Shown here in pieces: positions 1 through 64,000 of a DNA stretch of 64,000 nucleotides. The DNA is from Agromyces sp. NDB4Y10 (GTDB lineage: Bacteria > Actinomycetota > Actinomycetes > Actinomycetales > Microbacteriaceae). The notes under the pieces were generated by a model. The model had not been told where the DNA came from. It did not search any database and saw nothing but the letters and a program-made list of their open reading frames with translations. The DNA lies in assembly GCF_001620055.1 (NCBI RefSeq), contig NZ_LQGY01000069.1, forward strand, positions 1 to 64,000, written 5' to 3'. Each line of letters begins with the position of its first letter. Position 1 is the stretch's first letter. The position numbers were made by a program, and so were the translations under genes.

Positions 1-548
1 GCGGTCGCGGGCTCGGCGCCGTGCACCTCGCCGCGCGACAGCGTGGTGACGCTCGCCGTGTGCCCCGCCATCACCAGCGCGGGCCGTGCCGCCGCGGCGG
101 CGCCGTCGCGTCCGGCGCCGAGCAGCACGTCGAGGCCGCGGCAGGCGCCCATCACGAGCGGCCCGGTCCAGCCGCGCTTGGCGACGAGGTCGTAGGTCCA
201 CACGGAGGCCGCGAGCGGCACGGCCACGGCGAGCGAGGACCGTCCGCCCGTGAGTCCCGCAACGGCGAGGCCCGCGACCGTGAGCGCTCCCGCGACGCCC
301 ACCGCGCCGCGACGGCTGATCCGCCCCGAGGGGATCGGCCGCTCGGGCCGTTCGACCCGGTCGAGCTCGGCGTCGGCCGCGTCGTTCAGCGCCATGCCGC
401 CCCAGTAGAGCAGCACGGATGCCACGGGCAGCCCGAGCCGCGGCACGATCCCCGTGCGGCCGGCCGAGGCCATGCCCGCCGTCGCGTCGCCGACGACCGT
501 GAGGCCGGCGGGCGCGCGCACCAGCTGCAGGAACGAGCGGAGGTCCAC
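1..548 (-). CDS. UbiA-family prenyltransferase, 3' part cut by window edge
   Basis: About 182 residues are visible and the gene runs off the left edge. The start is a GTG one base after the TGA of the upstream inositol-phosphate-synthase-like gene, so the two are translationally close. The N-terminal part carries NDAADAELD (about residues 55-63), the first Asp-rich NDxxDxxxD motif that binds Mg-diphosphate in UbiA enzymes, within hydrophobic membrane segments. UbiA proteins move a polyprenyl group onto an acceptor in the membrane. Together with the polyprenyl synthase and inositol-phosphate-synthase genes it resembles the SCO3242/EboC type of actinobacterial cluster. The acceptor is unknown. 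Confidence 0.8.
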   Translation of the reverse strand, partial: MDLRSFLQLVRAPAGLTVVGDATAGMASAGRTGIVPRLGLPVASVLLYWGGMALNDAADAELDRVERPERPIPSGRISRRGAVGVAGALTVAGLAVAGLTGGRSSLAVAVPLAASVWTYDLVAKRGWTGPLVMGACRGLDVLLGAGRDGAAAAARPALVMAGHTASVTTLSRGEVHGAEPAT

Positions 549-549
549 G

Positions 550-1728
550 TCAGGCCGCCTGCGTCGCGTTCCTCCGCACGGCGGTGCGCAGCGCCCACGA
601 GACGAGCTCGTCGGCCTGGCGCGCGAACGCGTGCACGTCGCTGCCCCACGGGTCCTTGAAGAAGTAGCCGAGTTCGGGGACGGGCCCGACCAGACCGGCC
701 TCGTCGGCGAGCGAGAGCAGGCGCGCGAGGTCGATGACGAGCGGCGCGGCGAGCGTCGAGTCGTAGGCGGTCCAGGTGGTCTGCAGGGTGATGCGCGTGT
801 CGAGGAAGCCCTCGGCGTGCACGTGGTCCCACGCGGTCTTGACGTCGCCGAGGTCGGGGACGTTGTCGATGTGCAGCGGCGTGACCACGTCGTGGCCGAG
901 CAGGTCGTGCAGGCCGCGGTTCTTCGACACGAGCTTGGACTGCACCGCGGCGGGGTCGGCGAGCGTGGCGCCGTCGCCGCCGCCCAGCAGGTTCGCGCCG
1001 GCCCATGAGAGCACGCGCATGCCGCGCGAGGCGAACATGGGCGCGAGCACCGTGCGGAGCAGGGTCTCGCCGGTCTTGCCGTCCTGTCCGGCGACGGGCA
1101 CGCCGGCCTCGGCCGCGGCGTCCTGCAGCGCGGGGATGCCGAGCGAGATCGACGGGGTGAAGCACGCGTAGGGCGACCCCGCCTCGAGCGCGGCGAGCGC
1201 CGACAGGGTGCTGGAGGGCAGCAGGTCGCGGCCCGCCTCGTCGAGCGCGGCGTCGAGTGCGGCGCGGTCGTGGAACTCGGGCCGGTCGGCGGGGAGCGGC
1301 TCGGTGGAGGCGACGTCGATGACGACGACGCGGCGCAGGCCGTGGCGCTCACGGAAGGACCGGATGTCGTCGGCGCGCAGCCCGATCTCGCGCCGCTGGG
1401 AGCCGCGCGCCTCGCGCGGGACCAGCCGGATCTCGCCGTCGATGGCGTCGAGGCGCGCCGCGACCGCCTCGACGGTCGCGGGGGCGATCATGCCGCCGGC
1501 CGCGAGGCGGCGAGCACGCTCGAGCAGCGGGGTCTCGTCGACGTCGTGGCCGCCGACGACGAGGTCGGCGAAGGCGGGCAGTGCGACGTCGTCGAAGTCG
1601 GGGGCGGCGGTGGTGAGGCCGACCGGACGGATCCGCCCCTCGACCAGTGCGGCGAGCCCGATGGCCGCGGTCGTCGCGACGCTGCCGCGCGCGCCGACGA
1701 ACCAGATCCCCGTACGTCCTTCGTTCAT
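550..1728 (-). CDS. myo-inositol-1-phosphate synthase-like protein
   Basis: 392 residues. An N-terminal Rossmann motif (VGARGSV, about 11-17) binds NAD. Family motifs follow: GQDGKTGETLLR (214-225), SWAGANLLGGGDG (241-253) and a KNRGL loop (269-273), all typical of inositol-3-phosphate synthases, which isomerise glucose-6-phosphate to inositol phosphate. ATG at 1728 is chosen because the upstream in-frame extension consists of promoter sequence; -10 and -35 boxes lie at 1796-1824. It sits directly before the UbiA gene and after the polyprenyl synthase on the same strand. The placement beside prenyl-lipid genes suggests a specialised substrate rather than bulk inositol supply; that is inference. 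Confidence 0.85.
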   Translation of the reverse strand: MNEGRTGIWFVGARGSVATTAAIGLAALVEGRIRPVGLTTAAPDFDDVALPAFADLVVGGHDVDETPLLERARRLAAGGMIAPATVEAVAARLDAIDGEIRLVPREARGSQRREIGLRADDIRSFRERHGLRRVVVIDVASTEPLPADRPEFHDRAALDAALDEAGRDLLPSSTLSALAALEAGSPYACFTPSISLGIPALQDAAAEAGVPVAGQDGKTGETLLRTVLAPMFASRGMRVLSWAGANLLGGGDGATLADPAAVQSKLVSKNRGLHDLLGHDVVTPLHIDNVPDLGDVKTAWDHVHAEGFLDTRITLQTTWTAYDSTLAAPLVIDLARLLSLADEAGLVGPVPELGYFFKDPWGSDVHAFARQADELVSWALRTAVRRNATQAA

Positions 1729-1795
1729 CGTCGAACCTCTCCGTTCCCGTCTGCACCGTTGCGCCGAGCCGTGGCGGCCCTGGGCCGCCGGTCCG

Positions 1796-1850
1796 ACGCT
1801 AGCGGAGCTTGCATCCTTGGTCAAACACAAGTTGCGCATGAAGTGCGCAA
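1796..1850 (-). promoter_or_regulatory. promoter and operator of the inositol-phosphate-synthase-like gene
   Basis: On the minus strand TTGACC (1819-1824) and TAGCGT (1796-1801) are separated by 17 bp, a good -35/-10 pair. Upstream lies a perfect 7-bp inverted repeat with a 5-bp spacer, TTGCGCATGAAGTGCGCAA (1832-1850). The -35 box overlaps the block TGCGCAACTTGTGTTTG, which recurs with one mismatch at 5476-5492 before the sugar ABC transporter. A repressor bound there would block RNA polymerase. The regulator is not proven; the ROK protein at 8260 is the nearest candidate. Confidence 0.6.
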
Positions 1851-1873
1851 ACCCGATGTTTCATCATCGAAAG

Positions 1874-2980
1874 TCATGACGACCGGCCCGGGACCGCCCG
1901 CGCGATCACCTGCAGGTAGCCGTGCAGCCCGGCCGGCAGGCGGGCCGACTCGAGCGCCGAGACCGCTGCCGCCGCGTGCTCCACGATCAGGTCGCGGTGC
2001 GCCTCGAGCGCCCCGCACTCGCGGAGGATCACCCGGATCCGCTCGACGCCCGCCTCCGGCAGGTCCGCCCGGCCGACGTCGCGGTCGAGCACGCGGCGGG
2101 CCGCCGGATCCGCCGAGTCGAGCGCGAGCTGCAGCAGGGCGGTCCGCTTGCCGCCGCGCAGATCGGACGACACGGACTTGCCGGTTCGCGCCGGGTCGCC
2201 GAACACGGCCAGCTCGTCGTCCTTCAACTGGTAGGCCACCCCGAGATGACGCCCGTACGCCGACAGCCCGGACAGCACCGCGGCATCCGCCCCGCCCGAG
2301 GCGATCGCCCCCAGCCGCAGCGGCAGGACCACGCTGTACCGCGCCGTCTTGAGCTCGGCCGTGCGGACCGGCCGTGCCTCGTCGACGGGCTGCTGCTCGC
2401 CGCGCACGTCGAGCCACTCCCCCGCGATGGTGTCGTCGAGCGCGTCCAGCAGCTCGAGCGTGAGATCCGAACGGATGCCGGGCGCCAGCGCCGCGCCCGC
2501 GAGCGCCCGCACGCTCGCCCCGATCGCGAGGTCCCCCGCGAGCAGCCCCGCCGCCGACGCCTGCCGTTCGGCGATCCCCGGGGCATCGCCGTCGGCCGCC
2601 CGCGTGGCCCGCACCGTGCCGACCACGTTCGGCCGGCCGTGGCGGCGATCGTCGCCGTCGATGAGGTCATCGTGGATGCAGAGCCCGAGGTGCAGCAGCT
2701 GCACCGCACTGCCGAGGGCGTCGCAGACCGCCTCGGACGTGCCGCCGAGGCCGAGGTACGCGGCGCACGCGAGCCGGGCCCGCAGGTGCTTGCCGCCGCC
2801 CTGCACGGCGACGGCCGCGACGAGCTCGCCCGCCTCGGCACCCGCCGGCGTGGCGCGCAGGCGGCGCCAGGTGGCGGAGACCGATGCCGGCACGCGCCCC
2901 ACGGCGCGCTCGACGAGGTCGCCCAGCGCCGGTGCCTCGGCGTCCGCGATGTCGCTGCGCTCACGCTGCCCGAGCGGCAT
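1874..2980 (-). CDS. polyprenyl diphosphate synthase (GGPP-synthase type)
   Basis: 368 residues. It condenses isopentenyl diphosphate with allylic diphosphates to make a linear prenyl diphosphate. GGKHLR (62-67), the first Asp-rich motif HDDLIDGDD (103-111) and a second motif KDDELAVFGD are present, with the GKSVSSDLRGGKRT region after it. ATG at 2980 is preferred over an in-frame start at 3007 because GAGAGGAGG lies about six bases upstream. It is the first gene of the minus-strand group with the inositol-phosphate-synthase-like and UbiA genes and probably makes the UbiA substrate. Product chain length cannot be read from sequence by eye. Confidence 0.88.
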   Translation of the reverse strand: MPLGQRERSDIADAEAPALGDLVERAVGRVPASVSATWRRLRATPAGAEAGELVAAVAVQGGGKHLRARLACAAYLGLGGTSEAVCDALGSAVQLLHLGLCIHDDLIDGDDRRHGRPNVVGTVRATRAADGDAPGIAERQASAAGLLAGDLAIGASVRALAGAALAPGIRSDLTLELLDALDDTIAGEWLDVRGEQQPVDEARPVRTAELKTARYSVVLPLRLGAIASGGADAAVLSGLSAYGRHLGVAYQLKDDELAVFGDPARTGKSVSSDLRGGKRTALLQLALDSADPAARRVLDRDVGRADLPEAGVERIRVILRECGALEAHRDLIVEHAAAAVSALESARLPAGLHGYLQVIARAVPGRSS

Positions 2981-3037
2981 GCGAGCCTCCTCTCCCCGGC
3001 GCCCCATCGCGCCGGTCCGAGCGTCGGCGGGTCCGGA

Positions 3038-4231
3038 TCAGCCTTCGCCGCCGACGACCTCCACCCACGCGCCGTCGCCCTCCGAGCTGCGCTCGACCGC
3101 GTCGAGGACGCGCTGCACGTGCAGCCCGTCGGCGAAGGACGGGCTCGGCGACTGCCCGGCGGCGATCGCATCGACGAAGTCCTTGGCCTGGTTGGCGAAG
3201 CCGTGCTCGTAGCCGAGCATGTGACCGGCGGGCCACCACGCCGAGACCCAGGGGTGCTCCGGCTCGGTGACGATGATCTTGCGGAAGCCCTGCTCGCCGG
3301 CCGCGTCGGTGGCGTCGTAGAACTCGAGCGCGTTGAGGTCCTCGAGGTCGAACGCGATCGCGCCGGTCGACCCGGACACCTCGACCCGAAGCGCGTTCTT
3401 GCGCCCGGTGGCCATGCGCGACGCCTCGAAGGTGCCGAGCGCACCCGAGTCGAAGCGGCCGCGGAAGAAGGCCACGTCGTCGACGGTCACCTCGCCGTAC
3501 TCGGCCGCGGGCGCACCGGACGACGCCGCGGCGATCGCGCCCGACGAGGATCCGCCGATCGGACGCTGGCGCACGAAGGTCTCGAGCACGCCCGAGACCC
3601 GGCCGAGCTGGAGGCCCGTCATGTACTCGGCGAGGTCGACCGCGTGCGCGCCGATGTCGCCGAGCGCGCCGGAGCCCGCCCGGTCCTTCTGCAGGCGCCA
3701 GGTCATGGGGCTCGCCGGGTCGATCAGCCAGTCCTGCAGGTACGACGCGCGGACGTGCCGCACCTCGCCGATCCGCCCGTCGGCGATGAGGCGCCGGGCG
3801 AACGCCGTCGCGGGCACGCGACGGTAGGTGAAGCCGAGCATCGAGCGGATGCCGCGCTCGGCGGCCGCTTCGGCGACCCGGGTCATGCCCTCGGCCTCGG
3901 CGGACGAGTTGGCGAGGGGCTTCTCGCAGAGCACGTGCTTGCCCGCCTCGAGGGCGGCGATCGCGATCTCCGCGTGACTGTCGCCGGGGGTGACGATGTC
4001 GACGACGTCGATGTCGTCGCGCTCGACGACCTCGCGCCAGTCCGTCGACGATTCGCGCCATCCCCACTTCTCGGCCGCGGCCTCCACGCTCTGCGGGTTG
4101 CGACCGACGAGGACGTCCATCGAGGGCTGGACGGGGAGGTCGAAGAATCTCGGGGCGACGCGCCATCCCTGCGAGTGGGCGGCTCCCATGAAGCCGTTGC
4201 CCACCATCGCGACGCGGAGCAGTTCACGCAT
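3038..4231 (-). CDS. Gfo/Idh/MocA-family NAD(P)-dependent oxidoreductase
   Basis: 397 residues. The N-terminus VAMVGNGFMGAAH is a Rossmann NAD(P)-binding start, and CEKPLANS near residue 100 is the family EKP motif, whose lysine takes part in catalysis. Family members oxidise sugars, inositols or sugar derivatives. The gene lies immediately downstream of the substrate-binding lipoprotein on the same strand, separated by a strong hairpin at 4263-4292. It therefore probably acts on the sugar or polyol imported by the adjacent transporter; inositol or a hexose derivative is possible but not shown. Confidence 0.85.
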   Translation of the reverse strand: MRELLRVAMVGNGFMGAAHSQGWRVAPRFFDLPVQPSMDVLVGRNPQSVEAAAEKWGWRESSTDWREVVERDDIDVVDIVTPGDSHAEIAIAALEAGKHVLCEKPLANSSAEAEGMTRVAEAAAERGIRSMLGFTYRRVPATAFARRLIADGRIGEVRHVRASYLQDWLIDPASPMTWRLQKDRAGSGALGDIGAHAVDLAEYMTGLQLGRVSGVLETFVRQRPIGGSSSGAIAAASSGAPAAEYGEVTVDDVAFFRGRFDSGALGTFEASRMATGRKNALRVEVSGSTGAIAFDLEDLNALEFYDATDAAGEQGFRKIIVTEPEHPWVSAWWPAGHMLGYEHGFANQAKDFVDAIAAGQSPSPSFADGLHVQRVLDAVERSSEGDGAWVEVVGGEG

Positions 4232-4262
4232 GCGGATCGAAGCCGCCTTTCAGGTGTAGGGA

Positions 4263-4292
4263 AGGCTGGGCGCCCTGCCGGGCGCCCAGCCT
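4263..4292 (-). terminator. intercistronic hairpin between binding protein and dehydrogenase
   Basis: A perfect 13-bp inverted repeat (4263-4275 with 4280-4292) with a TGCC loop lies just after the stop of the substrate-binding protein. There is no T-run. In ABC operons such hairpins usually protect the binding-protein mRNA or reduce read-through, so that the binding protein outnumbers downstream products. The same architecture is seen at 51217-51265. Confidence 0.65.
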
Positions 4293-4302
4293 GTGGATCG
4301 GG

Positions 4303-5349
4303 TCAGGACTCGAATGCGAAGTCGATGTAGTCGTCGACGTTGTCCTTCGTGACGACCGGCGCGTCGAGCACGATGCGGTAGGGAACGCTCGGCGTGTACA
4401 GGTCGCCCATGGTCTTCGACTGCGCGATGAGGCGCGCCAGCGCGATGCCGTCGGCGGCCTGCGTCGACGGGTAGATCACGGTGGCCTCGAGGACCGAGTC
4501 GCCGGACTCGATCGCGCGCATGGCGTTCGCGCTGCCCGCACCGCCGACCATGAAGAACTCGTCACGTCCGGCGGCGTCGATCGCCGCGAGGACGCCGACG
4601 CCCTGGTCATCGTCGTGGTTCCAAATCGCGTCGATCTGCGGAGCGGCCGAGAGCAGCTGCGAGGTGACCGCCTCGCCGCCCTGGATGGTGAAGTCCGCTG
4701 CGACGCGGTTGTTCACCTCGAGGCCGCACTCGGAGAGCGCGTCGGCGAAGCCGCGCGAGCGGTCCTGCGTCAGCGGCAGCGAGTCGATGCCCGCGATCTC
4801 GGCGACCACGGCGTCGGGCTGGTCGCCCAGGCGCTCGCAGATGTAGCTGCCGGCCGAGACGCCCATGCCGTAGTTGTCGCCGAGGATCGTGGCGCGCGCG
4901 GCGGCGGGCGACGAGAACTCGCGGTCGACGTTGATGACCGGGATGCCGGCCTCCATGGCCTTGGTCGCGGCCTCGGTGAGCGCGGCGCCGTCGGTGGGCA
5001 GCAGCACGATCGCGTCGACGCCCTCGTTGACGAACGTCTCGACCTGGCTGATCTGGAGGTTGGCGTCGTTCGTGCCCTCGGCGACGCGCAGCTCGACGTC
5101 GGGGTAGCTCTCGGCGGCGGCGATCGCGGCCGAGTTGATGGCACCCAGCCAGCCGTGGTCGGCGGCGGGACCCGAGAAGCCGATGACGACCGTGTCGCCT
5201 GCCTCCGCGTTCTGCTCGGCCGAGCCCTTGTTCTCCACGACGGCGGACTCCGAGCCGCCGGCGGTGCAGCCGGCCAGCAGACCGGCGACGGCGAGCGAGG
5301 CGCCCGCCATGACCAGGGTGCGGGCGCGGGAAGTGCGCGTGACACTCAT
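4303..5349 (-). CDS. sugar ABC transporter substrate-binding lipoprotein
   Basis: 348 residues. A signal peptide ends in the lipobox LAGC (around residue 28), so the mature protein is lipid-anchored outside the membrane. The body (VVIGFSGPAADHGWL, VDAIVLLPTDGAALTEA, IPVINVDRE) is a type I periplasmic-binding fold like ribose-binding proteins. ATG at 5349 is preceded by AGAGGA. The gene is divergent from the ATPase/permease genes, sharing a 260-bp control region, so the transporter is split between the two strands. The ligand is probably a monosaccharide or polyol; identity is not determinable. Confidence 0.88.
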   Translation of the reverse strand: MSVTRTSRARTLVMAGASLAVAGLLAGCTAGGSESAVVENKGSAEQNAEAGDTVVIGFSGPAADHGWLGAINSAAIAAAESYPDVELRVAEGTNDANLQISQVETFVNEGVDAIVLLPTDGAALTEAATKAMEAGIPVINVDREFSSPAAARATILGDNYGMGVSAGSYICERLGDQPDAVVAEIAGIDSLPLTQDRSRGFADALSECGLEVNNRVAADFTIQGGEAVTSQLLSAAPQIDAIWNHDDDQGVGVLAAIDAAGRDEFFMVGGAGSANAMRAIESGDSVLEATVIYPSTQAADGIALARLIAQSKTMGDLYTPSVPYRIVLDAPVVTKDNVDDYIDFAFES

Positions 5350-5475
5350 TGTTGTTGTCCTCTCATTGGATGTGACGCATCGCCGCCAGATGGACCCCAT
5401 CCGCCGGGGGTGTGTCGCACCCACGAACCGAGTCCACGCTGACGTGCGGCGAGCGTAACAGAAGATCGCGGCTCG

Positions 5476-5497
5476 TGCGCAACTTATGTTTGGACAT
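5476..5497. promoter_or_regulatory. putative operator shared with the inositol-phosphate-synthase promoter
   Basis: TGCGCAACTTATGTTTG (5476-5492) matches the minus strand at the 1819-1839 promoter in 16 of 17 positions. It lies in the divergent region between the binding protein (start 5349) and the ATPase (start 5612). The AT-rich run stands out from the surrounding 70% G+C. I infer a common repressor or activator site; no footprint evidence exists. Confidence 0.5.
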
Positions 5498-5577
5498 CGG
5501 CAAAAGTGCCATCGGGCTCCGGATGGCGCCGTGCCCCTCGAACACGGGCCAGACGCGTCATCCGAAGCCCTCAGGGC

Positions 5578-5605
5578 TTGCGCCATCGCGAGTTGCAGTT
5601 ATGCT
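5578..5605 (+). promoter_or_regulatory. promoter of the sugar ABC ATPase, giving a leaderless mRNA
   Basis: TTGCGC (5578-5583), a 16-bp spacer and TATGCT (5600-5605) precede the GTG start at 5612 by six bases. Transcription would begin at or next to the start codon, so no ribosome-binding site is needed, and none is visible. Confidence 0.55.
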
Positions 5606-5611
5606 GTGCGA

Positions 5612-7132
5612 GTGATCAAAGACGACCATTCTCCGGCATTACTCCGCATGAGCGGCATCTCGAAGGCCTTCTCGGGCGTTCAGGCGCTCAATGGCGTCGA
5701 CCTCGAGATCGTCGCCGGCGAGGTGCACTGCATCCTCGGCCAGAACGGCGCGGGCAAGTCCACGCTGATCAAGACGCTCGCCGGCGTGCACGCCCCCGAT
5801 TCCGGAACCATCGTCTGGAACGGCGAGGAGGTGGCGCTCTCCTCCCCGCAGGACGCCATCGACCTCGGCATCGCGACGATGTACCAGGAGCTCGACGTCG
5901 TCGACGGGCTCACCGTCGCCGAGAACATCTTCCTCGGCCACGAGCTCGCCGTCGGCGGGTTCACCCGGTCCGGCGAGGCCAACGCGCGCGCACGCCGACT
6001 GCTCGAGCGCCTCGGCCACGGCACCCTCCCGCCCACGCGCGAGGTGGGATCGCTGAGCGCGGCGAACAAGCAGATCGTGAGCATGGCCCGCGCCCTGTCC
6101 CACGACACGAAGCTCATCATCATGGACGAGCCCTCCGCGGTGCTCGACAGCGAGGAGGTCAAGAACCTCTTCCGCGTCGTGCGCGAGCTCACCACCGCCG
6201 GGATCGCCGTCGTCTACATCACCCACCGCCTCGAGGAGATCCGCGAGATCGGCGACCGCATCTCGGTGCTGAAGGACGGACGGAGCACGGCGAACGGACT
6301 CCCCGTCGGCGACACCCCCACGTCCGAGCTCATCCGCCTCATGACGGGACGGTCGGTGGCCAACGTCTTCCCGCCCGCCGTCCCCGTCCCCGGCGATGCC
6401 GAGGTCCTCCTCGACGTGCGCGACCTCGGGCTCGACGGCGTCTTCGAGGACGTGAGCTTCACGGTCCGGGCCGGTGAGATCGTCGGGCTCGCCGGCCTCG
6501 TGGGCTCCGGCCGCTCCGAGATCCTGGAGACCGTCTACGGCGCGCGGCGTGCCACCTCCGGCACGGTCCGCGTGAAGGGCCGCCAGCTCCGTCGCGGTTC
6601 CGTCCGCGACGCCGTGCGCTCGGGCATCGGGCTCTCACCCGAGGAACGCAAGAGCCAGGGCCTGCTGCTCGACGAGCCCATCTACCAGAACGTGACGCTC
6701 TCGTCGTTCGCCCGATACGCCCGCGGCGGGTTCGTCAACGAGAAGGCGGAGCGACGCGTGGCGACCGAGCAGATCTCGGCGCTGCAACTCCGGCCCGCCG
6801 ATCCGGACCGTCCCGCCCGGACCCTCTCGGGCGGCAACCAGCAGAAGATCCTGCTGGCCCGCTGGCTCGTCAACCGCACTTCCGTGCTGCTGCTCGACGA
6901 GCCGACCCGCGGCGTCGACGTCGGGGCGCGCGCCGAGATCTACGCGCTCATCCGCCGGCTCGCGGCGAACGGCGACGCGGTCGTCATCGTCTCGAGCGAG
7001 ATCGAGGAGGTGCTCGGCCTCGCCGACACCGTGCTCGTCATCGCCGATGGGCGGGTGCTCAGCACCGTGCAGGCAGATCAGATCGACGAGCACCGCGTGC
7101 TCGACCTCATCATGGAAGGAACCGCCGCGTGA
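5612..7132 (+). CDS. sugar ABC transporter ATP-binding protein (two ABC domains, RbsA type)
   Basis: 506 residues with two ABC modules. Module 1 has Walker A GQNGAGKST and Walker B LIIMDEPSAVLD. Module 2 has a degenerate Walker A (GLVGSGRSE), signature LSGGNQQ and Walker B LLLDEPTRGVDVG, the usual pattern of ribose/galactose/inositol importers in which the second site is inactive. GTG at 5612 is used because a -10 box ends six bases before it and translation from the more distal in-frame codons would start in promoter DNA; ATG 5648 is an alternative. Its stop overlaps the permease start (GTGA). Confidence 0.9.
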   Translation: MIKDDHSPALLRMSGISKAFSGVQALNGVDLEIVAGEVHCILGQNGAGKSTLIKTLAGVHAPDSGTIVWNGEEVALSSPQDAIDLGIATMYQELDVVDGLTVAENIFLGHELAVGGFTRSGEANARARRLLERLGHGTLPPTREVGSLSAANKQIVSMARALSHDTKLIIMDEPSAVLDSEEVKNLFRVVRELTTAGIAVVYITHRLEEIREIGDRISVLKDGRSTANGLPVGDTPTSELIRLMTGRSVANVFPPAVPVPGDAEVLLDVRDLGLDGVFEDVSFTVRAGEIVGLAGLVGSGRSEILETVYGARRATSGTVRVKGRQLRRGSVRDAVRSGIGLSPEERKSQGLLLDEPIYQNVTLSSFARYARGGFVNEKAERRVATEQISALQLRPADPDRPARTLSGGNQQKILLARWLVNRTSVLLLDEPTRGVDVGARAEIYALIRRLAANGDAVVIVSSEIEEVLGLADTVLVIADGRVLSTVQADQIDEHRVLDLIMEGTAA

Positions 7133-8178
7133 GCGAGCAGCAGACCATCACCCCCGCCGAGCCCGCCCCCGCGAGCGAGACGGCCGCCCCCGCGTCGCGC
7201 CGCTTCGACGCACGCGCCCTCCTCAGCGGCTCCGTCGGCCGCAACCTCGGCCTCATCCTCGCCCTCGCCGCGCTCTTCGCGGTGGGCGCGATCACGGCCG
7301 GCGACCGCTTCACCGCGATCGACAACATCCTCGTCATCCTGCGGCTCGCCTCGATCATCGGGGTCATCTCGATCGGCATGACGTTCGTCATCATCGGCGG
7401 CGGCATCGACCTGTCGGTGGGCTCGGTCATGGGGCTCGCCTCGGTCGTGGCCACCCTCTCGGCCGTGCAGGCCGCGGCGGAGAGCTCGACCTGGGTCGTG
7501 ATGGTCTTCGTCGCCCTCGCCGTCGGCCTGGCCGCGGGCTTCATCAACGGCTTCGTCATCGCGTACGGCAAGGTCGTGGCGTTCATGGCGACCCTCGCGA
7601 TGCTCGTCGCCGCGCGCGGTCTCGCCGAGATCCTCGCCAACCGCCAGACCCAGGTCGTGCGCGTGCCGGAGTTCCAGCAGTTCATGAACCTCGACCTGCT
7701 CGGCATCGACATGCTCATCTGGATCTTCATCCTCGTCGCCGGCGCCGGCTGGATCCTGCTGAACCGCACGACCTTCGGCCGCCGCACCGTCGCGGTCGGC
7801 GGCAACCGCGAGGCGGCGCGTCTCGCCGGTGTCGCGGTCCGGCGCCACACCATGTACCTCTATGCGCTCGCGGGGCTCACCGCCGGCATCGCGGCCATCA
7901 TGATCCTCGGCCGCACCACCGCGGGCACGTCGACGCACGGCACGCTCTACGAGCTCGACGCGATCGCCGCGGTCGTCGTCGGCGGCACGCTCCTCGCGGG
8001 TGGCCGGGGCACGATCACCGGCACGGTGTTCGGCGTGCTCATCTTCGCGACGCTCACCAACGTGTTCACGCAGAACAACCTCTCCACCTCGGTCCAGGCG
8101 GTGGCGAAGGGCGTGATCATCGTGGTGGCGGTGCTGCTCCAGCAGCGCTTCTCGGGCCAGAACACGCGATCGCACTAG
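7129..8178 (+). CDS. sugar ABC transporter permease (RbsC type)
   Basis: 349 residues, largely hydrophobic with about eight to ten membrane segments. The segments ISIGMTFVIIGGGIDLSVGS and VVVGGTLLAGGRGTITGTVFG are hallmark permease sequences of the ribose/monosaccharide class. GTG at 7129 overlaps the ATPase stop by four bases, so the two are translationally coupled. With the ATPase and the divergent lipoprotein it completes one importer. Confidence 0.9.
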   Translation: MSEQQTITPAEPAPASETAAPASRRFDARALLSGSVGRNLGLILALAALFAVGAITAGDRFTAIDNILVILRLASIIGVISIGMTFVIIGGGIDLSVGSVMGLASVVATLSAVQAAAESSTWVVMVFVALAVGLAAGFINGFVIAYGKVVAFMATLAMLVAARGLAEILANRQTQVVRVPEFQQFMNLDLLGIDMLIWIFILVAGAGWILLNRTTFGRRTVAVGGNREAARLAGVAVRRHTMYLYALAGLTAGIAAIMILGRTTAGTSTHGTLYELDAIAAVVVGGTLLAGGRGTITGTVFGVLIFATLTNVFTQNNLSTSVQAVAKGVIIVVAVLLQQRFSGQNTRSH

Positions 8179-8181
8179 ACC

Positions 8182-8198
8182 GGGCCCGGAGGGGCCCC
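8182..8198 (+). terminator. short G+C hairpin after the permease
   Basis: GGGCCC and GGGGCCCC can pair across a short loop three bases after the permease stop. No T-run follows. It may only weaken read-through into the regulator gene. Confidence 0.3.
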
Positions 8199-8259
8199 GA
8201 CCCGGCAATCGCATGCGAAGTCATGGGAGTTCCGCCACCGCATATGGGAGAATCGGCAT

Positions 8260-9498
8260 ATGAATGACAGAAGTCCGGGCGACGTGCGACCCCATGTGAA
8301 TGCGCTGGGGTCCACGGCGATGAGCGATCTGTTCCAGATCCTCCGCGACGGGCAGCCGCGCACCCGCAGCGAACTCGCCGCGATCACCGGACTCGCGCGC
8401 ACGACGGTCGCCATGCGCATCGACGCGCTCACCGACCTGGGCCTCGTCGGCCCGGTCGGCGAGGCCGCGTCGACCGGCGGCCGGCCCTCCTCCCTCTTCG
8501 CCATCACGGCGAGCGACCGCTACGTGATCGGCATCGACATCGGCGCCTCGCATGTGCGTGCCGCGCTGAGCGACATCACGGGTCGCATGCTCGAGGAGAC
8601 CAACTCGACCATCGCGGTCGCGGAGGGTCCGCGCGTCGTCCTCGACGCGGCGATCGCCGCCTCCCGCGAGCTGATCCAGCGCGCCGGACGCCGCATCGAC
8701 GACCTGCTCGCCATCGGCATCGGCCTCCCGGGCCCCGTCGAGTTCAGCACGGGCCGTCCGATCAACCCGCCGATCATGCCGGGGTGGGACCGCTTCGACG
8801 TGGCGGGGTGGATCCGGCAGGAGCTCGACGTGCCCGTGCTCGTCGACAACGACGTCAACATCATGGCCCTCGGCGAGCGCGAACGCGCCTGGCCCGACGT
8901 CGACCACCTCCTGTTCGTCAAGATCGCGACGGGCATCGGCGCGGGTGTCATCTCCGGCGGCTTCCTCCAGCGCGGCGCGCAGGGCACCGCCGGCGACATC
9001 GGGCACGTCTACGTCTCCCGCGGCGCCGAGATCGCCTGCAACTGCGGCAACTTCGGATGCCTCGAGGCGCTCGCCTCGGGCAGCGCGATCGCGCGTTCGC
9101 TCACCGCCGCCGGCATCCCCGCCCAGAACTCCCGCGACGTGGTCGACCTCGTCAAGAACGGCAACGTCAACGCCATCCAGGCGGTCCGCCAGGCCGGGCG
9201 CGACGTCGGCGAGGTCCTCACCACCTGCGTCAGCCTCATGAACCCGTCGGTGATCGTGCTGGGCGGCGCGATGGCCGAGGCCGGCGAGCACCTCATCGCC
9301 GGCGTGCGCGAGGTCGTGTACCGCCGCTCGATGCCGCTCGCGACCGAGGCGCTGCACATCACGCTCTCCCAGACGGGCGCCGACGCGGCCGTCCACGGCG
9401 CGACGATGCTCGCCATCCACCACTCGCTCTCCCCCGCCAACATCGAGGCGATGATCGCGCAGTCCGCGGGCGGCGCCGGCCTCCGCGCCGTCAAGTAG
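8260..9498 (+). CDS. ROK-family transcriptional regulator
   Basis: 412 residues. A winged helix-turn-helix (about 22-65, RTRSELAAITGLARTTVAMR) is followed by a ROK sugar-kinase-like fold: GIDIGASHVRAAL (91-103), GIGLPGPV, and the zinc motif CNCGNFGCLE with a histidine about 12 residues before it. ROK regulators bind a sugar or sugar phosphate and release DNA. Its position directly after the permease suggests control of this transport system. GGGAG nine bases before ATG 8260 supports the start. Two CATATG palindromes (8241-8246, 8258-8263) flank the start and could be autoregulatory. Confidence 0.88.
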   Translation: MNDRSPGDVRPHVNALGSTAMSDLFQILRDGQPRTRSELAAITGLARTTVAMRIDALTDLGLVGPVGEAASTGGRPSSLFAITASDRYVIGIDIGASHVRAALSDITGRMLEETNSTIAVAEGPRVVLDAAIAASRELIQRAGRRIDDLLAIGIGLPGPVEFSTGRPINPPIMPGWDRFDVAGWIRQELDVPVLVDNDVNIMALGERERAWPDVDHLLFVKIATGIGAGVISGGFLQRGAQGTAGDIGHVYVSRGAEIACNCGNFGCLEALASGSAIARSLTAAGIPAQNSRDVVDLVKNGNVNAIQAVRQAGRDVGEVLTTCVSLMNPSVIVLGGAMAEAGEHLIAGVREVVYRRSMPLATEALHITLSQTGADAAVHGATMLAIHHSLSPANIEAMIAQSAGGAGLRAVK

Positions 9499-9689
9499 CG
9501 ACGCGCACGCCGTCCTCGCGGCGCGGCGGACGCCGCACATACCCCGCGTCTTGGGGACTGCCCCCGCCCGTCGGCGGCGAGTAGCGTCGCAGGACCGCGC
9601 CCGGCCGGAGCGACCCGAGCCCCGGACCCACGGGAGCGGCGGAGGCGCACCCCGCCGGCGCTCCCGCCCGTGCGGTGGAGGGCGGAACC

Positions 9690-11756
9690 ATGAGGCGCTG
9701 GATCGCCACGATCGCCGCGGCGACGTTCATCACGGCGGGCCTCGCCGCAGCCCCGGCTGCGGCCACCCCGAAGCCCGAACCGGATCCGCGGGCCACCTCG
9801 GTGCCACGGCCCCCCGAGCCGCCCGGCCGACCCGACGACCCGCCGCGCGACCAGGGCCCGCCGGAAGAGCCGAGCGAGGTGCTCGAGGACCTCCGGGCTC
9901 CGACCGACGTCGACCGGTCCCTCGAGGCCGGGATCCAGGCGGCCCCCGTCACCAACCGCATCGTCGGCACGGCGCTGGCCGCCGGCGGCACCGGCTCGGT
10001 GCGCGCGGCCACGCTGAACACGACGGCATCGGTCACCGATCGCACGGCGCAGCGGGCCGGCGGCGCCGACCGCTACGCCACGGCGATCGCCCTCAGCTCC
10101 CTGCACTTCACCGCCGGCGCGTCGGACGTGTTCATCGCCGGCGGCGAGACCTTCCCCGACGGCCTCTCGGCGGCCACCGTCGCGGGTGACCGGGGCGGCC
10201 CGGTGCTGCTGACCAGGGCCACCGCGCTGCCCTCGGGCGTCGCCGCCGAACTGGCCCGGCTCGCGCCGAAGAACATCTGGATCGTGGGCGGCACCGGTGC
10301 CGTCAGCGCGGGCGTCGCGTCGGCCGTGCAGCAGGCCGTGCCGACCGCCGGGGTCGAGCGCCTCGCCGGTGCCGACCGGTACGCCACCGCGGCGGCGCTC
10401 TCGAAGCGCTTCTTCCCCAGCCGTCCGCCGGCCGCGTTCGTCGTCAGCGGCAACGACTTCCCCGACGCCCTCGGTGCCGGTCCGGCCGCCGCCCAGCAGG
10501 ACGCCCCGACGCTCCTCGTCGCCGCCAACTCCGTGCCCAAGGCCACCGAGACCGAGCTCGCGCGCCTGCGACCGCCCGTCGTGTACATCGCCGGCGGCAC
10601 GGGCGTCGTGAGCGACACGGTCGCCTCGCGCATCCGCTCGCTCACCGGCGGCCAGGTGGTGCGCGTGGCCGGCGCCGACCGGTACGCGACGGCCGCCGCC
10701 ATCGCGGATCGCTTCTTCACGCCGACGACCAGCCGGGTCGTGCTCGCCTCCGGCCTGGCATTCCCCGACGGCCTCGGCGCGGGCGCCGTCGCGGGCGCCT
10801 CGGCCAGTCCGCTGCTCCTCGTCGACGGGGTCGACGTGCCGCCGCGCGCGACGCTCGACGCCGCCCGGCGTGTGTCCTGGTGGCTGCCCGACGACGGCCG
10901 CGTCATCCGCTACACCGTCGTCGCCCACCCCGACGACGACTTCGCGGCGTGGTCGCTCCTCGGCCAGCCCGACCCGCGCCGGTACGACGTGGTGATCGTC
11001 CTGACGACGGGCGAATCGAGCGGCTTCTGCACGGGCCAGCCGGTGAACAACCAGTGGATGAACCAGCAGTACCTGCCGCAGCCGCAGCCGACCGGGGTGC
11101 AGTACTCCGACCGGTGCATCAAGCACCGCATGGACAGTTGGCGGGTCTTCATGGACGGCACGGATGTCGGACCGGTCGGTTCGTGGCAGCGGTTGACCGG
11201 CGGCCCCGTCTCGCTCGGCGGGCGCGAGCTGCCGATCCCGCAGCGGCGGTCGTCCTCCGGTGCGGTCGAGCCGGCCGACTACTTCGACCTCTCGGTGGGG
11301 GCGGATGCCGCATTCGTGTCGTTCGACATGGGAGCGCTGCTGCCCGACGAGGTGCTGTGGGCGATCCAGACCACGCGCGGACTGGTCGACCGCTTCCCGA
11401 CCCAGGTCGAGGGCGACGTCGTCGGCGCCGCGTTCTACAACGACGCGGGCACGGGCTACGCCAACACGAGCGCCGACCACAAGGCGGTGTACGACGCGCT
11501 GGGCCGCAACGACCTCGGGATGCCGGGCAGCCAGTACTCGTCGGTCGGCCACGCCCAGTCCGGGCGGGCGTTCGGCGCCACGGTCACCGGGTACTGCGGG
11601 TTCATGTGCCACCCGGCCGCGTCCGCGCCGTGGAAGGGGTCGATGGGGCACTTCCAGTACTCGTACGGCTGGTTGTCGCACGGCTACTGGACCCCGGGCA
11701 CCGTCGACGCGCATGCGGGCTTCTCGCAGTACCAGTCCTTCGCGAAGTGGTACTGA
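9690..11756 (+). CDS. secreted cell-wall-binding repeat protein fused to a PIG-L/LmbE-like deacetylase domain
   Basis: 688 residues. A signal peptide (about 1-26, ending AAAPAAAT) is followed by a Pro-rich linker, then three cell wall binding repeat 2 units marked by GGADRYATA (about 123), AGADRYATA (about 225) and AGADRYATA (about 327). From about 405 a PIG-L-like domain starts with VVAHPDDDFAAWS, the metal-binding AHPDD motif, and ADHKAVYDAL (about 595) fits the second His site. PIG-L enzymes deacetylate N-acetylated sugars. GGAGG eight bases upstream supports ATG 9690. The protein is probably exported, anchors to wall polymer and modifies a glycan; the substrate is unknown. Confidence 0.85.
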   Translation: MRRWIATIAAATFITAGLAAAPAAATPKPEPDPRATSVPRPPEPPGRPDDPPRDQGPPEEPSEVLEDLRAPTDVDRSLEAGIQAAPVTNRIVGTALAAGGTGSVRAATLNTTASVTDRTAQRAGGADRYATAIALSSLHFTAGASDVFIAGGETFPDGLSAATVAGDRGGPVLLTRATALPSGVAAELARLAPKNIWIVGGTGAVSAGVASAVQQAVPTAGVERLAGADRYATAAALSKRFFPSRPPAAFVVSGNDFPDALGAGPAAAQQDAPTLLVAANSVPKATETELARLRPPVVYIAGGTGVVSDTVASRIRSLTGGQVVRVAGADRYATAAAIADRFFTPTTSRVVLASGLAFPDGLGAGAVAGASASPLLLVDGVDVPPRATLDAARRVSWWLPDDGRVIRYTVVAHPDDDFAAWSLLGQPDPRRYDVVIVLTTGESSGFCTGQPVNNQWMNQQYLPQPQPTGVQYSDRCIKHRMDSWRVFMDGTDVGPVGSWQRLTGGPVSLGGRELPIPQRRSSSGAVEPADYFDLSVGADAAFVSFDMGALLPDEVLWAIQTTRGLVDRFPTQVEGDVVGAAFYNDAGTGYANTSADHKAVYDALGRNDLGMPGSQYSSVGHAQSGRAFGATVTGYCGFMCHPAASAPWKGSMGHFQYSYGWLSHGYWTPGTVDAHAGFSQYQSFAKWY

Positions 11757-11811
11757 CCGGCGCGCGGTCCTCGCGGCGGCGCACGACGGCGGCCGGGGGT
11801 ACCGTGGTGGG

Positions 11812-12531
11812 GTGACCCAGCCGTTCGCCCTCTTCGACCTCGAGGGCGGTGAGATGCGCGCCGCGACGCTCGCGCCGCAGCGGCATCCGCACGAGCAGCG
11901 CGTGGTCGCCGATGCCGGTGACCGGGTGGCCTGGCTGCGGGCCCGCTCGCGGGGCGTGACGGCGACGGATGCCGCGAAGCTCGCGTCTGCGGCATCCGTG
12001 CGGGCTGCGGCGAACGAGAAGCTGTACGGCACGCGCGGCCGCGGATTCGGCGGCAGCCGCTTCACCGACCACGGGCGCGAGCGCGAACCGGTGATCGCCT
12101 CGTGGGTGCTGCGCGAGCACGGGCTGGCTCCGTCGGCGCTGCTGTTCCACGCCGAGGCCGAGCGTCGCCACCTCGCGACGCCCGACGGCCTGCGCGTGGC
12201 GCCGAACGGCGCGCTCGAGCTGTGCGAGATCAAGACCACGTCGAAGCCGTGGCGCGGCATTCCCCGCAGCTACCTGCGCCAGGTGTGGTGGCAGCAGTAC
12301 GTGCTCGGCGCGGAGCGCACGCTCGTCGTGTGGGAGCAGCACGACGGGTTCGTGCCGATCGGCGACCCGCAGTGCCGCTGGGTCGATCGCGACGAGAACC
12401 AGGTCGCGATGCTCGTGCGCCTCGCCAACCTGCTCCTCGAGGCGATCCGGCCGCAGCCGGGTGCCGTCGAGGCGGGCGGCTTCCGCGAGTCGCCCGATCG
12501 TTCCTTCTACCGTCCGGGGCCGCTCGCGTGA
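11812..12531 (+). CDS. YqaJ-like viral recombinase / RecB-type exonuclease family protein
   Basis: 239 residues. GVTATDAAKLA near the N-terminus, HGREREPVIASWV, LELCEIKTTSK (the E-x-K catalytic pair of PD-(D/E)xK nucleases) and YLRQVWWQQYVLG match the YqaJ/lambda-exonuclease-like order. The GTG start lies six bases after TACCGT, so a leaderless transcript is likely. It is followed with GTGA overlap by a small hydrolase. No RecT-like annealing partner or phage gene is nearby, so it appears to be a resident chromosomal nuclease. Confidence 0.78.
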   Translation: MTQPFALFDLEGGEMRAATLAPQRHPHEQRVVADAGDRVAWLRARSRGVTATDAAKLASAASVRAAANEKLYGTRGRGFGGSRFTDHGREREPVIASWVLREHGLAPSALLFHAEAERRHLATPDGLRVAPNGALELCEIKTTSKPWRGIPRSYLRQVWWQQYVLGAERTLVVWEQHDGFVPIGDPQCRWVDRDENQVAMLVRLANLLLEAIRPQPGAVEAGGFRESPDRSFYRPGPLA

Positions 12532-13301
12532 GGTTCGTGCTCCTGCACGGGCTCGGCGCCGACCGCGCGCAGCCGCTCGACCTGGTCGGGCCCGTGCTCG
12601 ACGGGCTCGGCGTGCCCGCGAGCGACGTCGTCGCGCCCGACGTCCGCGCGCACGGCGCGTCGACGGTCGTCGGCGAACCGGCCGACTTCGCGCTCGACCG
12701 GCTGGCCGACGAGGTCGCCGCCGTCGCGCGCCACGCGGCCGGGGCCGACGAGCCGGCGACGATCGTCGGCATCTCGATGGGCGCCGCCATCGGGCTGCGG
12801 ATGTGCCTGCGCGGACTGCTCCCGGTCGAGCGCGCGGTGTTCGTGCGGCCCGCGTTCGACGACCGGTCCCTCCCGGAGCACCTGCGCGCCTTTCCCGTGA
12901 TCGGCGAGCTGCTGCGCGAGTCCGGACCCCGCGACGGCGCCGAGCGGTTCCGCCGCACCGAGCCCTACCTGCGGGTCGCGCGCGAGTCGCCCGCGGGCGG
13001 GCGCGGCCTCCTGTCGCAGTTCACGTCGACGGATGCCGCCCGCCGGGCGATCCGCCTCGTCGAGATCCCGCGCAACCGCGCCTTCGACGGCGAGTCCGAG
13101 CTCGGCGGGCTCGCCGGACGCGGCATCCGTTCGCTCGTGGTCGGCGCGCCGCGCGACCCGGTGCACCCGTTCGCGCTCGCCGAGCGGTGGGCGGGCGCCC
13201 TGGGCTCGCCGCTCGCGCGGGTGCCGGCGCGCGACGACGGACAGGCGGCGCAGACCACCGCCCTGCGCGACGCGGTCGGCCGGTGGCTCAGCGGGTCGTG
13301 A
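12528..13301 (+). CDS. alpha/beta-hydrolase-fold protein
   Basis: 257 residues. LLHGLGADRAQPL near the N-terminus is the oxyanion-hole region. GISMGAAIG is the nucleophile elbow (G-x-S-x-G) and an Asp in GAPRDPVHPFALAER near the C-terminus would be the acid with His following. The substrate is unknown. GTG 12528 overlaps the nuclease stop, so the two are co-translated. The opposite strand is open across the whole gene, which produces a long antisense ORF continuing from the Pr6Pr gene. Confidence 0.75.
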   Translation: MRFVLLHGLGADRAQPLDLVGPVLDGLGVPASDVVAPDVRAHGASTVVGEPADFALDRLADEVAAVARHAAGADEPATIVGISMGAAIGLRMCLRGLLPVERAVFVRPAFDDRSLPEHLRAFPVIGELLRESGPRDGAERFRRTEPYLRVARESPAGGRGLLSQFTSTDAARRAIRLVEIPRNRAFDGESELGGLAGRGIRSLVVGAPRDPVHPFALAERWAGALGSPLARVPARDDGQAAQTTALRDAVGRWLSGS

Positions 13302-13967
13302 CCGGCTCGGACCGGTCGTCGTCGGTCCCGGCGGACCGACCTCGCGCGGCCAGGGCGTGCGACTCAGCGCCAGGATGCCGGCCCCGACGAGCAGGATGAA
13401 GGCGGCGATGGCGATGACGTACACCGCGACCCCGCCGTACCCCGCCTCCTGCGCCGGGTTGAGGAACGGGTACGGGTACCAGCCGGCGATCGGACCGCGG
13501 ACCAGGGTGTAGACGACCCAGACGAGCGGGAACAGCGCGATCGTCCAGAGCCGCTGCCACGGGATGGGATGCCGCCCCGGCGCGAGCACCCAGTCGAGCA
13601 GCACGTACAGCGGCGCCCACACGTGCAGGATCTCGTTCGACCACGGCACCGTGGTGGCCTGGTCGAGGGAGATCTGGCGGAGCAGCAGGTTGTAGACGAC
13701 GAACGTGGTGGTCATGTAGGTCACCGCGCAGGCGCGCACGAGGTTGAACCACCCCGGATCCTCCGGGCGGGTGAACGCGATCCACGCGCCGACCGCCAGG
13801 AGCACCGCCGTGAGGGCGTTCGAGAGGATGGTGAAGAAGCTGAAGAAGTTCACGACGAACGCGGCTCGGTCGGGAACCATGCCCCACGACACGACGAACT
13901 GGCCGACGACGGCCACCACGATCGCGGCCGCGACCAGCAGCCTCAGGACCCCGAACAGCGCGCGCAT
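13288..13967 (-). CDS. Pr6Pr-family membrane protein, C-terminus ambiguous
   Basis: From ATG 13967 a protein with about six membrane segments is read (VVNFFSFFTILSNALTAV, GWYPYPFLNPAQEAGYGGV), homologous over its length to the second copy at 48852-49646. GGGAGGGAA upstream is a good ribosome-binding site and a TAGGCT -10 box lies about 30 bases further up. After TPWPREVGP the frame stays open antisense to the hydrolase down to 12507. A one-base shift near 13330 would instead end the protein at 13288, giving a normal length. The short form is reported here because convergent neighbours normally meet this way. Confidence 0.6.
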
Positions 13968-14165
13968 GCGTTCCCTCCCGACTCCCCCGGTGGTCGCAGC
14001 CTAGGGCGGCGCGCGGAGCGTTCGGCTGGGAAACCCCCTGAAGTCCCGGGCTCGGCCGGCGGACGCGATCGGTCGGATCGCGCCCGGCGAAGCGACGATC
14101 CGCGTCCGGCGTATCTCCAGTGAACGCCCAGCGAGCAGGCGGGGCGGCTCGGCTAGCGTCGAGCC

Positions 14166-15551
14166 ATGAGCGCCGCGCCGTCCATCGTCTGGTTCCGCGA
14201 CGACCTGCGGGTGGCCGACCATCCGGCGCTGCACGCGGCGGTCGAGCGCGGCGAACCGGTCGTGGCGGTGTACGTGCTCGACGAGGAGTCGCCCGGGATC
14301 CGTCCGCTCGGCGGCGCGGCGCGCTGGTGGCTGCACCACTCGCTCGCGTCCCTCGCCGACGACCTGCGCGAGCTCGGCGTGAAGCTCGTGTTGCGGCGCG
14401 GGCCGGCGGGACGCGTCATCCGCTCGCTCGTCGACGAGACCGGGGCGGGTGCCGCGTTCTGGAACCGCCGCTACGGCGGCGCCGAGCGTGAGGTCGACAC
14501 CGACCTGAAGTCGTCCCTCGCCGAGGCGGGCCTCGAGGTGCGCAGCTTCGCCGGGTCGCTGCTGTTCGAGCCGTGGACGATCCGCACCGGCTCCGACACC
14601 CCGTTCTCGGTGTTCACCCCGTTCTGGAAGGCGTGCCTCGCGGCCGACGAGCCGCGGCATCCGCTGCCCGCCCCGTCGCCCGGCGACCTCACCGGGGTCG
14701 GCGGCGCGTACGGACGCGGCGGCCCGGCGAGCGACGACCTCGACGAGTGGGCGCTGCTGCCCACGAAGCCCGACTGGGCGGGCGGCATCCGCGACACCTG
14801 GGAGCCCGGCGAGGCCGCCGCGCACGCGCGCCTCGACGAGTTCCTCGAGGACGACCTGCGCGATTACGCGAAGGGTCGCGACCGGCTCGACCGGCAGGTG
14901 ACGAGCCGACTGTCGCCGCGGCTGCGCTGGGGCGAGCTGAGCCCGCACCAGGTCTGGCACGCCACGCGCGAGCGCGCCGCCGGCACCGAGGGCGCGCGCA
15001 AGTTCCTCTCCGAGGTCGGCTGGCGCGAGTTCGCGTGGCACATCCTGTTCCACTTCCCCGACCTCGCCACCAAGAGCTGGCGCAGCGAGTTCGACGCGTT
15101 CCCCTGGCCGAGGCTGAAGCCGTCCGCGCTCACCGCGTGGGAACGGGGTCGCACCGGAGTGCCGGTCGTCGACGCCGCCATGCGCGAGCTCTGGCACACG
15201 GGCGTCATGCACAACCGCGCCCGCATGATCTCGGCGTCGTTCCTCATCAAGAACCTGCTCATCGACTGGCGCCGCGGCGAGGAGTGGTTCTGGGACACCC
15301 TCGTCGACGCCGACCACGCCAACAACCCGTTCGGCTGGCAGTGGGTCGCGGGCTCCGGGGCGGATGCCGCACCGTACTTCCGCATCTTCAACCCCGAGCT
15401 GCAGCGCGAGAAGTTCGACCCCGACGGCGCCTACGTGAGCCGGTGGGTGCCCGAGTACGGCACCGACGACTACCCGGAGCCGATCGTCGACCTCAAGGCC
15501 ACCCGCGACGCGGCCCTCGCCGCGTACGAGCAGGTCAAGGCAGCACGCTGA
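14166..15551 (+). CDS. phrB: deoxyribodipyrimidine photolyase (cryptochrome/photolyase family)
   Basis: 461 residues. The start IVWFRDDLRVADHPAL is the photolyase N-terminal signature for the antenna-binding domain. The C-terminal FAD domain contains FLSEVGWREFAWH, TGVPVVDAAMRELWHTG, MHNRARMI and DADHANNPFGWQWVAGSG, all diagnostic. It repairs UV cyclobutane dimers with light. TAGCGT at 14154-14159 sits six bases before ATG, predicting a leaderless transcript. The last 17 bases overlap the convergent acetyltransferase gene. Confidence 0.95.
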   Translation: MSAAPSIVWFRDDLRVADHPALHAAVERGEPVVAVYVLDEESPGIRPLGGAARWWLHHSLASLADDLRELGVKLVLRRGPAGRVIRSLVDETGAGAAFWNRRYGGAEREVDTDLKSSLAEAGLEVRSFAGSLLFEPWTIRTGSDTPFSVFTPFWKACLAADEPRHPLPAPSPGDLTGVGGAYGRGGPASDDLDEWALLPTKPDWAGGIRDTWEPGEAAAHARLDEFLEDDLRDYAKGRDRLDRQVTSRLSPRLRWGELSPHQVWHATRERAAGTEGARKFLSEVGWREFAWHILFHFPDLATKSWRSEFDAFPWPRLKPSALTAWERGRTGVPVVDAAMRELWHTGVMHNRARMISASFLIKNLLIDWRRGEEWFWDTLVDADHANNPFGWQWVAGSGADAAPYFRIFNPELQREKFDPDGAYVSRWVPEYGTDDYPEPIVDLKATRDAALAAYEQVKAAR

Positions 15552-16170
15552 TCGGCCCGGTCGCGGGCGGCGCGTCCTCGGCGAGGGGCCGCTCGAGCAC
15601 GTAATCGTGCTCCAGCCGGTCGCCCACCCGGAACCGCTTCGTGCCGACGACCTCGAACCCCTGCTTCTCGTAGAAGCGGATGGCGCGCCGGTTCTCCTGG
15701 TTCACGCCGAGCCAGACGACGGATGCCGCGGCGCGGGCCGCCGCGTCGAGGGTGGTCTCCATGAGCGCGCCGGCGACGCCCGCGCCGTGCACGGCGGGGT
15801 GCACGTACATCTTGCTGAGCTCGATCGCGGGCCGCGCGGTGACGGATGCCGCGGCATCCGCATCGGCCGGGACGCCGCCCGGGGTCGACACCAGCATCGA
15901 CCAGCCGATGAGCCCGCCGGTCGCCACGACCGCCTCGGACGCGGCGAGCGCGGCCCCCGCCGGCGAGTCGTCGGGTTCGGCGACGTACAGGGTGCGGTCC
16001 GGATCGGCGAGGTACCCGGTGAAGTGCGGTTCGGTCAGGTGCCCGGCGATGAAGTCGGCGATCGACTCGGCCGTGGTCGAGGGCGGGCAGGCGAGCGGGA
16101 ACGTCACGGCGGCGAGCCGCGCGAGCGCCTCGGCGTCGGCGGGCCTCGCGAGGCGGGTGCGTACGTTCAC
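15535..16170 (-). CDS. GNAT-family N-acetyltransferase
   Basis: 211 residues. VRTRLARPADAEALARLA opens a GNAT fold; ELSKMYVHPAVHGAGVAGALM contains the acetyl-CoA-binding V-x-x-x-x-R/H-G-x-G/A region and LGVNQENRRAIRFYEKQGF is the typical last helix. GTG 16170 is selected because TAGCGT (16178-16183 on the complement) lies seven bases upstream. An 18-bp perfect palindrome, CGGATGCCGCGGCATCCG, lies inside the coding region. The acceptor is unknown. Confidence 0.85.
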   Translation of the reverse strand: MNVRTRLARPADAEALARLAAVTFPLACPPSTTAESIADFIAGHLTEPHFTGYLADPDRTLYVAEPDDSPAGAALAASEAVVATGGLIGWSMLVSTPGGVPADADAAASVTARPAIELSKMYVHPAVHGAGVAGALMETTLDAAARAAASVVWLGVNQENRRAIRFYEKQGFEVVGTKRFRVGDRLEHDYVLERPLAEDAPPATGPISVLP

Positions 16171-16319
16171 GCCTGCGACGCTACCGGGCGGCGGGCGCGA
16201 ACGGCAGGGCCGCGCGGCAGCGGGCGCCGACGAATCGCCCTCGACGCCCGGCGGCGTCGCGTGAGAAGGTGTCGTCATCCGGCGGTCGACGGGGCACCGC
16301 CCGGGCGGAGGGGGTTCGG

Positions 16320-17669
16320 ATGTCGGGAGTGCTGGCGGCGTCGGTCGATGGTCGGTCGTTCACGACGAGCGCGGGTGAGGGCGCGCCCACGGGCACGCTC
16401 GTCCGGCTCGAGACCACGGATGGCGCGTGGCTCGGGCTCGTCGAGGCGGCGTCGTCCGACGGCGCGGAGGTCGGACGCGTGCTCGGCGTGCTCGGCGAGG
16501 ACGGCGAGCTCGACCAGCGGTCGGATGCGCCGTTCCGCAACGCGCACGTGAAGCCCGCGGACGCGGCATCCGTCGACGCCCTGCACCGCGCCTCGCACGC
16601 GACGCTCGAGATCGGCTCGATGCTGGCCTCGCCGGGACCGGCGAAGCTCATCGGCACGCGGTTCAACCGGCACACGTTCTGGTGCGGGCAGTCCGGCTCG
16701 GGCAAGACCTACGCGCTCGGCGTGGTGCTCGAGCAGCTCCTCGCCCACACGGCCCTGCCGATCGTCGTGTTCGACCCGAACTCCGACTTCGTGCGGCTCG
16801 GCGAGCTGCGCGACGGCGTGAGCGGGCCGGATGCCGCCGCGCTCGCCTCGCGCAACGTGCGCGTGCTGCGGCCCAACGGGCCCGACCCGCTCCTCGTGCA
16901 CTTCCGCTCGCTGCCGATCGAGGCGAAGGCGGCGATCCTGCGGCTCGACCCCGTGGCGGACGCGCGCGAGTTCAACACGCTGCTGCACTCCGACGAGGTG
17001 GCGACCGCCCTCGACAAGGACGCGCTGCTCGGCGAGCTGCGCGCCTCCGACGACCCGGGCCGGCAGGCGCTCGCCACCCGCATCGAGAACCTCGGCATGC
17101 TCGACTGGGAGGTGTGGGCGGGGCCGCGCACGCCCGTGAACGAGATCGTCGCCGAGCGGCCGGATGCCACGGTGCTCGACCTCGGCGGCTTCTCGACGCC
17201 CGACCAGCACCTCTCGGTCGCGATCTCAGTGCTGGACGACCTGTGGGCGCGGCGCGCGGAGCGCCGCCCCGTGCTGCTCGTGATCGACGAAGCGCACAAC
17301 CTCTGCTCGCCCGACCTCGTGACGCCGCTCGCCGTCGCGGTGCGCGAGCGGATCATCCAGATCGCGGCGGAGGGCCGAAAGTACGGGCTGTGGCTGCTGC
17401 TGTCGACGCAGCGCCCGTCCAAGATCCACCCGGGGATCATCTCGCAGTGCGACAACCTCGCCGTGATGAAGATGAGCTCGCCCGGCGACCTCGCACAGCT
17501 CGGGTCGTACTTCGGCGTCGCGCCGGCCGGGCTGCTGGCGATGTCGCCGTGGTTCCGCCAGGGCGAGGCGCTGTTCGCCGGCGGGTTCGTCCCCGCCCCC
17601 ACGCTCGTGAAGATGGGCTCGCGCCTCACCCCCGAGGGCGGCGGCGACGTCGGCGTCCCCCTGCGGTGA
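16320..17669 (+). CDS. HerA-like ATP-binding protein (FtsK/HerA P-loop ATPase)
   Basis: 449 residues. A beta-barrel-like N-terminal part (about 1-95) precedes Walker A CGQSGSGKT (about 120), Walker B LLVIDEAHN (about 320) and a sensor-like STQRPSKIHP, the arrangement of HerA/VirB4-type hexameric DNA pumps. HerA usually works with the NurA nuclease in end resection or with defence partners. No NurA gene adjoins it here. GGAGGGGG upstream supports ATG 16320. It meets the DUF421 gene tail to tail 12 bases away. Confidence 0.82.
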   Translation: MSGVLAASVDGRSFTTSAGEGAPTGTLVRLETTDGAWLGLVEAASSDGAEVGRVLGVLGEDGELDQRSDAPFRNAHVKPADAASVDALHRASHATLEIGSMLASPGPAKLIGTRFNRHTFWCGQSGSGKTYALGVVLEQLLAHTALPIVVFDPNSDFVRLGELRDGVSGPDAAALASRNVRVLRPNGPDPLLVHFRSLPIEAKAAILRLDPVADAREFNTLLHSDEVATALDKDALLGELRASDDPGRQALATRIENLGMLDWEVWAGPRTPVNEIVAERPDATVLDLGGFSTPDQHLSVAISVLDDLWARRAERRPVLLVIDEAHNLCSPDLVTPLAVAVRERIIQIAAEGRKYGLWLLLSTQRPSKIHPGIISQCDNLAVMKMSSPGDLAQLGSYFGVAPAGLLAMSPWFRQGEALFAGGFVPAPTLVKMGSRLTPEGGGDVGVPLR

Positions 17670-17681
17670 CGTCGATCCCGC

Positions 17682-18200
17682 TCACGCGGACGAGCCCGGC
17701 CGCAGGCTGCCGAGCGCCGACGCGTCGCCGAGCTTCGACCTGGTGATCACGCTGAGCTTCCCGTTCGTCTCGAGCACCACCGCGGCGATGTCGTCCAACC
17801 CGCCGGACCCCGACGCGCGGATCGCCTGCAGCACCTCCGACTCCGCGAGTCGGTTGCGCTCGAGCGCGACCCGGTCGAGCTCGCCGTCCCACACCACGAG
17901 CGTCGGTGAGGCGGTCACCGCCTCCCGGAGCCGCTCGGACCGAGATGAGGCGAACGCCACGACGAGTTGGAGCAGGGCGAGCAGCGCGAGCGCGGCGGCC
18001 CCCTCGATGAACGACACCTCCGACGAGAGGAGGATCGTCGCCAACGTCGATCCGAGTGCGACGGTGACGATGAAATCGAACGCATTGAGCTGACCCAGCG
18101 TCCGCTTCCCGGAGACCCGCAGCACGATCACCAGCGTGACGTACGCGGCCGCTCCGACCAGCAGCACCCGGGCGACATCCCCCCACGAGTCGAACCACAT
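17682..18200 (-). CDS. DUF421 / YetF-like membrane protein
   Basis: 172 residues. Three hydrophobic segments occupy the first about 85 residues (VLLVGAAAYVTLVIVLRVSG; FDFIVTVALGSTLATILL; AALALLALLQLVVAF). KRTLGQLNAFDFIVTVALG is the DUF421 signature. A soluble C-terminal domain (LVVWDGELDRVALERNRL...) follows. The family is poorly understood and often stress- or sporulation-related. Start 18200 has GGAGGGAG nearby and a TAGCGT -10 box about 40 bases upstream. Confidence 0.85.
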   Translation of the reverse strand: MWFDSWGDVARVLLVGAAAYVTLVIVLRVSGKRTLGQLNAFDFIVTVALGSTLATILLSSEVSFIEGAAALALLALLQLVVAFASSRSERLREAVTASPTLVVWDGELDRVALERNRLAESEVLQAIRASGSGGLDDIAAVVLETNGKLSVITRSKLGDASALGSLRPGSSA

Positions 18201-18335
18201 GTCCTGCTCCCTCCGTCGCGCCCGCGTGGGAACGCTACGTGCGGTGGCACGGGACCGCCACCGGGTGGTGGCTCGGCGTCGCCGCCCGTACCCTTCGCGT
18301 CGGGACACCGTCGGCGGCGGCAGGGCGACGACGAA

Positions 18336-18369
18336 CGGATGCCGCGGGGGCAGGGCCCCGCGGCATCCG
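18336..18369 (-). terminator. rho-independent-like hairpin after malate synthase
   Basis: A perfect 14-bp stem (18336-18349 with 18356-18369) and a six-base loop lie 15 bases after the malate synthase stop. Each arm begins with the CGGATGCC octamer. No T-run is present, as is common in high-G+C actinobacteria. Confidence 0.7.
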
Positions 18370-18383
18370 CTCGTCTCGACCGC

Positions 18384-20051
<1,668 letters not shown>

Positions 20052-20086
20052 GGTCTCGTCTCCTTCGCGGGCGGGACGCCCGTCGA

Positions 20087-21409
20087 TCAGTGCTGGAACT
20101 GCTCTTCCTCGGTCGATCCGACGAGGGCGAGGGTCGCGCTGTTGGGGTTCAGCGCCGTGGCGATCTGGTCGAAGTAGCCGGTGCCGACCTCGCGCTGGTG
20201 GCGCGTGGCGGTGTAGCCGTCGGCCTCGGAGGCGAATTCGGCCTCCTGCAGCTCGACGTACGCGGACATGTGGCGCTCGTTGTAGTCCTTGGCGAGCGTG
20301 AACATGCCGTGGTTCAGGGAGTGGAAGCCCGCCAGGGTGATGAACTGGAACGCGTACCCCATGGCGGCGAGCTCGCGCTGGAACTTCGCGATCTGATCGT
20401 CGTCGAGGTGGCGCTTCCAGTTGAACGACGGCGAGCAGTTGTAGCTCAGGCGCTTGCCGGGGAACTTCGCGTGCACCGCCTCGGCGAAGCGGCGCGCGAG
20501 CTCGAGGTCGGGCTCGGCCGACTCGACCCACAGCAGGTCGGCGTACTCGGCGTACGCGAGGCCGCGGGCGATGACCGGCTCGATGCCGTTCTGCACGTGG
20601 TAGAAGCCCTCGGCGGTGCGCTCGCCGGTGACGAACGGCTTGTCGCGCTCGTCGTGGTCGCTCGTGAGCAGGGTCGCGGCGAGCGCGTCGGTGCGGGCGA
20701 TGATGATCGAGGGCACGCCCGCGACATCCGCCGCCATGCGGGCCGCGTTGATCGTGCGGATGTGCTGGCCGGTCGGGACGAGCACCTTGCCGCCCATGTG
20801 GCCGCACTTCTTCTCGCTCGCCAGCTGGTCCTCCCAGTGCACGCCCGCCGCGCCCGCCTCGATCATCTGGTGCATGAGCTCGTAGGCGTTGAGCGGGCCG
20901 CCGAAGCCGGCCTCGGCGTCGGCGACGATCGGCGCCATCCAGTCGCGGTCGTCGGTGCCCTGCTCGACCTGGCCGGCCCGAAGCAGCGCGTTGTTGATGC
21001 GACGCACGACGGCGGGCACCGAGTTCGCCGGGTAGAGCGACTGGTCGGGGTAGGTCTGGCCGGAGAGGTTCGCGTCGGCGGCGACCTGCCACCCCGACAG
21101 GTAGATGGCCTTGAGGCCCGCGCGGACCTGCTGCACGGCCTGGTTGCCGGTGAGGGCGCCGAGCGCGGCCGACCACTCGGGGTCCTCCATGGGCTCGAAG
21201 GCGGTGCCGGTGTTCTTCCGGATGTTCTCCCACAGCTTCTCGGCACCGCGACGGGCGAGCGTGCGCTCCTCGCGGACCGGGCCGCGGAGGGCGATGACGT
21301 CCTCGGCGGTGTAGTCGCGCTTGACGCCCTCCCAGCGGGGGTCGGCGTCCCACTCGAGCTGCAGCTCGGCGGCGGTCTGCGTCTGGTCTCCGGGGCGGTG
21401 CGTGCTCAT
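20087..21409 (-). CDS. aceA: isocitrate lyase
   Basis: 440 residues. It splits isocitrate to succinate and glyoxylate, the first step of the glyoxylate shunt. KKCGHMGGK is the catalytic loop with the active-site cysteine; [25 protein letters not shown] and [10 protein letters not shown] are further conserved elements. ATG 21409 has GGAG about seven bases upstream. First gene of the aceA-aceB operon. A sequence resembling the one before the RamB-like regulator gene lies at 21549-21566 and could control it. Confidence 0.97.
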
Positions 21410-21694
21410 CGTGGTGCTCCTTCGGTGCAGCGGTGCGGATGTCTCGGTGTGTCCGTCCGGCGTCTCCTCCGACGTCGTCCGGGGGTCTGTGGCATCCACT
21501 CTGCGGGCGCTGCACCCACCCCGACCGCCGATCCGGGGGGTGAACTTTCCGCGTTCTTCCGCGCCGCGGAACAACCCCGCGCTGCGCGCCTCTCTCCTCC
21601 CGCCGAAGGGGCGCAACACGCCGCGCACCCTCCGGCACGCGCGGCGTGTTGCGTCCCCTCGTGCGCGCGCTCCGGGGCCGGTGCACCGCAGACG
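21410..21694. other. intergenic control region of aceA
   Basis: No gene seen. It holds the likely aceA promoter, a GAACTTTCCGCGTTCTT block (about 21550-21566) that resembles GAACTTCGCGAATTCTT before the RamB-like gene, and the palindromic repeat at 21607-21659. Confidence 0.5.
21607..21659. repeat. palindromic repeat family A, copy 1
   Basis: Left arm 21607-21625 and right arm 21640-21659 pair over 19-20 bp with one bulged A (core CAACACGCCGCG / CGCGGCGTGTTG) around a 14-base loop. Related copies are at 22701-22752, 22806-22860 and 35859-35916. It lies 36 bases past the stop of the DUF559-like gene and may also serve as its terminator. Confidence 0.8.
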
Positions 21695-22594
21695 TCACCG
21701 CCTGTTCCGGAGCGCTGCGGCCACCCGCCCGACGATCTCGTCGTCGCGCATCTTCCTCGAGAGGCGGATGACGAGCCAGCCCGAGAGGGCCAGGTCGTTG
21801 TACCGCTCGAGGTCACGAGCCCACTGGACCGGATCGGTCAGGTGGTGCTCGCCTTCGTACTCCACGACGACTGACTCGCGCCGGAACACGAGATCGCCTC
21901 TCGTCCTCCCGCCGTGATGCAGGGTGATCTCGCCGTTCGGCTCCGGCTCGGAACAGGGCGGGCCGGATCGCATGATGAGCAGACGAGTACGAGTCTCCCG
22001 GGGAGAGAAGACGTCGGGGCGAATCAGCGCTGCGGCCTCGCGAAGCTGCCGGACGCCGCGACGTGCGCCCCAGTCCTCGACGACGGCATCGATGTCGGCT
22101 GCCTCGGCGAGCGGCACCGGGAGCCCGAGCAGGCGGTCCCCGGCGGCGACCAGGTCATCCAGCGACATCATCCCGGCGAGGCTCGCCCAGGTCGAGGCGG
22201 GTCCCAGCACTCGCAGCCCATGCAGCATCGTCGTGTCGACGGGTCGGCTCGTGCGAGAGCCCGTGACCAGCCGCCCGCGCGGCGCGCGGCGGCCCGCGAG
22301 GTCGATCACGTGCAGCGACGGATCGTCGCGCAGGCGGATCGGGATCGGCAGTGCCCAGAGGAGCGCCGCCGTCGGTCCGGTGAACGCGTGCGTCCGCGGC
22401 ATCCGCGTCGCATATGCGCGGCACCGGTCGATGACGGACGGATCCGGCGCCGCCGGCATCCTGACGCCGTGGAAGGGCGCCGCCAGGTCCGCACGGCGAA
22501 GTCGCTGGCGGGCGACTCCGCTGCGGACCGCGTCCGCGGTGCTGAACGGACGGCCGCGGAACGCCGGGGGGAGCGGGGTCGGCTGCATTCCCAC
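21695..22594 (-). CDS. AbiEi-like / DUF559 endonuclease-fold protein
   Basis: 299 residues. The N-terminal part (FSTADAVRSGVARQRLRRAD...FHGVRMP) resembles the winged-helix segment of AbiEi-type proteins. The C-terminal part (VVVEYEGEHHLTDPVQWARD, YNDLALSGWLVIRL) fits the very-short-patch-repair-like DUF559 fold with the conserved E-Y-E-G and DxxRxN-like helix. Such proteins are common in Microbacteriaceae and have no proven function. Palindromic repeats lie on both sides (21607-21659, and 22701-22860 upstream). No partner toxin is adjacent. An in-frame second Met lies two codons after the start. Confidence 0.7.
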   Translation of the reverse strand: MGMQPTPLPPAFRGRPFSTADAVRSGVARQRLRRADLAAPFHGVRMPAAPDPSVIDRCRAYATRMPRTHAFTGPTAALLWALPIPIRLRDDPSLHVIDLAGRRAPRGRLVTGSRTSRPVDTTMLHGLRVLGPASTWASLAGMMSLDDLVAAGDRLLGLPVPLAEAADIDAVVEDWGARRGVRQLREAAALIRPDVFSPRETRTRLLIMRSGPPCSEPEPNGEITLHHGGRTRGDLVFRRESVVVEYEGEHHLTDPVQWARDLERYNDLALSGWLVIRLSRKMRDDEIVGRVAAALRNRR

Positions 22595-22700
22595 AGGCTG
22601 GTCCGGCAGGAGCGGCGCGTGGCGGCATCCGGTCGGTCACTCGGTCGGATGGCGACCGGCGGCGCCTGTGGAGGAGTGGCCGACCCGCGCCATCCTCCGA

Positions 22701-22752
22701 GGAGACGCAACACGCCGCATGTGATCGCGCCCCGGCGGCGTGTTGTGTCCCG
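22701..22752. repeat. palindromic repeat family A, copy 2
   Basis: Arms 22701-22718 and 22735-22752 pair with a few mismatches and share the core ACAACACGCCGC/GCGGCGTGTTGT with copy 1. The loop is 16 bases. Confidence 0.75.
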
Positions 22753-22805
22753 TCGGCGCGACGGGCGACGGGCTGGCGGATCCCGGTCTGGGCGGGGCAA
22801 CCTCC

Positions 22806-22860
22806 AGGGGACGCGAAACGCTGTGCGACCGCGGGCGCGCGCGGCGTGTTGCGTCTCCCG
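22806..22860. repeat. palindromic repeat family A, copy 3 (degenerate left arm)
   Basis: AGGGGACGCGAAACGC (from 22806) and GCGGCGTGTTGCGTCTCC (to about 22858) match the family, but the left arm has drifted, so the hairpin is imperfect. Confidence 0.65.
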
Positions 22861-22993
22861 GGGTGGGTGGGCACGGGAATGCGCCCGACTCGCGGGCGGG
22901 GGCGCCGCGCGTTTCGGGCGCGTGAACGCACCCCGGACGGAGTGTCGCGCTCCCGCGCGCGGGGCGATGGATCGTCCGGTTGTCCACGCGCCC

Positions 22994-23024
22994 ATTGCAC
23001 AACTGTGCAACAAGGGGGTTGAAT
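22994..23024 (+). promoter_or_regulatory. potADBC promoter with palindromic operator
   Basis: TTGCACA-AC-TGTGCAA (22995-23010) is a perfect 7-bp inverted repeat. TTGCAC (22995-23000) could be the -35 and TTGAAT (23019-23024) the -10 with an 18-bp spacer, placing the operator over the promoter. ATTGnnCAnnnGTGCAA is shared with 38543-38559 before the DAO-type oxidase. Confidence 0.55.
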
Positions 23025-23075
23025 GGCGGCACGCGACGAGGCGAGCAGACGAGGCTGACCGGGAGGTGCCCACAG

Positions 23076-24257
23076 GTGACAGCGGCGACCGAGGCGACGA
23101 CGACCTCCGCACCAGGCGAGCGCGACGCGCGGGCGGGCTCCGTCGAGCTCGACCGGGTGACCAAGCGGTACGGCGACGCGACGGCCGTCGACGGCGTCTC
23201 CCTCTCGGTCGAGCCGGGCGAGTTCATCTCGCTGCTGGGCCCGTCGGGCTGCGGCAAGACCACCACGCTGCGCATGATCGCCGGGTTCGAGCAGCCCGAC
23301 GACGGCGACATCCGCATCTCCGGACGATCCGTCCTGGGCTCCGCCCCGTACCGCCGCGACGTCAACACGGTGTTCCAGGCGTACGCGCTCTTCCCCCACA
23401 TGTCGGTCGCCGAGAACGTGGCGTACGGCCTCCAGCAGCGCCGCACGCCGAAGTCGGAGGTGCGCCAGCGCGTCTCCGAGGCGCTCGAGCTCGTGCAGAT
23501 GCGCCGCTTCGCCGATCGCAAGCCGACGCAGCTCTCCGGCGGGCAGCAGCAGCGCGTCGCGCTCGCCCGCGCGCTCGTCAACCGCCCGGCGGTGCTCCTA
23601 CTCGACGAGCCGCTCGGCGCGCTCGACCGGCAGCTGCGCGAGGAGATGCAGCTCGAGCTGAAGCTGCTGCAGTCGCGGCTCGGCATCACGTTCGTCTTCG
23701 TCACGCACGATCAGGGCGAGGCGCTGTCGATGAGCGACCGCATCGCCATCATGCGCGAGGGCCGCATCGAGCAGCTCGCCGACGCCGACACGATCTACGC
23801 CCGGCCGGCTTCCGCGTACGTGGCGGCGTTCGTCGGCCAGCAGAACTTCTTCCGCGGCGTCGCGGCCGAGGGCGGCACGGCGGTCGAGTCCGCGCACGGG
23901 CTCATCCGCGGCATCCGTTCGGAGGCGGCAGCGGGCCTCGCCGACGGCGCGGCCGCGCAGGCGGCCGTGCGCCCCGAGTTCGTCTCGATCGAAGCGGATG
24001 CCGCGGGCGGCGCGCCCGCCGCCCCGAACTCGGTGCACGGCACCCTGCTCGGCGTCTCGCACCTCGGCGAGACGATGCAATACCTCGTGCGCCTCGGCGA
24101 CGACCAGAGCCTCATCGTGCGGCGGCCGACGCCGGACGCCCCCGACCTGGCCGTGGACGCCCGCGTCCGCTGCTCGTGGAACCCCGACCACGTTCAGGTG
24201 TTCCCCGCCGACGACGCCGCCGTGGCGGGCGGATACGTCGCGCCGCCCACCCACTGA
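23076..24257 (+). CDS. potA: spermidine/putrescine-type ABC transporter ATP-binding protein
   Basis: 393 residues. Walker A GPSGCGKTT, the Q-loop region NTVFQAYALFPHM, signature [15 protein letters not shown], Walker B VLLLDEPLGALD and switch His VFVTHDQGEALSM are all intact. A C-terminal TOBE-like part (VRPEFVSIEADA..., HLGETMQYLVRLG) is typical of PotA. GTG 23076 is chosen for GGGAGGT eight bases upstream. It starts a four-gene operon with potD, potB and potC, plus an amidohydrolase. Polyamine specificity is inferred from family and operon order. Confidence 0.88.
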   Translation: MTAATEATTTSAPGERDARAGSVELDRVTKRYGDATAVDGVSLSVEPGEFISLLGPSGCGKTTTLRMIAGFEQPDDGDIRISGRSVLGSAPYRRDVNTVFQAYALFPHMSVAENVAYGLQQRRTPKSEVRQRVSEALELVQMRRFADRKPTQLSGGQQQRVALARALVNRPAVLLLDEPLGALDRQLREEMQLELKLLQSRLGITFVFVTHDQGEALSMSDRIAIMREGRIEQLADADTIYARPASAYVAAFVGQQNFFRGVAAEGGTAVESAHGLIRGIRSEAAAGLADGAAAQAAVRPEFVSIEADAAGGAPAAPNSVHGTLLGVSHLGETMQYLVRLGDDQSLIVRRPTPDAPDLAVDARVRCSWNPDHVQVFPADDAAVAGGYVAPPTH

Positions 24258-24297
24258 CCCCGCACCGATCCCGACCGCACCATCACAGGAGGTCCCC

Positions 24298-25482
24298 ATG
24301 AGCGAGTCCCGACCCCCCGTCCGCATCCTCGCGTCGACGGCCGCCGCCAAGGCGATCAGCGCCGAGCTCAGCCGTCGCCGCTTCCTGAGCTTCGCGGCCG
24401 CCGCGGGCGCCACCGGCCTGCTGGCGGCGTGCTCGCCGGGCGGGCAGAGCTCGAACGCGCCGCAGGCGACCGGCGGCGAACTCGAGAACAGCCTGTCGAT
24501 CTACACGTGGGGCGACTACGACGCCCCGGAGGTGCTCGAGGCCTTCACGGCCGAGCTCGGTCCGACCATCCAGCTGGACTCGTTCGGCTCGAACGAGGAG
24601 CTCATCTCGAAGCTCGTGGCGGCGAAGGGCACGTCCGGCTACGACATCGTCGTGCCGACCGGCATCTTCATCCCGCAGATGATCGAGAACGGTCTGCTCA
24701 CCAAGCTGAACCGCGACCTGATCCCGAACATCGAGTACGTCGACGACGCGTACCTGGGCCGGGCGTGGGATCCCGAGAACGAGTACTCGATCTGCAAGGC
24801 CTGGGGCACGACGGGTTACGTGTACGACAAGACCGTCATCACCCGCGAGCTGGCGACGTGGGCCGACTTCCTCGATGCGGCGCAGAACGAGGCGAGCGGG
24901 CGCACGAGCGTGCTCGACGACCCGGGCGACCTGACGGGCATGTACTTCTGGGCGAACGGCATCGACTGGAACACCACGGATGAGGCCGACCTCGCCGCCG
25001 CCGAGGAGTTCATCGTGAATACGCTCGCGCCGAACATCTCGGCGTTCGACTCCTACCCGGGCGGCGCGGCGATCCCGCAGGCGACGCACGCGCTCATGCA
25101 GGCCTGGAACGGCGACGCCCGCATCGGCATCCTCGAGAGCCCGGACCCCGACCGCTGGCAGTGGGTGCTGCCCGGCCCGGAGACGGAGATCTGGATGGAC
25201 AACTGGGCGATCGCCGCCGGCGCGCCCAACCCGGAGGCCGCGCACGCCTTCATCGACTACGTGCTGACGCCCGAGAACTCGCTGCTCGAGCTCGACTACA
25301 TCGGGTACCACACGGGCGGCAAGGACATCGAGCAGGCGGCGGAGGACGCCGGGATCGAGATGCTCGACCTCGTGTTCTTCAGCGACGAGCAGCTCGCGAC
25401 CATGCGCGAGGGCGAGGTCAACGAGGCGCAGCAGACGCGGGTCGACATCTGGAACAAGGCGAAGGCCGCAGCGGGGGCGTAG
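24298..25482 (+). CDS. potD: spermidine/putrescine-type substrate-binding lipoprotein
   Basis: 394 residues. SRRRFLSFAAAAGATGLLAAC is a twin-arginine signal ending in a lipobox, so the folded protein is exported by Tat and lipid-anchored. The mature part (SLSIYTWGDYDAPEVLEAF, YDIVVPTGIFIPQM, MDNWAIAAGAPNPEAAHAFIDYVL) is a PotD/PotF-type binding protein. AGGAGGT four bases upstream of ATG 24298 is a near-perfect ribosome-binding site, fitting high expression. Its stop overlaps the potB start (TAGTG). Confidence 0.9.
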   Translation: MSESRPPVRILASTAAAKAISAELSRRRFLSFAAAAGATGLLAACSPGGQSSNAPQATGGELENSLSIYTWGDYDAPEVLEAFTAELGPTIQLDSFGSNEELISKLVAAKGTSGYDIVVPTGIFIPQMIENGLLTKLNRDLIPNIEYVDDAYLGRAWDPENEYSICKAWGTTGYVYDKTVITRELATWADFLDAAQNEASGRTSVLDDPGDLTGMYFWANGIDWNTTDEADLAAAEEFIVNTLAPNISAFDSYPGGAAIPQATHALMQAWNGDARIGILESPDPDRWQWVLPGPETEIWMDNWAIAAGAPNPEAAHAFIDYVLTPENSLLELDYIGYHTGGKDIEQAAEDAGIEMLDLVFFSDEQLATMREGEVNEAQQTRVDIWNKAKAAAGA

Positions 25483-26462
25483 TGCGAGGCATCCGCTTGC
25501 CGCGCTTCGCCCTCGCGCTTCCCGCGTGGGCGTGGCTCGTGGTCTTCTTCGTCGCGCCCGTCGCGATGGTCGTCTACTTCAGCTTCGGGTACAAGCCGGG
25601 CATCTTCGGCACGCACGCGACCGACGTGCTGTCGTTCGACCGGTACGGCGAGGCGCTGTCGCCGACGTTCTTCCAGACGTTCACGAACACCCTGTGGGTC
25701 GGGCTCGCGGGCACCGCGCTGTGCCTGCTGATCGGGCTGCCGGCGGCGTACTGGATGGCGGTCAAGGTGCCGCCGTCGCGCCGGGGGCTGCTGCTCGCGC
25801 TGGTCATGGTGCCGTTCTGGACGAACTTCCTGGTGCGGACGATCGGCTGGCAGGTCATCCTCGCGCCGGAGGGCTGGCTGTCGTCGCTGTTGCAGGGCAT
25901 CGGGCTGACGGATGGTCCGCTCGACATCCTGTACACCCGCACGGCGGTGCTCATCGGCGTGGTCTACAACTACCTGCCGCTCATGATCCTGCCGCTGTTC
26001 GTCGCGTTCGACCGCGTCGGCGGGCCGCTGCGCGAGGCGTCGAAGGACCTCGGCGCGGGCCGCTGGCGCACGTTCACCCGGGTGACGCTGCCGCTGGCCA
26101 GGCCTGGGGTCATCGCCGGGGTGCTGCTCGTCTTCATCCCGCTCATGGGCGACTACATCACGGCGACCGTGCTCGGCGGTGCGCGCGGCAACATGGTCGG
26201 CCAGCTGGTGGCGAGCCAGTTCCAGACGGCGCAGAACTGGGCGCTCGGCTCGGCGATGGCGGTGATGCTGATCCTCGTCATCATGGCGACGGTCGCGGTG
26301 GGCGGCCTGATCGTGTGGCTCGCGACGATGCCGTTCCGGCTGCGCAATCGGCTGGTGCTGGGCGACGAGCCGGCGTCGGCGCCCGCGGGTCGCTCCGGCG
26401 ACGACGGGCCTGCCGCCGGCGGGGCCGAACCCGTCCGCACCGAACAGGGGGTGTCCGCGTGA
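25482..26462 (+). CDS. potB: polyamine-type ABC transporter permease
   Basis: 326 residues with about six membrane segments. The cytoplasmic loop REASKDLGAGRWRTFTRVTLPLA-type EAA motif contacts the ATPase. WTNFLVRTIGWQVIL and IPLMGDYITATVLGG are PotB signatures. GTG 25482 overlaps the potD stop by one base. A hydrophilic C-terminal tail of about 35 residues follows the last membrane segment. It overlaps potC by four bases. Confidence 0.9.
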   Translation: MRGIRLPRFALALPAWAWLVVFFVAPVAMVVYFSFGYKPGIFGTHATDVLSFDRYGEALSPTFFQTFTNTLWVGLAGTALCLLIGLPAAYWMAVKVPPSRRGLLLALVMVPFWTNFLVRTIGWQVILAPEGWLSSLLQGIGLTDGPLDILYTRTAVLIGVVYNYLPLMILPLFVAFDRVGGPLREASKDLGAGRWRTFTRVTLPLARPGVIAGVLLVFIPLMGDYITATVLGGARGNMVGQLVASQFQTAQNWALGSAMAVMLILVIMATVAVGGLIVWLATMPFRLRNRLVLGDEPASAPAGRSGDDGPAAGGAEPVRTEQGVSA

Positions 26463-27301
26463 AGCAGCGGTCGTGGTCGGATGTCGCGCTCAACGTGTGG
26501 GGCGTGGCCGTGCTGGTCTTCCTCTTCCTGCCGATCCTCGTCATCATCGTCTCGTCGTTCAACACGGGGCGCCTGCTCGTCGCATGGGACTCGTTCGGCT
26601 TCGACGCGTTCGGGGCGATCCTGACCAAGCCGGCCATCCAGGACGCGGTGATGGTGTCGATCCAGACTGGACTCATCGCGGCCCTGCTGGCCACGCTGCT
26701 CGGCACCCTCGCGGGCATCGCGATGGCGCGGCATCCGGGCCGGTGGGCGTTCTGGTTCATCGGCCTGCTGCTGCTCGTGTCGGTCACGCCCGAGATCGTC
26801 GACGCCGTCGCGCTGCTGCCGTGGCTGGTGTTCCTCGGACAGGACCTCGGCATCGGCCTGTTCAACGACGGCATCGCCCGCCTGGTCATCGGCCACTCGC
26901 TCTTCTCGGTGGCGGTCGTGTCGTACATCGTGCGGGCGCGGCTCATCGGCCTCGAGGGGCAGCTCGAGGAGGCCTCCGCGGACCTCTACGCGCGGCCGCT
27001 CACCACGTTCCGGCGCGTGACGCTGCCGCTCGCGATGCCGGCCGTGCTCGCCGGGTTCCTGCTGTCGTTCACGCTCAGCCTCGACAACACCGTCATCGCC
27101 GCGTTCGTGCAGGTGTCGGGAACGACGCCGTGGCCGGTGTACGTGCTGAGTGCGCTGCGCTCGGGTCTCCGGCCCGAGATCGCCGCGGTGTCCACGATCA
27201 TGCTGCTGCTCACGCTCGTGGCCCTCGCGCTCGTGGCGGTCGTGCTGCGGCGGGCGGGCGACTCGGCCACCCAGATCGCCCGCACGATGACCGGCAACTG
27301 A
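26459..27301 (+). CDS. potC: polyamine-type ABC transporter permease
   Basis: 280 residues, about six membrane segments. The EAA loop EEASADLYARPLTTFRRVT and the segment LSFTLSLDNTVIAAFVQVSG are PotC-type. GTG 26459 overlaps the potB stop (GTGA). It forms the heterodimeric channel with PotB. A hairpin follows directly at 27303-27327. Confidence 0.9.
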   Translation: MKQRSWSDVALNVWGVAVLVFLFLPILVIIVSSFNTGRLLVAWDSFGFDAFGAILTKPAIQDAVMVSIQTGLIAALLATLLGTLAGIAMARHPGRWAFWFIGLLLLVSVTPEIVDAVALLPWLVFLGQDLGIGLFNDGIARLVIGHSLFSVAVVSYIVRARLIGLEGQLEEASADLYARPLTTFRRVTLPLAMPAVLAGFLLSFTLSLDNTVIAAFVQVSGTTPWPVYVLSALRSGLRPEIAAVSTIMLLLTLVALALVAVVLRRAGDSATQIARTMTGN

Positions 27302-27302
27302 G

Positions 27303-27327
27303 CGGATGCCGCGCCCCGCGGCATCCG
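27303..27327 (+). terminator. hairpin between potC and the amidohydrolase
   Basis: An 11-bp perfect stem, CGGATGCCGCG / CGCGGCATCCG, with a three-base loop starts two bases after the potC stop. It may limit rather than stop transcription into the amidohydrolase gene. It is built from the GGCATCCG octamer in inverted orientation. Confidence 0.5.
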
Positions 27328-27359
27328 TCACGCACCACCGACCGAAGGAGCACCGCGCC

Positions 27360-29018
27360 ATGACCGACGCCGACCTCGTCTTCACCGGCGGCCCCGTTTT
27401 CACCGCGAACACCGTGCGGTCGCGCGCGAGCGCGGTCGCCGTCCGCGGCGGGCGGATCGTCGCGGTGGGCTCGGAGCACGACGTGCGCGACCTCGTCGGC
27501 GCGGCCACCGAGGTCGTCGACCTGCGCGGGCGGCTGCTCGTGCCGGGCTTCCAGGACGCGCACGTGCACCCCGTCTGGGGCGGCCTCGACCTCATGCGCT
27601 GCGACCTGTCGGAGCTGTCGAGCGAGGGCGAGTACCTCGACCGCATCGCCGCGTACGCGGCCGAGCACGCCGACGACGAGTGGGTGCTGGGCGGCGGCTG
27701 GTCGATGTCGGCCTTCCCGGGCGGCACGCCGACCGCAGCGGCCCTCGACCGGGTCGTGCCCGACCGTCCGGCGTTCCTCCCCAACCGCGACGGGCACGGC
27801 GCGTGGGTGAACTCGGTCGCGCTGCGGCTCGCGGGCATCGACCGCGACACCCCGGACCCGGCCGACGGCCGGATCGAGCGCGACGCCGACGGCACCCCGA
27901 CGGGCACCCTGCACGAGGGCGCGATGTCGCTCGTGAACCGGCTGCTGCCCGAGACGAGCCTCGAGACGCTCACCGAGGCGCTCCTCCTCGGCCAGCGGTA
28001 CCTGCACGCGTTCGGCGTGACCGGGTGGCAGGACGCGATCGTCGGCAGCTACGGCGACGCCGGCGACCCGGGCCCGGCGTACGTCGCGGCCGCGGCATCC
28101 GGTCGCCTCACCGCCCGGGTGGTCGGTGCGATCTGGTGGGACCGCACGCGCGGTCTGGAGCAGGTCCCCGAGCTCGTCGAGAAGCGAGAACGGTACCGCG
28201 GGGGCCGCTTCGCGGCGACGAGCATCAAGATCATGCAGGACGGCGTGGCCGAGAACTTCACCGCGTCGATGCTCGAACCGTACTGCGACGGGCACGGGCA
28301 CTTCACCGACAACTCCGGCATCTCGTTCGTCGATCCGGCGGTGCTGAACCCCGCCGCCGCCGAGCTCGACGGGCTCGGCTTCCAGCTGCACTTCCACGCG
28401 ATCGGCGACCGGGCGGTGCGCGAGTGCCTCGACGCGGTCGAGCACGCGATCGCCGTGAACGGACGGAACGACCACCGCCACCACATCGCGCACATCCAGG
28501 TCGTGCACCCGGAGGACGTGCCGCGGTTCCGCGAGCTCGGGGTGGCGGCGAACATCCAGTCGCTGTGGGCGGCACTCGAGCCGCAGATGGTGGACCTCAC
28601 GCTGCCGTTCCTCGGCGAGCCGCGGAGCGCCTGGCAGTACCCGTTCGGCGACCTCCTCCGCGCGGGGGCGGTGCTCGCGGCCGGCAGCGACTGGTCGGTG
28701 TCGACGCCGGACCCGCTCGCAGCGATCCACACCGCGGTGAACCGCACCGCTGCGCCGGCGTACGCGGAGGGCGAGTACGAGGCGTTCCTGCCCGAGCAGG
28801 CGATCGACCTCGCGACCTCCCTCACCGCCTACACGGCCGGGTCGGCGTGGGTGAACCACCTCGACCACGTGACCGGCACGATCGAGACCGGCAAGTTCGC
28901 CGACCTCGTCGTGCTCGACCGCGACCCCTTCGCGGGTCCCGCCGACGAGATCGGCGAGACGCGCGTGCTCCAGACGTTCGTCGAGGGCGAGCGGGTGCAC
29001 GCGGCATCCGACGCCTGA
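27360..29018 (+). CDS. amidohydrolase family 3 protein (YtcJ-like)
   Basis: 552 residues. LLVPGFQDAHVHPVWGG carries the HxH metal-binding pair of the amidohydrolase superfamily. LHFHAIGDRAV, HHIAHIQVVHP and AAGSDWSVSTPDPL supply the further His and Asp ligands. The family hydrolyses amides, including formylated or acylated amines. GGAG about nine bases before ATG 27360 supports the start. Position behind potADBC suggests it acts on an imported amine derivative, which is inference. A strong bidirectional terminator (29062-29094) follows. Confidence 0.85.
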   Translation: MTDADLVFTGGPVFTANTVRSRASAVAVRGGRIVAVGSEHDVRDLVGAATEVVDLRGRLLVPGFQDAHVHPVWGGLDLMRCDLSELSSEGEYLDRIAAYAAEHADDEWVLGGGWSMSAFPGGTPTAAALDRVVPDRPAFLPNRDGHGAWVNSVALRLAGIDRDTPDPADGRIERDADGTPTGTLHEGAMSLVNRLLPETSLETLTEALLLGQRYLHAFGVTGWQDAIVGSYGDAGDPGPAYVAAAASGRLTARVVGAIWWDRTRGLEQVPELVEKRERYRGGRFAATSIKIMQDGVAENFTASMLEPYCDGHGHFTDNSGISFVDPAVLNPAAAELDGLGFQLHFHAIGDRAVRECLDAVEHAIAVNGRNDHRHHIAHIQVVHPEDVPRFRELGVAANIQSLWAALEPQMVDLTLPFLGEPRSAWQYPFGDLLRAGAVLAAGSDWSVSTPDPLAAIHTAVNRTAAPAYAEGEYEAFLPEQAIDLATSLTAYTAGSAWVNHLDHVTGTIETGKFADLVVLDRDPFAGPADEIGETRVLQTFVEGERVHAASDA

Positions 29019-29061
29019 TCCGAGCGGATGCCGCGGCCTCGCCGCCCGGCGGACACGGCGA

Positions 29062-29094
29062 GACCCGCCGGCCCGATGTCCGGGCCGGCGGGTC
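29062..29094. terminator. bidirectional terminator hairpin
   Basis: A perfect 14-bp stem (29062-29075 with 29081-29094) with a five-base ATGTC loop lies between the convergent amidohydrolase and DUF3618 genes. Confidence 0.75.
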
Positions 29095-29109
29095 GTCGTC
29101 GTTCGCGGA

Positions 29110-29700
29110 TCAGTAGGTGCTGGTCGTCGAGGTCGCGCCCGACGAGGAACCCTGCTGCGCGGCGCCCTTCACGTCGTCCGCGGCGGACTTGCCCTCGTCC
29201 TTGACGTGCTCGGCGGCTTCGCCCGCGCGGTCCTTGACGGACTGCACGGCCTCCTGCGCGTCGGACTTGAGGTGGTCCGCGGCATCCTGTGCCACGCCCT
29301 TCACCTCGTCGACGAGCGGGGCCGCCGCATCCTTCGCCTTCTGCGCCACCTGCTGCTCCTGGCGCGAGGCCGGGATCAGCGAGGAGACGAGCCAGGCGGC
29401 GCCGAAGACGATGAGGCCCGCGGCGATCGGGTTGCCCCGCGTCGCCGAGGCGAGGCGCTGCGGCGCCTCACCGACGGTCTCCCCGGCGGAGTGGAGGGCG
29501 CCCTGCGTGGAGTCGGCGGCGTCATGGGCGCTGCCCATCACGCGGTCCTTGGCACGCCGGAACGCACCCTTCACCTTCTCGGTCTGGCGGTGCACCGCCT
29601 TGCCGGGGTTCACCTTGTCGGCGAGGGCGTCGACGTCCTGGCCGAGCTCTGCCCTGGTCCGCTCGATGTCGGAACGGATGGCGTTCGGATCGGTAGTCAT
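29110..29700 (-). CDS. DUF3618 domain-containing protein
   Basis: 196 residues. The start DPNAIRSDIERTRAELGQDVDALADKVNPG is the DUF3618 signature. One membrane segment (PIAAGLIVFGAAWLVSSLIP, about 90-110) is followed by a long Ala/Lys/Asp/Glu-rich helix with repeated short A-x-D-x-V/K units, coiled-coil-like. Last gene of a three-gene minus-strand operon joined by two ATGA overlaps. Function unknown; these operons are often linked to envelope stress. Confidence 0.85.
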   Translation of the reverse strand: MTTDPNAIRSDIERTRAELGQDVDALADKVNPGKAVHRQTEKVKGAFRRAKDRVMGSAHDAADSTQGALHSAGETVGEAPQRLASATRGNPIAAGLIVFGAAWLVSSLIPASRQEQQVAQKAKDAAAPLVDEVKGVAQDAADHLKSDAQEAVQSVKDRAGEAAEHVKDEGKSAADDVKGAAQQGSSSGATSTTSTY

Positions 29701-30182
29701 CGGTTCTCCTCATTCCTCTTGATCGCGTCCGGGATCCGCTTCAGGCTGTCCGCGGTGCGCGGCATGCCCTGGACCCGCTCGAATTCCTTCTTGCCGGTGA
29801 AGTAGAGCACGGCCGCGACGATGCCCCAGATGACCGCGACGATCACGGCGGACCAGCCGAGGCTGTCGATCAGGTCCCCGAGTCCCCACCACAGCGCGAT
29901 CGACAGGAACAGCAGCACGAACCAGCCGGCGACGCCGGCCCCGCCGTACATGCCCGCTCCCTTGCCCGCGCGCTTCGCGGACTGGGTCGCCTCGGCCTTG
30001 GCCAACTCCACTTCCTGACGCATGAGCGTCGAGAAGTCGCGGCTCACCTCGGCGACGAGGTCGCCGAGCGACGTGTTCGCCGCCTTCTCCTCGGACGGCG
30101 TCGGGACGTCGGCGGCCGTGGCTCCCGCCACGTGCGCGCCGCCGGTCCGCGGATCGACGCCTCCGGTGTACGGGCCGCTCAT
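29697..30182 (-). CDS. phage-holin-superfamily (Holin-X type) membrane protein
   Basis: 161 residues. A soluble N-terminal part with SLGDLVAEVSRDFSTLMRQEVELAKAE is followed by two membrane segments (AGVAGWFVLLFLSIALWWGL; WSAVIVAVIWGIVAAVLYF). This is the chromosomal holin-like family, not evidence for a prophage. ATG 30182 overlaps the upstream stop and its own stop overlaps the DUF3618 start, so all three genes are coupled. GTG 30185 is an alternative start. Confidence 0.85.
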   Translation of the reverse strand: MSGPYTGGVDPRTGGAHVAGATAADVPTPSEEKAANTSLGDLVAEVSRDFSTLMRQEVELAKAEATQSAKRAGKGAGMYGGAGVAGWFVLLFLSIALWWGLGDLIDSLGWSAVIVAVIWGIVAAVLYFTGKKEFERVQGMPRTADSLKRIPDAIKRNEENR

Positions 30183-30898
30183 CACGGGGCTCCGGTCACG
30201 TCGCCCCGGCGCGTCTCGTCACCGGGGAGCGGCTCGACGTACGGGTCGGTGCCCGTGACGCCGGTCGTCGGTTCGGCACCCCACGTCGTCTGCGGGTCGG
30301 CCACGTGCTGGCCGCCACCCGCGGCGCCGACGCCCGTGCCGTACGTCCCGGTGGTGCCGGTGTAGGCGGGCGTGGTCGCCGGGTACTCGGCGGTGTAGCC
30401 GTCGCCCGCCGTGAGGGGCTGGGCTCCCCCGGTCGAGCTCGACGAGTCGCCCGCCGACGCGATCGAACGCGTGAGTCGACCGATCACGACGCCCGCTCCT
30501 GCGGCGATCGCGAGGAAGACGCCCGGCCGGCGACGGGCGAAGCCCTTGACCTCCTCCAGGAGGTCCTGAGGCTCGCGCTGGTCGAGCCAGGACGCGATGG
30601 AGTCGGCTCGCGAGCCGACCTTCTCCACGAGGTCCCGTGCGACGCCGGACTCGGAGTTCGCGGCCATGTCGGAGAACTGCGTCCCGACCTGGCGGATGCC
30701 CCCGGCAGCGCGGTGCTGCTGCGTCGAGGCCTGCGAGCGGACCTCGTCGCCGACCCGGCTCGCGAGGTTCCTGACCTGATACTTCGCCTCGGACGCGACG
30801 CCGCGCGCCTCCTGCTTGGCGGTGTCGGCGACCCGGTGGCCGGCCGCACCTGCTTCCTGCTTGAGATCCGGGTTCCCGGTCCCTGCGGTGTTCACCAT
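30182..30898 (-). CDS. hypothetical membrane-associated protein of the DUF3618/holin operon
   Basis: 238 residues, no enzyme motif. Residues about 15-120 form amphipathic helices rich in Ala, Gln, Arg and Glu (VADTAKQEARGVASEAKYQV; LASRVGDEVRSQAS). One membrane-like segment (PGVFLAIAAGAGVVIGRLT, about 150-168) follows, then a Gly/Thr/Tyr/Pro-rich tail with repeated TGT-type units, likely disordered. AGAGGAAAGGGG precedes ATG 30898, and TAGCGT at 30963-30968 could be the -10 box. First gene of the operon. Confidence 0.75.
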   Translation of the reverse strand: MVNTAGTGNPDLKQEAGAAGHRVADTAKQEARGVASEAKYQVRNLASRVGDEVRSQASTQQHRAAGGIRQVGTQFSDMAANSESGVARDLVEKVGSRADSIASWLDQREPQDLLEEVKGFARRRPGVFLAIAAGAGVVIGRLTRSIASAGDSSSSTGGAQPLTAGDGYTAEYPATTPAYTGTTGTYGTGVGAAGGGQHVADPQTTWGAEPTTGVTGTDPYVEPLPGDETRRGDVTGAP

Positions 30899-31208
30899 GT
30901 TCGCCCCTTTCCTCTCCGAGAGCGGCGATCGGCCGCGCCTCGATGGCGGATGTGCAGAGGCCACGCTAGGAGCGGTGAATTCGGGCCAGAAGGGACTTGC
31001 GGTGCGAGAACCGTGCGCGTATAACCCTGCGCGCGACCCCTGTCGGCGGGGCGCCGGTCGGCATCCGCTACACGCCGTCCGCCCGCGATGCAACCGGTTT
31101 CCGCCGGGCCCGGCGCCTGGGTAGCGTCGCCGCACATGCGTTCGCAGCCGACCCGGCCGGGTGCCGGGCCGACGCCAGTCTCGGCCGCGGCGCGGGAAGG
31201 GGGACCGC
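30899..31208. other. divergent promoter region
   Basis: No gene. Two TAGCGT-type -10 boxes face outward, at 30963-30968 (minus) and 31122-31127 (plus), serving the membrane operon and the F420-dependent enzyme respectively. Leaders of about 60-80 bases are predicted. Confidence 0.45.
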
Positions 31209-32168
31209 ATGGCCGTGCAGTTCGGCTACAAGCTCGCCGCGGAGGCGTTCGGCCCGAAGGAGCTCGTCCGCCAGGCGCGGCTCGCCGAGGAGGCAGGGTT
31301 CGACTTCGTCGAGATCAGCGACCACTACCACCCGTGGCTCGACGTGCAGGGGCACTCGCCCTTCGCCTGGTCGGTGCTCGGCGCCATCGCGGCATCCACC
31401 GAACGCATCGGGCTCGCGACCGGCGTGACCTGCCCCACCGTCCGCTACCACCCGGCGATCATCGCGCAGGCCGCGGCCACGCTCGCGCTGCTGAGCGACG
31501 GCCGGTTCACCCTCGGCCTCGGTTCGGGCGAGCGGCTCAACGAGCATGTCGTCGCGCACGGGTACCCGTCGGTGTCGGACCGGCAGGCGATGCTGCGCGA
31601 GGCGATCGAGATCATCCGGCTGCTGTGGTCGGGCGGCTACCAGTCGTTCGACGGCGAGTACCTGGCGCTCGAGGACGCCCGCGTCTTCGACCTGCCCGAC
31701 GAACTGCCACTCATCGCCGTCGCCGCGGGCGGTCCGCAGGCCGCGGAACTGGCCGCCGAGGCCGGCGACGGGATGTTCGGCACCGATCCCGACGCGTCGC
31801 TCATCGAGGCGTACCGCGCGTCCGGCGGCACCGGGCCCCGCTACGGCGAGGTGGGCGTGGCGTGGGCGCCCGACGCGGATGCCGCGGCGCAGGCCGCGCA
31901 CGAGACCTCCCGCTGGTCGCTGCTCGGCTGGAAGGTGATGAGCGAGCTGCCGAACCCGGCGAACTTCGAGGCGGCCTCCGAATTCATCCGCCTGGACGAC
32001 GTGCGCGAGCAGGTGCCGTGCGGCCCCGATCTCGCCGGGCATGTCGAGGCGGTGCGGTCGTACGAGGACGCCGGGTACGACCGCATCGCGATCATGAACC
32101 TCGGTCCCGACCCGGACGGGTTCATCGAGTTCTTCGCCAACGAGCTGCGGCCCGCGCTCACCGGCTGA
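31209..32168 (+). CDS. F420-dependent LLM-class oxidoreductase (TIGR03557-like)
   Basis: 319 residues. FGYKLAAEAFGPKELVRQA, FDFVEISDHYHPW, GLATGVTCPTVRYHPAIIAQAAATLALLS (in parts) and RFTLGLGSGERLNEH follow the luciferase-like TIM-barrel pattern of F420 enzymes related to F420-dependent glucose-6-phosphate dehydrogenase. Coenzyme F420 use is typical of actinobacteria. GGAAGGGGG lies just before ATG 31209. Substrate not determinable. Confidence 0.88.
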   Translation: MAVQFGYKLAAEAFGPKELVRQARLAEEAGFDFVEISDHYHPWLDVQGHSPFAWSVLGAIAASTERIGLATGVTCPTVRYHPAIIAQAAATLALLSDGRFTLGLGSGERLNEHVVAHGYPSVSDRQAMLREAIEIIRLLWSGGYQSFDGEYLALEDARVFDLPDELPLIAVAAGGPQAAELAAEAGDGMFGTDPDASLIEAYRASGGTGPRYGEVGVAWAPDADAAAQAAHETSRWSLLGWKVMSELPNPANFEAASEFIRLDDVREQVPCGPDLAGHVEAVRSYEDAGYDRIAIMNLGPDPDGFIEFFANELRPALTG

Positions 32169-32204
32169 GCCGGACGCGGGCCGCATCCGCGACGTCACTC
32201 GAGG

Positions 32205-33068
32205 TCATGCAGCCTGCTCGGCGGCGAGGAGGTCGCTGATGACGCCGTCGTGCGTCGGGGTCCAGCCGAGCGTGCGCGCGACCGTCCCTCGGGCCGCCTG
32301 ATCGAGCAGCAGCGCGTCGGCGAACGCCGTGCCGAGACGTGCGCGGGTGGTGTCCGCCGACTCCGGGGCGACGCCCGCGGGACCGGCGACCACAGCGGCG
32401 ATATCGCGCACCGCGGTGGGCGCGCCGTCCGACGCGATGACCCGACGCACCGGTTCGTCGCGCTCGAGCACGGCGACGTAGAGGCGCGCGAGGTCATCGA
32501 CGTGCACCCAGGTCCAGCGCTGGGTGCCGTCGCCGATGAGTCGCAGCGCCCCCTCCTCGGTGCGCGGCGCGTCGGTGATGAGCCCGACGAGCCCGCGACC
32601 GTGCCCGTAGACCACCCCGGGCTCGACGATCCGGGCATCGACGGATGACGCGAGCAACCGCTCCTCGAGCGGCACGCGCCACGCGACGAGCTCCGGCGCC
32701 GCGTCGAGCGGACCCTCCTCGACGAGGTCGTCGCCTTCGCCGCGGATCCAGATCCCGCTCGTGAGCACGACCCGGCCTCGTCCGTCCCCGAATGCGCGGA
32801 CAGCGGCCTCGAGCACGGCCGCGTTCAACTCGTCGGCGCGCTGCGCGGGCGCCGCGGCATGCACGAGCGCGTCCACGTCGGCGAGCGCCGCCGCGGTCGC
32901 GTCGGCGTCGAAGAGGTCGAGCCGCAGGGCGGTCGCGCCCCGCGCGACGACCGCCGCGGCGCCGCGTTCATCCCGCACGACGGCGCGTACGTGGTGTCCC
33001 GCCTCGACGAGCGCGTCGAGCACGGCTGATCCGATGTATCCGGTTCCCCCGGTGAGCAGTGTCTCCAT
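32205..33068 (-). CDS. NAD-dependent epimerase/dehydratase-like (extended SDR) protein
   Basis: 287 residues. LLTGGTGYIGSAVLDAL is the TGxxGxxG Rossmann motif. LVHAAAPAQRADELN and VVLTSGIWI are conserved strands; the catalytic Tyr of the classical YxxxK pair is not evident at the usual place (WRVPLEERLL there), suggesting an atypical NmrA/SDR-like protein. TAGCGT eight bases before ATG 33068 predicts a leaderless mRNA. It is divergent from an HxlR regulator, which probably controls it. Confidence 0.8.
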   Translation of the reverse strand: METLLTGGTGYIGSAVLDALVEAGHHVRAVVRDERGAAAVVARGATALRLDLFDADATAAALADVDALVHAAAPAQRADELNAAVLEAAVRAFGDGRGRVVLTSGIWIRGEGDDLVEEGPLDAAPELVAWRVPLEERLLASSVDARIVEPGVVYGHGRGLVGLITDAPRTEEGALRLIGDGTQRWTWVHVDDLARLYVAVLERDEPVRRVIASDGAPTAVRDIAAVVAGPAGVAPESADTTRARLGTAFADALLLDQAARGTVARTLGWTPTHDGVISDLLAAEQAA

Positions 33069-33162
33069 GGTCGGGGACGCTACGGGAATGCCCCTCGGTT
33101 ACCTCAACGTTCCCTTATGTGGACGGCCATCGCGTCGTCGCCACCGCCGGATGGAGGAGACC

Positions 33163-33603
33163 GTGTCGACCGTCACCCCGATGCCTCGGACCGCCCGTTT
33201 CGCGACCGATCCGGGCGACCCGTCCGTCCCGGACGTGCTCGACCCGGGCTGCCCGAGCCGGGTCGTCTTCGGGCGGATCGGCGAGCGCTGGTCGATGTTC
33301 GTGATGCTGGCCCTCGCGGGCGGCACGCTCCGGTTCACCGAGCTGCGAGCGAAGGTGGGCGACGTCAGCCGGAAGGTGCTGACCGAGACCCTGCGAGCAC
33401 TCGAAGCCGACGGCTTCGTCGAGCGGCGGGCCTGGGACGGCGCTCCGCCGCGGGTCGAGTACTCGCTGAGTCCGCTCGGCCGGTCGCTGCTCGGGCCGAT
33501 CGACGCCATGCGCCGATGGGCGGAGGCCAACGTGCCCGACGTCCTCGCGTCGCGCGAACGTCACCTCATGATCGAGGAGCAGGCGCTCCTCGGTCCGGGC
33601 TGA
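33163..33603 (+). CDS. HxlR-family transcriptional regulator
   Basis: 146 residues. VFGRIGERWSMFVMLALAGGTLRFTELRAKVGDVSRKVLTETL (in parts) is the HxlR winged helix; the conserved Cys in DPGCPSRVV precedes it, a position used for redox or aldehyde sensing in several HxlR proteins. GTG 33163 is preferred because GGAGGA sits five bases upstream; ATG 33151 is in frame. It is divergent from the SDR gene, the common layout for an HxlR-controlled oxidoreductase. Confidence 0.85.
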   Translation: MSTVTPMPRTARFATDPGDPSVPDVLDPGCPSRVVFGRIGERWSMFVMLALAGGTLRFTELRAKVGDVSRKVLTETLRALEADGFVERRAWDGAPPRVEYSLSPLGRSLLGPIDAMRRWAEANVPDVLASRERHLMIEEQALLGPG

Positions 33604-33609
33604 CCGACC

Positions 33610-34080
33610 TCAGGAGCAGACTTCGCCGATCGCGTTGAAGTCGGCCATGAGCGTCTCGACCTGATCCCCCATGGCACCGAAGTCGGCGTTCGCCGGATCG
33701 GCGACCATCTCGCCGATGAAGGCGACGTAGTCCGCCATCGAGGCGGCGGCCTGCTCGGCGACCGGCTGCACCTCGGCGTTGGTGACCTCCGAGACGGCGG
33801 CGGCGAACGTCGAGTTGGCCGCCTCGAGCTTGGTCACGGCGCCCTCCGGGTCGGCCATGCCCTCCGCGAACGCGTCCTCGCCGGACAGCGCGGCGAACTC
33901 CGTCGAGCCTTCGGCGAGCTGCAGGCACGCCTCGGCGACGGTCTGCTCGCCGGTCGCCTTCGCTTCGGCACTCGGCGTGGCCGGCTTCTGGGTCGCGGCG
34001 GGGCTCGCGGCAGTGCAGCCGGCGAGGAGCATGGCGCCCGCGACGGCAGGGACGATCAGGATGGCGCGCGCGAGCGTCAT
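33610..34080 (-). CDS. hypothetical lipoprotein
   Basis: 156 residues. Signal peptide with lipobox LAGC (residues about 19-22), a short Ala/Pro/Thr linker, then an all-helical acidic domain with two cysteines (EACLQLAEGS and the C-terminal EVCS) that could form a disulphide. No family recognised. It is tail-to-tail with the HxlR gene, six bases apart. Confidence 0.7.
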   Translation of the reverse strand: MTLARAILIVPAVAGAMLLAGCTAASPAATQKPATPSAEAKATGEQTVAEACLQLAEGSTEFAALSGEDAFAEGMADPEGAVTKLEAANSTFAAAVSEVTNAEVQPVAEQAAASMADYVAFIGEMVADPANADFGAMGDQVETLMADFNAIGEVCS

Positions 34081-34306
34081 GTCGGTTCCTTCGGGGGTTC
34101 GGGTCGAACTGCGGCGAGCGCCGCGCGGGCCAGTCAACCACACGCGCATCACGGATGAGTCTCGGCCACCGGACGCGGAACTTCGCGAATTCTTTTCCCT
34201 CGAATCGGCTTCCCCTCGCCCGCGACGCCGCTCCTATGGCGGGGCAGCGCAGAAGATCGCGCAGAGTTCGGTTTGCAGCAGTCGCCTGCTCATGTGAGCA
34301 TGAGGC
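34081..34306. promoter_or_regulatory. divergent promoter region of lipoprotein and RamB-like gene
   Basis: It contains GAACTTCGCGAATTCTT (about 34181-34197), similar to the block upstream of aceA, and AGTTCGGTTTGCAG (34264-34277), which has the TTTGCA core of published RamB sites. Autoregulation by the RamB-like protein is plausible; this is inference. Confidence 0.4.
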
Positions 34307-35824
34307 ATGGTCACCGCCGATCGCCTCCGCCCCGCCACCGCCGCGACGCCCGTCGCGGGCGTCGTCGGCGCGCCGCCCGAGCCGTCGCCCGACGAGGTCG
34401 ACGCCCTGACGCTCGGCCGCCGCATCCGTGATCGCCGTCTCGCGGCCGGGATGACGCTCGGCGCACTCGCCGCCGCGATCGACCGCGCGCCGTCGCAGGT
34501 GAGCGCCATCGAGAACGGCAAGCGCGAGCCGCGGCTGTCGATGCTGCGCACGATCGCCCTCGCCCTCGGCACCACGGCCGACGAGCTGCTCCGACCCGAC
34601 GCGCCCTCCGAGCGTGCCGCGCTCGAGATCGCCGTCGAACGCGCCCAGCGGGGGCCCGTCTTCTCGGCGCTCGGCCTCGAGCCGTTTCGCGTCGCGAAGA
34701 CGATGAGCGACCAGACCCTCCAGACGATCCTCGCCCTCCACAACGAGATCGACCGGCTGCACCGCGAGCGCGCGGCGACGCCCGAGGAGGCGCGGCGCGC
34801 GAACGCGCAGCTGCGCGCCGAGATGCGGGCCCGCGACAACTTCTACCCCGAACTCGAGGCGAAGGCCGCCGAGCTGCTCGAGGCCGTCGGACACAGCGGC
34901 GGGCCCGTCTCCCACCAGCTCGTCGCCGACATGGCGAGCCACCTCGGGTACTCGCTGCATTACGTCGGCGACCTGCCGCACTCCACCAGGTCGGTGACCG
35001 ACAAGCGCAACGGCCGGATCTACCTGCCCACCCAGCAGTCGCCGTCGCGCGACTCGCGCTCCCCCATCCTGCAGGCGCTCGCCTCGCACCTGCTCGGCCA
35101 CGAGGAGCCCGGCAACTACGGCGACTTCCTGCGCCAGCGCATCGAGACGAACTACCTCACGGCCGCCATCCTGCTGCCCGAGCAAGCCGCCGTGCGCTAC
35201 CTCACCGAGGCGAAGAACCTGCGCCGCATCTCGATGGAGGAGCTCCGCGACCACTTCGCGGTCTCATACGAGACCGCCGCGCACCGGTTCACGAACCTCG
35301 CGACGGCCCGGCTCGACATCCCGGTGCACTTCATGAAGGTGCACGAGTCGGGCACGATCATCAAGGCGTACGAGAACGACGCGGTGCGGTTCCCGTCCGA
35401 CGCGCTCGGCGCGGTCGAGGGCACGACGGTGTGCCGCCAGTGGACGGCGCGGACGGTGTTCGACGCCGAGGACCGCTTCACCCCGTACTCGCAGTACACC
35501 GACACGTCCACGGGCACGTTCTGGTGCACCTCGCGCATCGAGAAGGCCAAGGAGGGCGAGTACTCCGTCTCGGTGGGTGTGCCGTTCGAGCACGTGAAGT
35601 GGTTCCGCGGTCGCGAGACGCCTCGGCGTTCGGTGTCGCGCTGCCCCGACGAGTCGTGCTGCCGCCGGGCGCCGTCCGAGCTCTCCGAGAAGTGGGCGGA
35701 TGCCTCGTGGCCGGCCGCACGCACGCCGACCTCGCTGCTCGCGGCGCTGCCGACCGGCACCTTCCCCGGTGTGGACCAGACCGAGGTGTACCAGTTCCTC
35801 GAGGCGCACGCGCCCCGCGGCTGA
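34307..35824 (+). CDS. XRE-family regulator with ImmA/IrrE-like and ScfR domains (RamB-like)
   Basis: 505 residues. An N-terminal XRE helix-turn-helix (LGRRIRDRRLAAGMTLGALAAAIDRAPSQVSAIENG in parts, about 36-90) is followed by a DUF955/ImmA-like region with ALASHLLGHEEPGNY; the HExxH of active peptidases is replaced by SHLLG, so it is probably a sensor, not a protease. The C-terminal CRQWTARTVF...CPDESCCRR part matches short-chain fatty-acyl regulator proteins. The family controls acetate and glyoxylate genes, fitting aceA/aceB 13 kb away. Cysteine-rich C-terminus may bind metal. Confidence 0.87.
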   Translation: MVTADRLRPATAATPVAGVVGAPPEPSPDEVDALTLGRRIRDRRLAAGMTLGALAAAIDRAPSQVSAIENGKREPRLSMLRTIALALGTTADELLRPDAPSERAALEIAVERAQRGPVFSALGLEPFRVAKTMSDQTLQTILALHNEIDRLHRERAATPEEARRANAQLRAEMRARDNFYPELEAKAAELLEAVGHSGGPVSHQLVADMASHLGYSLHYVGDLPHSTRSVTDKRNGRIYLPTQQSPSRDSRSPILQALASHLLGHEEPGNYGDFLRQRIETNYLTAAILLPEQAAVRYLTEAKNLRRISMEELRDHFAVSYETAAHRFTNLATARLDIPVHFMKVHESGTIIKAYENDAVRFPSDALGAVEGTTVCRQWTARTVFDAEDRFTPYSQYTDTSTGTFWCTSRIEKAKEGEYSVSVGVPFEHVKWFRGRETPRRSVSRCPDESCCRRAPSELSEKWADASWPAARTPTSLLAALPTGTFPGVDQTEVYQFLEAHAPRG

Positions 35825-35858
35825 GCCGCGCTGCTCCCGGCCCACTCCGCGCGTGCCG

Positions 35859-35916
35859 CGAGGGGACGCGACACGCCGCGTGCGCCCGGGGCCGCGCGGC
35901 ATGTCGCGTCCCCTCG
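35859..35916. repeat. palindromic repeat family A, copy 4 (most perfect)
   Basis: Arms 35859-35880 and 35895-35916 pair over 22 bp with a single mismatch around a 14-base loop. It sits between the convergent RamB-like and PadR genes and could act as a bidirectional terminator. Confidence 0.85.
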
Positions 35917-35922
35917 ACGCCG

Positions 35923-36462
35923 TCAGTCGTCTCGGGCCGCGAGTTCGCGGAACCAGGCCAGCCCCGCGCGGTGCGCCATGAGGCCGTAGTCGAGCGTGGC
36001 CCGCTGGTATTGGAAGACCGCACGGTACTCCTCGGGGACGGCGCCCGCCTGTTCGTCGAGCGCGGCGGCGAAGTCCTCGAGGCGTCCGAGCTCGCGCTCG
36101 ACCTCGGCGACGATGTGGTCGAGGATGTCGCGCCGCTCGGCGGGGTCTTCCACGAGTCCGAGGAGGAACAGGCGCGAGAGCGCGGCGACCTCGAGGTCGC
36201 CCCCGGCGAGCGGCGAGCGGATCCAGGCGTGGAAGGCCGCGGCGCCGGCATCCGTCACCGCGTAGTTCTTCTTGTTGCGGCCGCCCTCGGTGCTCTCGTG
36301 CACGGTCACGTGCCCGGCGGCGAGCAGTGACCGCAGGGCGGACTGCAGGCTGCCGAAGCTGGCGCGGTAGAAGAGCGAGGGCCCGCGCTCGAACTGCTTG
36401 TTCAGCGAGTACAGGGTCTGGGGCCCGAGCAGCATGAGCAGCCCGAGGATCACGTGGCCCAT
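35923..36462 (-). CDS. PadR-family transcriptional regulator
   Basis: 179 residues. GHVILGLLMLLGPQTLYSLNKQF and YRASFGSLQSALRSLLAAGHV are the PadR winged helix; a C-terminal helical dimerisation domain follows. ATG 36462 has GGAAGG eight bases upstream. It is divergent from a serine hydrolase gene; a 12-bp perfect palindrome (36509-36520) and a direct repeat lie between them and are the likely operator. Confidence 0.87.
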   Translation of the reverse strand: MGHVILGLLMLLGPQTLYSLNKQFERGPSLFYRASFGSLQSALRSLLAAGHVTVHESTEGGRNKKNYAVTDAGAAAFHAWIRSPLAGGDLEVAALSRLFLLGLVEDPAERRDILDHIVAEVERELGRLEDFAAALDEQAGAVPEEYRAVFQYQRATLDYGLMAHRAGLAWFRELAARDD

Positions 36463-36493
36463 CGTCGTCGGCACCTTCCGCCATATTCCTGAT

Positions 36494-36520
36494 CGTGATA
36501 TACCTAACCGTGATATCACG
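36494..36520. promoter_or_regulatory. putative PadR operator
   Basis: CGTGATAT occurs at 36494-36501 and again at 36509-36516, 15 bp apart, and the second is part of the perfect palindrome CGTGATATCACG (36509-36520). It lies in the divergent promoter between the PadR regulator and the hydrolase. Confidence 0.6.
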
Positions 36521-36545
36521 TTTCGAGACGAGAGGATTCTCGCAG

Positions 36546-37631
36546 ATGACCGCCGCCGTCGACTTCGCCACGCGCCTCGATCGCCACCTCGCGCTGGTCG
36601 CCGCGCGGCGCGGGGCCCTCGCTCCGCCCCAGGTCGCCGTGCACGCCGCCGGGCTCGGCATCTCGTACCGATCCGGCGAACTCGCCCTCCCGTTCCACGC
36701 CGCGAGCGTCGGCAAGCTGTTTACGGCGACGCTCACGATGCAGGCCGTCGAGGCGGGTGCCTTCACGACCGACACGCCCGTGAGCCGCGTCCTTCCGGGG
36801 GACGAGCTCGCCGGCCTGTTCGACGCCGACGGGTCGACGGATGCCGCGGGCGGCGCGACCGTCCACCAGCTCCTGGCGCACACGGCCGGCGTCGCTGACT
36901 ACTTCGAGGGACCTGTGACGAGCGGGCGGCGCATGGTCGAGCTCGTGCACGACGAGCCCGACCGGTTCTGGACCCCGCGCGACCTGCTCGACTTCAGCCG
37001 CGAACGCCAGCGCCCCGTCGGCCGGCCCGGCGAGCGCTTCCGGTACTCCGACACCGGGTACGTCCTCCTCGGCCGCCTGCTCGAGGAGTCGACCGGCTCC
37101 ACCTTCCACGACCTGCTGCACGAGCGCATCTTCGAGCCCGTCGGCATGATCGACAGCTCGCTGTGGCTCCGCTCGCGGCCCGCCCGGGAGGGCGGTTCGG
37201 TCCGGACTCGCATCGCGCCGGTCCGGATCGGTCGACGCGACGTGACGGAGGCCCGCAGCGTGAGCTGCGACTGGGCGGGCGGCGGCGTGGTGAGCACGCT
37301 CGACGACCTCGTCGCGTTCAGCGACGCGCTGCACCACGGGCGGCTGATCGGCGAGGCGCACCTCCGGTACCTGGCCGAGCCGCGGCATCGGTTCCGTCCG
37401 GGCATCCGCTACGGCGCCGGCATGATGCAGGTGCGCTTCGAGGGGTTCAGCCCGTTCCTGCGCGGCCTGCCGCGGCCGGTCGGGCACATCGGCGTGCTCG
37501 CCACGCACGTGTTCCACGACCCGGTGCACGACGCCGAGATCGTCCTGAACTTCGGCGGCACGCGAGAGATGGTCCCGAGCTCCCGCACCCTCATCGAGAT
37601 CGAGCGGGCCCTCCAGCGCGTCTCGCGATGA
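36546..37631 (+). CDS. serine hydrolase (beta-lactamase / class C PBP-like fold)
   Basis: 361 residues. The S-x-x-K motif is SVGK (54-57), the second motif is YSD within FRYSDTGYVLLG, and ATVHQLLAHTAGVADYF is the usual family segment. No signal peptide is visible, so it is probably cytoplasmic, an esterase or peptidase-like enzyme rather than a wall enzyme. The start is ATG 36546, about 25 bases after the PadR operator. Substrate unknown. Confidence 0.82.
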   Translation: MTAAVDFATRLDRHLALVAARRGALAPPQVAVHAAGLGISYRSGELALPFHAASVGKLFTATLTMQAVEAGAFTTDTPVSRVLPGDELAGLFDADGSTDAAGGATVHQLLAHTAGVADYFEGPVTSGRRMVELVHDEPDRFWTPRDLLDFSRERQRPVGRPGERFRYSDTGYVLLGRLLEESTGSTFHDLLHERIFEPVGMIDSSLWLRSRPAREGGSVRTRIAPVRIGRRDVTEARSVSCDWAGGGVVSTLDDLVAFSDALHHGRLIGEAHLRYLAEPRHRFRPGIRYGAGMMQVRFEGFSPFLRGLPRPVGHIGVLATHVFHDPVHDAEIVLNFGGTREMVPSSRTLIEIERALQRVSR

Positions 37632-37680
37632 CGGATGCCGCGGCCCACTCGAAGTCGGGCACGCCGCGCTCGCGGCCCGG

Positions 37681-38487
37681 TCAGCCGGCCCGGTACCCCC
37701 GCACCGCGTGCACGGCGAACGACTGCGGGTACGACGCCGTCGCGGGCGGCTCGGGGGGGAAGGCGAATACATCGAGCATGAGCTGCATCGGGTACTGCGG
37801 CGACTGCGCGACGCGCTTGCGCACGAGTCCGTCGATCGAGAAGACGACCTCCTCCGGGCGCCAGTCCACCGTGTAGGTGTGCGGCTCGCGCACGTCGTCG
37901 TGGAACGCGACCTGCTCGAAGTCGTCGGTGATCGTCGGATCGTTGAAGGGGTGCACCCCGATGCCGACGAGCGCGCTGCCGTCGTCGGCGATGTCGCGGC
38001 CGAAGACCTCGAAGACGCAGATCTCGGCGGACTGTTCGGGCTCCTCCTCGAGCCCGATCAGCCACAGCGCGGCCATGGCGTGCTCGTCGATGCCGTCGAT
38101 CGCCGCGACGATCTCGATGCGGCCGAAGTGCGGCGTGTACAGGCGCCGGTCGCCCTGCGCCTCGCGGACGACGAGCCCCTCGCGGAAGGGGTGCTGCCCG
38201 ATGGAGGACCCGACCGCGCCGGACCGCACGGCGGTCTGGAGGTTGGACACCTGGGTCGTGCCGTCGTACTCGGCGGACCACGCGGGCTGGTCGGCGTCGA
38301 CCCGCAGCCGCAGGATGCCGTCGGCCACGTCGTAGCGCGCGCGGGTGCGTTCACGACTGGACCACTGCGGCAGGTAGTGCGGGATCCACTGCTCGAGGTC
38401 GAGCTCGGGCCCGGAGAGGTCGGCGTCGAACTCGAGCAGGTCGGGCGGGGGCGGCGGCACGGGCGGAGCGGGCGGCACTGCAGGCAT
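37681..38487 (-). CDS. GH16-like glycoside hydrolase family protein with altered catalytic motif
   Basis: 268 residues without a signal peptide. The fold-defining parts are WSAEYDGTTQVSNLQTAV, GRIEIVAAIDG, AALWLIG and HTYTVDWRPEEVVFSIDG, typical of GH16 jelly rolls. The GH16 active-site motif E-x-D-x-x-E appears as EICVFE (155-160): nucleophile and acid/base Glu are kept but the central Asp is Cys. This could lower or change activity, or mark a distinct subfamily. Pro-rich N-terminus (PPAPPVPPPPP). Divergent from the amine oxidoreductase gene. Confidence 0.75.
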   Translation of the reverse strand: MPAVPPAPPVPPPPPDLLEFDADLSGPELDLEQWIPHYLPQWSSRERTRARYDVADGILRLRVDADQPAWSAEYDGTTQVSNLQTAVRSGAVGSSIGQHPFREGLVVREAQGDRRLYTPHFGRIEIVAAIDGIDEHAMAALWLIGLEEEPEQSAEICVFEVFGRDIADDGSALVGIGVHPFNDPTITDDFEQVAFHDDVREPHTYTVDWRPEEVVFSIDGLVRKRVAQSPQYPMQLMLDVFAFPPEPPATASYPQSFAVHAVRGYRAG

Positions 38488-38542
38488 GCGTTCGATACTC
38501 CCCCACTCCGCCGACACTCGCTGGAGTCATCCACAGGCCACT

Positions 38543-38559
38543 ATTGTCCACGCGTGCAA
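38543..38559. promoter_or_regulatory. putative operator shared with potADBC
   Basis: ATTGTCCACGCGTGCAA matches ATTGCACAACTGTGCAA at 22994-23010 at 12 of 17 positions without gaps (ATTGnnCAnnnGTGCAA). It lies 46 bases upstream of the DAO-family oxidoreductase. Confidence 0.45.
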
Positions 38560-38605
38560 TATGCGTCATGATGGAGCCATCCGCACCGACTTGGAGTGAT
38601 CCCGC

Positions 38606-40054
38606 ATGGGAACGACCGTCTACGAACGCCGCAGGCCCGCGGCATCCGTCATCGACCGCAGCCTCGCCGACAGCCGCCGCTCGGTCTTCTGGATCGACGA
38701 CCTGCCCGACTCGGCGAAGCCCGAGCGACCCCGGCTCGAGGGTGCGCGCACGGCCGACCTCGCGATCGTCGGCGGCGGCTACACCGGCCTCTGGACGGCC
38801 GTGCTCGCCAAGCACGCGAACCCCGACCAGCGCGTCGTGCTCCTCGAGGGGCGGCGCATCGGCTGGGCGGCATCCGGTCGCAACGGCGGCTTCTGCGAGG
38901 CGAGCCTCACCCACGGCCGCGAGAACGGCCTCAGCCGCTGGCCCGACGAGATCGACGAGCTCGACCGCCAGGGACTCGCGAACCTCGACGCGATCGAGGC
39001 CGCCGAGGCCGAGTTCGGCATGGACTTCGAGTTCGAGCGCAACGGCTCGCTCGACGTCGCCGTCGAACCGCACCAGGTCGAGTGGCTGCACGAGGCCGCA
39101 GCGGATGCCGCGCACCGGGGCGACGACTCCGTCCGCCTGCTCGACGAGCACCAGGTGCGCGCCGAGGTGGACTCGCCCACCTACCTCGCGGGGGTGTGGA
39201 ACACGCGCACGAGCGCCATCCTGCACCCGGCGAAGCTCGCCGCCGAACTCGCCCGCGTCGCCGAGGAGGCCGGCGTCGAGATCTTCGAGCGCTCCCCGGT
39301 GCGGCGCCTCGAGGGCTCCGGTTCGTCCGCGCCCGTCACGCTGCGCACCGAGCACGGCCGCGTCGACGCCGCGCGCGTGGTCCTCGCGACCAACGTGTTC
39401 CCGTCGCTGCTCAAGCGCAACCGGCTCATGACCGTGCCCGTCTACGACTACGTGCTCATGACCGAACCGCTGTCGGCCGAGCAGCAGCGGTCGATCGGCT
39501 GGGCGAACCGGCAGGGCATCGGCGACCTGGCGAACCAGTTCCACTACTCGCGCATGACACGCGACGGCCGCATCCTGTACGGCGGCTACGACGCGATCTA
39601 CCACGCCGGAGGCCGCATCCGCGAGCGCTACGAGGACCGACCCGAGAGCTACGCGAGGCTCGCGAGCCACTTCTTCACGACCTACCCGCAGCTCGAGGGG
39701 CTGCGGTTCACGCACCGGTGGGCGGGCGCGATCGACACGTCGACGCAGTTCACCGCGTTCACGGGGCTCGCGCGCGGCGGTCGGGTGGCGTACGCGTCCG
39801 GGTTCACCGGGCTCGGCGTCGCCTCGACGCGGTTCATGGCCCGGACCATGCTCGACCTCCTCGACGGGCGCGACACCGAGCGCACGCGACTCGAGATGGT
39901 GCGCACGCGGCCGCTGCCGTTCCCACCCGAGCCCGCGGCATCCGTCGGCATCAACCTGACCCGCTGGTCGCTCGACCGCGCCGACCACGACCTCGGCCGG
40001 CGCAACCTGCTGCTGAAGACCCTCGACGCGGTCGGGCTGGGGTTCGACTCGTGA
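38606..40054 (+). CDS. FAD-dependent amine oxidoreductase of the DAO family (PuuB-like)
   Basis: 482 residues. LAIVGGGYTGLWTAVLAKH is the FAD-binding GxGxxG region and IGWAASGRNGGFCEAS is the DAO-family segment that follows. RWAGAIDTSTQFTAFTGLA and YASGFTGLGVASTRF close the FAD site. The family oxidises secondary amines such as gamma-glutamylputrescine. The promoter element shared with potADBC supports a role in polyamine breakdown. A cupin gene overlaps its stop (GTGA). Precise substrate is not determined. Confidence 0.83.
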   Translation: MGTTVYERRRPAASVIDRSLADSRRSVFWIDDLPDSAKPERPRLEGARTADLAIVGGGYTGLWTAVLAKHANPDQRVVLLEGRRIGWAASGRNGGFCEASLTHGRENGLSRWPDEIDELDRQGLANLDAIEAAEAEFGMDFEFERNGSLDVAVEPHQVEWLHEAAADAAHRGDDSVRLLDEHQVRAEVDSPTYLAGVWNTRTSAILHPAKLAAELARVAEEAGVEIFERSPVRRLEGSGSSAPVTLRTEHGRVDAARVVLATNVFPSLLKRNRLMTVPVYDYVLMTEPLSAEQQRSIGWANRQGIGDLANQFHYSRMTRDGRILYGGYDAIYHAGGRIRERYEDRPESYARLASHFFTTYPQLEGLRFTHRWAGAIDTSTQFTAFTGLARGGRVAYASGFTGLGVASTRFMARTMLDLLDGRDTERTRLEMVRTRPLPFPPEPAASVGINLTRWSLDRADHDLGRRNLLLKTLDAVGLGFDS

Positions 40055-40440
40055 GCGGCGCCGACGGCGGGCTCGCTCGCCTGGTCGCCGGCGCGGTGAC
40101 GGATGCCGCGACCCTGCCGATCGCGCACGAACCCGTGCCCGCCGACCAGGTGGTGGCCGGCGCGCCGACCACGGGGTACGCGCCGCTCGACGAGCCGGCG
40201 GCCGACGCGGCCGCCGGGGTCGGCGAGCTCGGCGTCTGGGAGATGACGCCGGGCGCGATGCGCGACACCGAGGTCGACGAGGTCTTCCTCGTGATCGGCG
40301 GGGCGGCGACCGTGGAGTTCGTCGACCCGGCGCTGCCGCCCGTCGAGCTGCGGCCCGGGTCGATCGTGCGGCTCGACGCGGGCATGCAGACGGTCTGGAC
40401 GGTCACGGAGACGCTGCGGAAGCTCTTCATCGCGCGCTGA
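40051..40440 (+). CDS. cupin-domain protein (DUF861 type)
   Basis: 129 residues. GVWEMTPGAMRDTEVDEVFLVIGG, ATVEFVDP and LRPGSIVRLDAGMQTVWTV form a single small cupin barrel of the kind found next to DAO-family oxidases. It is co-translated with the preceding oxidase (GTGA). It probably binds a metal or small amine-related ligand; metal His residues typical of classic cupins are not obvious. Confidence 0.8.
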   Translation: MSGADGGLARLVAGAVTDAATLPIAHEPVPADQVVAGAPTTGYAPLDEPAADAAAGVGELGVWEMTPGAMRDTEVDEVFLVIGGAATVEFVDPALPPVELRPGSIVRLDAGMQTVWTVTETLRKLFIAR

Positions 40441-40543
40441 GCTCGCCGCGCCGCGGTGCGCTGCGCCGGGATGCCGGACGTCGGCGTCCTGCCTCCGCGC
40501 CGGCACCGCCGAGTGCATCCGCCGTGCGGCGCATACTTGAGCG

Positions 40544-41098
40544 ATGGACTCCGACTCGCGCGCACCCGCCGTGGTCGCCGTCGCGCGCGACGACCGGCAC
40601 CGGTTCTCCAAGCCGCTGCGCGACGAGATCGTGCTCGTCGCCGGTCACGGCATCGACGGCGACGCGCACGCGGGCCCGACGGTGACGCGCCGCTCCCGGT
40701 TCCGCGGTACCTGGACCGAGCCGAACCGCCGGCAGGTGCACCTCATCCAGGCCGAGCTCTTCGACGAGCTGGCCGTCGAGGGCCATGAGGTCGCGCCGGG
40801 CGAACTCGGCGAGAACGTGACGACGACGGGCCTCGACCTGCTCGCGCTGCCGCTCGGCACCCGCCTGCGGCTCGGGTCGTCGGCCGAGGTCGAGATCACC
40901 GGCCTCCGCACGCCGTGCGTGCAGATCGACCGCTTCCAGCCGGGGCTCATGCGGCGGATGGTCCGCCGGGAGCGCGGCGCGACCCGGCTGCGCGCCGGCA
41001 TCATGGCCGTCGTCGTCGAGGGCGGCGTCGTCCGTGCCGGCGACCCGATCGCGGTCGAACTCCCGGCCGAGCCGCACGAGCCGCTCCCCCGGCTCTGA
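40544..41098 (+). CDS. MOSC-domain protein
   Basis: 184 residues. HGIDGDAHAGPTVTRRSR, RQVHLIQAELFDEL, VAPGELGENVTTTGLDLL and LRTPCVQIDRFQPGL follow the MOSC pattern; the Cys in RTPC is the conserved sulphur carrier or molybdenum ligand. MOSC proteins use the molybdenum cofactor to reduce N-hydroxylated compounds or act in sulphur transfer. CATACT six bases before ATG predicts a leaderless transcript. Confidence 0.87.
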   Translation: MDSDSRAPAVVAVARDDRHRFSKPLRDEIVLVAGHGIDGDAHAGPTVTRRSRFRGTWTEPNRRQVHLIQAELFDELAVEGHEVAPGELGENVTTTGLDLLALPLGTRLRLGSSAEVEITGLRTPCVQIDRFQPGLMRRMVRRERGATRLRAGIMAVVVEGGVVRAGDPIAVELPAEPHEPLPRL

Positions 41099-41114
41099 CC
41101 GGGCTGCCCGGCGA

Positions 41115-41849
41115 TCAGGCGACGGATGCCGCGGCGCCGGCGTCCGCGGCATCCGCGGGTCCGGCCGGCTCGACCGGTTCGATGCGGAACGTCGCGCGGA
41201 AGCGCTCGACGGACTCGAGGTCGCCGGCGAGGATGCGGACCTCGGTCGCGGGCAGCCGTCCGGCGAGCAGCTCGCCGAACGCGGCGGGTTCGAGCGCGGC
41301 CTCGAGGCTCGCCTGGAACGAGGGTTCGGCGCCCGGCCGCTGCGGTTGCGGCAGCGAGCCCGGCCCGATCGGCGCGACGTCGAGCGTGCCGCCGACGACC
41401 GCCGCCGCGACCGAGGCGTCGCCGACGTGGAGTACGTACTCGGTCGGCGGCGCTCCCGCCGCGGCATCCGCTCGGAAGGCCGCCCGCAACGCGGTCGCGA
41501 GCGCCTCGCGCGTGAGCTGCTCGCCCTCGGCGGGTTCGCCGAGCAGCGACCAGCCCCACCGCTCGAGGGCGGCGACCACGGGCGCGAGCTCGCGCCCGAG
41601 CGGGGTGAGCTCGTACCCGCCGCGCACCATCGGCACGCGGCGGATGACCCCGGCCTCCTGCAGCTCCTTCAGCCGGTCGGCCAGGATGTTCGTCGGGATC
41701 CGCGCCAGTCCGGCCTTCAGGTCGCCGTACCGGCGCGGGCCGACGAGCAGGTCGCGGACGATGAGCAGCGCCCACCGTTCCCCGACCCGCTCGAGGGCCC
41801 GCGGCACGCCGCCGTACTGGCCGAAGCCGCGGGGTGCGCGTGTGGCCAC
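41115..41849 (-). CDS. HxlR-family regulator with C-terminal SCP2-like domain
   Basis: 244 residues. N-terminal winged helix (RALERVGERWALLIVRDLLVGPRRYGDLKAGL in parts). The C-terminal about 110 residues (LHVGDASVAAAVVGGTLDVAPIGPG...) resemble the sterol-carrier-like domain often fused to HxlR/MarR regulators and probably bind a ligand. The GTG start is 8 bases after the VOC stop. Its last codons are formed by paired CGGATGCC octamers. A 34-bp palindrome upstream of the VOC gene is the likely operator. Confidence 0.8.
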   Translation of the reverse strand: MATRAPRGFGQYGGVPRALERVGERWALLIVRDLLVGPRRYGDLKAGLARIPTNILADRLKELQEAGVIRRVPMVRGGYELTPLGRELAPVVAALERWGWSLLGEPAEGEQLTREALATALRAAFRADAAAGAPPTEYVLHVGDASVAAAVVGGTLDVAPIGPGSLPQPQRPGAEPSFQASLEAALEPAAFGELLAGRLPATEVRILAGDLESVERFRATFRIEPVEPAGPADAADAGAAASVA

Positions 41850-41856
41850 CGGCCGC

Positions 41857-42312
41857 TCAGGCCGAGCCCGCCGACGCGGCGCCCTGCTCGGCCAGGTACG
41901 CCTCGGGCCCCATCTCGGCGGCGGCCGGCTCCATGTAGAGGTAGCCGAGGATGTTGCCGTCCGGGTCCTCGAGGTCGCGCGAGTACATGAACCCGTAGTC
42001 CTGGGCAGGGCGCGGTTCGGTGCCGCCGGCGGCGAGCGCCTTGGCCAGCATCTCGTCGACGGCCTCGCGCGACTCGCAGGTGAGCGAGACGGCCATCTGC
42101 GCGTGGGTCTTCGGGTCGATGATCTGCTTGTCGGTGAACGTGCCGAGGAACTCGCGCGTGAGCACCATGAAGTACAGGTTGTCGTCGAGCACGACGCACG
42201 CGGCGTTCTCATCGGTGAAGTTCGGGTTGATGCGGTACCCCAGCGCCGCGTAGAACGCCTTGGAGCGGTCGAGGTCGGTCGTGGGGAAGTTCACGAAGAT
42301 GCTGGCGGTCAT
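41857..42312 (-). CDS. VOC-family (glyoxalase-like) protein
   Basis: 151 residues. IFVNFPTTDLDRSKAFYAALGY and SRDLEDPDGNILGYLYMEP are the paired beta-alpha-beta-beta-beta modules of the vicinal-oxygen-chelate fold. The family includes glyoxalase, dioxygenase and drug-binding proteins; this short form is common as a PhnB/glyoxalase-like protein of unknown substrate. GGAGGA five bases before ATG 42312 supports the start. It is followed by the HxlR gene in the same operon. Confidence 0.87.
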   Translation of the reverse strand: MTASIFVNFPTTDLDRSKAFYAALGYRINPNFTDENAACVVLDDNLYFMVLTREFLGTFTDKQIIDPKTHAQMAVSLTCESREAVDEMLAKALAAGGTEPRPAQDYGFMYSRDLEDPDGNILGYLYMEPAAAEMGPEAYLAEQGAASAGSA

Positions 42313-42362
42313 GGTGTCCTCCGGTCGTGCGAATAGGTGGTTGACCCGGGTTCTGACCACAG

Positions 42363-42396
42363 CTTGCTCTTTGCAAGTGCACTTGTCAAGAGCAAG
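42363..42396. promoter_or_regulatory. 34-bp palindromic operator upstream of VOC/HxlR
   Basis: Outer arms CTTGCTCTT (42363-42371) and AAGAGCAAG (42388-42396) are perfect 9-bp complements; the centre CAAGTGCACTTG (42374-42385) is itself a perfect 12-bp palindrome. Only two base pairs of the 34-bp whole fail to pair. It is A+T-rich against its background and sits about 50 bases before the VOC start. Confidence 0.7.
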
Positions 42397-42402
42397 TAAC
42401 GA

Positions 42403-44118
42403 TCACCGCACGCCGCCGCCCCGCCGCACGAGCAACGCGAGGTGCAGCGCCGTCAGCGTCTCGCCGTCGTCGAGGTCGGCGCCCAGCAGGTCGCCGATGA
42501 GCGCGAGCCGCTGGTAGAACACCGACCGCGAGAGGTGGCTCGCCTGCGCCGCCGCCGTGCGGTTGCCGGGATGCGCCAGCATGGCACCCAGCACGTCGAG
42601 CAGGTCGCCGCCGCGGGCGAGGTCGTACTCGACGATCGGCGCGAGCATGCGTTCGCCGAGCTCCTGCAGCCGGTGGTCGTCGCGGAGCGAGGTCACGAGT
42701 CGCACGAGCGGGCGGTCCTCCGCGCGGCGCACCACGAGCCCGCGCGCGGGCCTCGGCGGCGGCGTCGCGGCGAGGTCGAGCGCCTCCTGCACCGAGACGA
42801 GCAGCCCGTCGAGGTCGTCGGCCCGGGAGCCGATCGCGAGCGACGCACGGACCCCGTCCGCCGGTGACCCGGCGTCGAGGGCGAGCCCGAGCGTCCTGGC
42901 CGCCGCGTCGTCGAACGGCGTCCCGGTCGGCAGCGACAGCAGCACCACGCGAACGGATGCCGCGGCGCCTCCGCCCGGCGCCCCACCCTCGATCGCCCGC
43001 CCGCCGAGCGCCCGCGCTGCGGCATCCGCGTCGCCGTCACCGCCGCGACCGGCGAGGGCGAGCCCGTACAGGTCGGACCCGGTGACCGGCAGGCCGGCCG
43101 CCTCGAGCCGTGCGGTCGCCCCGCCCGGCGCGGCGAAGCGCCCGGAGAGCAGGTGCTCGACGAGCCGGCGGCGGCCGACGCGACCCCACGTGTCGTCGTC
43201 GCCGTCCGCGAGCCGGCCGAGCGCGAGCGCGATCGCGCCCTGCTCGAGGACGCTCGTGCGGCCGGCCGGGTGCGCCGGCCCGGGCAGCGCGACCAGGTGC
43301 CCCCAACGGATGCCGCGCGCCTCGACCGGCACGATGAGCCAGGGGTCCGGCCCGCCCCCCGGCGTCCCCGCGCGACGGTGGGCGTCGCGCGAGCGCAGCT
43401 GCCACCCGCCGAGCAGCGCCTCCTCGGCGTCGGGCGGCACGTCGGCCGCCACCACCTCGTGTGCGAGGTTCTCGAGCACCACGGGCGCGTCGAGGGTCTG
43501 CGCGAGCTGCTGCACGACGTAGTCCGCGGGGGCGCCGCGGAGGGCCAGTGCCGTGAACCGCTCGCGGACCTCGTCGCGGGCATGCAGTGCGGTCGTCTGC
43601 TCGGAGATGATGCGGCGGTGCACCGCCTCGGTGAGCGCGACGAACTTCACCTCTCGGTGCAGGGCGACGAGCGCGAGCCCGTGGTCGGCCGCCGCCTGCA
43701 CGACGACGGCCGGCACGTACCGGTAGTGCACGCCGAGCTCGAGGACGAGCCCGGCGATGCCGACGTCGACGAGCTCGGCGACGAATGCGCGGAGCTCACC
43801 CGGCTCGGCGGGCCAGCCCGACCCCGTGGAGAGGAGCAGCTCGCCGCCGACGAGCAGCCGGGCCACGCCCGCGCTGTCGGAGACGTGCACCCAGCGGACC
43901 CGCGCGTCGAGGGCGGTGTCGCCGACGAGCACCTCGGGCACCCCGTCCGCGACCGCCGGAAGCGCGAGGATCTCGGCGACCGTCGGGAGCGCGTCGTCGA
44001 CGGCGAACGCAGGGGCGGCGCGGTCCGACCGTTCCGGACGATCCGTTCGATCGAGTGGATCTTCGCGACGCTCTGGCACCGTCCACCTCGGTTCTTCGCT
44101 GTCAGACTGGGACCACAT
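42403..44118 (-). CDS. PucR-family transcriptional regulator
   Basis: 571 residues. The N-terminal PucR ligand domain is TVAEILALPAVADGVPEVLVGDTALDARVRWVHVSD (in parts), with ELLLSTGSGWP and GIAGLVLELG following. The C-terminal HTH is LLDVLGAMLAHPGNRTAAAQ...SRSVFYQRLALIGDLLG. PucR proteins control purine, amino acid and polyamine/GABA catabolism. It is divergent from the semialdehyde dehydrogenase and aminotransferase genes, which it likely regulates. Start uncertain: ATG 44118 or the in-frame ATG at 44160; no clear ribosome-binding site at either. Confidence 0.85.
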   Translation of the reverse strand: MWSQSDSEEPRWTVPERREDPLDRTDRPERSDRAAPAFAVDDALPTVAEILALPAVADGVPEVLVGDTALDARVRWVHVSDSAGVARLLVGGELLLSTGSGWPAEPGELRAFVAELVDVGIAGLVLELGVHYRYVPAVVVQAAADHGLALVALHREVKFVALTEAVHRRIISEQTTALHARDEVRERFTALALRGAPADYVVQQLAQTLDAPVVLENLAHEVVAADVPPDAEEALLGGWQLRSRDAHRRAGTPGGGPDPWLIVPVEARGIRWGHLVALPGPAHPAGRTSVLEQGAIALALGRLADGDDDTWGRVGRRRLVEHLLSGRFAAPGGATARLEAAGLPVTGSDLYGLALAGRGGDGDADAAARALGGRAIEGGAPGGGAAASVRVVLLSLPTGTPFDDAAARTLGLALDAGSPADGVRASLAIGSRADDLDGLLVSVQEALDLAATPPPRPARGLVVRRAEDRPLVRLVTSLRDDHRLQELGERMLAPIVEYDLARGGDLLDVLGAMLAHPGNRTAAAQASHLSRSVFYQRLALIGDLLGADLDDGETLTALHLALLVRRGGGVR

Positions 44119-44191
44119 CAGCGTACCGACCTGCCGGTCGTTCTGTCCGATTCGCGACATCCGGCAGCACCGCATCCACCGAAGGACCACC

Positions 44192-45745
44192 ATGAGCCTC
44201 ACCGAGACCGCCGCCACCTCGCCCGCCGCGACCGCCGACGTGCCCCACCTCGGGCACTGGATCGACGGCGCGCTGCGCCCCTCCACCTCCGGCCGGACCG
44301 CGCCCGTGTACAACCCCGCCACCGGCGCCGTGCAGGCGGAGGTCGCGCTCGCCGACCGGGCCGAGATCGACGAGGCGATCGCCTCCGCGCAGCGCGGCTA
44401 CGAGGTCTGGAGCCGCTACTCGATCGCGAAGCGCCAGAGCGTGCTGTTCGCGTTCCGGGAGCTGCTCAACGCGCGGAAGGGCGAGCTCGCCGCGATCATC
44501 ACCGCCGAGCACGGCAAGGTGCTCTCCGACGCGATGGGCGAGATCCTCCGCGGCCAGGAGGTCGTCGAGCTCGCCACCGGCTTCCCGCACCTCATCAAGG
44601 GCGCCTTCTCCGAGAACGCCTCGTCGGGCATCGACGTCTACTCGCTGAAGCAGCCGCTCGGCGTGGTCGGCGTCATCAGCCCCTTCAACTTCCCGGCCAT
44701 GGTGCCCATGTGGTTCTTCCCGATCGCGATCGCGGCGGGCAACGCCGTCGTCCTGAAGCCGAGCGAGAAGGACCCGTCGGCCGCGCTCTGGCTGGCGGAG
44801 CTCTGGAAGGAGGCCGGCCTGCCGGACGGCGTGTTCACGGTCCTCCAGGGCGACAAGCTCGCCGTCGACGGCCTGCTGACCTCGCCGATCGTCCAGTCGA
44901 TCTCGTTCGTGGGCTCGACGCCGATCGCCCAGTACATCTACGAGACCGCCGCCAAGCACGGCAAGCGCGTCCAGGCCCTGGGCGGCGCCAAGAACCACAT
45001 GCTCGTGCTGCCCGACGCCGACCTCGACCTGGTCGCCGACTCGGCCGTCAACGCGGGCTACGGCGCGGCGGGCGAGCGCTGCATGGCCATCTCGGTCGTG
45101 CTCGCCGTCGAACCCGTCGCCGACGAGCTCGTCGCGAAGATCGCCGAGCGCATCGCGAAGCTGAAGATCGGCAACGGCGCCGGCACGGACGGCGTCGAGC
45201 CCGACATGGGCCCGCTCATCACCGACGTGCACCGCGACAAGGTCGCCTCCTACGTCGACATCGCCGAAGCCGACGGTGCGTCCGTCGTGGTCGACGGCCG
45301 CGGCTTCTCGGTCGACGGCCACGAGGACGGCTTCTTCTTCGGCCCGACCCTGCTCGACCACGTCCCGACGTCGTCGCGCGCCTACACCGAGGAGATCTTC
45401 GGCCCGGTGCTCTCGGTCGTGCGCGTCGCGTCGTACGACGAGGGCCTCGACCTCATCAACTCGGGCCGGTTCGGCAACGGCACGGCGATCTTCACCAACG
45501 ACGGCGGTGCGGCCCGCCGCTTCCAGAACGAGGTGGAGGTCGGCATGGTCGGCATCAACGTCCCGATCCCGGTGCCGGTCGCCTACCACTCGTTCGGCGG
45601 ATGGAAGCAGTCGCTCTTCGGCGACAGCAAGGCCTACGGCGTGCACGGCTTCGACTTCTTCACGCGCGAGAAGGCCGTCACCAGCCGGTGGCTCGACCCG
45701 GCCACCCACGGCGGCATCAACCTCGGCTTCCCGCAGAACCACTGA
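44192..45745 (+). CDS. mmsA: CoA-acylating methylmalonate/malonate-semialdehyde dehydrogenase
   Basis: 517 residues. GVISPFNFPAMVPMWFFPIA is the MmsA version of the aldehyde dehydrogenase motif, and the active-site Cys lies in AGERCMAIS (about residue 297). The usual general-base Glu region reads QALGGAKNHML, also typical of the MmsA clade. It oxidises malonate or methylmalonate semialdehyde to acetyl- or propionyl-CoA. With the downstream aminotransferase it would complete beta-alanine or valine/inositol catabolism. ATG 44192 is next to GAAGGA. A palindromic repeat follows the stop. Confidence 0.9.
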   Translation: MSLTETAATSPAATADVPHLGHWIDGALRPSTSGRTAPVYNPATGAVQAEVALADRAEIDEAIASAQRGYEVWSRYSIAKRQSVLFAFRELLNARKGELAAIITAEHGKVLSDAMGEILRGQEVVELATGFPHLIKGAFSENASSGIDVYSLKQPLGVVGVISPFNFPAMVPMWFFPIAIAAGNAVVLKPSEKDPSAALWLAELWKEAGLPDGVFTVLQGDKLAVDGLLTSPIVQSISFVGSTPIAQYIYETAAKHGKRVQALGGAKNHMLVLPDADLDLVADSAVNAGYGAAGERCMAISVVLAVEPVADELVAKIAERIAKLKIGNGAGTDGVEPDMGPLITDVHRDKVASYVDIAEADGASVVVDGRGFSVDGHEDGFFFGPTLLDHVPTSSRAYTEEIFGPVLSVVRVASYDEGLDLINSGRFGNGTAIFTNDGGAARRFQNEVEVGMVGINVPIPVPVAYHSFGGWKQSLFGDSKAYGVHGFDFFTREKAVTSRWLDPATHGGINLGFPQNH

Positions 45746-45751
45746 CCGCTT

Positions 45752-45831
45752 CGGTGGTCGAGTAGCGCGAAGCGCGTATCGAGACCGTCGCAGGGTCTCG
45801 ATACGGCGCTGGCGCGCCGACTCGACCACCG
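45752..45831. repeat. palindromic repeat family B, complete copy
   Basis: Outer arms CGGTGGTCGAGT (45752-45763) and ACTCGACCACCG (45820-45831) are perfect complements; an inner pair GTATCGAGACC / GGTCTCGATAC (45776-45786, 45794-45804) is also perfect. The 80-bp unit lies seven bases after the mmsA stop. Related pieces are at 54075-54110 and 60341-60400. Confidence 0.85.
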
Positions 45832-45851
45832 GACCCCGAAAGGACCTTCAC

Positions 45852-47282
45852 ATGACCGACACGCTCGTTCCCGAAGCGACGACGGATGCCGCGGACGCGG
45901 CCTCGTACGTCGACCGCCGCGGCACGCGGCATCCGCTGCCCGACGCCGCCGCCGACGCGCAGGTGCGCGCCGACGACCGCGCCCACGTGTTCCACTCCTG
46001 GAGCGCGCAGGCCCTCATCGACCCGCTGCCCGTCGCTGCCGGCGAGGGGTCGACGTTCTGGGACTACCAGGGCAACGCCTACCTCGACTTCTCGAGCCAG
46101 CTCGTGAACCTCAACCTCGGTCACCAGCACCCGGATCTCGTCGCGGCGATCCAGGAGCAGGCGGGCCGGCTCGCGACGATCCAGCCCGCGCTCGCCAACG
46201 ACGTTCGCGGCGAGCTCGCCCGGCGCATCGCCGAGGTCGCGCCCGGCGACCTCGACAAGGTGTTCTTCACGAACGGCGGCGCCGACGCGAACGAGCACGC
46301 GGTGCGGATGGCGCGCGCCGTAACGGGTCGCCGCAAGGTGCTGTCGATGTACCGCAGCTACCACGGCGGCACGGCCACGGCGATCTCGCTGACCGGCGAC
46401 CCGCGCCGCTGGGCGAACGAGCCGAGCGACGGCAGCGTCGTGCACTTCCTCGGGCCGTACCCGTACCGCTCGTCGTTCCACGCATCGAACGAGGCCGAGG
46501 AGACCGAGCGCGCGCTCGCGCACCTCGAGCAGGTCATCACGCTCGAGGGCGCGACCACGGTCGCGGCGATCATCATCGAGACCGTCGTCGGCACGAACGG
46601 CGTGCTCGTGCCGCCGCCCGGCTACCTGCAGGGCGTGCGCGAGCTCTGCGACCGGTTCGGCATCGTCTACATCGCCGACGAGGTCATGGTCGGCTTCGGC
46701 CGCGTCGGCGAGTGGTTCGCGGTGAATCACTTCGGCGTGACGCCCGACCTCATCACCTTCGCGAAGGGCGTGAACTCGGGCTACGTGCCGCTCGGCGGCG
46801 TCGTGATCTCGCAGCGCATCGCGTCGCACTTCGACACCGTGCCGTTCGCCGGCGGGCTCACCTACTCGGGTCACCCGCTCGCGTGCGCGGCGGGCGTCGC
46901 GACGTTCGAGGTGTTCGAGCGCGACGGCATCCTCGAGCGCGTGCGCGACCTCGGCGAGCGCGTCGTCGGTCCGCGCCTGCGCGAGATCGCGGAGCGGCAT
47001 CCGTCGGTCGGCGAGGTGCGCGGACTCGGGCTGTTCTGGGCGATCGAGCTCGTCCGCGACCGGGAGACGCGCGAGCCGCTCGTGCCGTTCAACGCGTCGG
47101 GGGCGGATGCCGCGCCGATGGCGAAGGTCGCGGCCGCGTGCAAGCAGGCGGGGCTGTGGCCGTTCATCCACTTCAACCGCATGCACGTCGCGCCGCCGCT
47201 CGTCATCACCGAGGAGGAGCTCGTGCGCGGACTCGACATCATCGACGCCGCGCTCGACCTGGCCGACGCCGAGCTCGGCTGA
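45852..47282 (+). CDS. class III (omega) aminotransferase
   Basis: 476 residues. PLP fold with FTNGGADANEHAVRMARAVTGRRKVL (in parts), the dimer Tyr-His SMYRSYHGGTATA, the Asp of FGIVYIADEVMVGFGR, and the Schiff-base Lys305 in TFAKGVNSGYVPLGGVV. It transfers an amino group from an omega-amino acid or amine. Directly behind mmsA, beta-alanine, taurine-like or GABA-type donors are likely; beta-alanine to malonate semialdehyde would give MmsA its substrate. This pathway assignment is inference. Confidence 0.88.
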   Translation: MTDTLVPEATTDAADAASYVDRRGTRHPLPDAAADAQVRADDRAHVFHSWSAQALIDPLPVAAGEGSTFWDYQGNAYLDFSSQLVNLNLGHQHPDLVAAIQEQAGRLATIQPALANDVRGELARRIAEVAPGDLDKVFFTNGGADANEHAVRMARAVTGRRKVLSMYRSYHGGTATAISLTGDPRRWANEPSDGSVVHFLGPYPYRSSFHASNEAEETERALAHLEQVITLEGATTVAAIIIETVVGTNGVLVPPPGYLQGVRELCDRFGIVYIADEVMVGFGRVGEWFAVNHFGVTPDLITFAKGVNSGYVPLGGVVISQRIASHFDTVPFAGGLTYSGHPLACAAGVATFEVFERDGILERVRDLGERVVGPRLREIAERHPSVGEVRGLGLFWAIELVRDRETREPLVPFNASGADAAPMAKVAAACKQAGLWPFIHFNRMHVAPPLVITEEELVRGLDIIDAALDLADAELG

Positions 47283-47347
47283 CGCACGGGCGGCCAGGAG
47301 TCGCGTGGCGGGAGGGCGGTCCGCCGGGAGCGGCTAGCCTGAGGCAC

Positions 47348-48835
47348 ATGGACGCTCGGGGGCCCGCCGGTGGGATGCCGCGGCGCGCGTTCCTCGCGGC
47401 CGCGCTCTCGGGCGCGGCCCTCACGCTCGCCGCGTGCACCGACGGTCGCCCCGATCCCACCGGGTCTCCGGGGCCGACGGGCACGCGCACGTCGACCCCG
47501 ACGTCGACGCCGGGCGGGGTGCCGCAGCCCGTCGCGTTCCGCCGTTCCCGCTGGACCGCCGACCCGTTCGTCCGCGGCGCCTACAGCTTCGACGGCGTGG
47601 GAACCACGGACGACCTGCGCACCGCCCTCGGCGAGCCCGTCGAGGGCCGCCTGGTGATCGCCGGCGAGGCGACCTCGGCCACGGCACCCGGCACGGTCCA
47701 CGGGGCCTACAACGAAGGGCTCCGCGCCGGGCGCGTGATCGCGGAACTCGCCGAGGAGGGCGACCGCGTCGCCGTGATCGGCGCGGGCATCGCGGGGCTC
47801 GCCGCCGCCCGCACGCTCGCCGACCGCGGCATCGACGTGGTCGTGATCGAGGCGTCGGACCGGCTCGGCGGCCGCCTCCACTCGGTCGACGACGACGACT
47901 TCGCCGGGCCGGTGGAACTCGGCAGCCCGTTCGTGTCCGACCTGGCCACGATGCGATCGGTGCTGCGGAGGGCGGCGGTACCGACCCGGCGGTTCACCCC
48001 CGTGCTGGAGGCGCGCACGCCGAACGGCGCCAACCTGGGCACGCCTCCGCCGACCGGCACCGCCGCGATCGCCGCGGCACACGAGTGGGCGCTCGCCCAG
48101 CCGTCGGACGTGTCCCTCACCACCGCGCTCGTCGACTCCGGGGTCGTGCCGCTCCCCGGCGAAGCCGACGACCTCGGGCTCACGCCGACGGACTGGCTCC
48201 GCCACGCCCTGTCGACCGGCATCGAGCCGGCCACCGGGGCGACGGCGACGCGCCTGTCCGCGCAACGCCTCGACCTGGGACGCGTGTGGCGCCCGACGGG
48301 CCAGGTCACAGGCGGGTGGTCGGGGCTCCTCGAGACGCTCGCCGATGGCGTCGACATCGCGGGCGCCAGCGTCGTCACGGACGTGGTCCTCGACGACCGT
48401 GGCGTGGGGTTGCGCCTCGACTCAGGCGAGTCCATCCGCGTGCAGCGTGCCATCGTGACCGCCTCGGTCGGCGTGCTGCGGACCGACACGATCGCCTTCG
48501 ACCCGCCGCTACCGCTCCGCCACCAGCGGGCCGTCTCGCTGCTCGGAATGGGCGCGGTCGACCTCGTCTGGCTCCGGTTCGACACGCCCTTCTGGCGGTC
48601 CGAGACGGATGCCGCGCCGGGCCCCCTCCCCGGGCGCGGCGCGCCCAACGTGCTCACGGTCGTCGGCGAGACGCCGACCGTCGCGGCGTGGCTCGACCTC
48701 GGCGACGATCCGCGGCGGCCGATGCTCGTCGGGGTCCTCGCCGCCGAGCACGCGCGTCGGGTCGCCGCGATCGACGACGACGACGAGGCGCTCGACGTCG
48801 TGCTCGACGCCCTCGCACCGTTCGTCGCGACCTAG
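47348..48835 (+). CDS. flavin amine oxidase with apparent circular permutation, lipoprotein
   Basis: 495 residues. RRAFLAAALSGAALTLAAC is a signal with lipobox Cys30, followed by a Thr/Pro/Ser linker. Then come motifs that in other amine oxidases lie at the C-terminus: RWTADPF (68-74), GEATS (106-110), GTVHGAYNEGLRAG (115-128). Only after them comes the normal N-terminal FAD motif VIGAGIAGLAAA (143-154), E168 and LGGR (173-176). The protein ends at LDALAPFVAT, where the C-terminal FAD segment would usually begin. TAGCCT seven bases before ATG predicts a leaderless mRNA. Substrate is probably an amine; extracytoplasmic. Confidence 0.83.
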   Translation: MDARGPAGGMPRRAFLAAALSGAALTLAACTDGRPDPTGSPGPTGTRTSTPTSTPGGVPQPVAFRRSRWTADPFVRGAYSFDGVGTTDDLRTALGEPVEGRLVIAGEATSATAPGTVHGAYNEGLRAGRVIAELAEEGDRVAVIGAGIAGLAAARTLADRGIDVVVIEASDRLGGRLHSVDDDDFAGPVELGSPFVSDLATMRSVLRRAAVPTRRFTPVLEARTPNGANLGTPPPTGTAAIAAAHEWALAQPSDVSLTTALVDSGVVPLPGEADDLGLTPTDWLRHALSTGIEPATGATATRLSAQRLDLGRVWRPTGQVTGGWSGLLETLADGVDIAGASVVTDVVLDDRGVGLRLDSGESIRVQRAIVTASVGVLRTDTIAFDPPLPLRHQRAVSLLGMGAVDLVWLRFDTPFWRSETDAAPGPLPGRGAPNVLTVVGETPTVAAWLDLGDDPRRPMLVGVLAAEHARRVAAIDDDDEALDVVLDALAPFVAT

Positions 48836-48851
48836 CGGACGCCCCGGGCCC

Positions 48852-49646
48852 CTATCGCCGGTCCGCTCCGACGAGCCACTCGGCGGGCGAACCGGGCGCG
48901 GATGCGGCATCCGCTCGCGCCGCGGCATCCGCTGCTTCGACCTCGAGCCGCCGCCGGTGGATGCGCTGCCGGAGCCCGCGCCGCTCGAGGCGCCGGTGGA
49001 CGGCCACCAGCACCGACGTGAGGGCGACGAAGATGAGCAGCACCATCGCGCAGTACGCGGCCACGCCGCCGTAGCCGCCGACCTGCGTCTCGTCGAGGAA
49101 GAAGTACGGGTACCAGCCGATCTGCCCGCCGCGCAGGAGCGTGTACACGAGCCACACCGAGGGGAAGAGCAGCACGAACCCGATGGTCGACCACGGCACG
49201 GGCGGATTCACCGCGAGGATCGCATCGATGGTCCACGCGATGAGGGCGAGCACGGGCACCACGAAGTGCAGCAGCGTGTCCGACCAAGGGATGTCGAGCC
49301 GGTAGTCGCGGCTCGACGCCTGCGCCGCGATGAGCGCGAACACGACCCCGGAGACGAGGAGGTAGACCGTGACCATCGTGCGGAAGGCACCGAGCCACAC
49401 CGGATCCCGCGGGCGGAACCAGGCGAACCAGGCCGCGACGAGGAGCGTGGCCACGGCGAGCATCGCCGACTGGATGGTGAAGTAGCTGAAGAAGTTCACC
49501 GACGCGAACAGCGGGAAGCGCAGCACGTACTCGTAGTTGCCGACGAGCGCCACGATCTCGAGCACGGCGATGCCGAGCCGGAAGGCGCCCAACCCGCGCC
49601 TCGCGGTCGTCACCCCTGCGGCGGAGCCGGTGACGGTCGCGGGCAT
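48852..49646 (-). CDS. Pr6Pr-family membrane protein, second copy
   Basis: 264 residues, about six membrane segments. VNFFSYFTIQSAMLAVATLL, IPWSDTLLHFVVPVLALIAW and GWYPYFFLDETQVGGYGGV match the gene at 13288-13967 segment for segment. A long basic and Ala/Asp-rich cytoplasmic tail (about 218-264) is specific to this copy. TAACGT six bases before ATG 49646 predicts a leaderless mRNA. Function unknown. Confidence 0.8.
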   Translation of the reverse strand: MPATVTGSAAGVTTARRGLGAFRLGIAVLEIVALVGNYEYVLRFPLFASVNFFSYFTIQSAMLAVATLLVAAWFAWFRPRDPVWLGAFRTMVTVYLLVSGVVFALIAAQASSRDYRLDIPWSDTLLHFVVPVLALIAWTIDAILAVNPPVPWSTIGFVLLFPSVWLVYTLLRGGQIGWYPYFFLDETQVGGYGGVAAYCAMVLLIFVALTSVLVAVHRRLERRGLRQRIHRRRLEVEAADAAARADAASAPGSPAEWLVGADRR

Positions 49647-49702
49647 GCCCTCACGTTACGCGCCTCGCACCCGCACTCGCTGGGCGCCCCGCGCCGGTGC
49701 CG

Positions 49703-50494
49703 TCAGTCGAGCGGGCGCAGGATCCGGTCCAGGAACCGCCGGGTGCGCTCCTCGCGCGGGTTCGTGAAGATGTCGCGCGGTGCGCCGCGCTCGACGATGA
49801 CGCCGCCGTCCATGAACAGCACCTCGTCGGCCGCCTGCCGAGCGAAGGCGAGCTCGTGCGTGACGACGACCATCGTCCAGCCCTCGTCGGCGAGCTCCTT
49901 GATGACGTGCAGCACCTCGCCGACGAGCTCGGGGTCGAGCGCGCTCGTCGGCTCGTCGAACAGCAGCAGGTCGGGCTTCAGGGCGAGCGCGCGCACGATG
50001 CCGACGCGCTGCTGCTGCCCGCCCGAGAGCTGGAACGGGTACTGGTCGCGCTTCTCGGCGAGGCCCACCCGGTCGAGCAGCGCCTCGGCGGCCGCGATCG
50101 CCTCCGCCTTCGGCACGCGCTGCACCCGGATCGGCCCCTCGACCACGTTCTCGAGCACGGTCATGTGGGGGAACAGGTTGTGGTGCTGGAACACCATCGC
50201 CGAGCGGTCGCGCATCGCGATCCGGTCGCCCTTCGAGACCGGACGCGAGAAATCGATCGTGGGCCCGCCGTCGAACGCGAGCTCGCCGCCATCCGGCGTC
50301 TCGAGGCCGTTGAGCGCACGCAGCACCGTCGTCTTGCCCGACCCGCTCGGGCCGATCAGGGTCACCACGTCGCCGCGACGCACCGAGAAGTCGATGCCGC
50401 GCAGCACCTCGTGGTCGCCGAACGACTTGCGGATGCCGCGTGCCGTGAGCAGCGTGGCGGCCTCCGCCGGCGCGGCGTGATCAGTGGGCGACAT
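49703..50494 (-). CDS. polar amino-acid ABC transporter ATP-binding protein
   Basis: 263 residues. Walker [10 protein letters not shown], signature [15 protein letters not shown], Walker [15 protein letters not shown], switch [15 protein letters not shown]. The sequence [12 protein letters not shown] and overall length are those of the GlnQ/HisP/TcyN class. It overlaps the end of the permease gene and follows the binding protein gene in the minus-strand operon (binding protein, permease, ATPase). Confidence 0.93.
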
Positions 50495-51155
50495 AGCGGT
50501 CCAACCTCTTCTCGAGTCGCGCCTGCCCGCCGGAGAGCGCAAGGCAGATGATCCAGTAGAGCAGGGCCGCCTCGAGGTACACCAGCATGAACTCCGTGCT
50601 GAATGCCGCGATCTGCTGGGCGACGCGGAACATCTCGGTCACGAGGATGAGCGAGGCGAGCGAGGTGTCCTTCACGAGCGAGATGAACGTGTTCGACAGG
50701 GGCGGCACCGACACCCGCGCCGCCTGCGGCAGGATGACGCGGCGCAGGGTCGTCGCCGGGGACATCCCGATCGTGTACGCCGCCTCCCACTGCCCCTTCG
50801 GGACCGACAGGATGGCGGCTCGGATGATCTCCGCCGCGTACCCGCCGACGTTGAGCGAGAACGCGGCGATGGCGCTCGGCCACGGATCGATGGTGATGCC
50901 GATCGAGGGCATGCCGTAGAAGATCACGAACAACTGCACGAGCAGCGGGGTGCCGCGGATCACGGAGACGTAGAACCGGGCGATGCCCGACACGACCCGG
51001 TTCTTCGACAGCCGCATGAGCGCGACGACCAGGGCGAGCGCGAGCCCGAGGGCGAACGACGCGAGCGCGAGCGGAATAGTGCCCGTCACGGCGCCCACCG
51101 CCAGAGGCACGACCGAATCGAGCAGGAGCTGCACGTTCTCGTTCACTCGGCTCAC
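50481..51155 (-). CDS. polar amino-acid ABC transporter permease
   Basis: 224 residues with about five membrane segments. [19 protein letters not shown] and the EAA loop [24 protein letters not shown] are hallmark sequences of His/Glu/Cys-type permeases. The annotated start is GTG 51155; GTG 51146 is at a better distance (10 bases) from GAAGGA. The stop overlaps the ATPase start by 14 bases. Confidence 0.9.
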
Positions 51156-51216
51156 GTCCTTCCGGCGACGACGGATGCCGCGGGCGCGGCCTTCCGCCCA
51201 ATGTTGCCACCCGCGA

Positions 51217-51265
51217 CGAGTGTCGCCGCTCCCGCGTCGTCACGCGGCGGGAGCGGCGACACTCG
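51217..51265 (-). terminator. intercistronic hairpin between binding protein and permease
   Basis: A perfect 19-bp inverted repeat (51217-51235 with 51247-51265) with an 11-base loop lies 9 bases after the binding protein stop. As at 4263-4292 it probably raises binding-protein output relative to the permease. Confidence 0.75.
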
Positions 51266-51273
51266 GATACGGA

Positions 51274-52092
51274 TTACTCGGAGACGTCGGCGCCGAAGTA
51301 CTTCTCGCCGAGCTCGGCGAGCACGCCCTCCTCGCGGAGCTCCGCGAGCGCCTCGTCGATCGCCTCGACGAGCGCCTCCTTGTCCTGCGTGAGGGCGAAC
51401 GCGCTCTCGGAGGTCTCGTCGGTCTCGACGGCGACCTCGATCGCGGCATCCGGCGTGGTGTTCAGGTAGTCGAGGAACGTGAGCTCGTCGTTGATGGTCG
51501 CGTCGACGCGGCCCTGCTGCAGCAGTGCGACGGCCTGAGCCCAGCCCTCGACGGCCTCGACGTTCGCGCCCGACTCGGTCGCGAGCGCGTACCAGTTGCT
51601 CGTGAGCGACTGGGCGGTGGTCTTGCCCTCGAGGTCGTCGAACGACGAGATCGACGTGTCGCCCTCGTTGACGACGACGACGCCGCGCGAGACCGTGTAC
51701 GGCTCGCTGAAGAGGTACTGCTCCTCGCGCTCCGGGGTGATCGAGACCTGGTTCGCGATGACGTCGAAGCGGCCCGCGTCGAGGCCCGCGAAGATCGCGT
51801 CCCACTGCGTCTCCTGGAACTGCACCTCGAGCCCGAGCTTCTCGGCGACGGCCTCGGCCACCTCGACGTCGTAGCCGACGAGGTCGCCCGAGCCGTCCTC
51901 GTGGAAGCTGAACGGACGGTAGGTGCCCTCGGTGGCGACGGTCAGCGTGCCGGCCTGCACGAGGCCGTAGTCGTCGCCCGCGGCATCCGTCGACCCGGAG
52001 CCGGAGCCGCTGTCACCGCTCGAGCAGGCGGCGAGCGCGACGACGGCGGCGGATGCGGCGGCGAGGCCGAGGATCGTGCGGGTGCGGGTCAT
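51274..52092 (-). CDS. polar amino-acid (cystine-like) substrate-binding lipoprotein
   Basis: 272 residues. Signal with lipobox LAAC, then a Ser/Gly-rich linker. GTLTVATEGTYRPFSFHEDG, LVGYDVEVAEAVAEKLGLEVQF, DAIFAGLDAGRFDVIANQVSIT and RVDATINDELTFLDYL are the type II binding-protein fold for amino acids; the order and spacing resemble cystine-binding TcyA/FliY. Specificity is not proven. First gene of its operon. Confidence 0.9.
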   Translation of the reverse strand: MTRTRTILGLAAASAAVVALAACSSGDSGSGSGSTDAAGDDYGLVQAGTLTVATEGTYRPFSFHEDGSGDLVGYDVEVAEAVAEKLGLEVQFQETQWDAIFAGLDAGRFDVIANQVSITPEREEQYLFSEPYTVSRGVVVVNEGDTSISSFDDLEGKTTAQSLTSNWYALATESGANVEAVEGWAQAVALLQQGRVDATINDELTFLDYLNTTPDAAIEVAVETDETSESAFALTQDKEALVEAIDEALAELREEGVLAELGEKYFGADVSE

Positions 52093-52408
52093 GGATGGTG
52101 CTCCGTTCGTGACGTGGTGGCGGTTCGGCGTGGTGGGCCGGATGCCGCGGGACGTGGTGCGACTGCCGGTTCGAGTCCAGCAGGCTGCGGCCACGGGATG
52201 AAACCGGATGACGCCGCGTTTCCATTCCCGATCCGCACGATTCACGGACGATCGGCGGCAAGCCCCGCGATCCCGGCTCGCCACCGGCCTACACCGGCGC
52301 GCAACGGACGCGCAACCGGCGGCGCCCCGGCCGCCGCCGTGGCTAGGCTGGCCGCCGTCGTGGGGCGGATCCCCTCGACGAGGTGCCCCCACACCGAAGG
52401 AGACCCCC
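52093..52408. other. divergent promoter region
   Basis: No gene. Contains direct repeats of CGCGCAAC (about 52297-52304 and 52309-52316) and TAGGCT (about 52343-52348), a possible -10 box for the small membrane protein. GATGAAACCGGATGACGC near 52198 is A+T-richer and could belong to the transporter promoter. Confidence 0.4.
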
Positions 52409-52744
52409 ATGCTCACCCTGTCCTGGCTGCTCGTCATCGCCCTGGCCGGCGGCATCGCCGCGCTCGTCGACGGCATCATGCGCGCCCGCGGTCGTGGGAC
52501 GAACGTCGTCGCGATCATCGAGATCGTCGTCGCCGTGCTGTTCCTGCTCTCGCTGTTCGTCACGGGAATCCCGTTCGGGTCGCTCGTGCTCGGCATCATC
52601 CTCGCGATCGTGCTCGCCGTCCTGCTCTTCCTGCGCGGCAGCGCCCGCCGCGGCGGCATCGCCCTCACCGTCGTCGCGCTCGTGCTCGTGGTGCTGTGGA
52701 TCGTGCTCTCGCAGGGCTGGATCGTCATCCCCGGGGTCAACTGA
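52409..52744 (+). CDS. small hydrophobic membrane protein, hypothetical
   Basis: 111 residues. Almost entirely membrane segments: LSWLLVIALAGGIAALVDGI, VVAIIEIVVAVLFLLSLFV, GSLVLGIILAIVLAVLLFL and ALTVVALVLVVLWIVLSQGW. Only short Arg-rich loops (MRARGRG, RGSARRGG) separate them. GAAGGAGA five bases upstream of ATG 52409 is a good ribosome-binding site. No family recognised. Confidence 0.75.
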   Translation: MLTLSWLLVIALAGGIAALVDGIMRARGRGTNVVAIIEIVVAVLFLLSLFVTGIPFGSLVLGIILAIVLAVLLFLRGSARRGGIALTVVALVLVVLWIVLSQGWIVIPGVN

Positions 52745-52845
52745 CCCGCGCCCCGCTCCACCGAGGCCGGCATCCCCGCGGGGTGTCGGCCTCGGCCGTC
52801 GGTGCCCAGTACGCGCGCCCGAGGCGGCGGAGCGCCGGACGCGAC

Positions 52846-54054
52846 TCAGAACGCGTTGAGGCCCGTGAGCGCGCGCCCGATGACGAGCTGGTGCACCTCG
52901 TCGGTGCCCTCGTAGGTGCGCACCGACTCGAGATTCGCCGCATGACGCATCACGGGGAACTCGGACGTGATGCCGTCGCCGCCGAGGATGGCCCGCGCGT
53001 CGTGCGCGATCCGCAGCGCCTCGCGCACCGAGTTCAGCTTGCCGACCGAGATCTGCGCGGGCGTGAGCGCGCCGCGCTCCTTGAGCCGTCCGAGGTGCAG
53101 CGCGAGCAGCACGCCCTTCTCGACCTCGACGAGCATGTCGGCGAGCTTGGCCTGGATGAGCTGGTTCGCCCCGATCGGCTTGCCGAACACCTCGCGCGAC
53201 ATCGATCGCGCGAGCGCCGCCTCGAGGCAGGACCGCGCCGCGCCCATCGCGCCCCACACGATGCCGTAGCGCGCCTCGTTGAGGCAGCCGAACGGCCCCG
53301 ACAGCCCGCGGGCGCCCGGCAGCATCGCGTCGGCCGGCAGCCGCACGCCGTCGAACGTCACGTCGCACTGCACCGAGGCGCGCATCGAGAGCTTGCCGGT
53401 GATGGGCGTCGCCGTGAAGCCCGGCGTCGAGGTCGGCACGAGGAACCCGCGCACGACGCCGGCGTCCTCCCCCGCGTCATCCGCCACCTTCGCCCAGACG
53501 ACCGCGACGTCGGCGAGCGAGGCGAGGCCGATCCACCGCTTGGCGCCGTCGAGCACCCACTCGTCGCCCTCCCGGCGCGCGACGGTCGTCATCGCCGCGG
53601 GGTCGCTGCCGCCCTGCGGCTCGGTGAGGGCGAAGCAGCCGATGAGCTCGCCCTTCGCCATGCCGGGCAGCCACCGCTGCTTCTGCTCCTCCGAGCCGTA
53701 CTTGTGGATGGCGCTCATCGCGAGCGAACCCTGCACCGAGACGAAGGTGCGCCATCCGGAGTCGGCCGCCTCGAGCTCGAGGCACACCAGCCCGTATGCG
53801 ACGGCGCCCGCTCCGGCGCATCCGTAGCCGCTCAGGTGCATGCCGAGGAACCCGAGCTCGCCGGCCTCGCGCACGAGCTCGCGGCGGAAGACCTGGTCCT
53901 CGAAGTCCTGCTCGATGATCGGCGCGATGCGCTCCTGCGCGAAACGGCGCGCGCGATCGCGCCACTCGAGCTCGTCGTCGGTGAGCAGGGCGTCGAGGTC
54001 GAACACGGCGTCGATGCGCGGCGCGGTGACGATCGGGGCGGCGGTGTCGGTCAT
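52846..54054 (-). CDS. gcdH: glutaryl-CoA dehydrogenase-like acyl-CoA dehydrogenase
   Basis: 402 residues. CFALTEPQGGSDPAAMTT and WVLDGAKRWIGLASLAD are acyl-CoA dehydrogenase signatures; the C-terminal RTYEGTDEVHQLVIGRALTG carries the catalytic Glu in the position used by glutaryl-CoA and short-chain dehydrogenases, and the overall sequence is GcdH-like. It would oxidise and decarboxylate glutaryl-CoA to crotonyl-CoA. It lies directly downstream of a family III CoA-transferase, which could make glutaryl-CoA. Confidence 0.85.
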   Translation of the reverse strand: MTDTAAPIVTAPRIDAVFDLDALLTDDELEWRDRARRFAQERIAPIIEQDFEDQVFRRELVREAGELGFLGMHLSGYGCAGAGAVAYGLVCLELEAADSGWRTFVSVQGSLAMSAIHKYGSEEQKQRWLPGMAKGELIGCFALTEPQGGSDPAAMTTVARREGDEWVLDGAKRWIGLASLADVAVVWAKVADDAGEDAGVVRGFLVPTSTPGFTATPITGKLSMRASVQCDVTFDGVRLPADAMLPGARGLSGPFGCLNEARYGIVWGAMGAARSCLEAALARSMSREVFGKPIGANQLIQAKLADMLVEVEKGVLLALHLGRLKERGALTPAQISVGKLNSVREALRIAHDARAILGGDGITSEFPVMRHAANLESVRTYEGTDEVHQLVIGRALTGLNAF

Positions 54055-54074
54055 GGTGGTCCTTTCGCGGTTCG

Positions 54075-54110
54075 AGGTCTCGATTCGCGCTGCGCGCTAC
54101 TCGTCCAGCG
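54075..54110. repeat. palindromic repeat family B, half copy over the CoA-transferase stop
   Basis: GGTCTCGATTCGCGCTGCGC... on the plus strand matches the reverse complement of the left half of the 45752 copy in 31 of 35 positions. The CoA-transferase TAG stop (54097-54099) is part of the repeat's GTCGAGTAG-type sequence. Confidence 0.75.
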
Positions 54111-55257
54111 GGTTCGTTCGGCGCCAGTCGGCGCCGCGGTCGGCGTCGAGCCGCGGGGGCGGCGAGTGGTAGCCGGGCGGCGCGGCGGCGAGGCCGATCG
54201 GGTTGGCCACCGACCGCACGCCGTCGAGGTGGACGACGGGGGCGAGCCCGAGCCGGTCGGCGAACGCCAGCGCCTCCCCCACGTCGTTCACGAGGCCCGA
54301 CGGCACGCCCGCATCCGTCAGCACCTCGACCCAATGGGCAGCGGATGCCGCGGCGAGCGCGCGTCCGAGCTCCTCGTGCAGCGCGTCCCGGTGCCCGACC
54401 CGGGCGGCGTTCGTCGTGAACCGCTCGTCGTCGGCGAGCGCCGGAGCCCCGAGCAGCCGTGCGAGCGTGCGAAACTGCCGGTCGTTGCCGACCGCGATGA
54501 CGAGCTCCCGGTCGGCGGCGCGGAACACCGCGTACGGGGCGATGCTCGGGTGCGCGTTGCCGAGCCGTCCGGGGGCGCGACCCGTCGCGAGGGTCGACCC
54601 GGCCTGGTTGGTGAGCGCGGAGAGCAGGCTCTGCAGCAGGTTCACCTCGACGTGCGCGCCCTCGCCCGTGGCGTCCCGCCGCCGCAGGGCCAGCAGGATG
54701 CCGGCGACCGCGTTCTGGCCGGTGAGCACGTCGACGAGCGCGACGCCCGCCTTGGTGGGGTCGCCGTCGGGCGCGCCGGTGATGCTCATGAGCCCGCCGA
54801 CCGCCTGCACGAGCAGGTCGTACCCGGCGAGCGCGGCGCCCTCGCCGGCACCGAACCCGGTGATCGAGCAGTACACGACGCCCGGGTTCGCGGCGCGCAC
54901 GTCGTCGTACGCCAGTCCGAACCGCGCCATCACCCCGGGCCGGAAGTTCTCGACGACCACGTCGGCGCTCGCGGCGAGCCGTCGCGCCTCGGCGAGCCCC
55001 GCGGCATCCGTGAGGTCGAGCGCCACCGAGCGCTTGTTGCGGTTCACGCTCGCGAAGTACGTGGCCTGCCCGTCGGGCCCGACCGGCGGATGCCACTGGC
55101 GGGTGTCGTCGCCCGCGGGCGGCTCGATCTTGACGACGTCGGCGCCGAAGTCGGCGAGCAGCATCGTCGCGTACGGTCCGGCGAGCACGCGCGAGAAGTC
55201 GGCGACGCGGATGCCGGCGAGCACGCCGCCGCCCGCACGCTGCTCCGTGTGCGCCAT
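54097..55257 (-). CDS. CaiB/BaiF family III CoA-transferase
   Basis: 386 residues. GIRVADFSRVLAGPYATMLLADFGADVVKIE (in parts) is the family start and the catalytic Asp lies in VALVDVLTGQNAVAGIL. FRPGVMARFGLAYDDV and CSITGFGAGEG are also conserved. Next to gcdH it may be a succinyl-CoA:glutarate CoA-transferase. GAGGAGGG before ATG 55257 supports the start. Its stop codon is supplied by repeat family B sequence. Confidence 0.87.
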   Translation of the reverse strand: MAHTEQRAGGGVLAGIRVADFSRVLAGPYATMLLADFGADVVKIEPPAGDDTRQWHPPVGPDGQATYFASVNRNKRSVALDLTDAAGLAEARRLAASADVVVENFRPGVMARFGLAYDDVRAANPGVVYCSITGFGAGEGAALAGYDLLVQAVGGLMSITGAPDGDPTKAGVALVDVLTGQNAVAGILLALRRRDATGEGAHVEVNLLQSLLSALTNQAGSTLATGRAPGRLGNAHPSIAPYAVFRAADRELVIAVGNDRQFRTLARLLGAPALADDERFTTNAARVGHRDALHEELGRALAAASAAHWVEVLTDAGVPSGLVNDVGEALAFADRLGLAPVVHLDGVRSVANPIGLAAAPPGYHSPPPRLDADRGADWRRTNPLDE

Positions 55258-55474
55258 CCGCCCTCCTCGGCCGATCCGGACCGCTCGAGCCGATCCGCTC
55301 GCCACGATACCCACGCCCCCGGGGACCCCTCCTGTACAGGATGTCCAACGCCGGTCGCGGATCCGCCACCGCGTCGATCGCGCGGGCAGGATCTCCGCTT
55401 AGGCTTGGGAGTGGCGTGCACCGTCGTCGCCGACCGGGTGGCGAGTCACGTGCACCATCATCCAGAGGAGTCCC

Positions 55475-56842
55475 ATGACGAACTACGCCGTCGTCAACCC
55501 GGCCACCGGAGAGACGGTCAAGACGTACCCGACCATCACCGACGCCGAGCTGGAGGCCGCGATCGCCGCCGCCGACGAGGCGCACCGCACCTGGTCGAAG
55601 TCGACCACGGTCGAGGAGCGCGCCGCCCTGATCCGCCGCGTCGGCGAGCTGCACGTGGAGCGCCGCCAGGAGCTCGCGGAGATCATCGTCCGCGAGATGG
55701 GCAAGCCCATCGAGCAGGCGCTCGCCGAGGCCGACTTCGCGGGCGACATCTACACGTACTACGCCGACAACGCGGCCGAGTTCCTGAAGGACGAGCCCAT
55801 CGAGCTGCAGGGCGGCGAGGGCTCCGCGGTCGTGCGGCGCTCCTCGCTGGGCGTGCTGCTCGGCGTGATGCCGTGGAACTTCCCGTACTACCAGGTGGCG
55901 CGCTTCGCCGGCCCGAACGTGATCATCGGCAACACGATCCTGCTGAAGCACGCCGAGCAGTGCCCCGAGTCGGCCGAGGCGATCCAGCGGATCTTCCGCG
56001 ACGCGGGCGCCCCCGAGGGCGTGTACGTGAACATCTACGCCTCGCACGACCAGATCGAGCGGGTCATCGCCGACCCGCGCGTGCAGGGCGTGTCGCTCAC
56101 CGGCTCCGAGCGCGCGGGCGCCGCGGTCGCCGCGGTCGCGGGCAAGCACCTGAAGAAGGTCGTGCTCGAGCTCGGCGGTTCCGACCCGTTCATCCTGCTG
56201 TCGACCGACGACCTCGACGAGGCCGTGCAGAACGCGGTCGACGCGCGTCTCGACAACAGCGGTCAGTCCTGCAACGCGGCCAAGCGCTTCATCGTGATCG
56301 ACGAGCTGTACGAGCCGTTCCTCGAGAAGTTCACGGCGAAGATCGCCGAGGTCGAGGCGACCGACCCGACCTCGTCGGACTCGGCGCTCGGTCCGCTGTC
56401 GTCGCTGCGTGCGGCCGAGGGCCTCGCCGAGCAGGTCGAGCGCGCCGTGCAGCACGGCGCGAAGCTCGTGCACGGCGGCGGCCGCGACGGCGCCTTCTTC
56501 CAGACCACGGTGCTGACGGATGTCGCGAGCGACAACCCCGCGTCGAAGGAGGAGTTCTTCGGGCCGGTCGCGCAGGTGTACCGCGCGAAGGACGAGTCCG
56601 AGGCGGTCCGCATCGCGAACGACATCCCCTTCGGCCTGGGCTCGTACGTCTACACGACCGACCAGGAGCAGGCGCTCCGCGTCGCCGACCAGATCGAGGC
56701 CGGCATGGTCTTCGTGAACGTCGTGCTCGCGGATGGCGCGGAGCTGCCCTTCGGCGGCGTGAAGCGCTCCGGTTCGGGCCGTGAGCTGGGCCGGTTCGGC
56801 GCCGACGAGTTCGTGAACAAGAAGCTCATCCGCATCGGCTGA
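55475..56842 (+). CDS. NAD(P)-dependent succinate/glutarate-semialdehyde-type dehydrogenase
   Basis: 455 residues. VMPWNFPYYQVARFAGPN, the catalytic Glu in VLELGGSDPFIL (about 230) and the catalytic Cys in DNSGQSCNAAKRF (about 266) are intact. KEEFFGPVAQVYR and LPFGGVKRSGSGRELG complete the family. The short form (455 rather than about 480) is usual for the YneI/GabD2 subclass. Divergent from the glutarate genes, it could oxidise glutarate semialdehyde from lysine or cadaverine. AGAGGAG precedes ATG 55475. Confidence 0.9.
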   Translation: MTNYAVVNPATGETVKTYPTITDAELEAAIAAADEAHRTWSKSTTVEERAALIRRVGELHVERRQELAEIIVREMGKPIEQALAEADFAGDIYTYYADNAAEFLKDEPIELQGGEGSAVVRRSSLGVLLGVMPWNFPYYQVARFAGPNVIIGNTILLKHAEQCPESAEAIQRIFRDAGAPEGVYVNIYASHDQIERVIADPRVQGVSLTGSERAGAAVAAVAGKHLKKVVLELGGSDPFILLSTDDLDEAVQNAVDARLDNSGQSCNAAKRFIVIDELYEPFLEKFTAKIAEVEATDPTSSDSALGPLSSLRAAEGLAEQVERAVQHGAKLVHGGGRDGAFFQTTVLTDVASDNPASKEEFFGPVAQVYRAKDESEAVRIANDIPFGLGSYVYTTDQEQALRVADQIEAGMVFVNVVLADGAELPFGGVKRSGSGRELGRFGADEFVNKKLIRIG

Positions 56843-56852
56843 TCGCCCCGTC

Positions 56853-56886
56853 CGACGCGCCCCGCGGCATCCGCTGCGGGGCGCGT
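56853..56886. terminator. bidirectional terminator hairpin
   Basis: A perfect 12-bp stem (56853-56864 with 56875-56886) whose 10-base loop contains the octamer GGCATCCG. Between the convergent aldehyde dehydrogenase and glutaminase genes. Downstream, GGCGTCGTCTGC recurs in a short direct repeat (about 56907-56932). Confidence 0.7.
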
Positions 56887-56936
56887 CGTCGTCTGCGCGG
56901 CGCCGTCCGCGGCGTCGTCTGCACGGCGTCGTCGCT

Positions 56937-58184
56937 TTAGCGGATGCCGGGGTCGATGCCCTCGGGCGCACCCGGGAACTGCACGTCGAGGCCGGCCTCC
57001 TCGGCCGCGGCGGCCGTCGCGCGCAGCAGCCGCTCAGCCACTTCGCTGACGTAGGTCACGTCGTCGAAGTCGAGGCGGAGGGTGCGCGCGTCGACGTGCT
57101 CCACGAGCCGGCCTGCGTCGTGCACGACCTGCTCGGCCGCCAGGAAGTCGAGCTCGCCGCGAAGCTCGAGCGTGACCGAGCGGGTCTCCTCGTCGACCGT
57201 CGCCGACCCGACGGGCGACGCCGGGACGCGCAGGTGGTCGAACATGTGCAGGCCGAAGCGGGCCGACAGCTCTTCGAGCATCGCGACCCCGCGGAGGCTG
57301 TTGCCGGCCTCGTCGAGGGGCGGGCTGAACACGCCCACGCCGAACTCGCCGGGCCGCACGGCGACGATCCCGCCGCCGACGCCCGACTTGGCCGGCATCC
57401 CGACCCGGAACGCCCAGGACCCGGAGCGGTCGTACATGCCGCACGTGGCCATGACCGAGAGCGTGTCGCGGGCGGCCCGCTCGCCCACGACGCGGTCGCG
57501 CGTCAGCGGGTGCACGCCGCCGTTCGCCAGCGTCGCCCCCATGAGCGCGAGGTCCTCGGTGGTGACGATGAGCGAGCACTGGCGGAAGTACGGGTCGGTC
57601 GCGCTGTCGACGTCGTCGGTCGCGAGCGATCCGGCCGCGAGCGCGAGGCCCGCGAGCGCCCGGTTGCGGTGGCCGGTGTCGGCTTCCGAGGTGTACACCT
57701 CCTCGTCGACGTCGAGCTCGCGGCCGGCGAATCGCGACAGCGCCTCGTGGATGCGTGAAAACCGCTCCTCGGCGTCCGCCGCCGGCACGAGCGAGGTCGT
57801 CACGATCGCGCCGGCGTTGATGAACGGGTTCTCGGGCCGACCGAGCTCGTCGAGGCTGATCGCGTTGAACGGCTCGCCGCTGGGTTCCACGCCGACGCTG
57901 CGGTGCACGGCGTCGGTGCCGACCGTCTCGCACGCGAACGCGTACACGAACGGCTTCGAGGCGGACTGGATCGTGAACCCGACCCCGGTGTCGCCCGCGC
58001 CGTACACGCGTCCGAGCACGCTCGCGACCGACACCCCGAACCGGTCGGGGTCCACGTCGGCGAGTTCCGGGATGCCGTCGGCGACCTTCCCGCCGTCGAC
58101 CGACTCCACGACCCGGCCGAGCGCCCGGGTGAGCTCCTCGTCGACGGCGGCGCCCAGGAGCCGCGGCCGCTCGTTGCCGCTCAC
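56937..58184 (-). CDS. glsA: glutaminase A with C-terminal STAS domain
   Basis: 415 residues. The Ser-Lys dyad is in QSASKPFVYAF (S74, K77). GVEPSGEPFNA, NPFINAGAIVTTSL, TGHRNRALA and CGMYDRSGSWAFRVGMPAKSGVGGGI are glutaminase-A signatures. It hydrolyses glutamine to glutamate. A STAS-like domain (about 325-405, SVTLELRGELDFLAAEQVV and LRLDFDDVTYVSEVAERLL) is fused at the C-terminus and could bind a ligand or a partner. GTG 58184 overlaps the DUF1801 stop. Confidence 0.93.
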   Translation of the reverse strand: MSGNERPRLLGAAVDEELTRALGRVVESVDGGKVADGIPELADVDPDRFGVSVASVLGRVYGAGDTGVGFTIQSASKPFVYAFACETVGTDAVHRSVGVEPSGEPFNAISLDELGRPENPFINAGAIVTTSLVPAADAEERFSRIHEALSRFAGRELDVDEEVYTSEADTGHRNRALAGLALAAGSLATDDVDSATDPYFRQCSLIVTTEDLALMGATLANGGVHPLTRDRVVGERAARDTLSVMATCGMYDRSGSWAFRVGMPAKSGVGGGIVAVRPGEFGVGVFSPPLDEAGNSLRGVAMLEELSARFGLHMFDHLRVPASPVGSATVDEETRSVTLELRGELDFLAAEQVVHDAGRLVEHVDARTLRLDFDDVTYVSEVAERLLRATAAAAEEAGLDVQFPGAPEGIDPGIR

Positions 58185-58543
58185 CGGCGACCGCCGACGG
58201 ACGCGTCGATCTCGTCGCGCCGCAGCGACACGAGTCGTTCGACCAGGTCATCGGGCAGCGGATGCTGCGGGGTGAACCGGATCGTGCCCTTGGCCGTGTC
58301 GAACCCCGCCAGCTCGTCGGCGAGCGCTGCGATCACGGCGGGACTGAACGGGTACAGCCCGAGGTGCGCCTTCGCCTGCATCACCGAGAGCAGTGCGGCG
58401 TCGCGGTAGCGCAGCGCCGGCATGCCGTAGCCCCGGCCCTCGACCGCGTCCGGGATGGTCGCCCGCGCCACCCGGTACACCGCCGCGATGGCGGACCTCG
58501 CCGGTTCGTCGAGCCCCGCCACGTACTCGTCGACCTCGCCCAT
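58181..58543 (-). CDS. DUF1801-family protein
   Basis: 120 residues. VDEYVAGLDEPARSAIAAVYR, GYGMPALRYRDAALLSVM and IRFTPQHPLPDDLVERLV fit the DUF1801/YdhG fold, which may bind iron or act in stress; function unknown. TAGCAT lies seven bases before ATG 58543, so the leaderless start is preferred over the in-frame ATG at 58552 that is part of the -10 box. It is co-translated with glutaminase. Confidence 0.82.
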   Translation of the reverse strand: MGEVDEYVAGLDEPARSAIAAVYRVARATIPDAVEGRGYGMPALRYRDAALLSVMQAKAHLGLYPFSPAVIAALADELAGFDTAKGTIRFTPQHPLPDDLVERLVSLRRDEIDASVGGRR

Positions 58544-58626
58544 GCGGCTCATGCTACGCGGGGCTCGCGCGGCGGCATCCGTGCGTCGCCGGGTCGGCGG
58601 GTCTACCCTCGGGACGAGGGGGTCGC

Positions 58627-58896
58627 ATGATCCGACAGCGCGTCATCGTCCACGGCCGCGTGCAGGCGGTCGGCTTCCGGTTCAGCGCGCGCGTCGAGGC
58701 CCAGCGGCTCGGCGTCTCCGGATGGATCAAGAACCGCTCGGACGGCGCCGTCGAGGCCGAGATCGAGGGCGAGGCCGCCGCGGTCGACGCCATGCTGTCG
58801 TGGCTCGACGAGGGCCCGCCCGGTGCCGACGTCACCTCGATGAGCACCGCCGACCTCGCGCCGACGGGCGAGCGGGGCTTCCGCGTCGTCAGCTGA
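58627..58896 (+). CDS. acyP: acylphosphatase
   Basis: 89 residues, the normal length. VHGRVQAVGFRFSARVEAQRLGVSGWIKNRSDGAVE (in parts) holds the catalytic Arg (GFRF) and Asn (KNRSDG). It hydrolyses acyl phosphates. The start is ATG 58627; a G-rich run upstream could serve as ribosome-binding site. Confidence 0.93.
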   Translation: MIRQRVIVHGRVQAVGFRFSARVEAQRLGVSGWIKNRSDGAVEAEIEGEAAAVDAMLSWLDEGPPGADVTSMSTADLAPTGERGFRVVS

Positions 58897-59032
58897 CGGA
58901 TGCCGCCGCCCATGGCCCGCGGCGCGTGACGTCCGGCGGGGAGCGTGTCAACGCCTGTCGGTCCGAGGCGTGCCGGTCTTGACTGGGACGGTCGGCGGTC
59001 GACGACTGCCGGCGGACCGAGAGGAGGTGCCC

Positions 59033-59275
59033 ATGGCCGAGGGCGATGTCGAGACGATGTCCAAGCGCGGACAGTGGGTCAACCGGGTGATCGGCGAGCC
59101 CGAGCGCTCGCGGAGCTTCCGCACGCGCGACGAGGCGATCGACGCCGGGCGCGAGCTCGCCGCGTCGCTCGGCACCGAGCACCGGATCATCCCGGCGGAG
59201 GAGACCGGCGTGATCACCGATGAGGACGAGGCGGGCGCGGACGACCGCGCGCGAGCAGAGGAGGCGGACGCATGA
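59033..59275 (+). CDS. small DUF2188-type protein
   Basis: 80 residues. QWVNRVIGEPERSRSFRTRDEAIDAGRELAASLGTEHRI (in parts) is the DUF2188 pattern (W-x-x-...-A-x-x-x-G-R-x-x-A). The tail is acidic. GAGGAGGT four bases before ATG 59033 is near-optimal, suggesting strong translation. It overlaps the next small gene (ATGA). Function unknown; such proteins are often stress-induced. Confidence 0.8.
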   Translation: MAEGDVETMSKRGQWVNRVIGEPERSRSFRTRDEAIDAGRELAASLGTEHRIIPAEETGVITDEDEAGADDRARAEEADA

Positions 59276-59490
59276 CCGATCGACGAGACGACTTCATCGA
59301 GGCCGACCGGGAGGCGAAGGAGACCGTGGTGAACGACGCGGTCGCGGGCGAGACCGTCCTGCCGGGCACCGGCGACGGCAACGACGGGCCGACCGGTGGG
59401 TCGCCCCGCGAGCAGGAGCCGATGTACGCGGACAACGACCTGGCTGGCGAGGAGATCGACCTCGACGACGCGCCGGAGTCGACCGAGTAG
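59272..59490 (+). CDS. small acidic hypothetical protein
   Basis: 72 residues, strongly acidic (long runs of Asp and Glu, C-terminal DLAGEEIDLDDAPESTE), no Cys, likely disordered. ATG 59272 overlaps the previous stop (ATGA), so the two are coupled. No family recognised. A strong hairpin follows at 59503. Confidence 0.7.
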   Translation: MTDRRDDFIEADREAKETVVNDAVAGETVLPGTGDGNDGPTGGSPREQEPMYADNDLAGEEIDLDDAPESTE

Positions 59491-59502
59491 CCTCCGGGAA
59501 CG

Positions 59503-59538
59503 ACGAGGGGCCCGCCGGCGAACCGGCGGGCCCCTCGT
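59503..59538. terminator. strong bidirectional terminator
   Basis: A perfect 16-bp stem (59503-59518 with 59523-59538) closed by a CGAA loop, between the small acidic protein gene and convergent rplA. Confidence 0.85.
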
Positions 59539-59553
59539 GACGAGTCAGGCGAC

Positions 59554-60243
59554 TCAGATGGCGTTGACGTCCAGCGGGATGCCGGGGCCGAACGTGGTCG
59601 ACACGGCGCCCTTCTGGATGTAGCGGCCCTTGGCGCTCGACGGCTTGAGGCGGACGACCTCCTCGAGCGCGGTCTTGATGTTGTCGTTCAGCTGCTCCTG
59701 CGTGAACGAGGCCTTGCCGACGACGAAGTGCACGTTGGCGTGCTTGTCGACGCGGAACTCGATCTTGCCGCCCTTGATGTCTTCCACGGCCTTGGCCGGG
59801 TTGGGGGTGACGGTGCCGGTCTTCGGGTTCGGCATGAGGCCGCGGGGGCCGAGGACCTTGCCGAGACGACCGACCTGGCCCATGAGCTCCGGGGTGGCGA
59901 CGGCCGCGTCGAACGCGGTGTAGCCGCCGGCGACCTTCTCGATGAGCTCGGCGCCGCCGACCTCGTCGGCGCCCGCCGCGATGGCGGCCTCGGCGGCCGG
60001 GCCGGTCGCGAAGACGATGACGCGGGCGGTCTTGCCGGTGCCGTGCGGGAGGATGACGGTGCCGCGCACCATCTGGTCGGCCTTGCGGGGGTCGACGCCG
60101 AGCTTCAGCGCGACCTCGACGGTCGAGTCGAACTTCGCCGAGCCGGTCTCCTTCGCGAGCGCGACGGCGTCGGTCGGGGTGTAGTACTTGCCGGCCTCGA
60201 TCTTCTCGGCCGCGGCCCGGTAGGCCTTGGACTTCTGTGCCAT
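59554..60243 (-). CDS. rplA: 50S ribosomal protein L1
   Basis: 229 residues. [60 protein letters not shown] and [20 protein letters not shown] are diagnostic of L1, which forms the L1 stalk at the E site. It follows rplK on the same strand with a 146-base gap that is unusually long and holds two palindromic elements. Confidence 0.98.
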
Positions 60244-60311
60244 GTTGGTTCTCCTTGCGAGAGTGTGGTCATCGCGCCTGGCGGGCGCTGCCACGAATGA
60301 GAGTTCTGTGG

Positions 60312-60337
60312 TGACGGATGCCGCGTGGCATCCGTCA
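60312..60337 (-). terminator. hairpin in the rplK-rplA gap
   Basis: An 11-bp perfect stem (60312-60322 with 60327-60337), built from CGGATGCC and GGCATCCG, with a GCGT loop. It lies between two co-transcribed ribosomal genes, so it is more likely an attenuator or an inert repeat than a full terminator. Confidence 0.55.
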
Positions 60338-60340
60338 GCC

Positions 60341-60400
60341 CGGTGGTCGAGTCGGCGCCAAGCGCCGTACCGAGACCCGGGCGAGTCGGCTATTCGACCG
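60341..60400. repeat. palindromic repeat family B, copy overlapping the rplK stop
   Basis: On the minus strand GGTCTCGGTACGGCGCT and GCCGACTCGACCACCG match the right half of the 45752 copy, and the left arm GGTCGAATAG is provided by the last codons of rplK (Val-Glu-stop). The rplK TAG (60390-60392) is thus inside the repeat. Confidence 0.65.
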
Positions 60401-60818
60401 TGATGCCCATCGAGCGAGCGGTGCCGGCGATGATCTTCGACGCGGCGTCGATGTCGTTGGCGTTGAGGTCGACCATCTTGGCCTCGGCGATCTCGCGGAC
60501 CTGGTCGGCCGAGATCTTGCCCACCTTGGTGGTGTGCGGGACGCCCGAGCCCTTGGCGACGCCGGCGGCCTTCTTGATGAGCTCCGCGGCGGGCGGGGTC
60601 TTCAGGACGAAGGTGAAGGAGCGGTCCTCGTAGACGGTGATCTCGACGGGGATGACGTTGCCGCGCTGCGCCTCGGTGGCGGCGTTGTACGCCTTGCAGA
60701 ACTCCATGATGTTGACGCCGTGCTGACCCAGCGCCGGACCGATCGGCGGGGCGGGGTTGGCGGCGCCGGCCTTGATCTGAAGCTTGATCAGACCCGTGAC
60801 CTTCTTCTTCGGTGCCAT
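60390..60818 (-). CDS. rplK: 50S ribosomal protein L11
   Basis: 142 residues. [42 protein letters not shown] (in parts) and [14 protein letters not shown] are L11 signatures; the proline pair in PAPPIGP is the thiopeptide-binding region. It binds the 23S GTPase centre. ATG 60818. Upstream lies nusG on the same strand after a 154-base gap with a hairpin. Confidence 0.98.
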
Positions 60819-60926
60819 GATTTCTCTCTTCCTGTTCGAACGCCCGGCCTGGGCCGGGGCACTCTCCCGCAGGTCCCGGCGGTTCCGGGTTGCGGTGGTC
60901 TGTGGTGTGTGCGGAACGCAGCACAA

Positions 60927-60947
60927 CCCTCCGATGATACCGGAGGG
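60927..60947 (-). terminator. hairpin between nusG and rplK
   Basis: CCCTCCG and CGGAGGG (60927-60933, 60941-60947) pair across a seven-base loop 26 bases after the nusG stop; in the minus direction GTTGTG follows. It may be a partial terminator, with a separate rplKA promoter downstream. Confidence 0.5.
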
Positions 60948-60972
60948 TCGCTGCGCGGATGCTGTGTTCGGT

Positions 60973-61896
60973 TTAGAGCTTGGTGACCTGGTCGAAGCTG
61001 AGCTCGACCGGCGTCTCGCGCTCGAACAGCGAGACGAGCACGGTGAGCTTGCCGCTCTCGGGCTTGATCTCGTTGATCGTGCCGGGCAGGCCCGCGAACG
61101 AGCCGTCCTTGATGGTGATGGTCTCGCCGATCTCGAAGTCGACCTCGGCGGGGATCTGGCGCGCGGCACCGCCCGCGGCGGCACCCTTCGCACCCTTGGC
61201 GGGAGCGACGTCCTTGATGTCGACGAGGCTCTTTAGCATGTTGAAGGCCTCCTCGAAGCGGAGCGGCGTCGGGTTGTGCGCGTTGCCGACGAAGCCGGTG
61301 ACGCCGGGAGTGTGGCGGATGACCGACCAGCTCTCCTCGTTGAGGTCCATGCGGACGAGCACGTAGCCGGGCACGCGGACGCGCGTGACCATCTTGCGCT
61401 GGCCGTTCTTGATCTCGACGACGTCCTCCATCGGGACCTCGACCTGGTGGATGAACTCCGCCATGGCCATGGTCTCGCGACGCTGCTCGATGTTCGCCTT
61501 CACGCGACGCTCGAACCCGGCGTAGGAGTGGACGACGTACCACTTGCCCGGGAGGAAGCGCAGCTCGTTGCGGAACGCCTCGTAGGGGTCGTGCTCCTCG
61601 TCCTCTTCGGTCACGGCCTCGAATGCGGCCTCGGCCTCGTCGGCGGAGTCGATGTCGAGGGCGTCGTCCACGACGGCGTCGGCCTCGGGGTCGGTCGCCT
61701 CGGCCAGCGAGTCGAGCACGGCGTCGAGGTCGACCTCGGTGCCCTCGTCGTCGACGACGTGCACCGCGCGGTGCTCGGCGGGCTCGACCGAGTCCTCGTC
61801 GTGCTCCTGCGTGGCGCCCTCCTGGGCCTCCTCGACCTCGGACGACTGCTCAGCGGCCGTGGCCCAGTCGACGTCTTCGCGCTCGTTCCTCGACAC
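60973..61896 (-). CDS. nusG: transcription termination/antitermination protein NusG
   Basis: 307 residues, with a 105-residue acidic N-terminal extension (rich in Asp/Glu/Ala) typical of actinobacterial NusG. The NGN domain follows ([50 protein letters not shown] in parts) and a KOW domain near the end ([20 protein letters not shown]). It binds RNA polymerase and couples it to ribosome or Rho. GTG 61896. It lies after secE, the usual order. Confidence 0.97.
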
Positions 61897-61964
61897 TGTT
61901 CCTCAATCCTTCTCTTCTGCCGTGCCGCCCGGAGACGGCGGCGGGTATCGGGCCGACGGCCCGA

Positions 61965-62240
61965 TCAGACCCCCGGCTGTCCGAAGACGTACAGAACCAG
62001 CCAGCCGAACACCTGGTCCATACCCCAGACGATCGCCATCATGATCACCACGAACACCAGCACGACACCGGTGAAGGTGAACAGCTCCTTGCGCGTCGGG
62101 GTGACGACCTTCTTCAGCTCGCCGATGACCTGCCGGATGAACAGGGCGATCCGGGCGAAGGGGTTGCGCCGTGCCGCGCGTTCGCGCTTGGCATCGGCGA
62201 CGATCTCCTCGCTGGGTTCGTCGATCACTTTCCGGGCCAC
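61965..62240 (-). CDS. secE: preprotein translocase subunit SecE
   Basis: 91 residues. NPFARIALFIRQVIGELKKVVTPTRKEL (in parts) is the SecE cytoplasmic helix and V-x-P-T-R core, followed by one membrane segment (FTFTGVVLVFVVIMMAIVWGMD). It is a core part of the SecYEG channel. GTG 62240 has AAAGG about seven bases upstream; an in-frame ATG at 62255 is the alternative. Between tRNA-Trp and nusG, the common bacterial order. Confidence 0.95.
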   Translation of the reverse strand: MARKVIDEPSEEIVADAKRERAARRNPFARIALFIRQVIGELKKVVTPTRKELFTFTGVVLVFVVIMMAIVWGMDQVFGWLVLYVFGQPGV

Positions 62241-62280
62241 TCGTACACCTTTCATGGGCCGGCCGACGCCGGCCGGCTCG

Positions 62281-62353
62281 CAGGGCGGACAGGACTCGAA
62301 CCTGCAACCTGCGGTTTTGGAGACCGCTGCTCTACCAATTGAGCCACCGCCCT
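62281..62353 (-). tRNA. tRNA-Trp (CCA anticodon)
   Basis: The minus strand folds to a cloverleaf: acceptor AGGGCGG/CCGCCCT, D arm GCTC...GAGC, anticodon stem GCGGT/ACCGC with loop CTCCAAA giving CCA, and T arm GCAGG-TTCGAGT-CCTGT. The discriminator base is G (73 nt). CCA is not encoded. It precedes secE on the same strand. Confidence 0.96.
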
Positions 62354-62619
62354 ATGCGACCCGCAACCGGCGGATCACATGGATCGAAGCCGCCGATCCC
62401 GTTCCTCCCGACGGGCGGTGACCCGGAAGAAGGCGCAGAAGATCTTGGCTGACTTCAACAACCTCACCAAGTGTATGCGACGCCGGGAGCGGCACCAAAC
62501 CGCCCGGAATCCCGCGGGACGAACGTCCCGCCCGCGGCATCCGCCTCGGGATTACCGTGACGCGCGTACGGCGAGCGGGCCGGAGGCCGCCCCGCCACCG
62601 CACGGAAGGGGGCACCGCC

Positions 62620-63042
62620 ATGAGCACTCGTTCCGCCGCGGACGAGGTCCGCGTGACCGGTTGGATCGGCTGGGGCTGGTTCGCCGGGACCATCCTGCTG
62701 ATCGCCGGCGCGATCGACGCGATCTACGGCTTCATCGCCATCCTGCAGCCCGACGCGTACTTCGTCGTGACGAGCGGCACGCTGTTCCTGCTCGACGTGT
62801 CCGGGTGGGGCTGGTGGCACCTGATCCTCGGGATCGTCCTCATCCTCGTCGCGCTCGCGCTGTTCACCGGCGCCACGTGGGCCCGCGTCGTCGCCGTCGT
62901 GCTCGCGTCGCTGAACGCGGTGGGCCACGTCTTCCTCCTCCCGGCCCAGCCGTGGTGGTCGCTCATCGTCATCGTGCTCGACGTCTTCGTCATCTACGCG
63001 CTCACCGTCCACGGCAGGGAGTTGGCCGTCCGGAACGACTGA
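62620..63042 (+). CDS. small membrane protein (DUF7144-like)
   Basis: 140 residues, four membrane segments (WFAGTILLIAGAIDAIYGFIA; LILGIVLILVALALF; WARVVAVVLASLNAVGHVFLL; WWSLIVIVLDVFVIYALTV). The W-G-W and G-x-x-x-x-x-G-x-x-x-x-x-G pattern is that of a widespread actinobacterial family of unknown function. GAAGGGGG about seven bases upstream supports ATG 62620. Confidence 0.8.
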   Translation: MSTRSAADEVRVTGWIGWGWFAGTILLIAGAIDAIYGFIAILQPDAYFVVTSGTLFLLDVSGWGWWHLILGIVLILVALALFTGATWARVVAVVLASLNAVGHVFLLPAQPWWSLIVIVLDVFVIYALTVHGRELAVRND

Positions 63043-63175
63043 GCACAGGGCGCGCCCGTGGGGGCGGGCGCCGGCGCCGCGGCTGGGGGCACTGCCGCGG
63101 CGCCGCTCCGTGCGGGCGGGCGGGCTCCCCGCGGCATCCGCTGACACGGACGGGCGCAAACCCTAGGCTGGTCGC

Positions 63176-64000
63176 GTGAACGAACAGCGACGTCTCTCAG
63201 CCCGCATCGCCGCCATCGCCGAGTCCGCGACCCTGAAGGTCGATGCGAAGGCGAAAGCCCTGCAGGCCGAGGGCCGCCCGGTGATCTCGTACGCCGCGGG
63301 CGAGCCCGACTTCGCCACGCCCGAGCACATCGTCGAGGCCGCGCTCGAGGCGGTCCGCGACCCGCGCAACCACCGGTACACGCCCGCGGCGGGCCTGCCC
63401 GACCTCCGCGAGGCCATCGCAGCGAAGACCCTGCGCGACTCCGGGCTCGAGGTCGGCATCGGCCAGGTCGTCGTGACCAACGGCGGCAAGCAGGCGGTCT
63501 ACCAGGCCTTCCAGGTGCTGCTCGACGAGGGTGACGAGGTGCTCGTCCCCACGCCGTACTGGACCACGTATCCCGAGGCGATCAAGCTCGCGGGCGGCAC
63601 GCAGGTCGACGTGTTCGCCGGCAGCGACCAGGGCTACCTCGTCACGGTCGACCAGCTCGAGGCGGCGCGCACCGACCGCACCAAGGTGCTGCTGTTCGTC
63701 TCGCCCTCGAACCCCACCGGTGCGGTGTACTCGCCCGAGCAGGTCCGCGAGATCGGCGAGTGGGCGCTCGAGCACGGCATCTGGGTCGTGACCGACGAGA
63801 TCTACCAGAACCTCACGTACGCCGACGACGAGGGGGGGCCCGCGCCGCGGGCCGTGTCGATCGTCGAGGCCGTGCCGGAGCTCGCCGACCGCACCGTCCT
63901 CGTCAACGGCGTCGCCAAGACGTACGCGATGACCGGCTGGCGCCTCGGCTGGATGGTCGGCCCCGCCGACGTCATGAAGGGCGCCGCGAACCTCCAGTCG
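63176..64000 (+). CDS. class I/II pyridoxal-phosphate aminotransferase (AspC-like), cut by window edge
   Basis: 275 residues visible. [62 protein letters not shown] and [12 protein letters not shown] are typical, and the Schiff-base Lys is in [17 protein letters not shown]. It probably transaminates aspartate or aromatic amino acids. TAGGCT (63164-63169) six bases before GTG 63176 predicts a leaderless mRNA. The C-terminal third is beyond the edge. Confidence 0.92.

Follow-up and report, generated by a model that had tools for sequence, protein, structure and literature searches.

Does a protein in which the motifs of a flavin amine oxidase stand in the wrong order still fold like its relatives, and does it still oxidize amines? 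The question is raised by a gene for a permuted flavin amine-oxidase-like lipoprotein of 495 amino acids at 47348..48835 on the forward strand of the window (the whole stretch of 64,000 nucleotides analysed here). The gene is a single frame, open over 495 codons, with M10 (47375) as an alternative start. The first-pass annotation had claimed that the segment with W-x-x-DP, GEATS and GTVHGAYNEGLRA comes before the GAGIAG motif, and we found this segment at residues 69-127, ahead of GAGIAG at residues 145-150. The displaced C-terminal segment as a whole spans residues 57-134 (47516..47749, forward strand), includes Y79 and E107, and carries W69, DP73, GEAT, GTVHGAY and GLRA in that order. It is followed by five junction residues, 135-139 (47750..47764, forward strand), which by the model and by the spacing in related sequences lie where the former C-terminal helix meets the former first strand, and then by the former N-terminal Rossmann part and the substrate domain (47765..48832, forward strand), with GAGIAG, E168 and GGR at residues 174-176.

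The permuted motif order was borne out by phmmer, by a canonical profile and by the Pfam family PF01593. Compared with the PDB by phmmer, the protein matched in three stretches, all onto the LSD2 chain and in permuted order (58-132 onto 700-774, 139-188 onto 337-384, and 292-479 onto 497-682). A profile built from 62 canonical flavin amine oxidase relatives matched residues 57-133 with its tail (profile 349-425, 79.0 bits) and residues 137-479 with its core (profile 3-333, 174.7 bits), and as sequence matches both are far above chance. When residues 137-495 were placed before residues 57-136, one domain resulted, covering profile 5-425 at 272.5 bits; with the signal and tether left between both stretches, the profile matches remained two separate ones. 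PF01593 scored 181.6 bits (curated cut-off 19.8), with its positions running 369-442, then 1-73, then 178-366 along the protein rather than colinearly. A Pfam search of the same genome found four other PF01593 copies, near end-to-end and in canonical order. We looked for a normal tail segment after residue 400, which the annotation had held would speak against permutation, and found none; nor does the window protein contain a second copy of the tail segment anywhere. Among 198 ORFs with a tail hit (from 235 sequences), none has two tails, as a tail-core-tail intermediate would. Furthermore, the tail-first order is common to relatives at 26-68% identity (the 74 other rows of the permuted alignment), 73 of the 75 rows being tail-first by comparison with the canonical profile, and the spacing from A120 to G145 is 21-28 residues across all 75. 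We are all but certain that the circular permutation in the window protein is real.

An AlphaFold2 model of the window protein, built with the 75 permuted sequences, has a mean pLDDT of 90.5 and a pTM of 0.87, with ten-residue blocks at 93-98 from residue 61 to 410 and later dips to 58 at residues 421-430 and 81 at residues 451-460. The modelled helix 117-134 joins strand 140-144 via a short turn. Foldseek matched the model to LSD2, putrescine oxidase, LSD1 and maize PAO, with LSD2 as the best match (E 7.8e-22, TMq 0.60 over 382 columns). In the predicted model the fold is complete despite the permuted order, in agreement with the earlier suggestion that joining the two segments is structurally reasonable, and the lack of FAD-fold closure that would have spoken against it was not found. 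The segment that closes the FAD domain, normally C-terminal, comes first and leads through a short turn into the normally N-terminal Rossmann strand. The best explanation of sequence and model together is that the gene codes for a flavin amine oxidase fold of the polyamine oxidase/LSD branch (PF01593) that has been permuted in nature.

The annotation had taken monoamine oxidase or maize polyamine oxidase as the reference enzyme. Polyamine oxidases are indeed near, but the nearest solved proteins by sequence also include LSD2 and spermine oxidase. The fold, FAD motifs and tail segment resemble those of the polyamine and spermine oxidases (maize PAO 1b37, spermine oxidase 7oxl, PAOX 5lae), and in the permuted relative L079 WIHG, the lysine and GSYS all line up with spermine oxidase; unlike these enzymes, the window protein has another segment order and a Tat-type lipoprotein signal, and lacks the pocket W, H and K. 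The amine oxidase domain of LSD1/LSD2 gave the best PDB sequence and Foldseek matches, the phmmer matches to LSD2 covering its oxidase part only, whereas the window protein is permuted, bacterial and equipped with an export signal. LSD histone demethylases have further domains, SWIRM and tower, and the Pfam scan of the window protein lists none beyond the oxidase domain. LSD2, a histone demethylase by its PDB name, also lacks the W and H but keeps the lysine, and the lysine alone is for this reason a strong sign.

We compared conserved residues across three groups of rows, canonical (63), Microbacteriaceae permuted (49) and other permuted (26). G145, G147, G150, E168, R176, G106 and E107 are invariant in all 138 rows; the FAD-contact motifs are present in the window protein, and FAD binding is predicted. 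The pocket follows another pattern. Canonical relatives conserve five pocket positions (W, H, Y, K and Y). All five residues are kept in 51/63 canonical and 17/26 other permuted rows (Nitratireductor L163 is a relative with an intact pocket) and in 0/49 Microbacteriaceae rows, where 30 rows keep none, 12 keep K and five keep three; pocket residues are lost in most of the Microbacteriaceae clade and mostly kept in permuted relatives outside it. The window protein retains Y79 as its sole pocket residue. F195 and S197 (47930..47938, forward strand) stand in place of the canonical W and H, W324 (48317..48319) occupies a position that is Y in most canonical relatives, and L406 (48563..48565) replaces the conserved catalytic lysine equivalent to maize Lys300; the W and Y324 columns are both conserved among canonical relatives. 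Passages in PMC7576179 and PMC6341606 describe the amino group of the maize lysine as holding a water at flavin N5, and the substrate position as occupied by Glu in maize PAO and by His in the mammalian enzymes. With the K and H correspondence to maize PAO read off the spermine oxidase alignment, the window protein has S197 at the latter position.

Residue loss is no proof of lost activity. We nevertheless judge it quite probable, from the residues, that classical amine oxidase chemistry has been lost in the window protein, and the earlier description of a working amine oxidase is doubtful and probably wrong, since the catalytic lysine and three of the four other pocket residues are gone. The best explanation, which we hold to be likely, is an FAD protein of permuted amine oxidase fold that is anchored by a lipid and has had its pocket re-tooled. 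Polyamine oxidation would most likely be lost, and the protein would act as a flavin dehydrogenase or in a redox role on another substrate or partner; a redox role at the membrane is a plausible but tentative proposal. Flavin amine oxidases of the NctX/NicA2 type have the canonical segment order, and NctX shares the lipoprotein anchor predicted for the window protein. PMC12272882 describes NctX enzymes as predicted membrane-anchored lipoproteins and as cytochrome c dehydrogenases encoded next to a cytochrome c gene. Cytochrome c is the presumed electron acceptor of these related lipoproteins, which makes a dehydrogenase role reasonable here.

Instead, the protein might be an active enzyme, a permuted and exported oxidase of polyamines or monoamines with a changed pocket, giving H2O2 or feeding the respiratory chain. 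The high PF01593 score, the intact pocket in the 17 permuted rows outside Microbacteriaceae, the likewise missing W and H of LSD2 and the description of lipoprotein flavin amine oxidases such as NctX (PMC12272882) all agree with it, as do class III aminotransferase and aldehyde dehydrogenase genes directly upstream, which recur in most same-genus loci. However, the catalytic K is replaced together with the W, the H and the Y324-position residue, and the aminotransferase cluster was not found beside the gene in 10 other genera; we regard a working oxidase as unlikely. We give the same low weight to a pseudoenzyme, in which FAD would be a structural ligand and the lipoprotein a sensor or scaffold. 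Loss of the pocket while the FAD motifs are kept is what such a protein would show, and purifying selection fits it as well: as simple counts on GC-rich genes, dN/dS is 0.39 for the window protein (P0001) against L002 and L003 and 0.09-0.39 in 18 other non-identical pairs above 66% identity. Values below 0.4 in these 20 pairs argue against decay. Against the pseudoenzyme, the invariance of the FAD motifs over deep divergence would seem to exceed what a scaffold needs. The re-tooled FAD protein remains the reading that we prefer.

The lipoprotein signal proposed by the annotation was confirmed by pattern, since a Tat RR motif and a lipobox are found in all 49 Microbacteriaceae permuted rows. 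In the window protein, the RR motif, the hydrophobic stretch and the lipobox cysteine are all present: a Tat-type signal peptide runs from R12-R13-A-F to the lipobox L27-A28-A29 (47348..47434, forward strand), followed by Cys30 (47435..47437), the predicted lipidated residue, and by a P/T/S-rich tether of residues 31-56 (47438..47515) with low model confidence to about residue 50. The lipobox cysteine is C30 (LAAC), a small correction to the earlier description. Of the other 26 permuted rows, 18 have RR, 12 a lipobox and 11 both; these patterns are incomplete, with L171 having RR and a different following residue and L075 being cut at its start. The permuted proteins of L069, L070, L071, L072 and L195 seem to lack a signal peptide and to begin directly with the displaced segment, and permutation and export are therefore not strictly coupled. 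The canonical-order row L208, an Actinomycetota MAG, resembles the window protein in RR signal, lipobox and fold and lies near permuted rows in the tree, but its order is canonical, so export may predate the permutation, as far as sequences can tell. We propose that the protein would bind FAD and fold in the cytoplasm before export by Tat, after which Cys30 would be lipidated and the tether would hold the protein on the outside of the membrane. Through the permutation the tether would attach where the tail segment begins and no longer at the first Rossmann strand.

We asked how widespread the permuted order is. Homologues with the same order, for which the annotation had called, were found in many genomes and are compatible with one origin. 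Within the genus, 35 of 37 genomes (own included) contain a near-full match in the order of the query, and the remaining two, assemblies of 840 and 810 contigs, contain pieces only. The gene occurs in 60/199 sampled Microbacteriaceae genomes and 26/85 genera (E<=1e-30). Named loci bear out the family: L033, a same-family locus, and Leifsonia sp. L144 do not differ over the rows compared. In the order sample 25/396 genomes match (E<=1e-22), including four outside Microbacteriaceae that are permuted without a clear signal (L069-L072), and in the phylum sample 17/396 match, six of them with canonical proteins (L080, L081, L083-L086). A scan of genome collections gave 80 named loci among the matches listed, at least 31 permuted and at least 49 canonical. 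Going by record titles, the permuted loci among the matches listed include Cryobacterium, Leifsonia, Naasia and Microbacterium within Microbacteriaceae, MAGs of Acidimicrobiales, Acidimicrobiaceae and Ilumatobacteraceae, Alphaproteobacteria (Devosiaceae, Nitratireductor, Hyphomicrobiales and Sphingomonadaceae) and one Opitutaceae MAG, with the reservation that taxon labels of MAGs may be wrong. Plasmids gave no match at E<=1e-20. Viral spread was considered and rejected: 48 viral loci matched, and of the seven with long matches that we examined, six hold both segments, all in canonical order, and the seventh holds the core only.

In a quick tree of 138 rows (75 permuted and 63 canonical proteins, compared with their segments set in the canonical order), the permuted/canonical label needs 4 changes against a mean of 45.7 in shuffles, and the well-supported branches force just 1. 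Four canonical rows (L086, L085, L208 and L213) are interspersed with or adjacent to permuted rows, which leaves room for two origins or for a reversion. Several independent permutations, which the 4 label changes of the 138-row tree would allow, are nonetheless rather improbable: on a subset of 59 rows (30 permuted and 29 canonical, without L213), a tree uniting all permuted rows was 4.86 log units better than the free tree and a single permuted grouping was not rejected (AU p=0.58), and the junction spacing is tight at 21-28 residues. A single origin is compatible with these sequence data, though not proven. A fusion of two domains, or an artefact of assembly or reading frame, is favoured by nothing except the odd segment order and can be dismissed, as the frame is single, tail and core make one canonical domain with no second tail, and the same order recurs in many genomes; the annotation was right that this is no assembly artefact.

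In the open-access literature searched, no report of a circular permutation arising in nature turned up for the flavin amine oxidase superfamily, and the string 'permut' is absent from the main text of PMC7576179. The family provides a natural experiment on whether the position of the termini matters in the flavin amine oxidase fold, with three states to compare (canonical, permuted with an intact pocket, and permuted with a lost pocket). Going by the Pfam score alone, one would label these genes as amine oxidases, a doubtful name in the case of the Microbacteriaceae branch.

A Pr6Pr family membrane protein (NF038065) is encoded convergently 16 bp away (48852..49646, reverse strand), a neighbour kept across Microbacteriaceae. 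A Pr6Pr gene lies within the short flanks at 67 of 68 permuted loci of the same family, on the opposite strand in 66; at L055 the best match is on the same strand, a convergent copy being also present in that genome, and the sole miss, L054, ends just past the permuted gene. The convergent pair is present in 20/20 larger loci (10 from the same genus and 10 from other genera), and Pr6Pr occurs in 11/13 further named Microbacteriaceae loci; L149 has it on the same strand, and L152 and L175 lack it nearby. It is absent from all of L069-L086. Since Pr6Pr genes are common in the family (168/199 sampled genomes), adjacency and not presence is the signal, and this adjacency may reflect old synteny rather than function. 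The membrane protein could possibly be a partner of the flavin protein, a role that we put forward with some hesitation. The pairing is still a lead on the Pr6Pr membrane family: a full-text literature search found no paper on it, a Pfam search assigned the protein no family, and its model (pLDDT 91.6) has no PDB match at E<=0.001. An identity as an AIG1/ADTRP-like hydrolase was dropped after Pfam gave no family, the likeness being confined to a conserved Thr and His. The fullest reading, in which one ancient natural permutation gave a mostly Tat-exported family (chiefly Actinomycetota, also Alphaproteobacteria and Verrucomicrobiota) whose Microbacteriaceae branch is lipid-anchored, non-amine and acting with Pr6Pr, is doubtful as a whole.

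At 18 permuted loci outside the Microbacteriaceae clade there is no convincing conserved neighbour; what recurs is the permuted gene, ORFs in the reverse frame and clusters from two similar MAGs. Upstream of the window gene, positions 42403-47282 encode a PucR regulator (reverse strand), an MMSDH-type aldehyde dehydrogenase and a class III aminotransferase (both forward strand). All three are found in 8/10 same-genus loci, the aminotransferase in 9/10, and none of them in 10 loci of other genera (six window genes tested). Another FAD oxidoreductase, of the DAO family, is encoded at 38606-40054 and falls short of the cut-off set for a model of a putative aminophosphonate oxidoreductase. The whole genome has three Pr6Pr matches, and a second Pr6Pr gene lies on the same contig about 35 kb before the first (13356-13847, reverse strand). 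Loci L230 and L228 each carry two Pr6Pr genes near the permuted gene.
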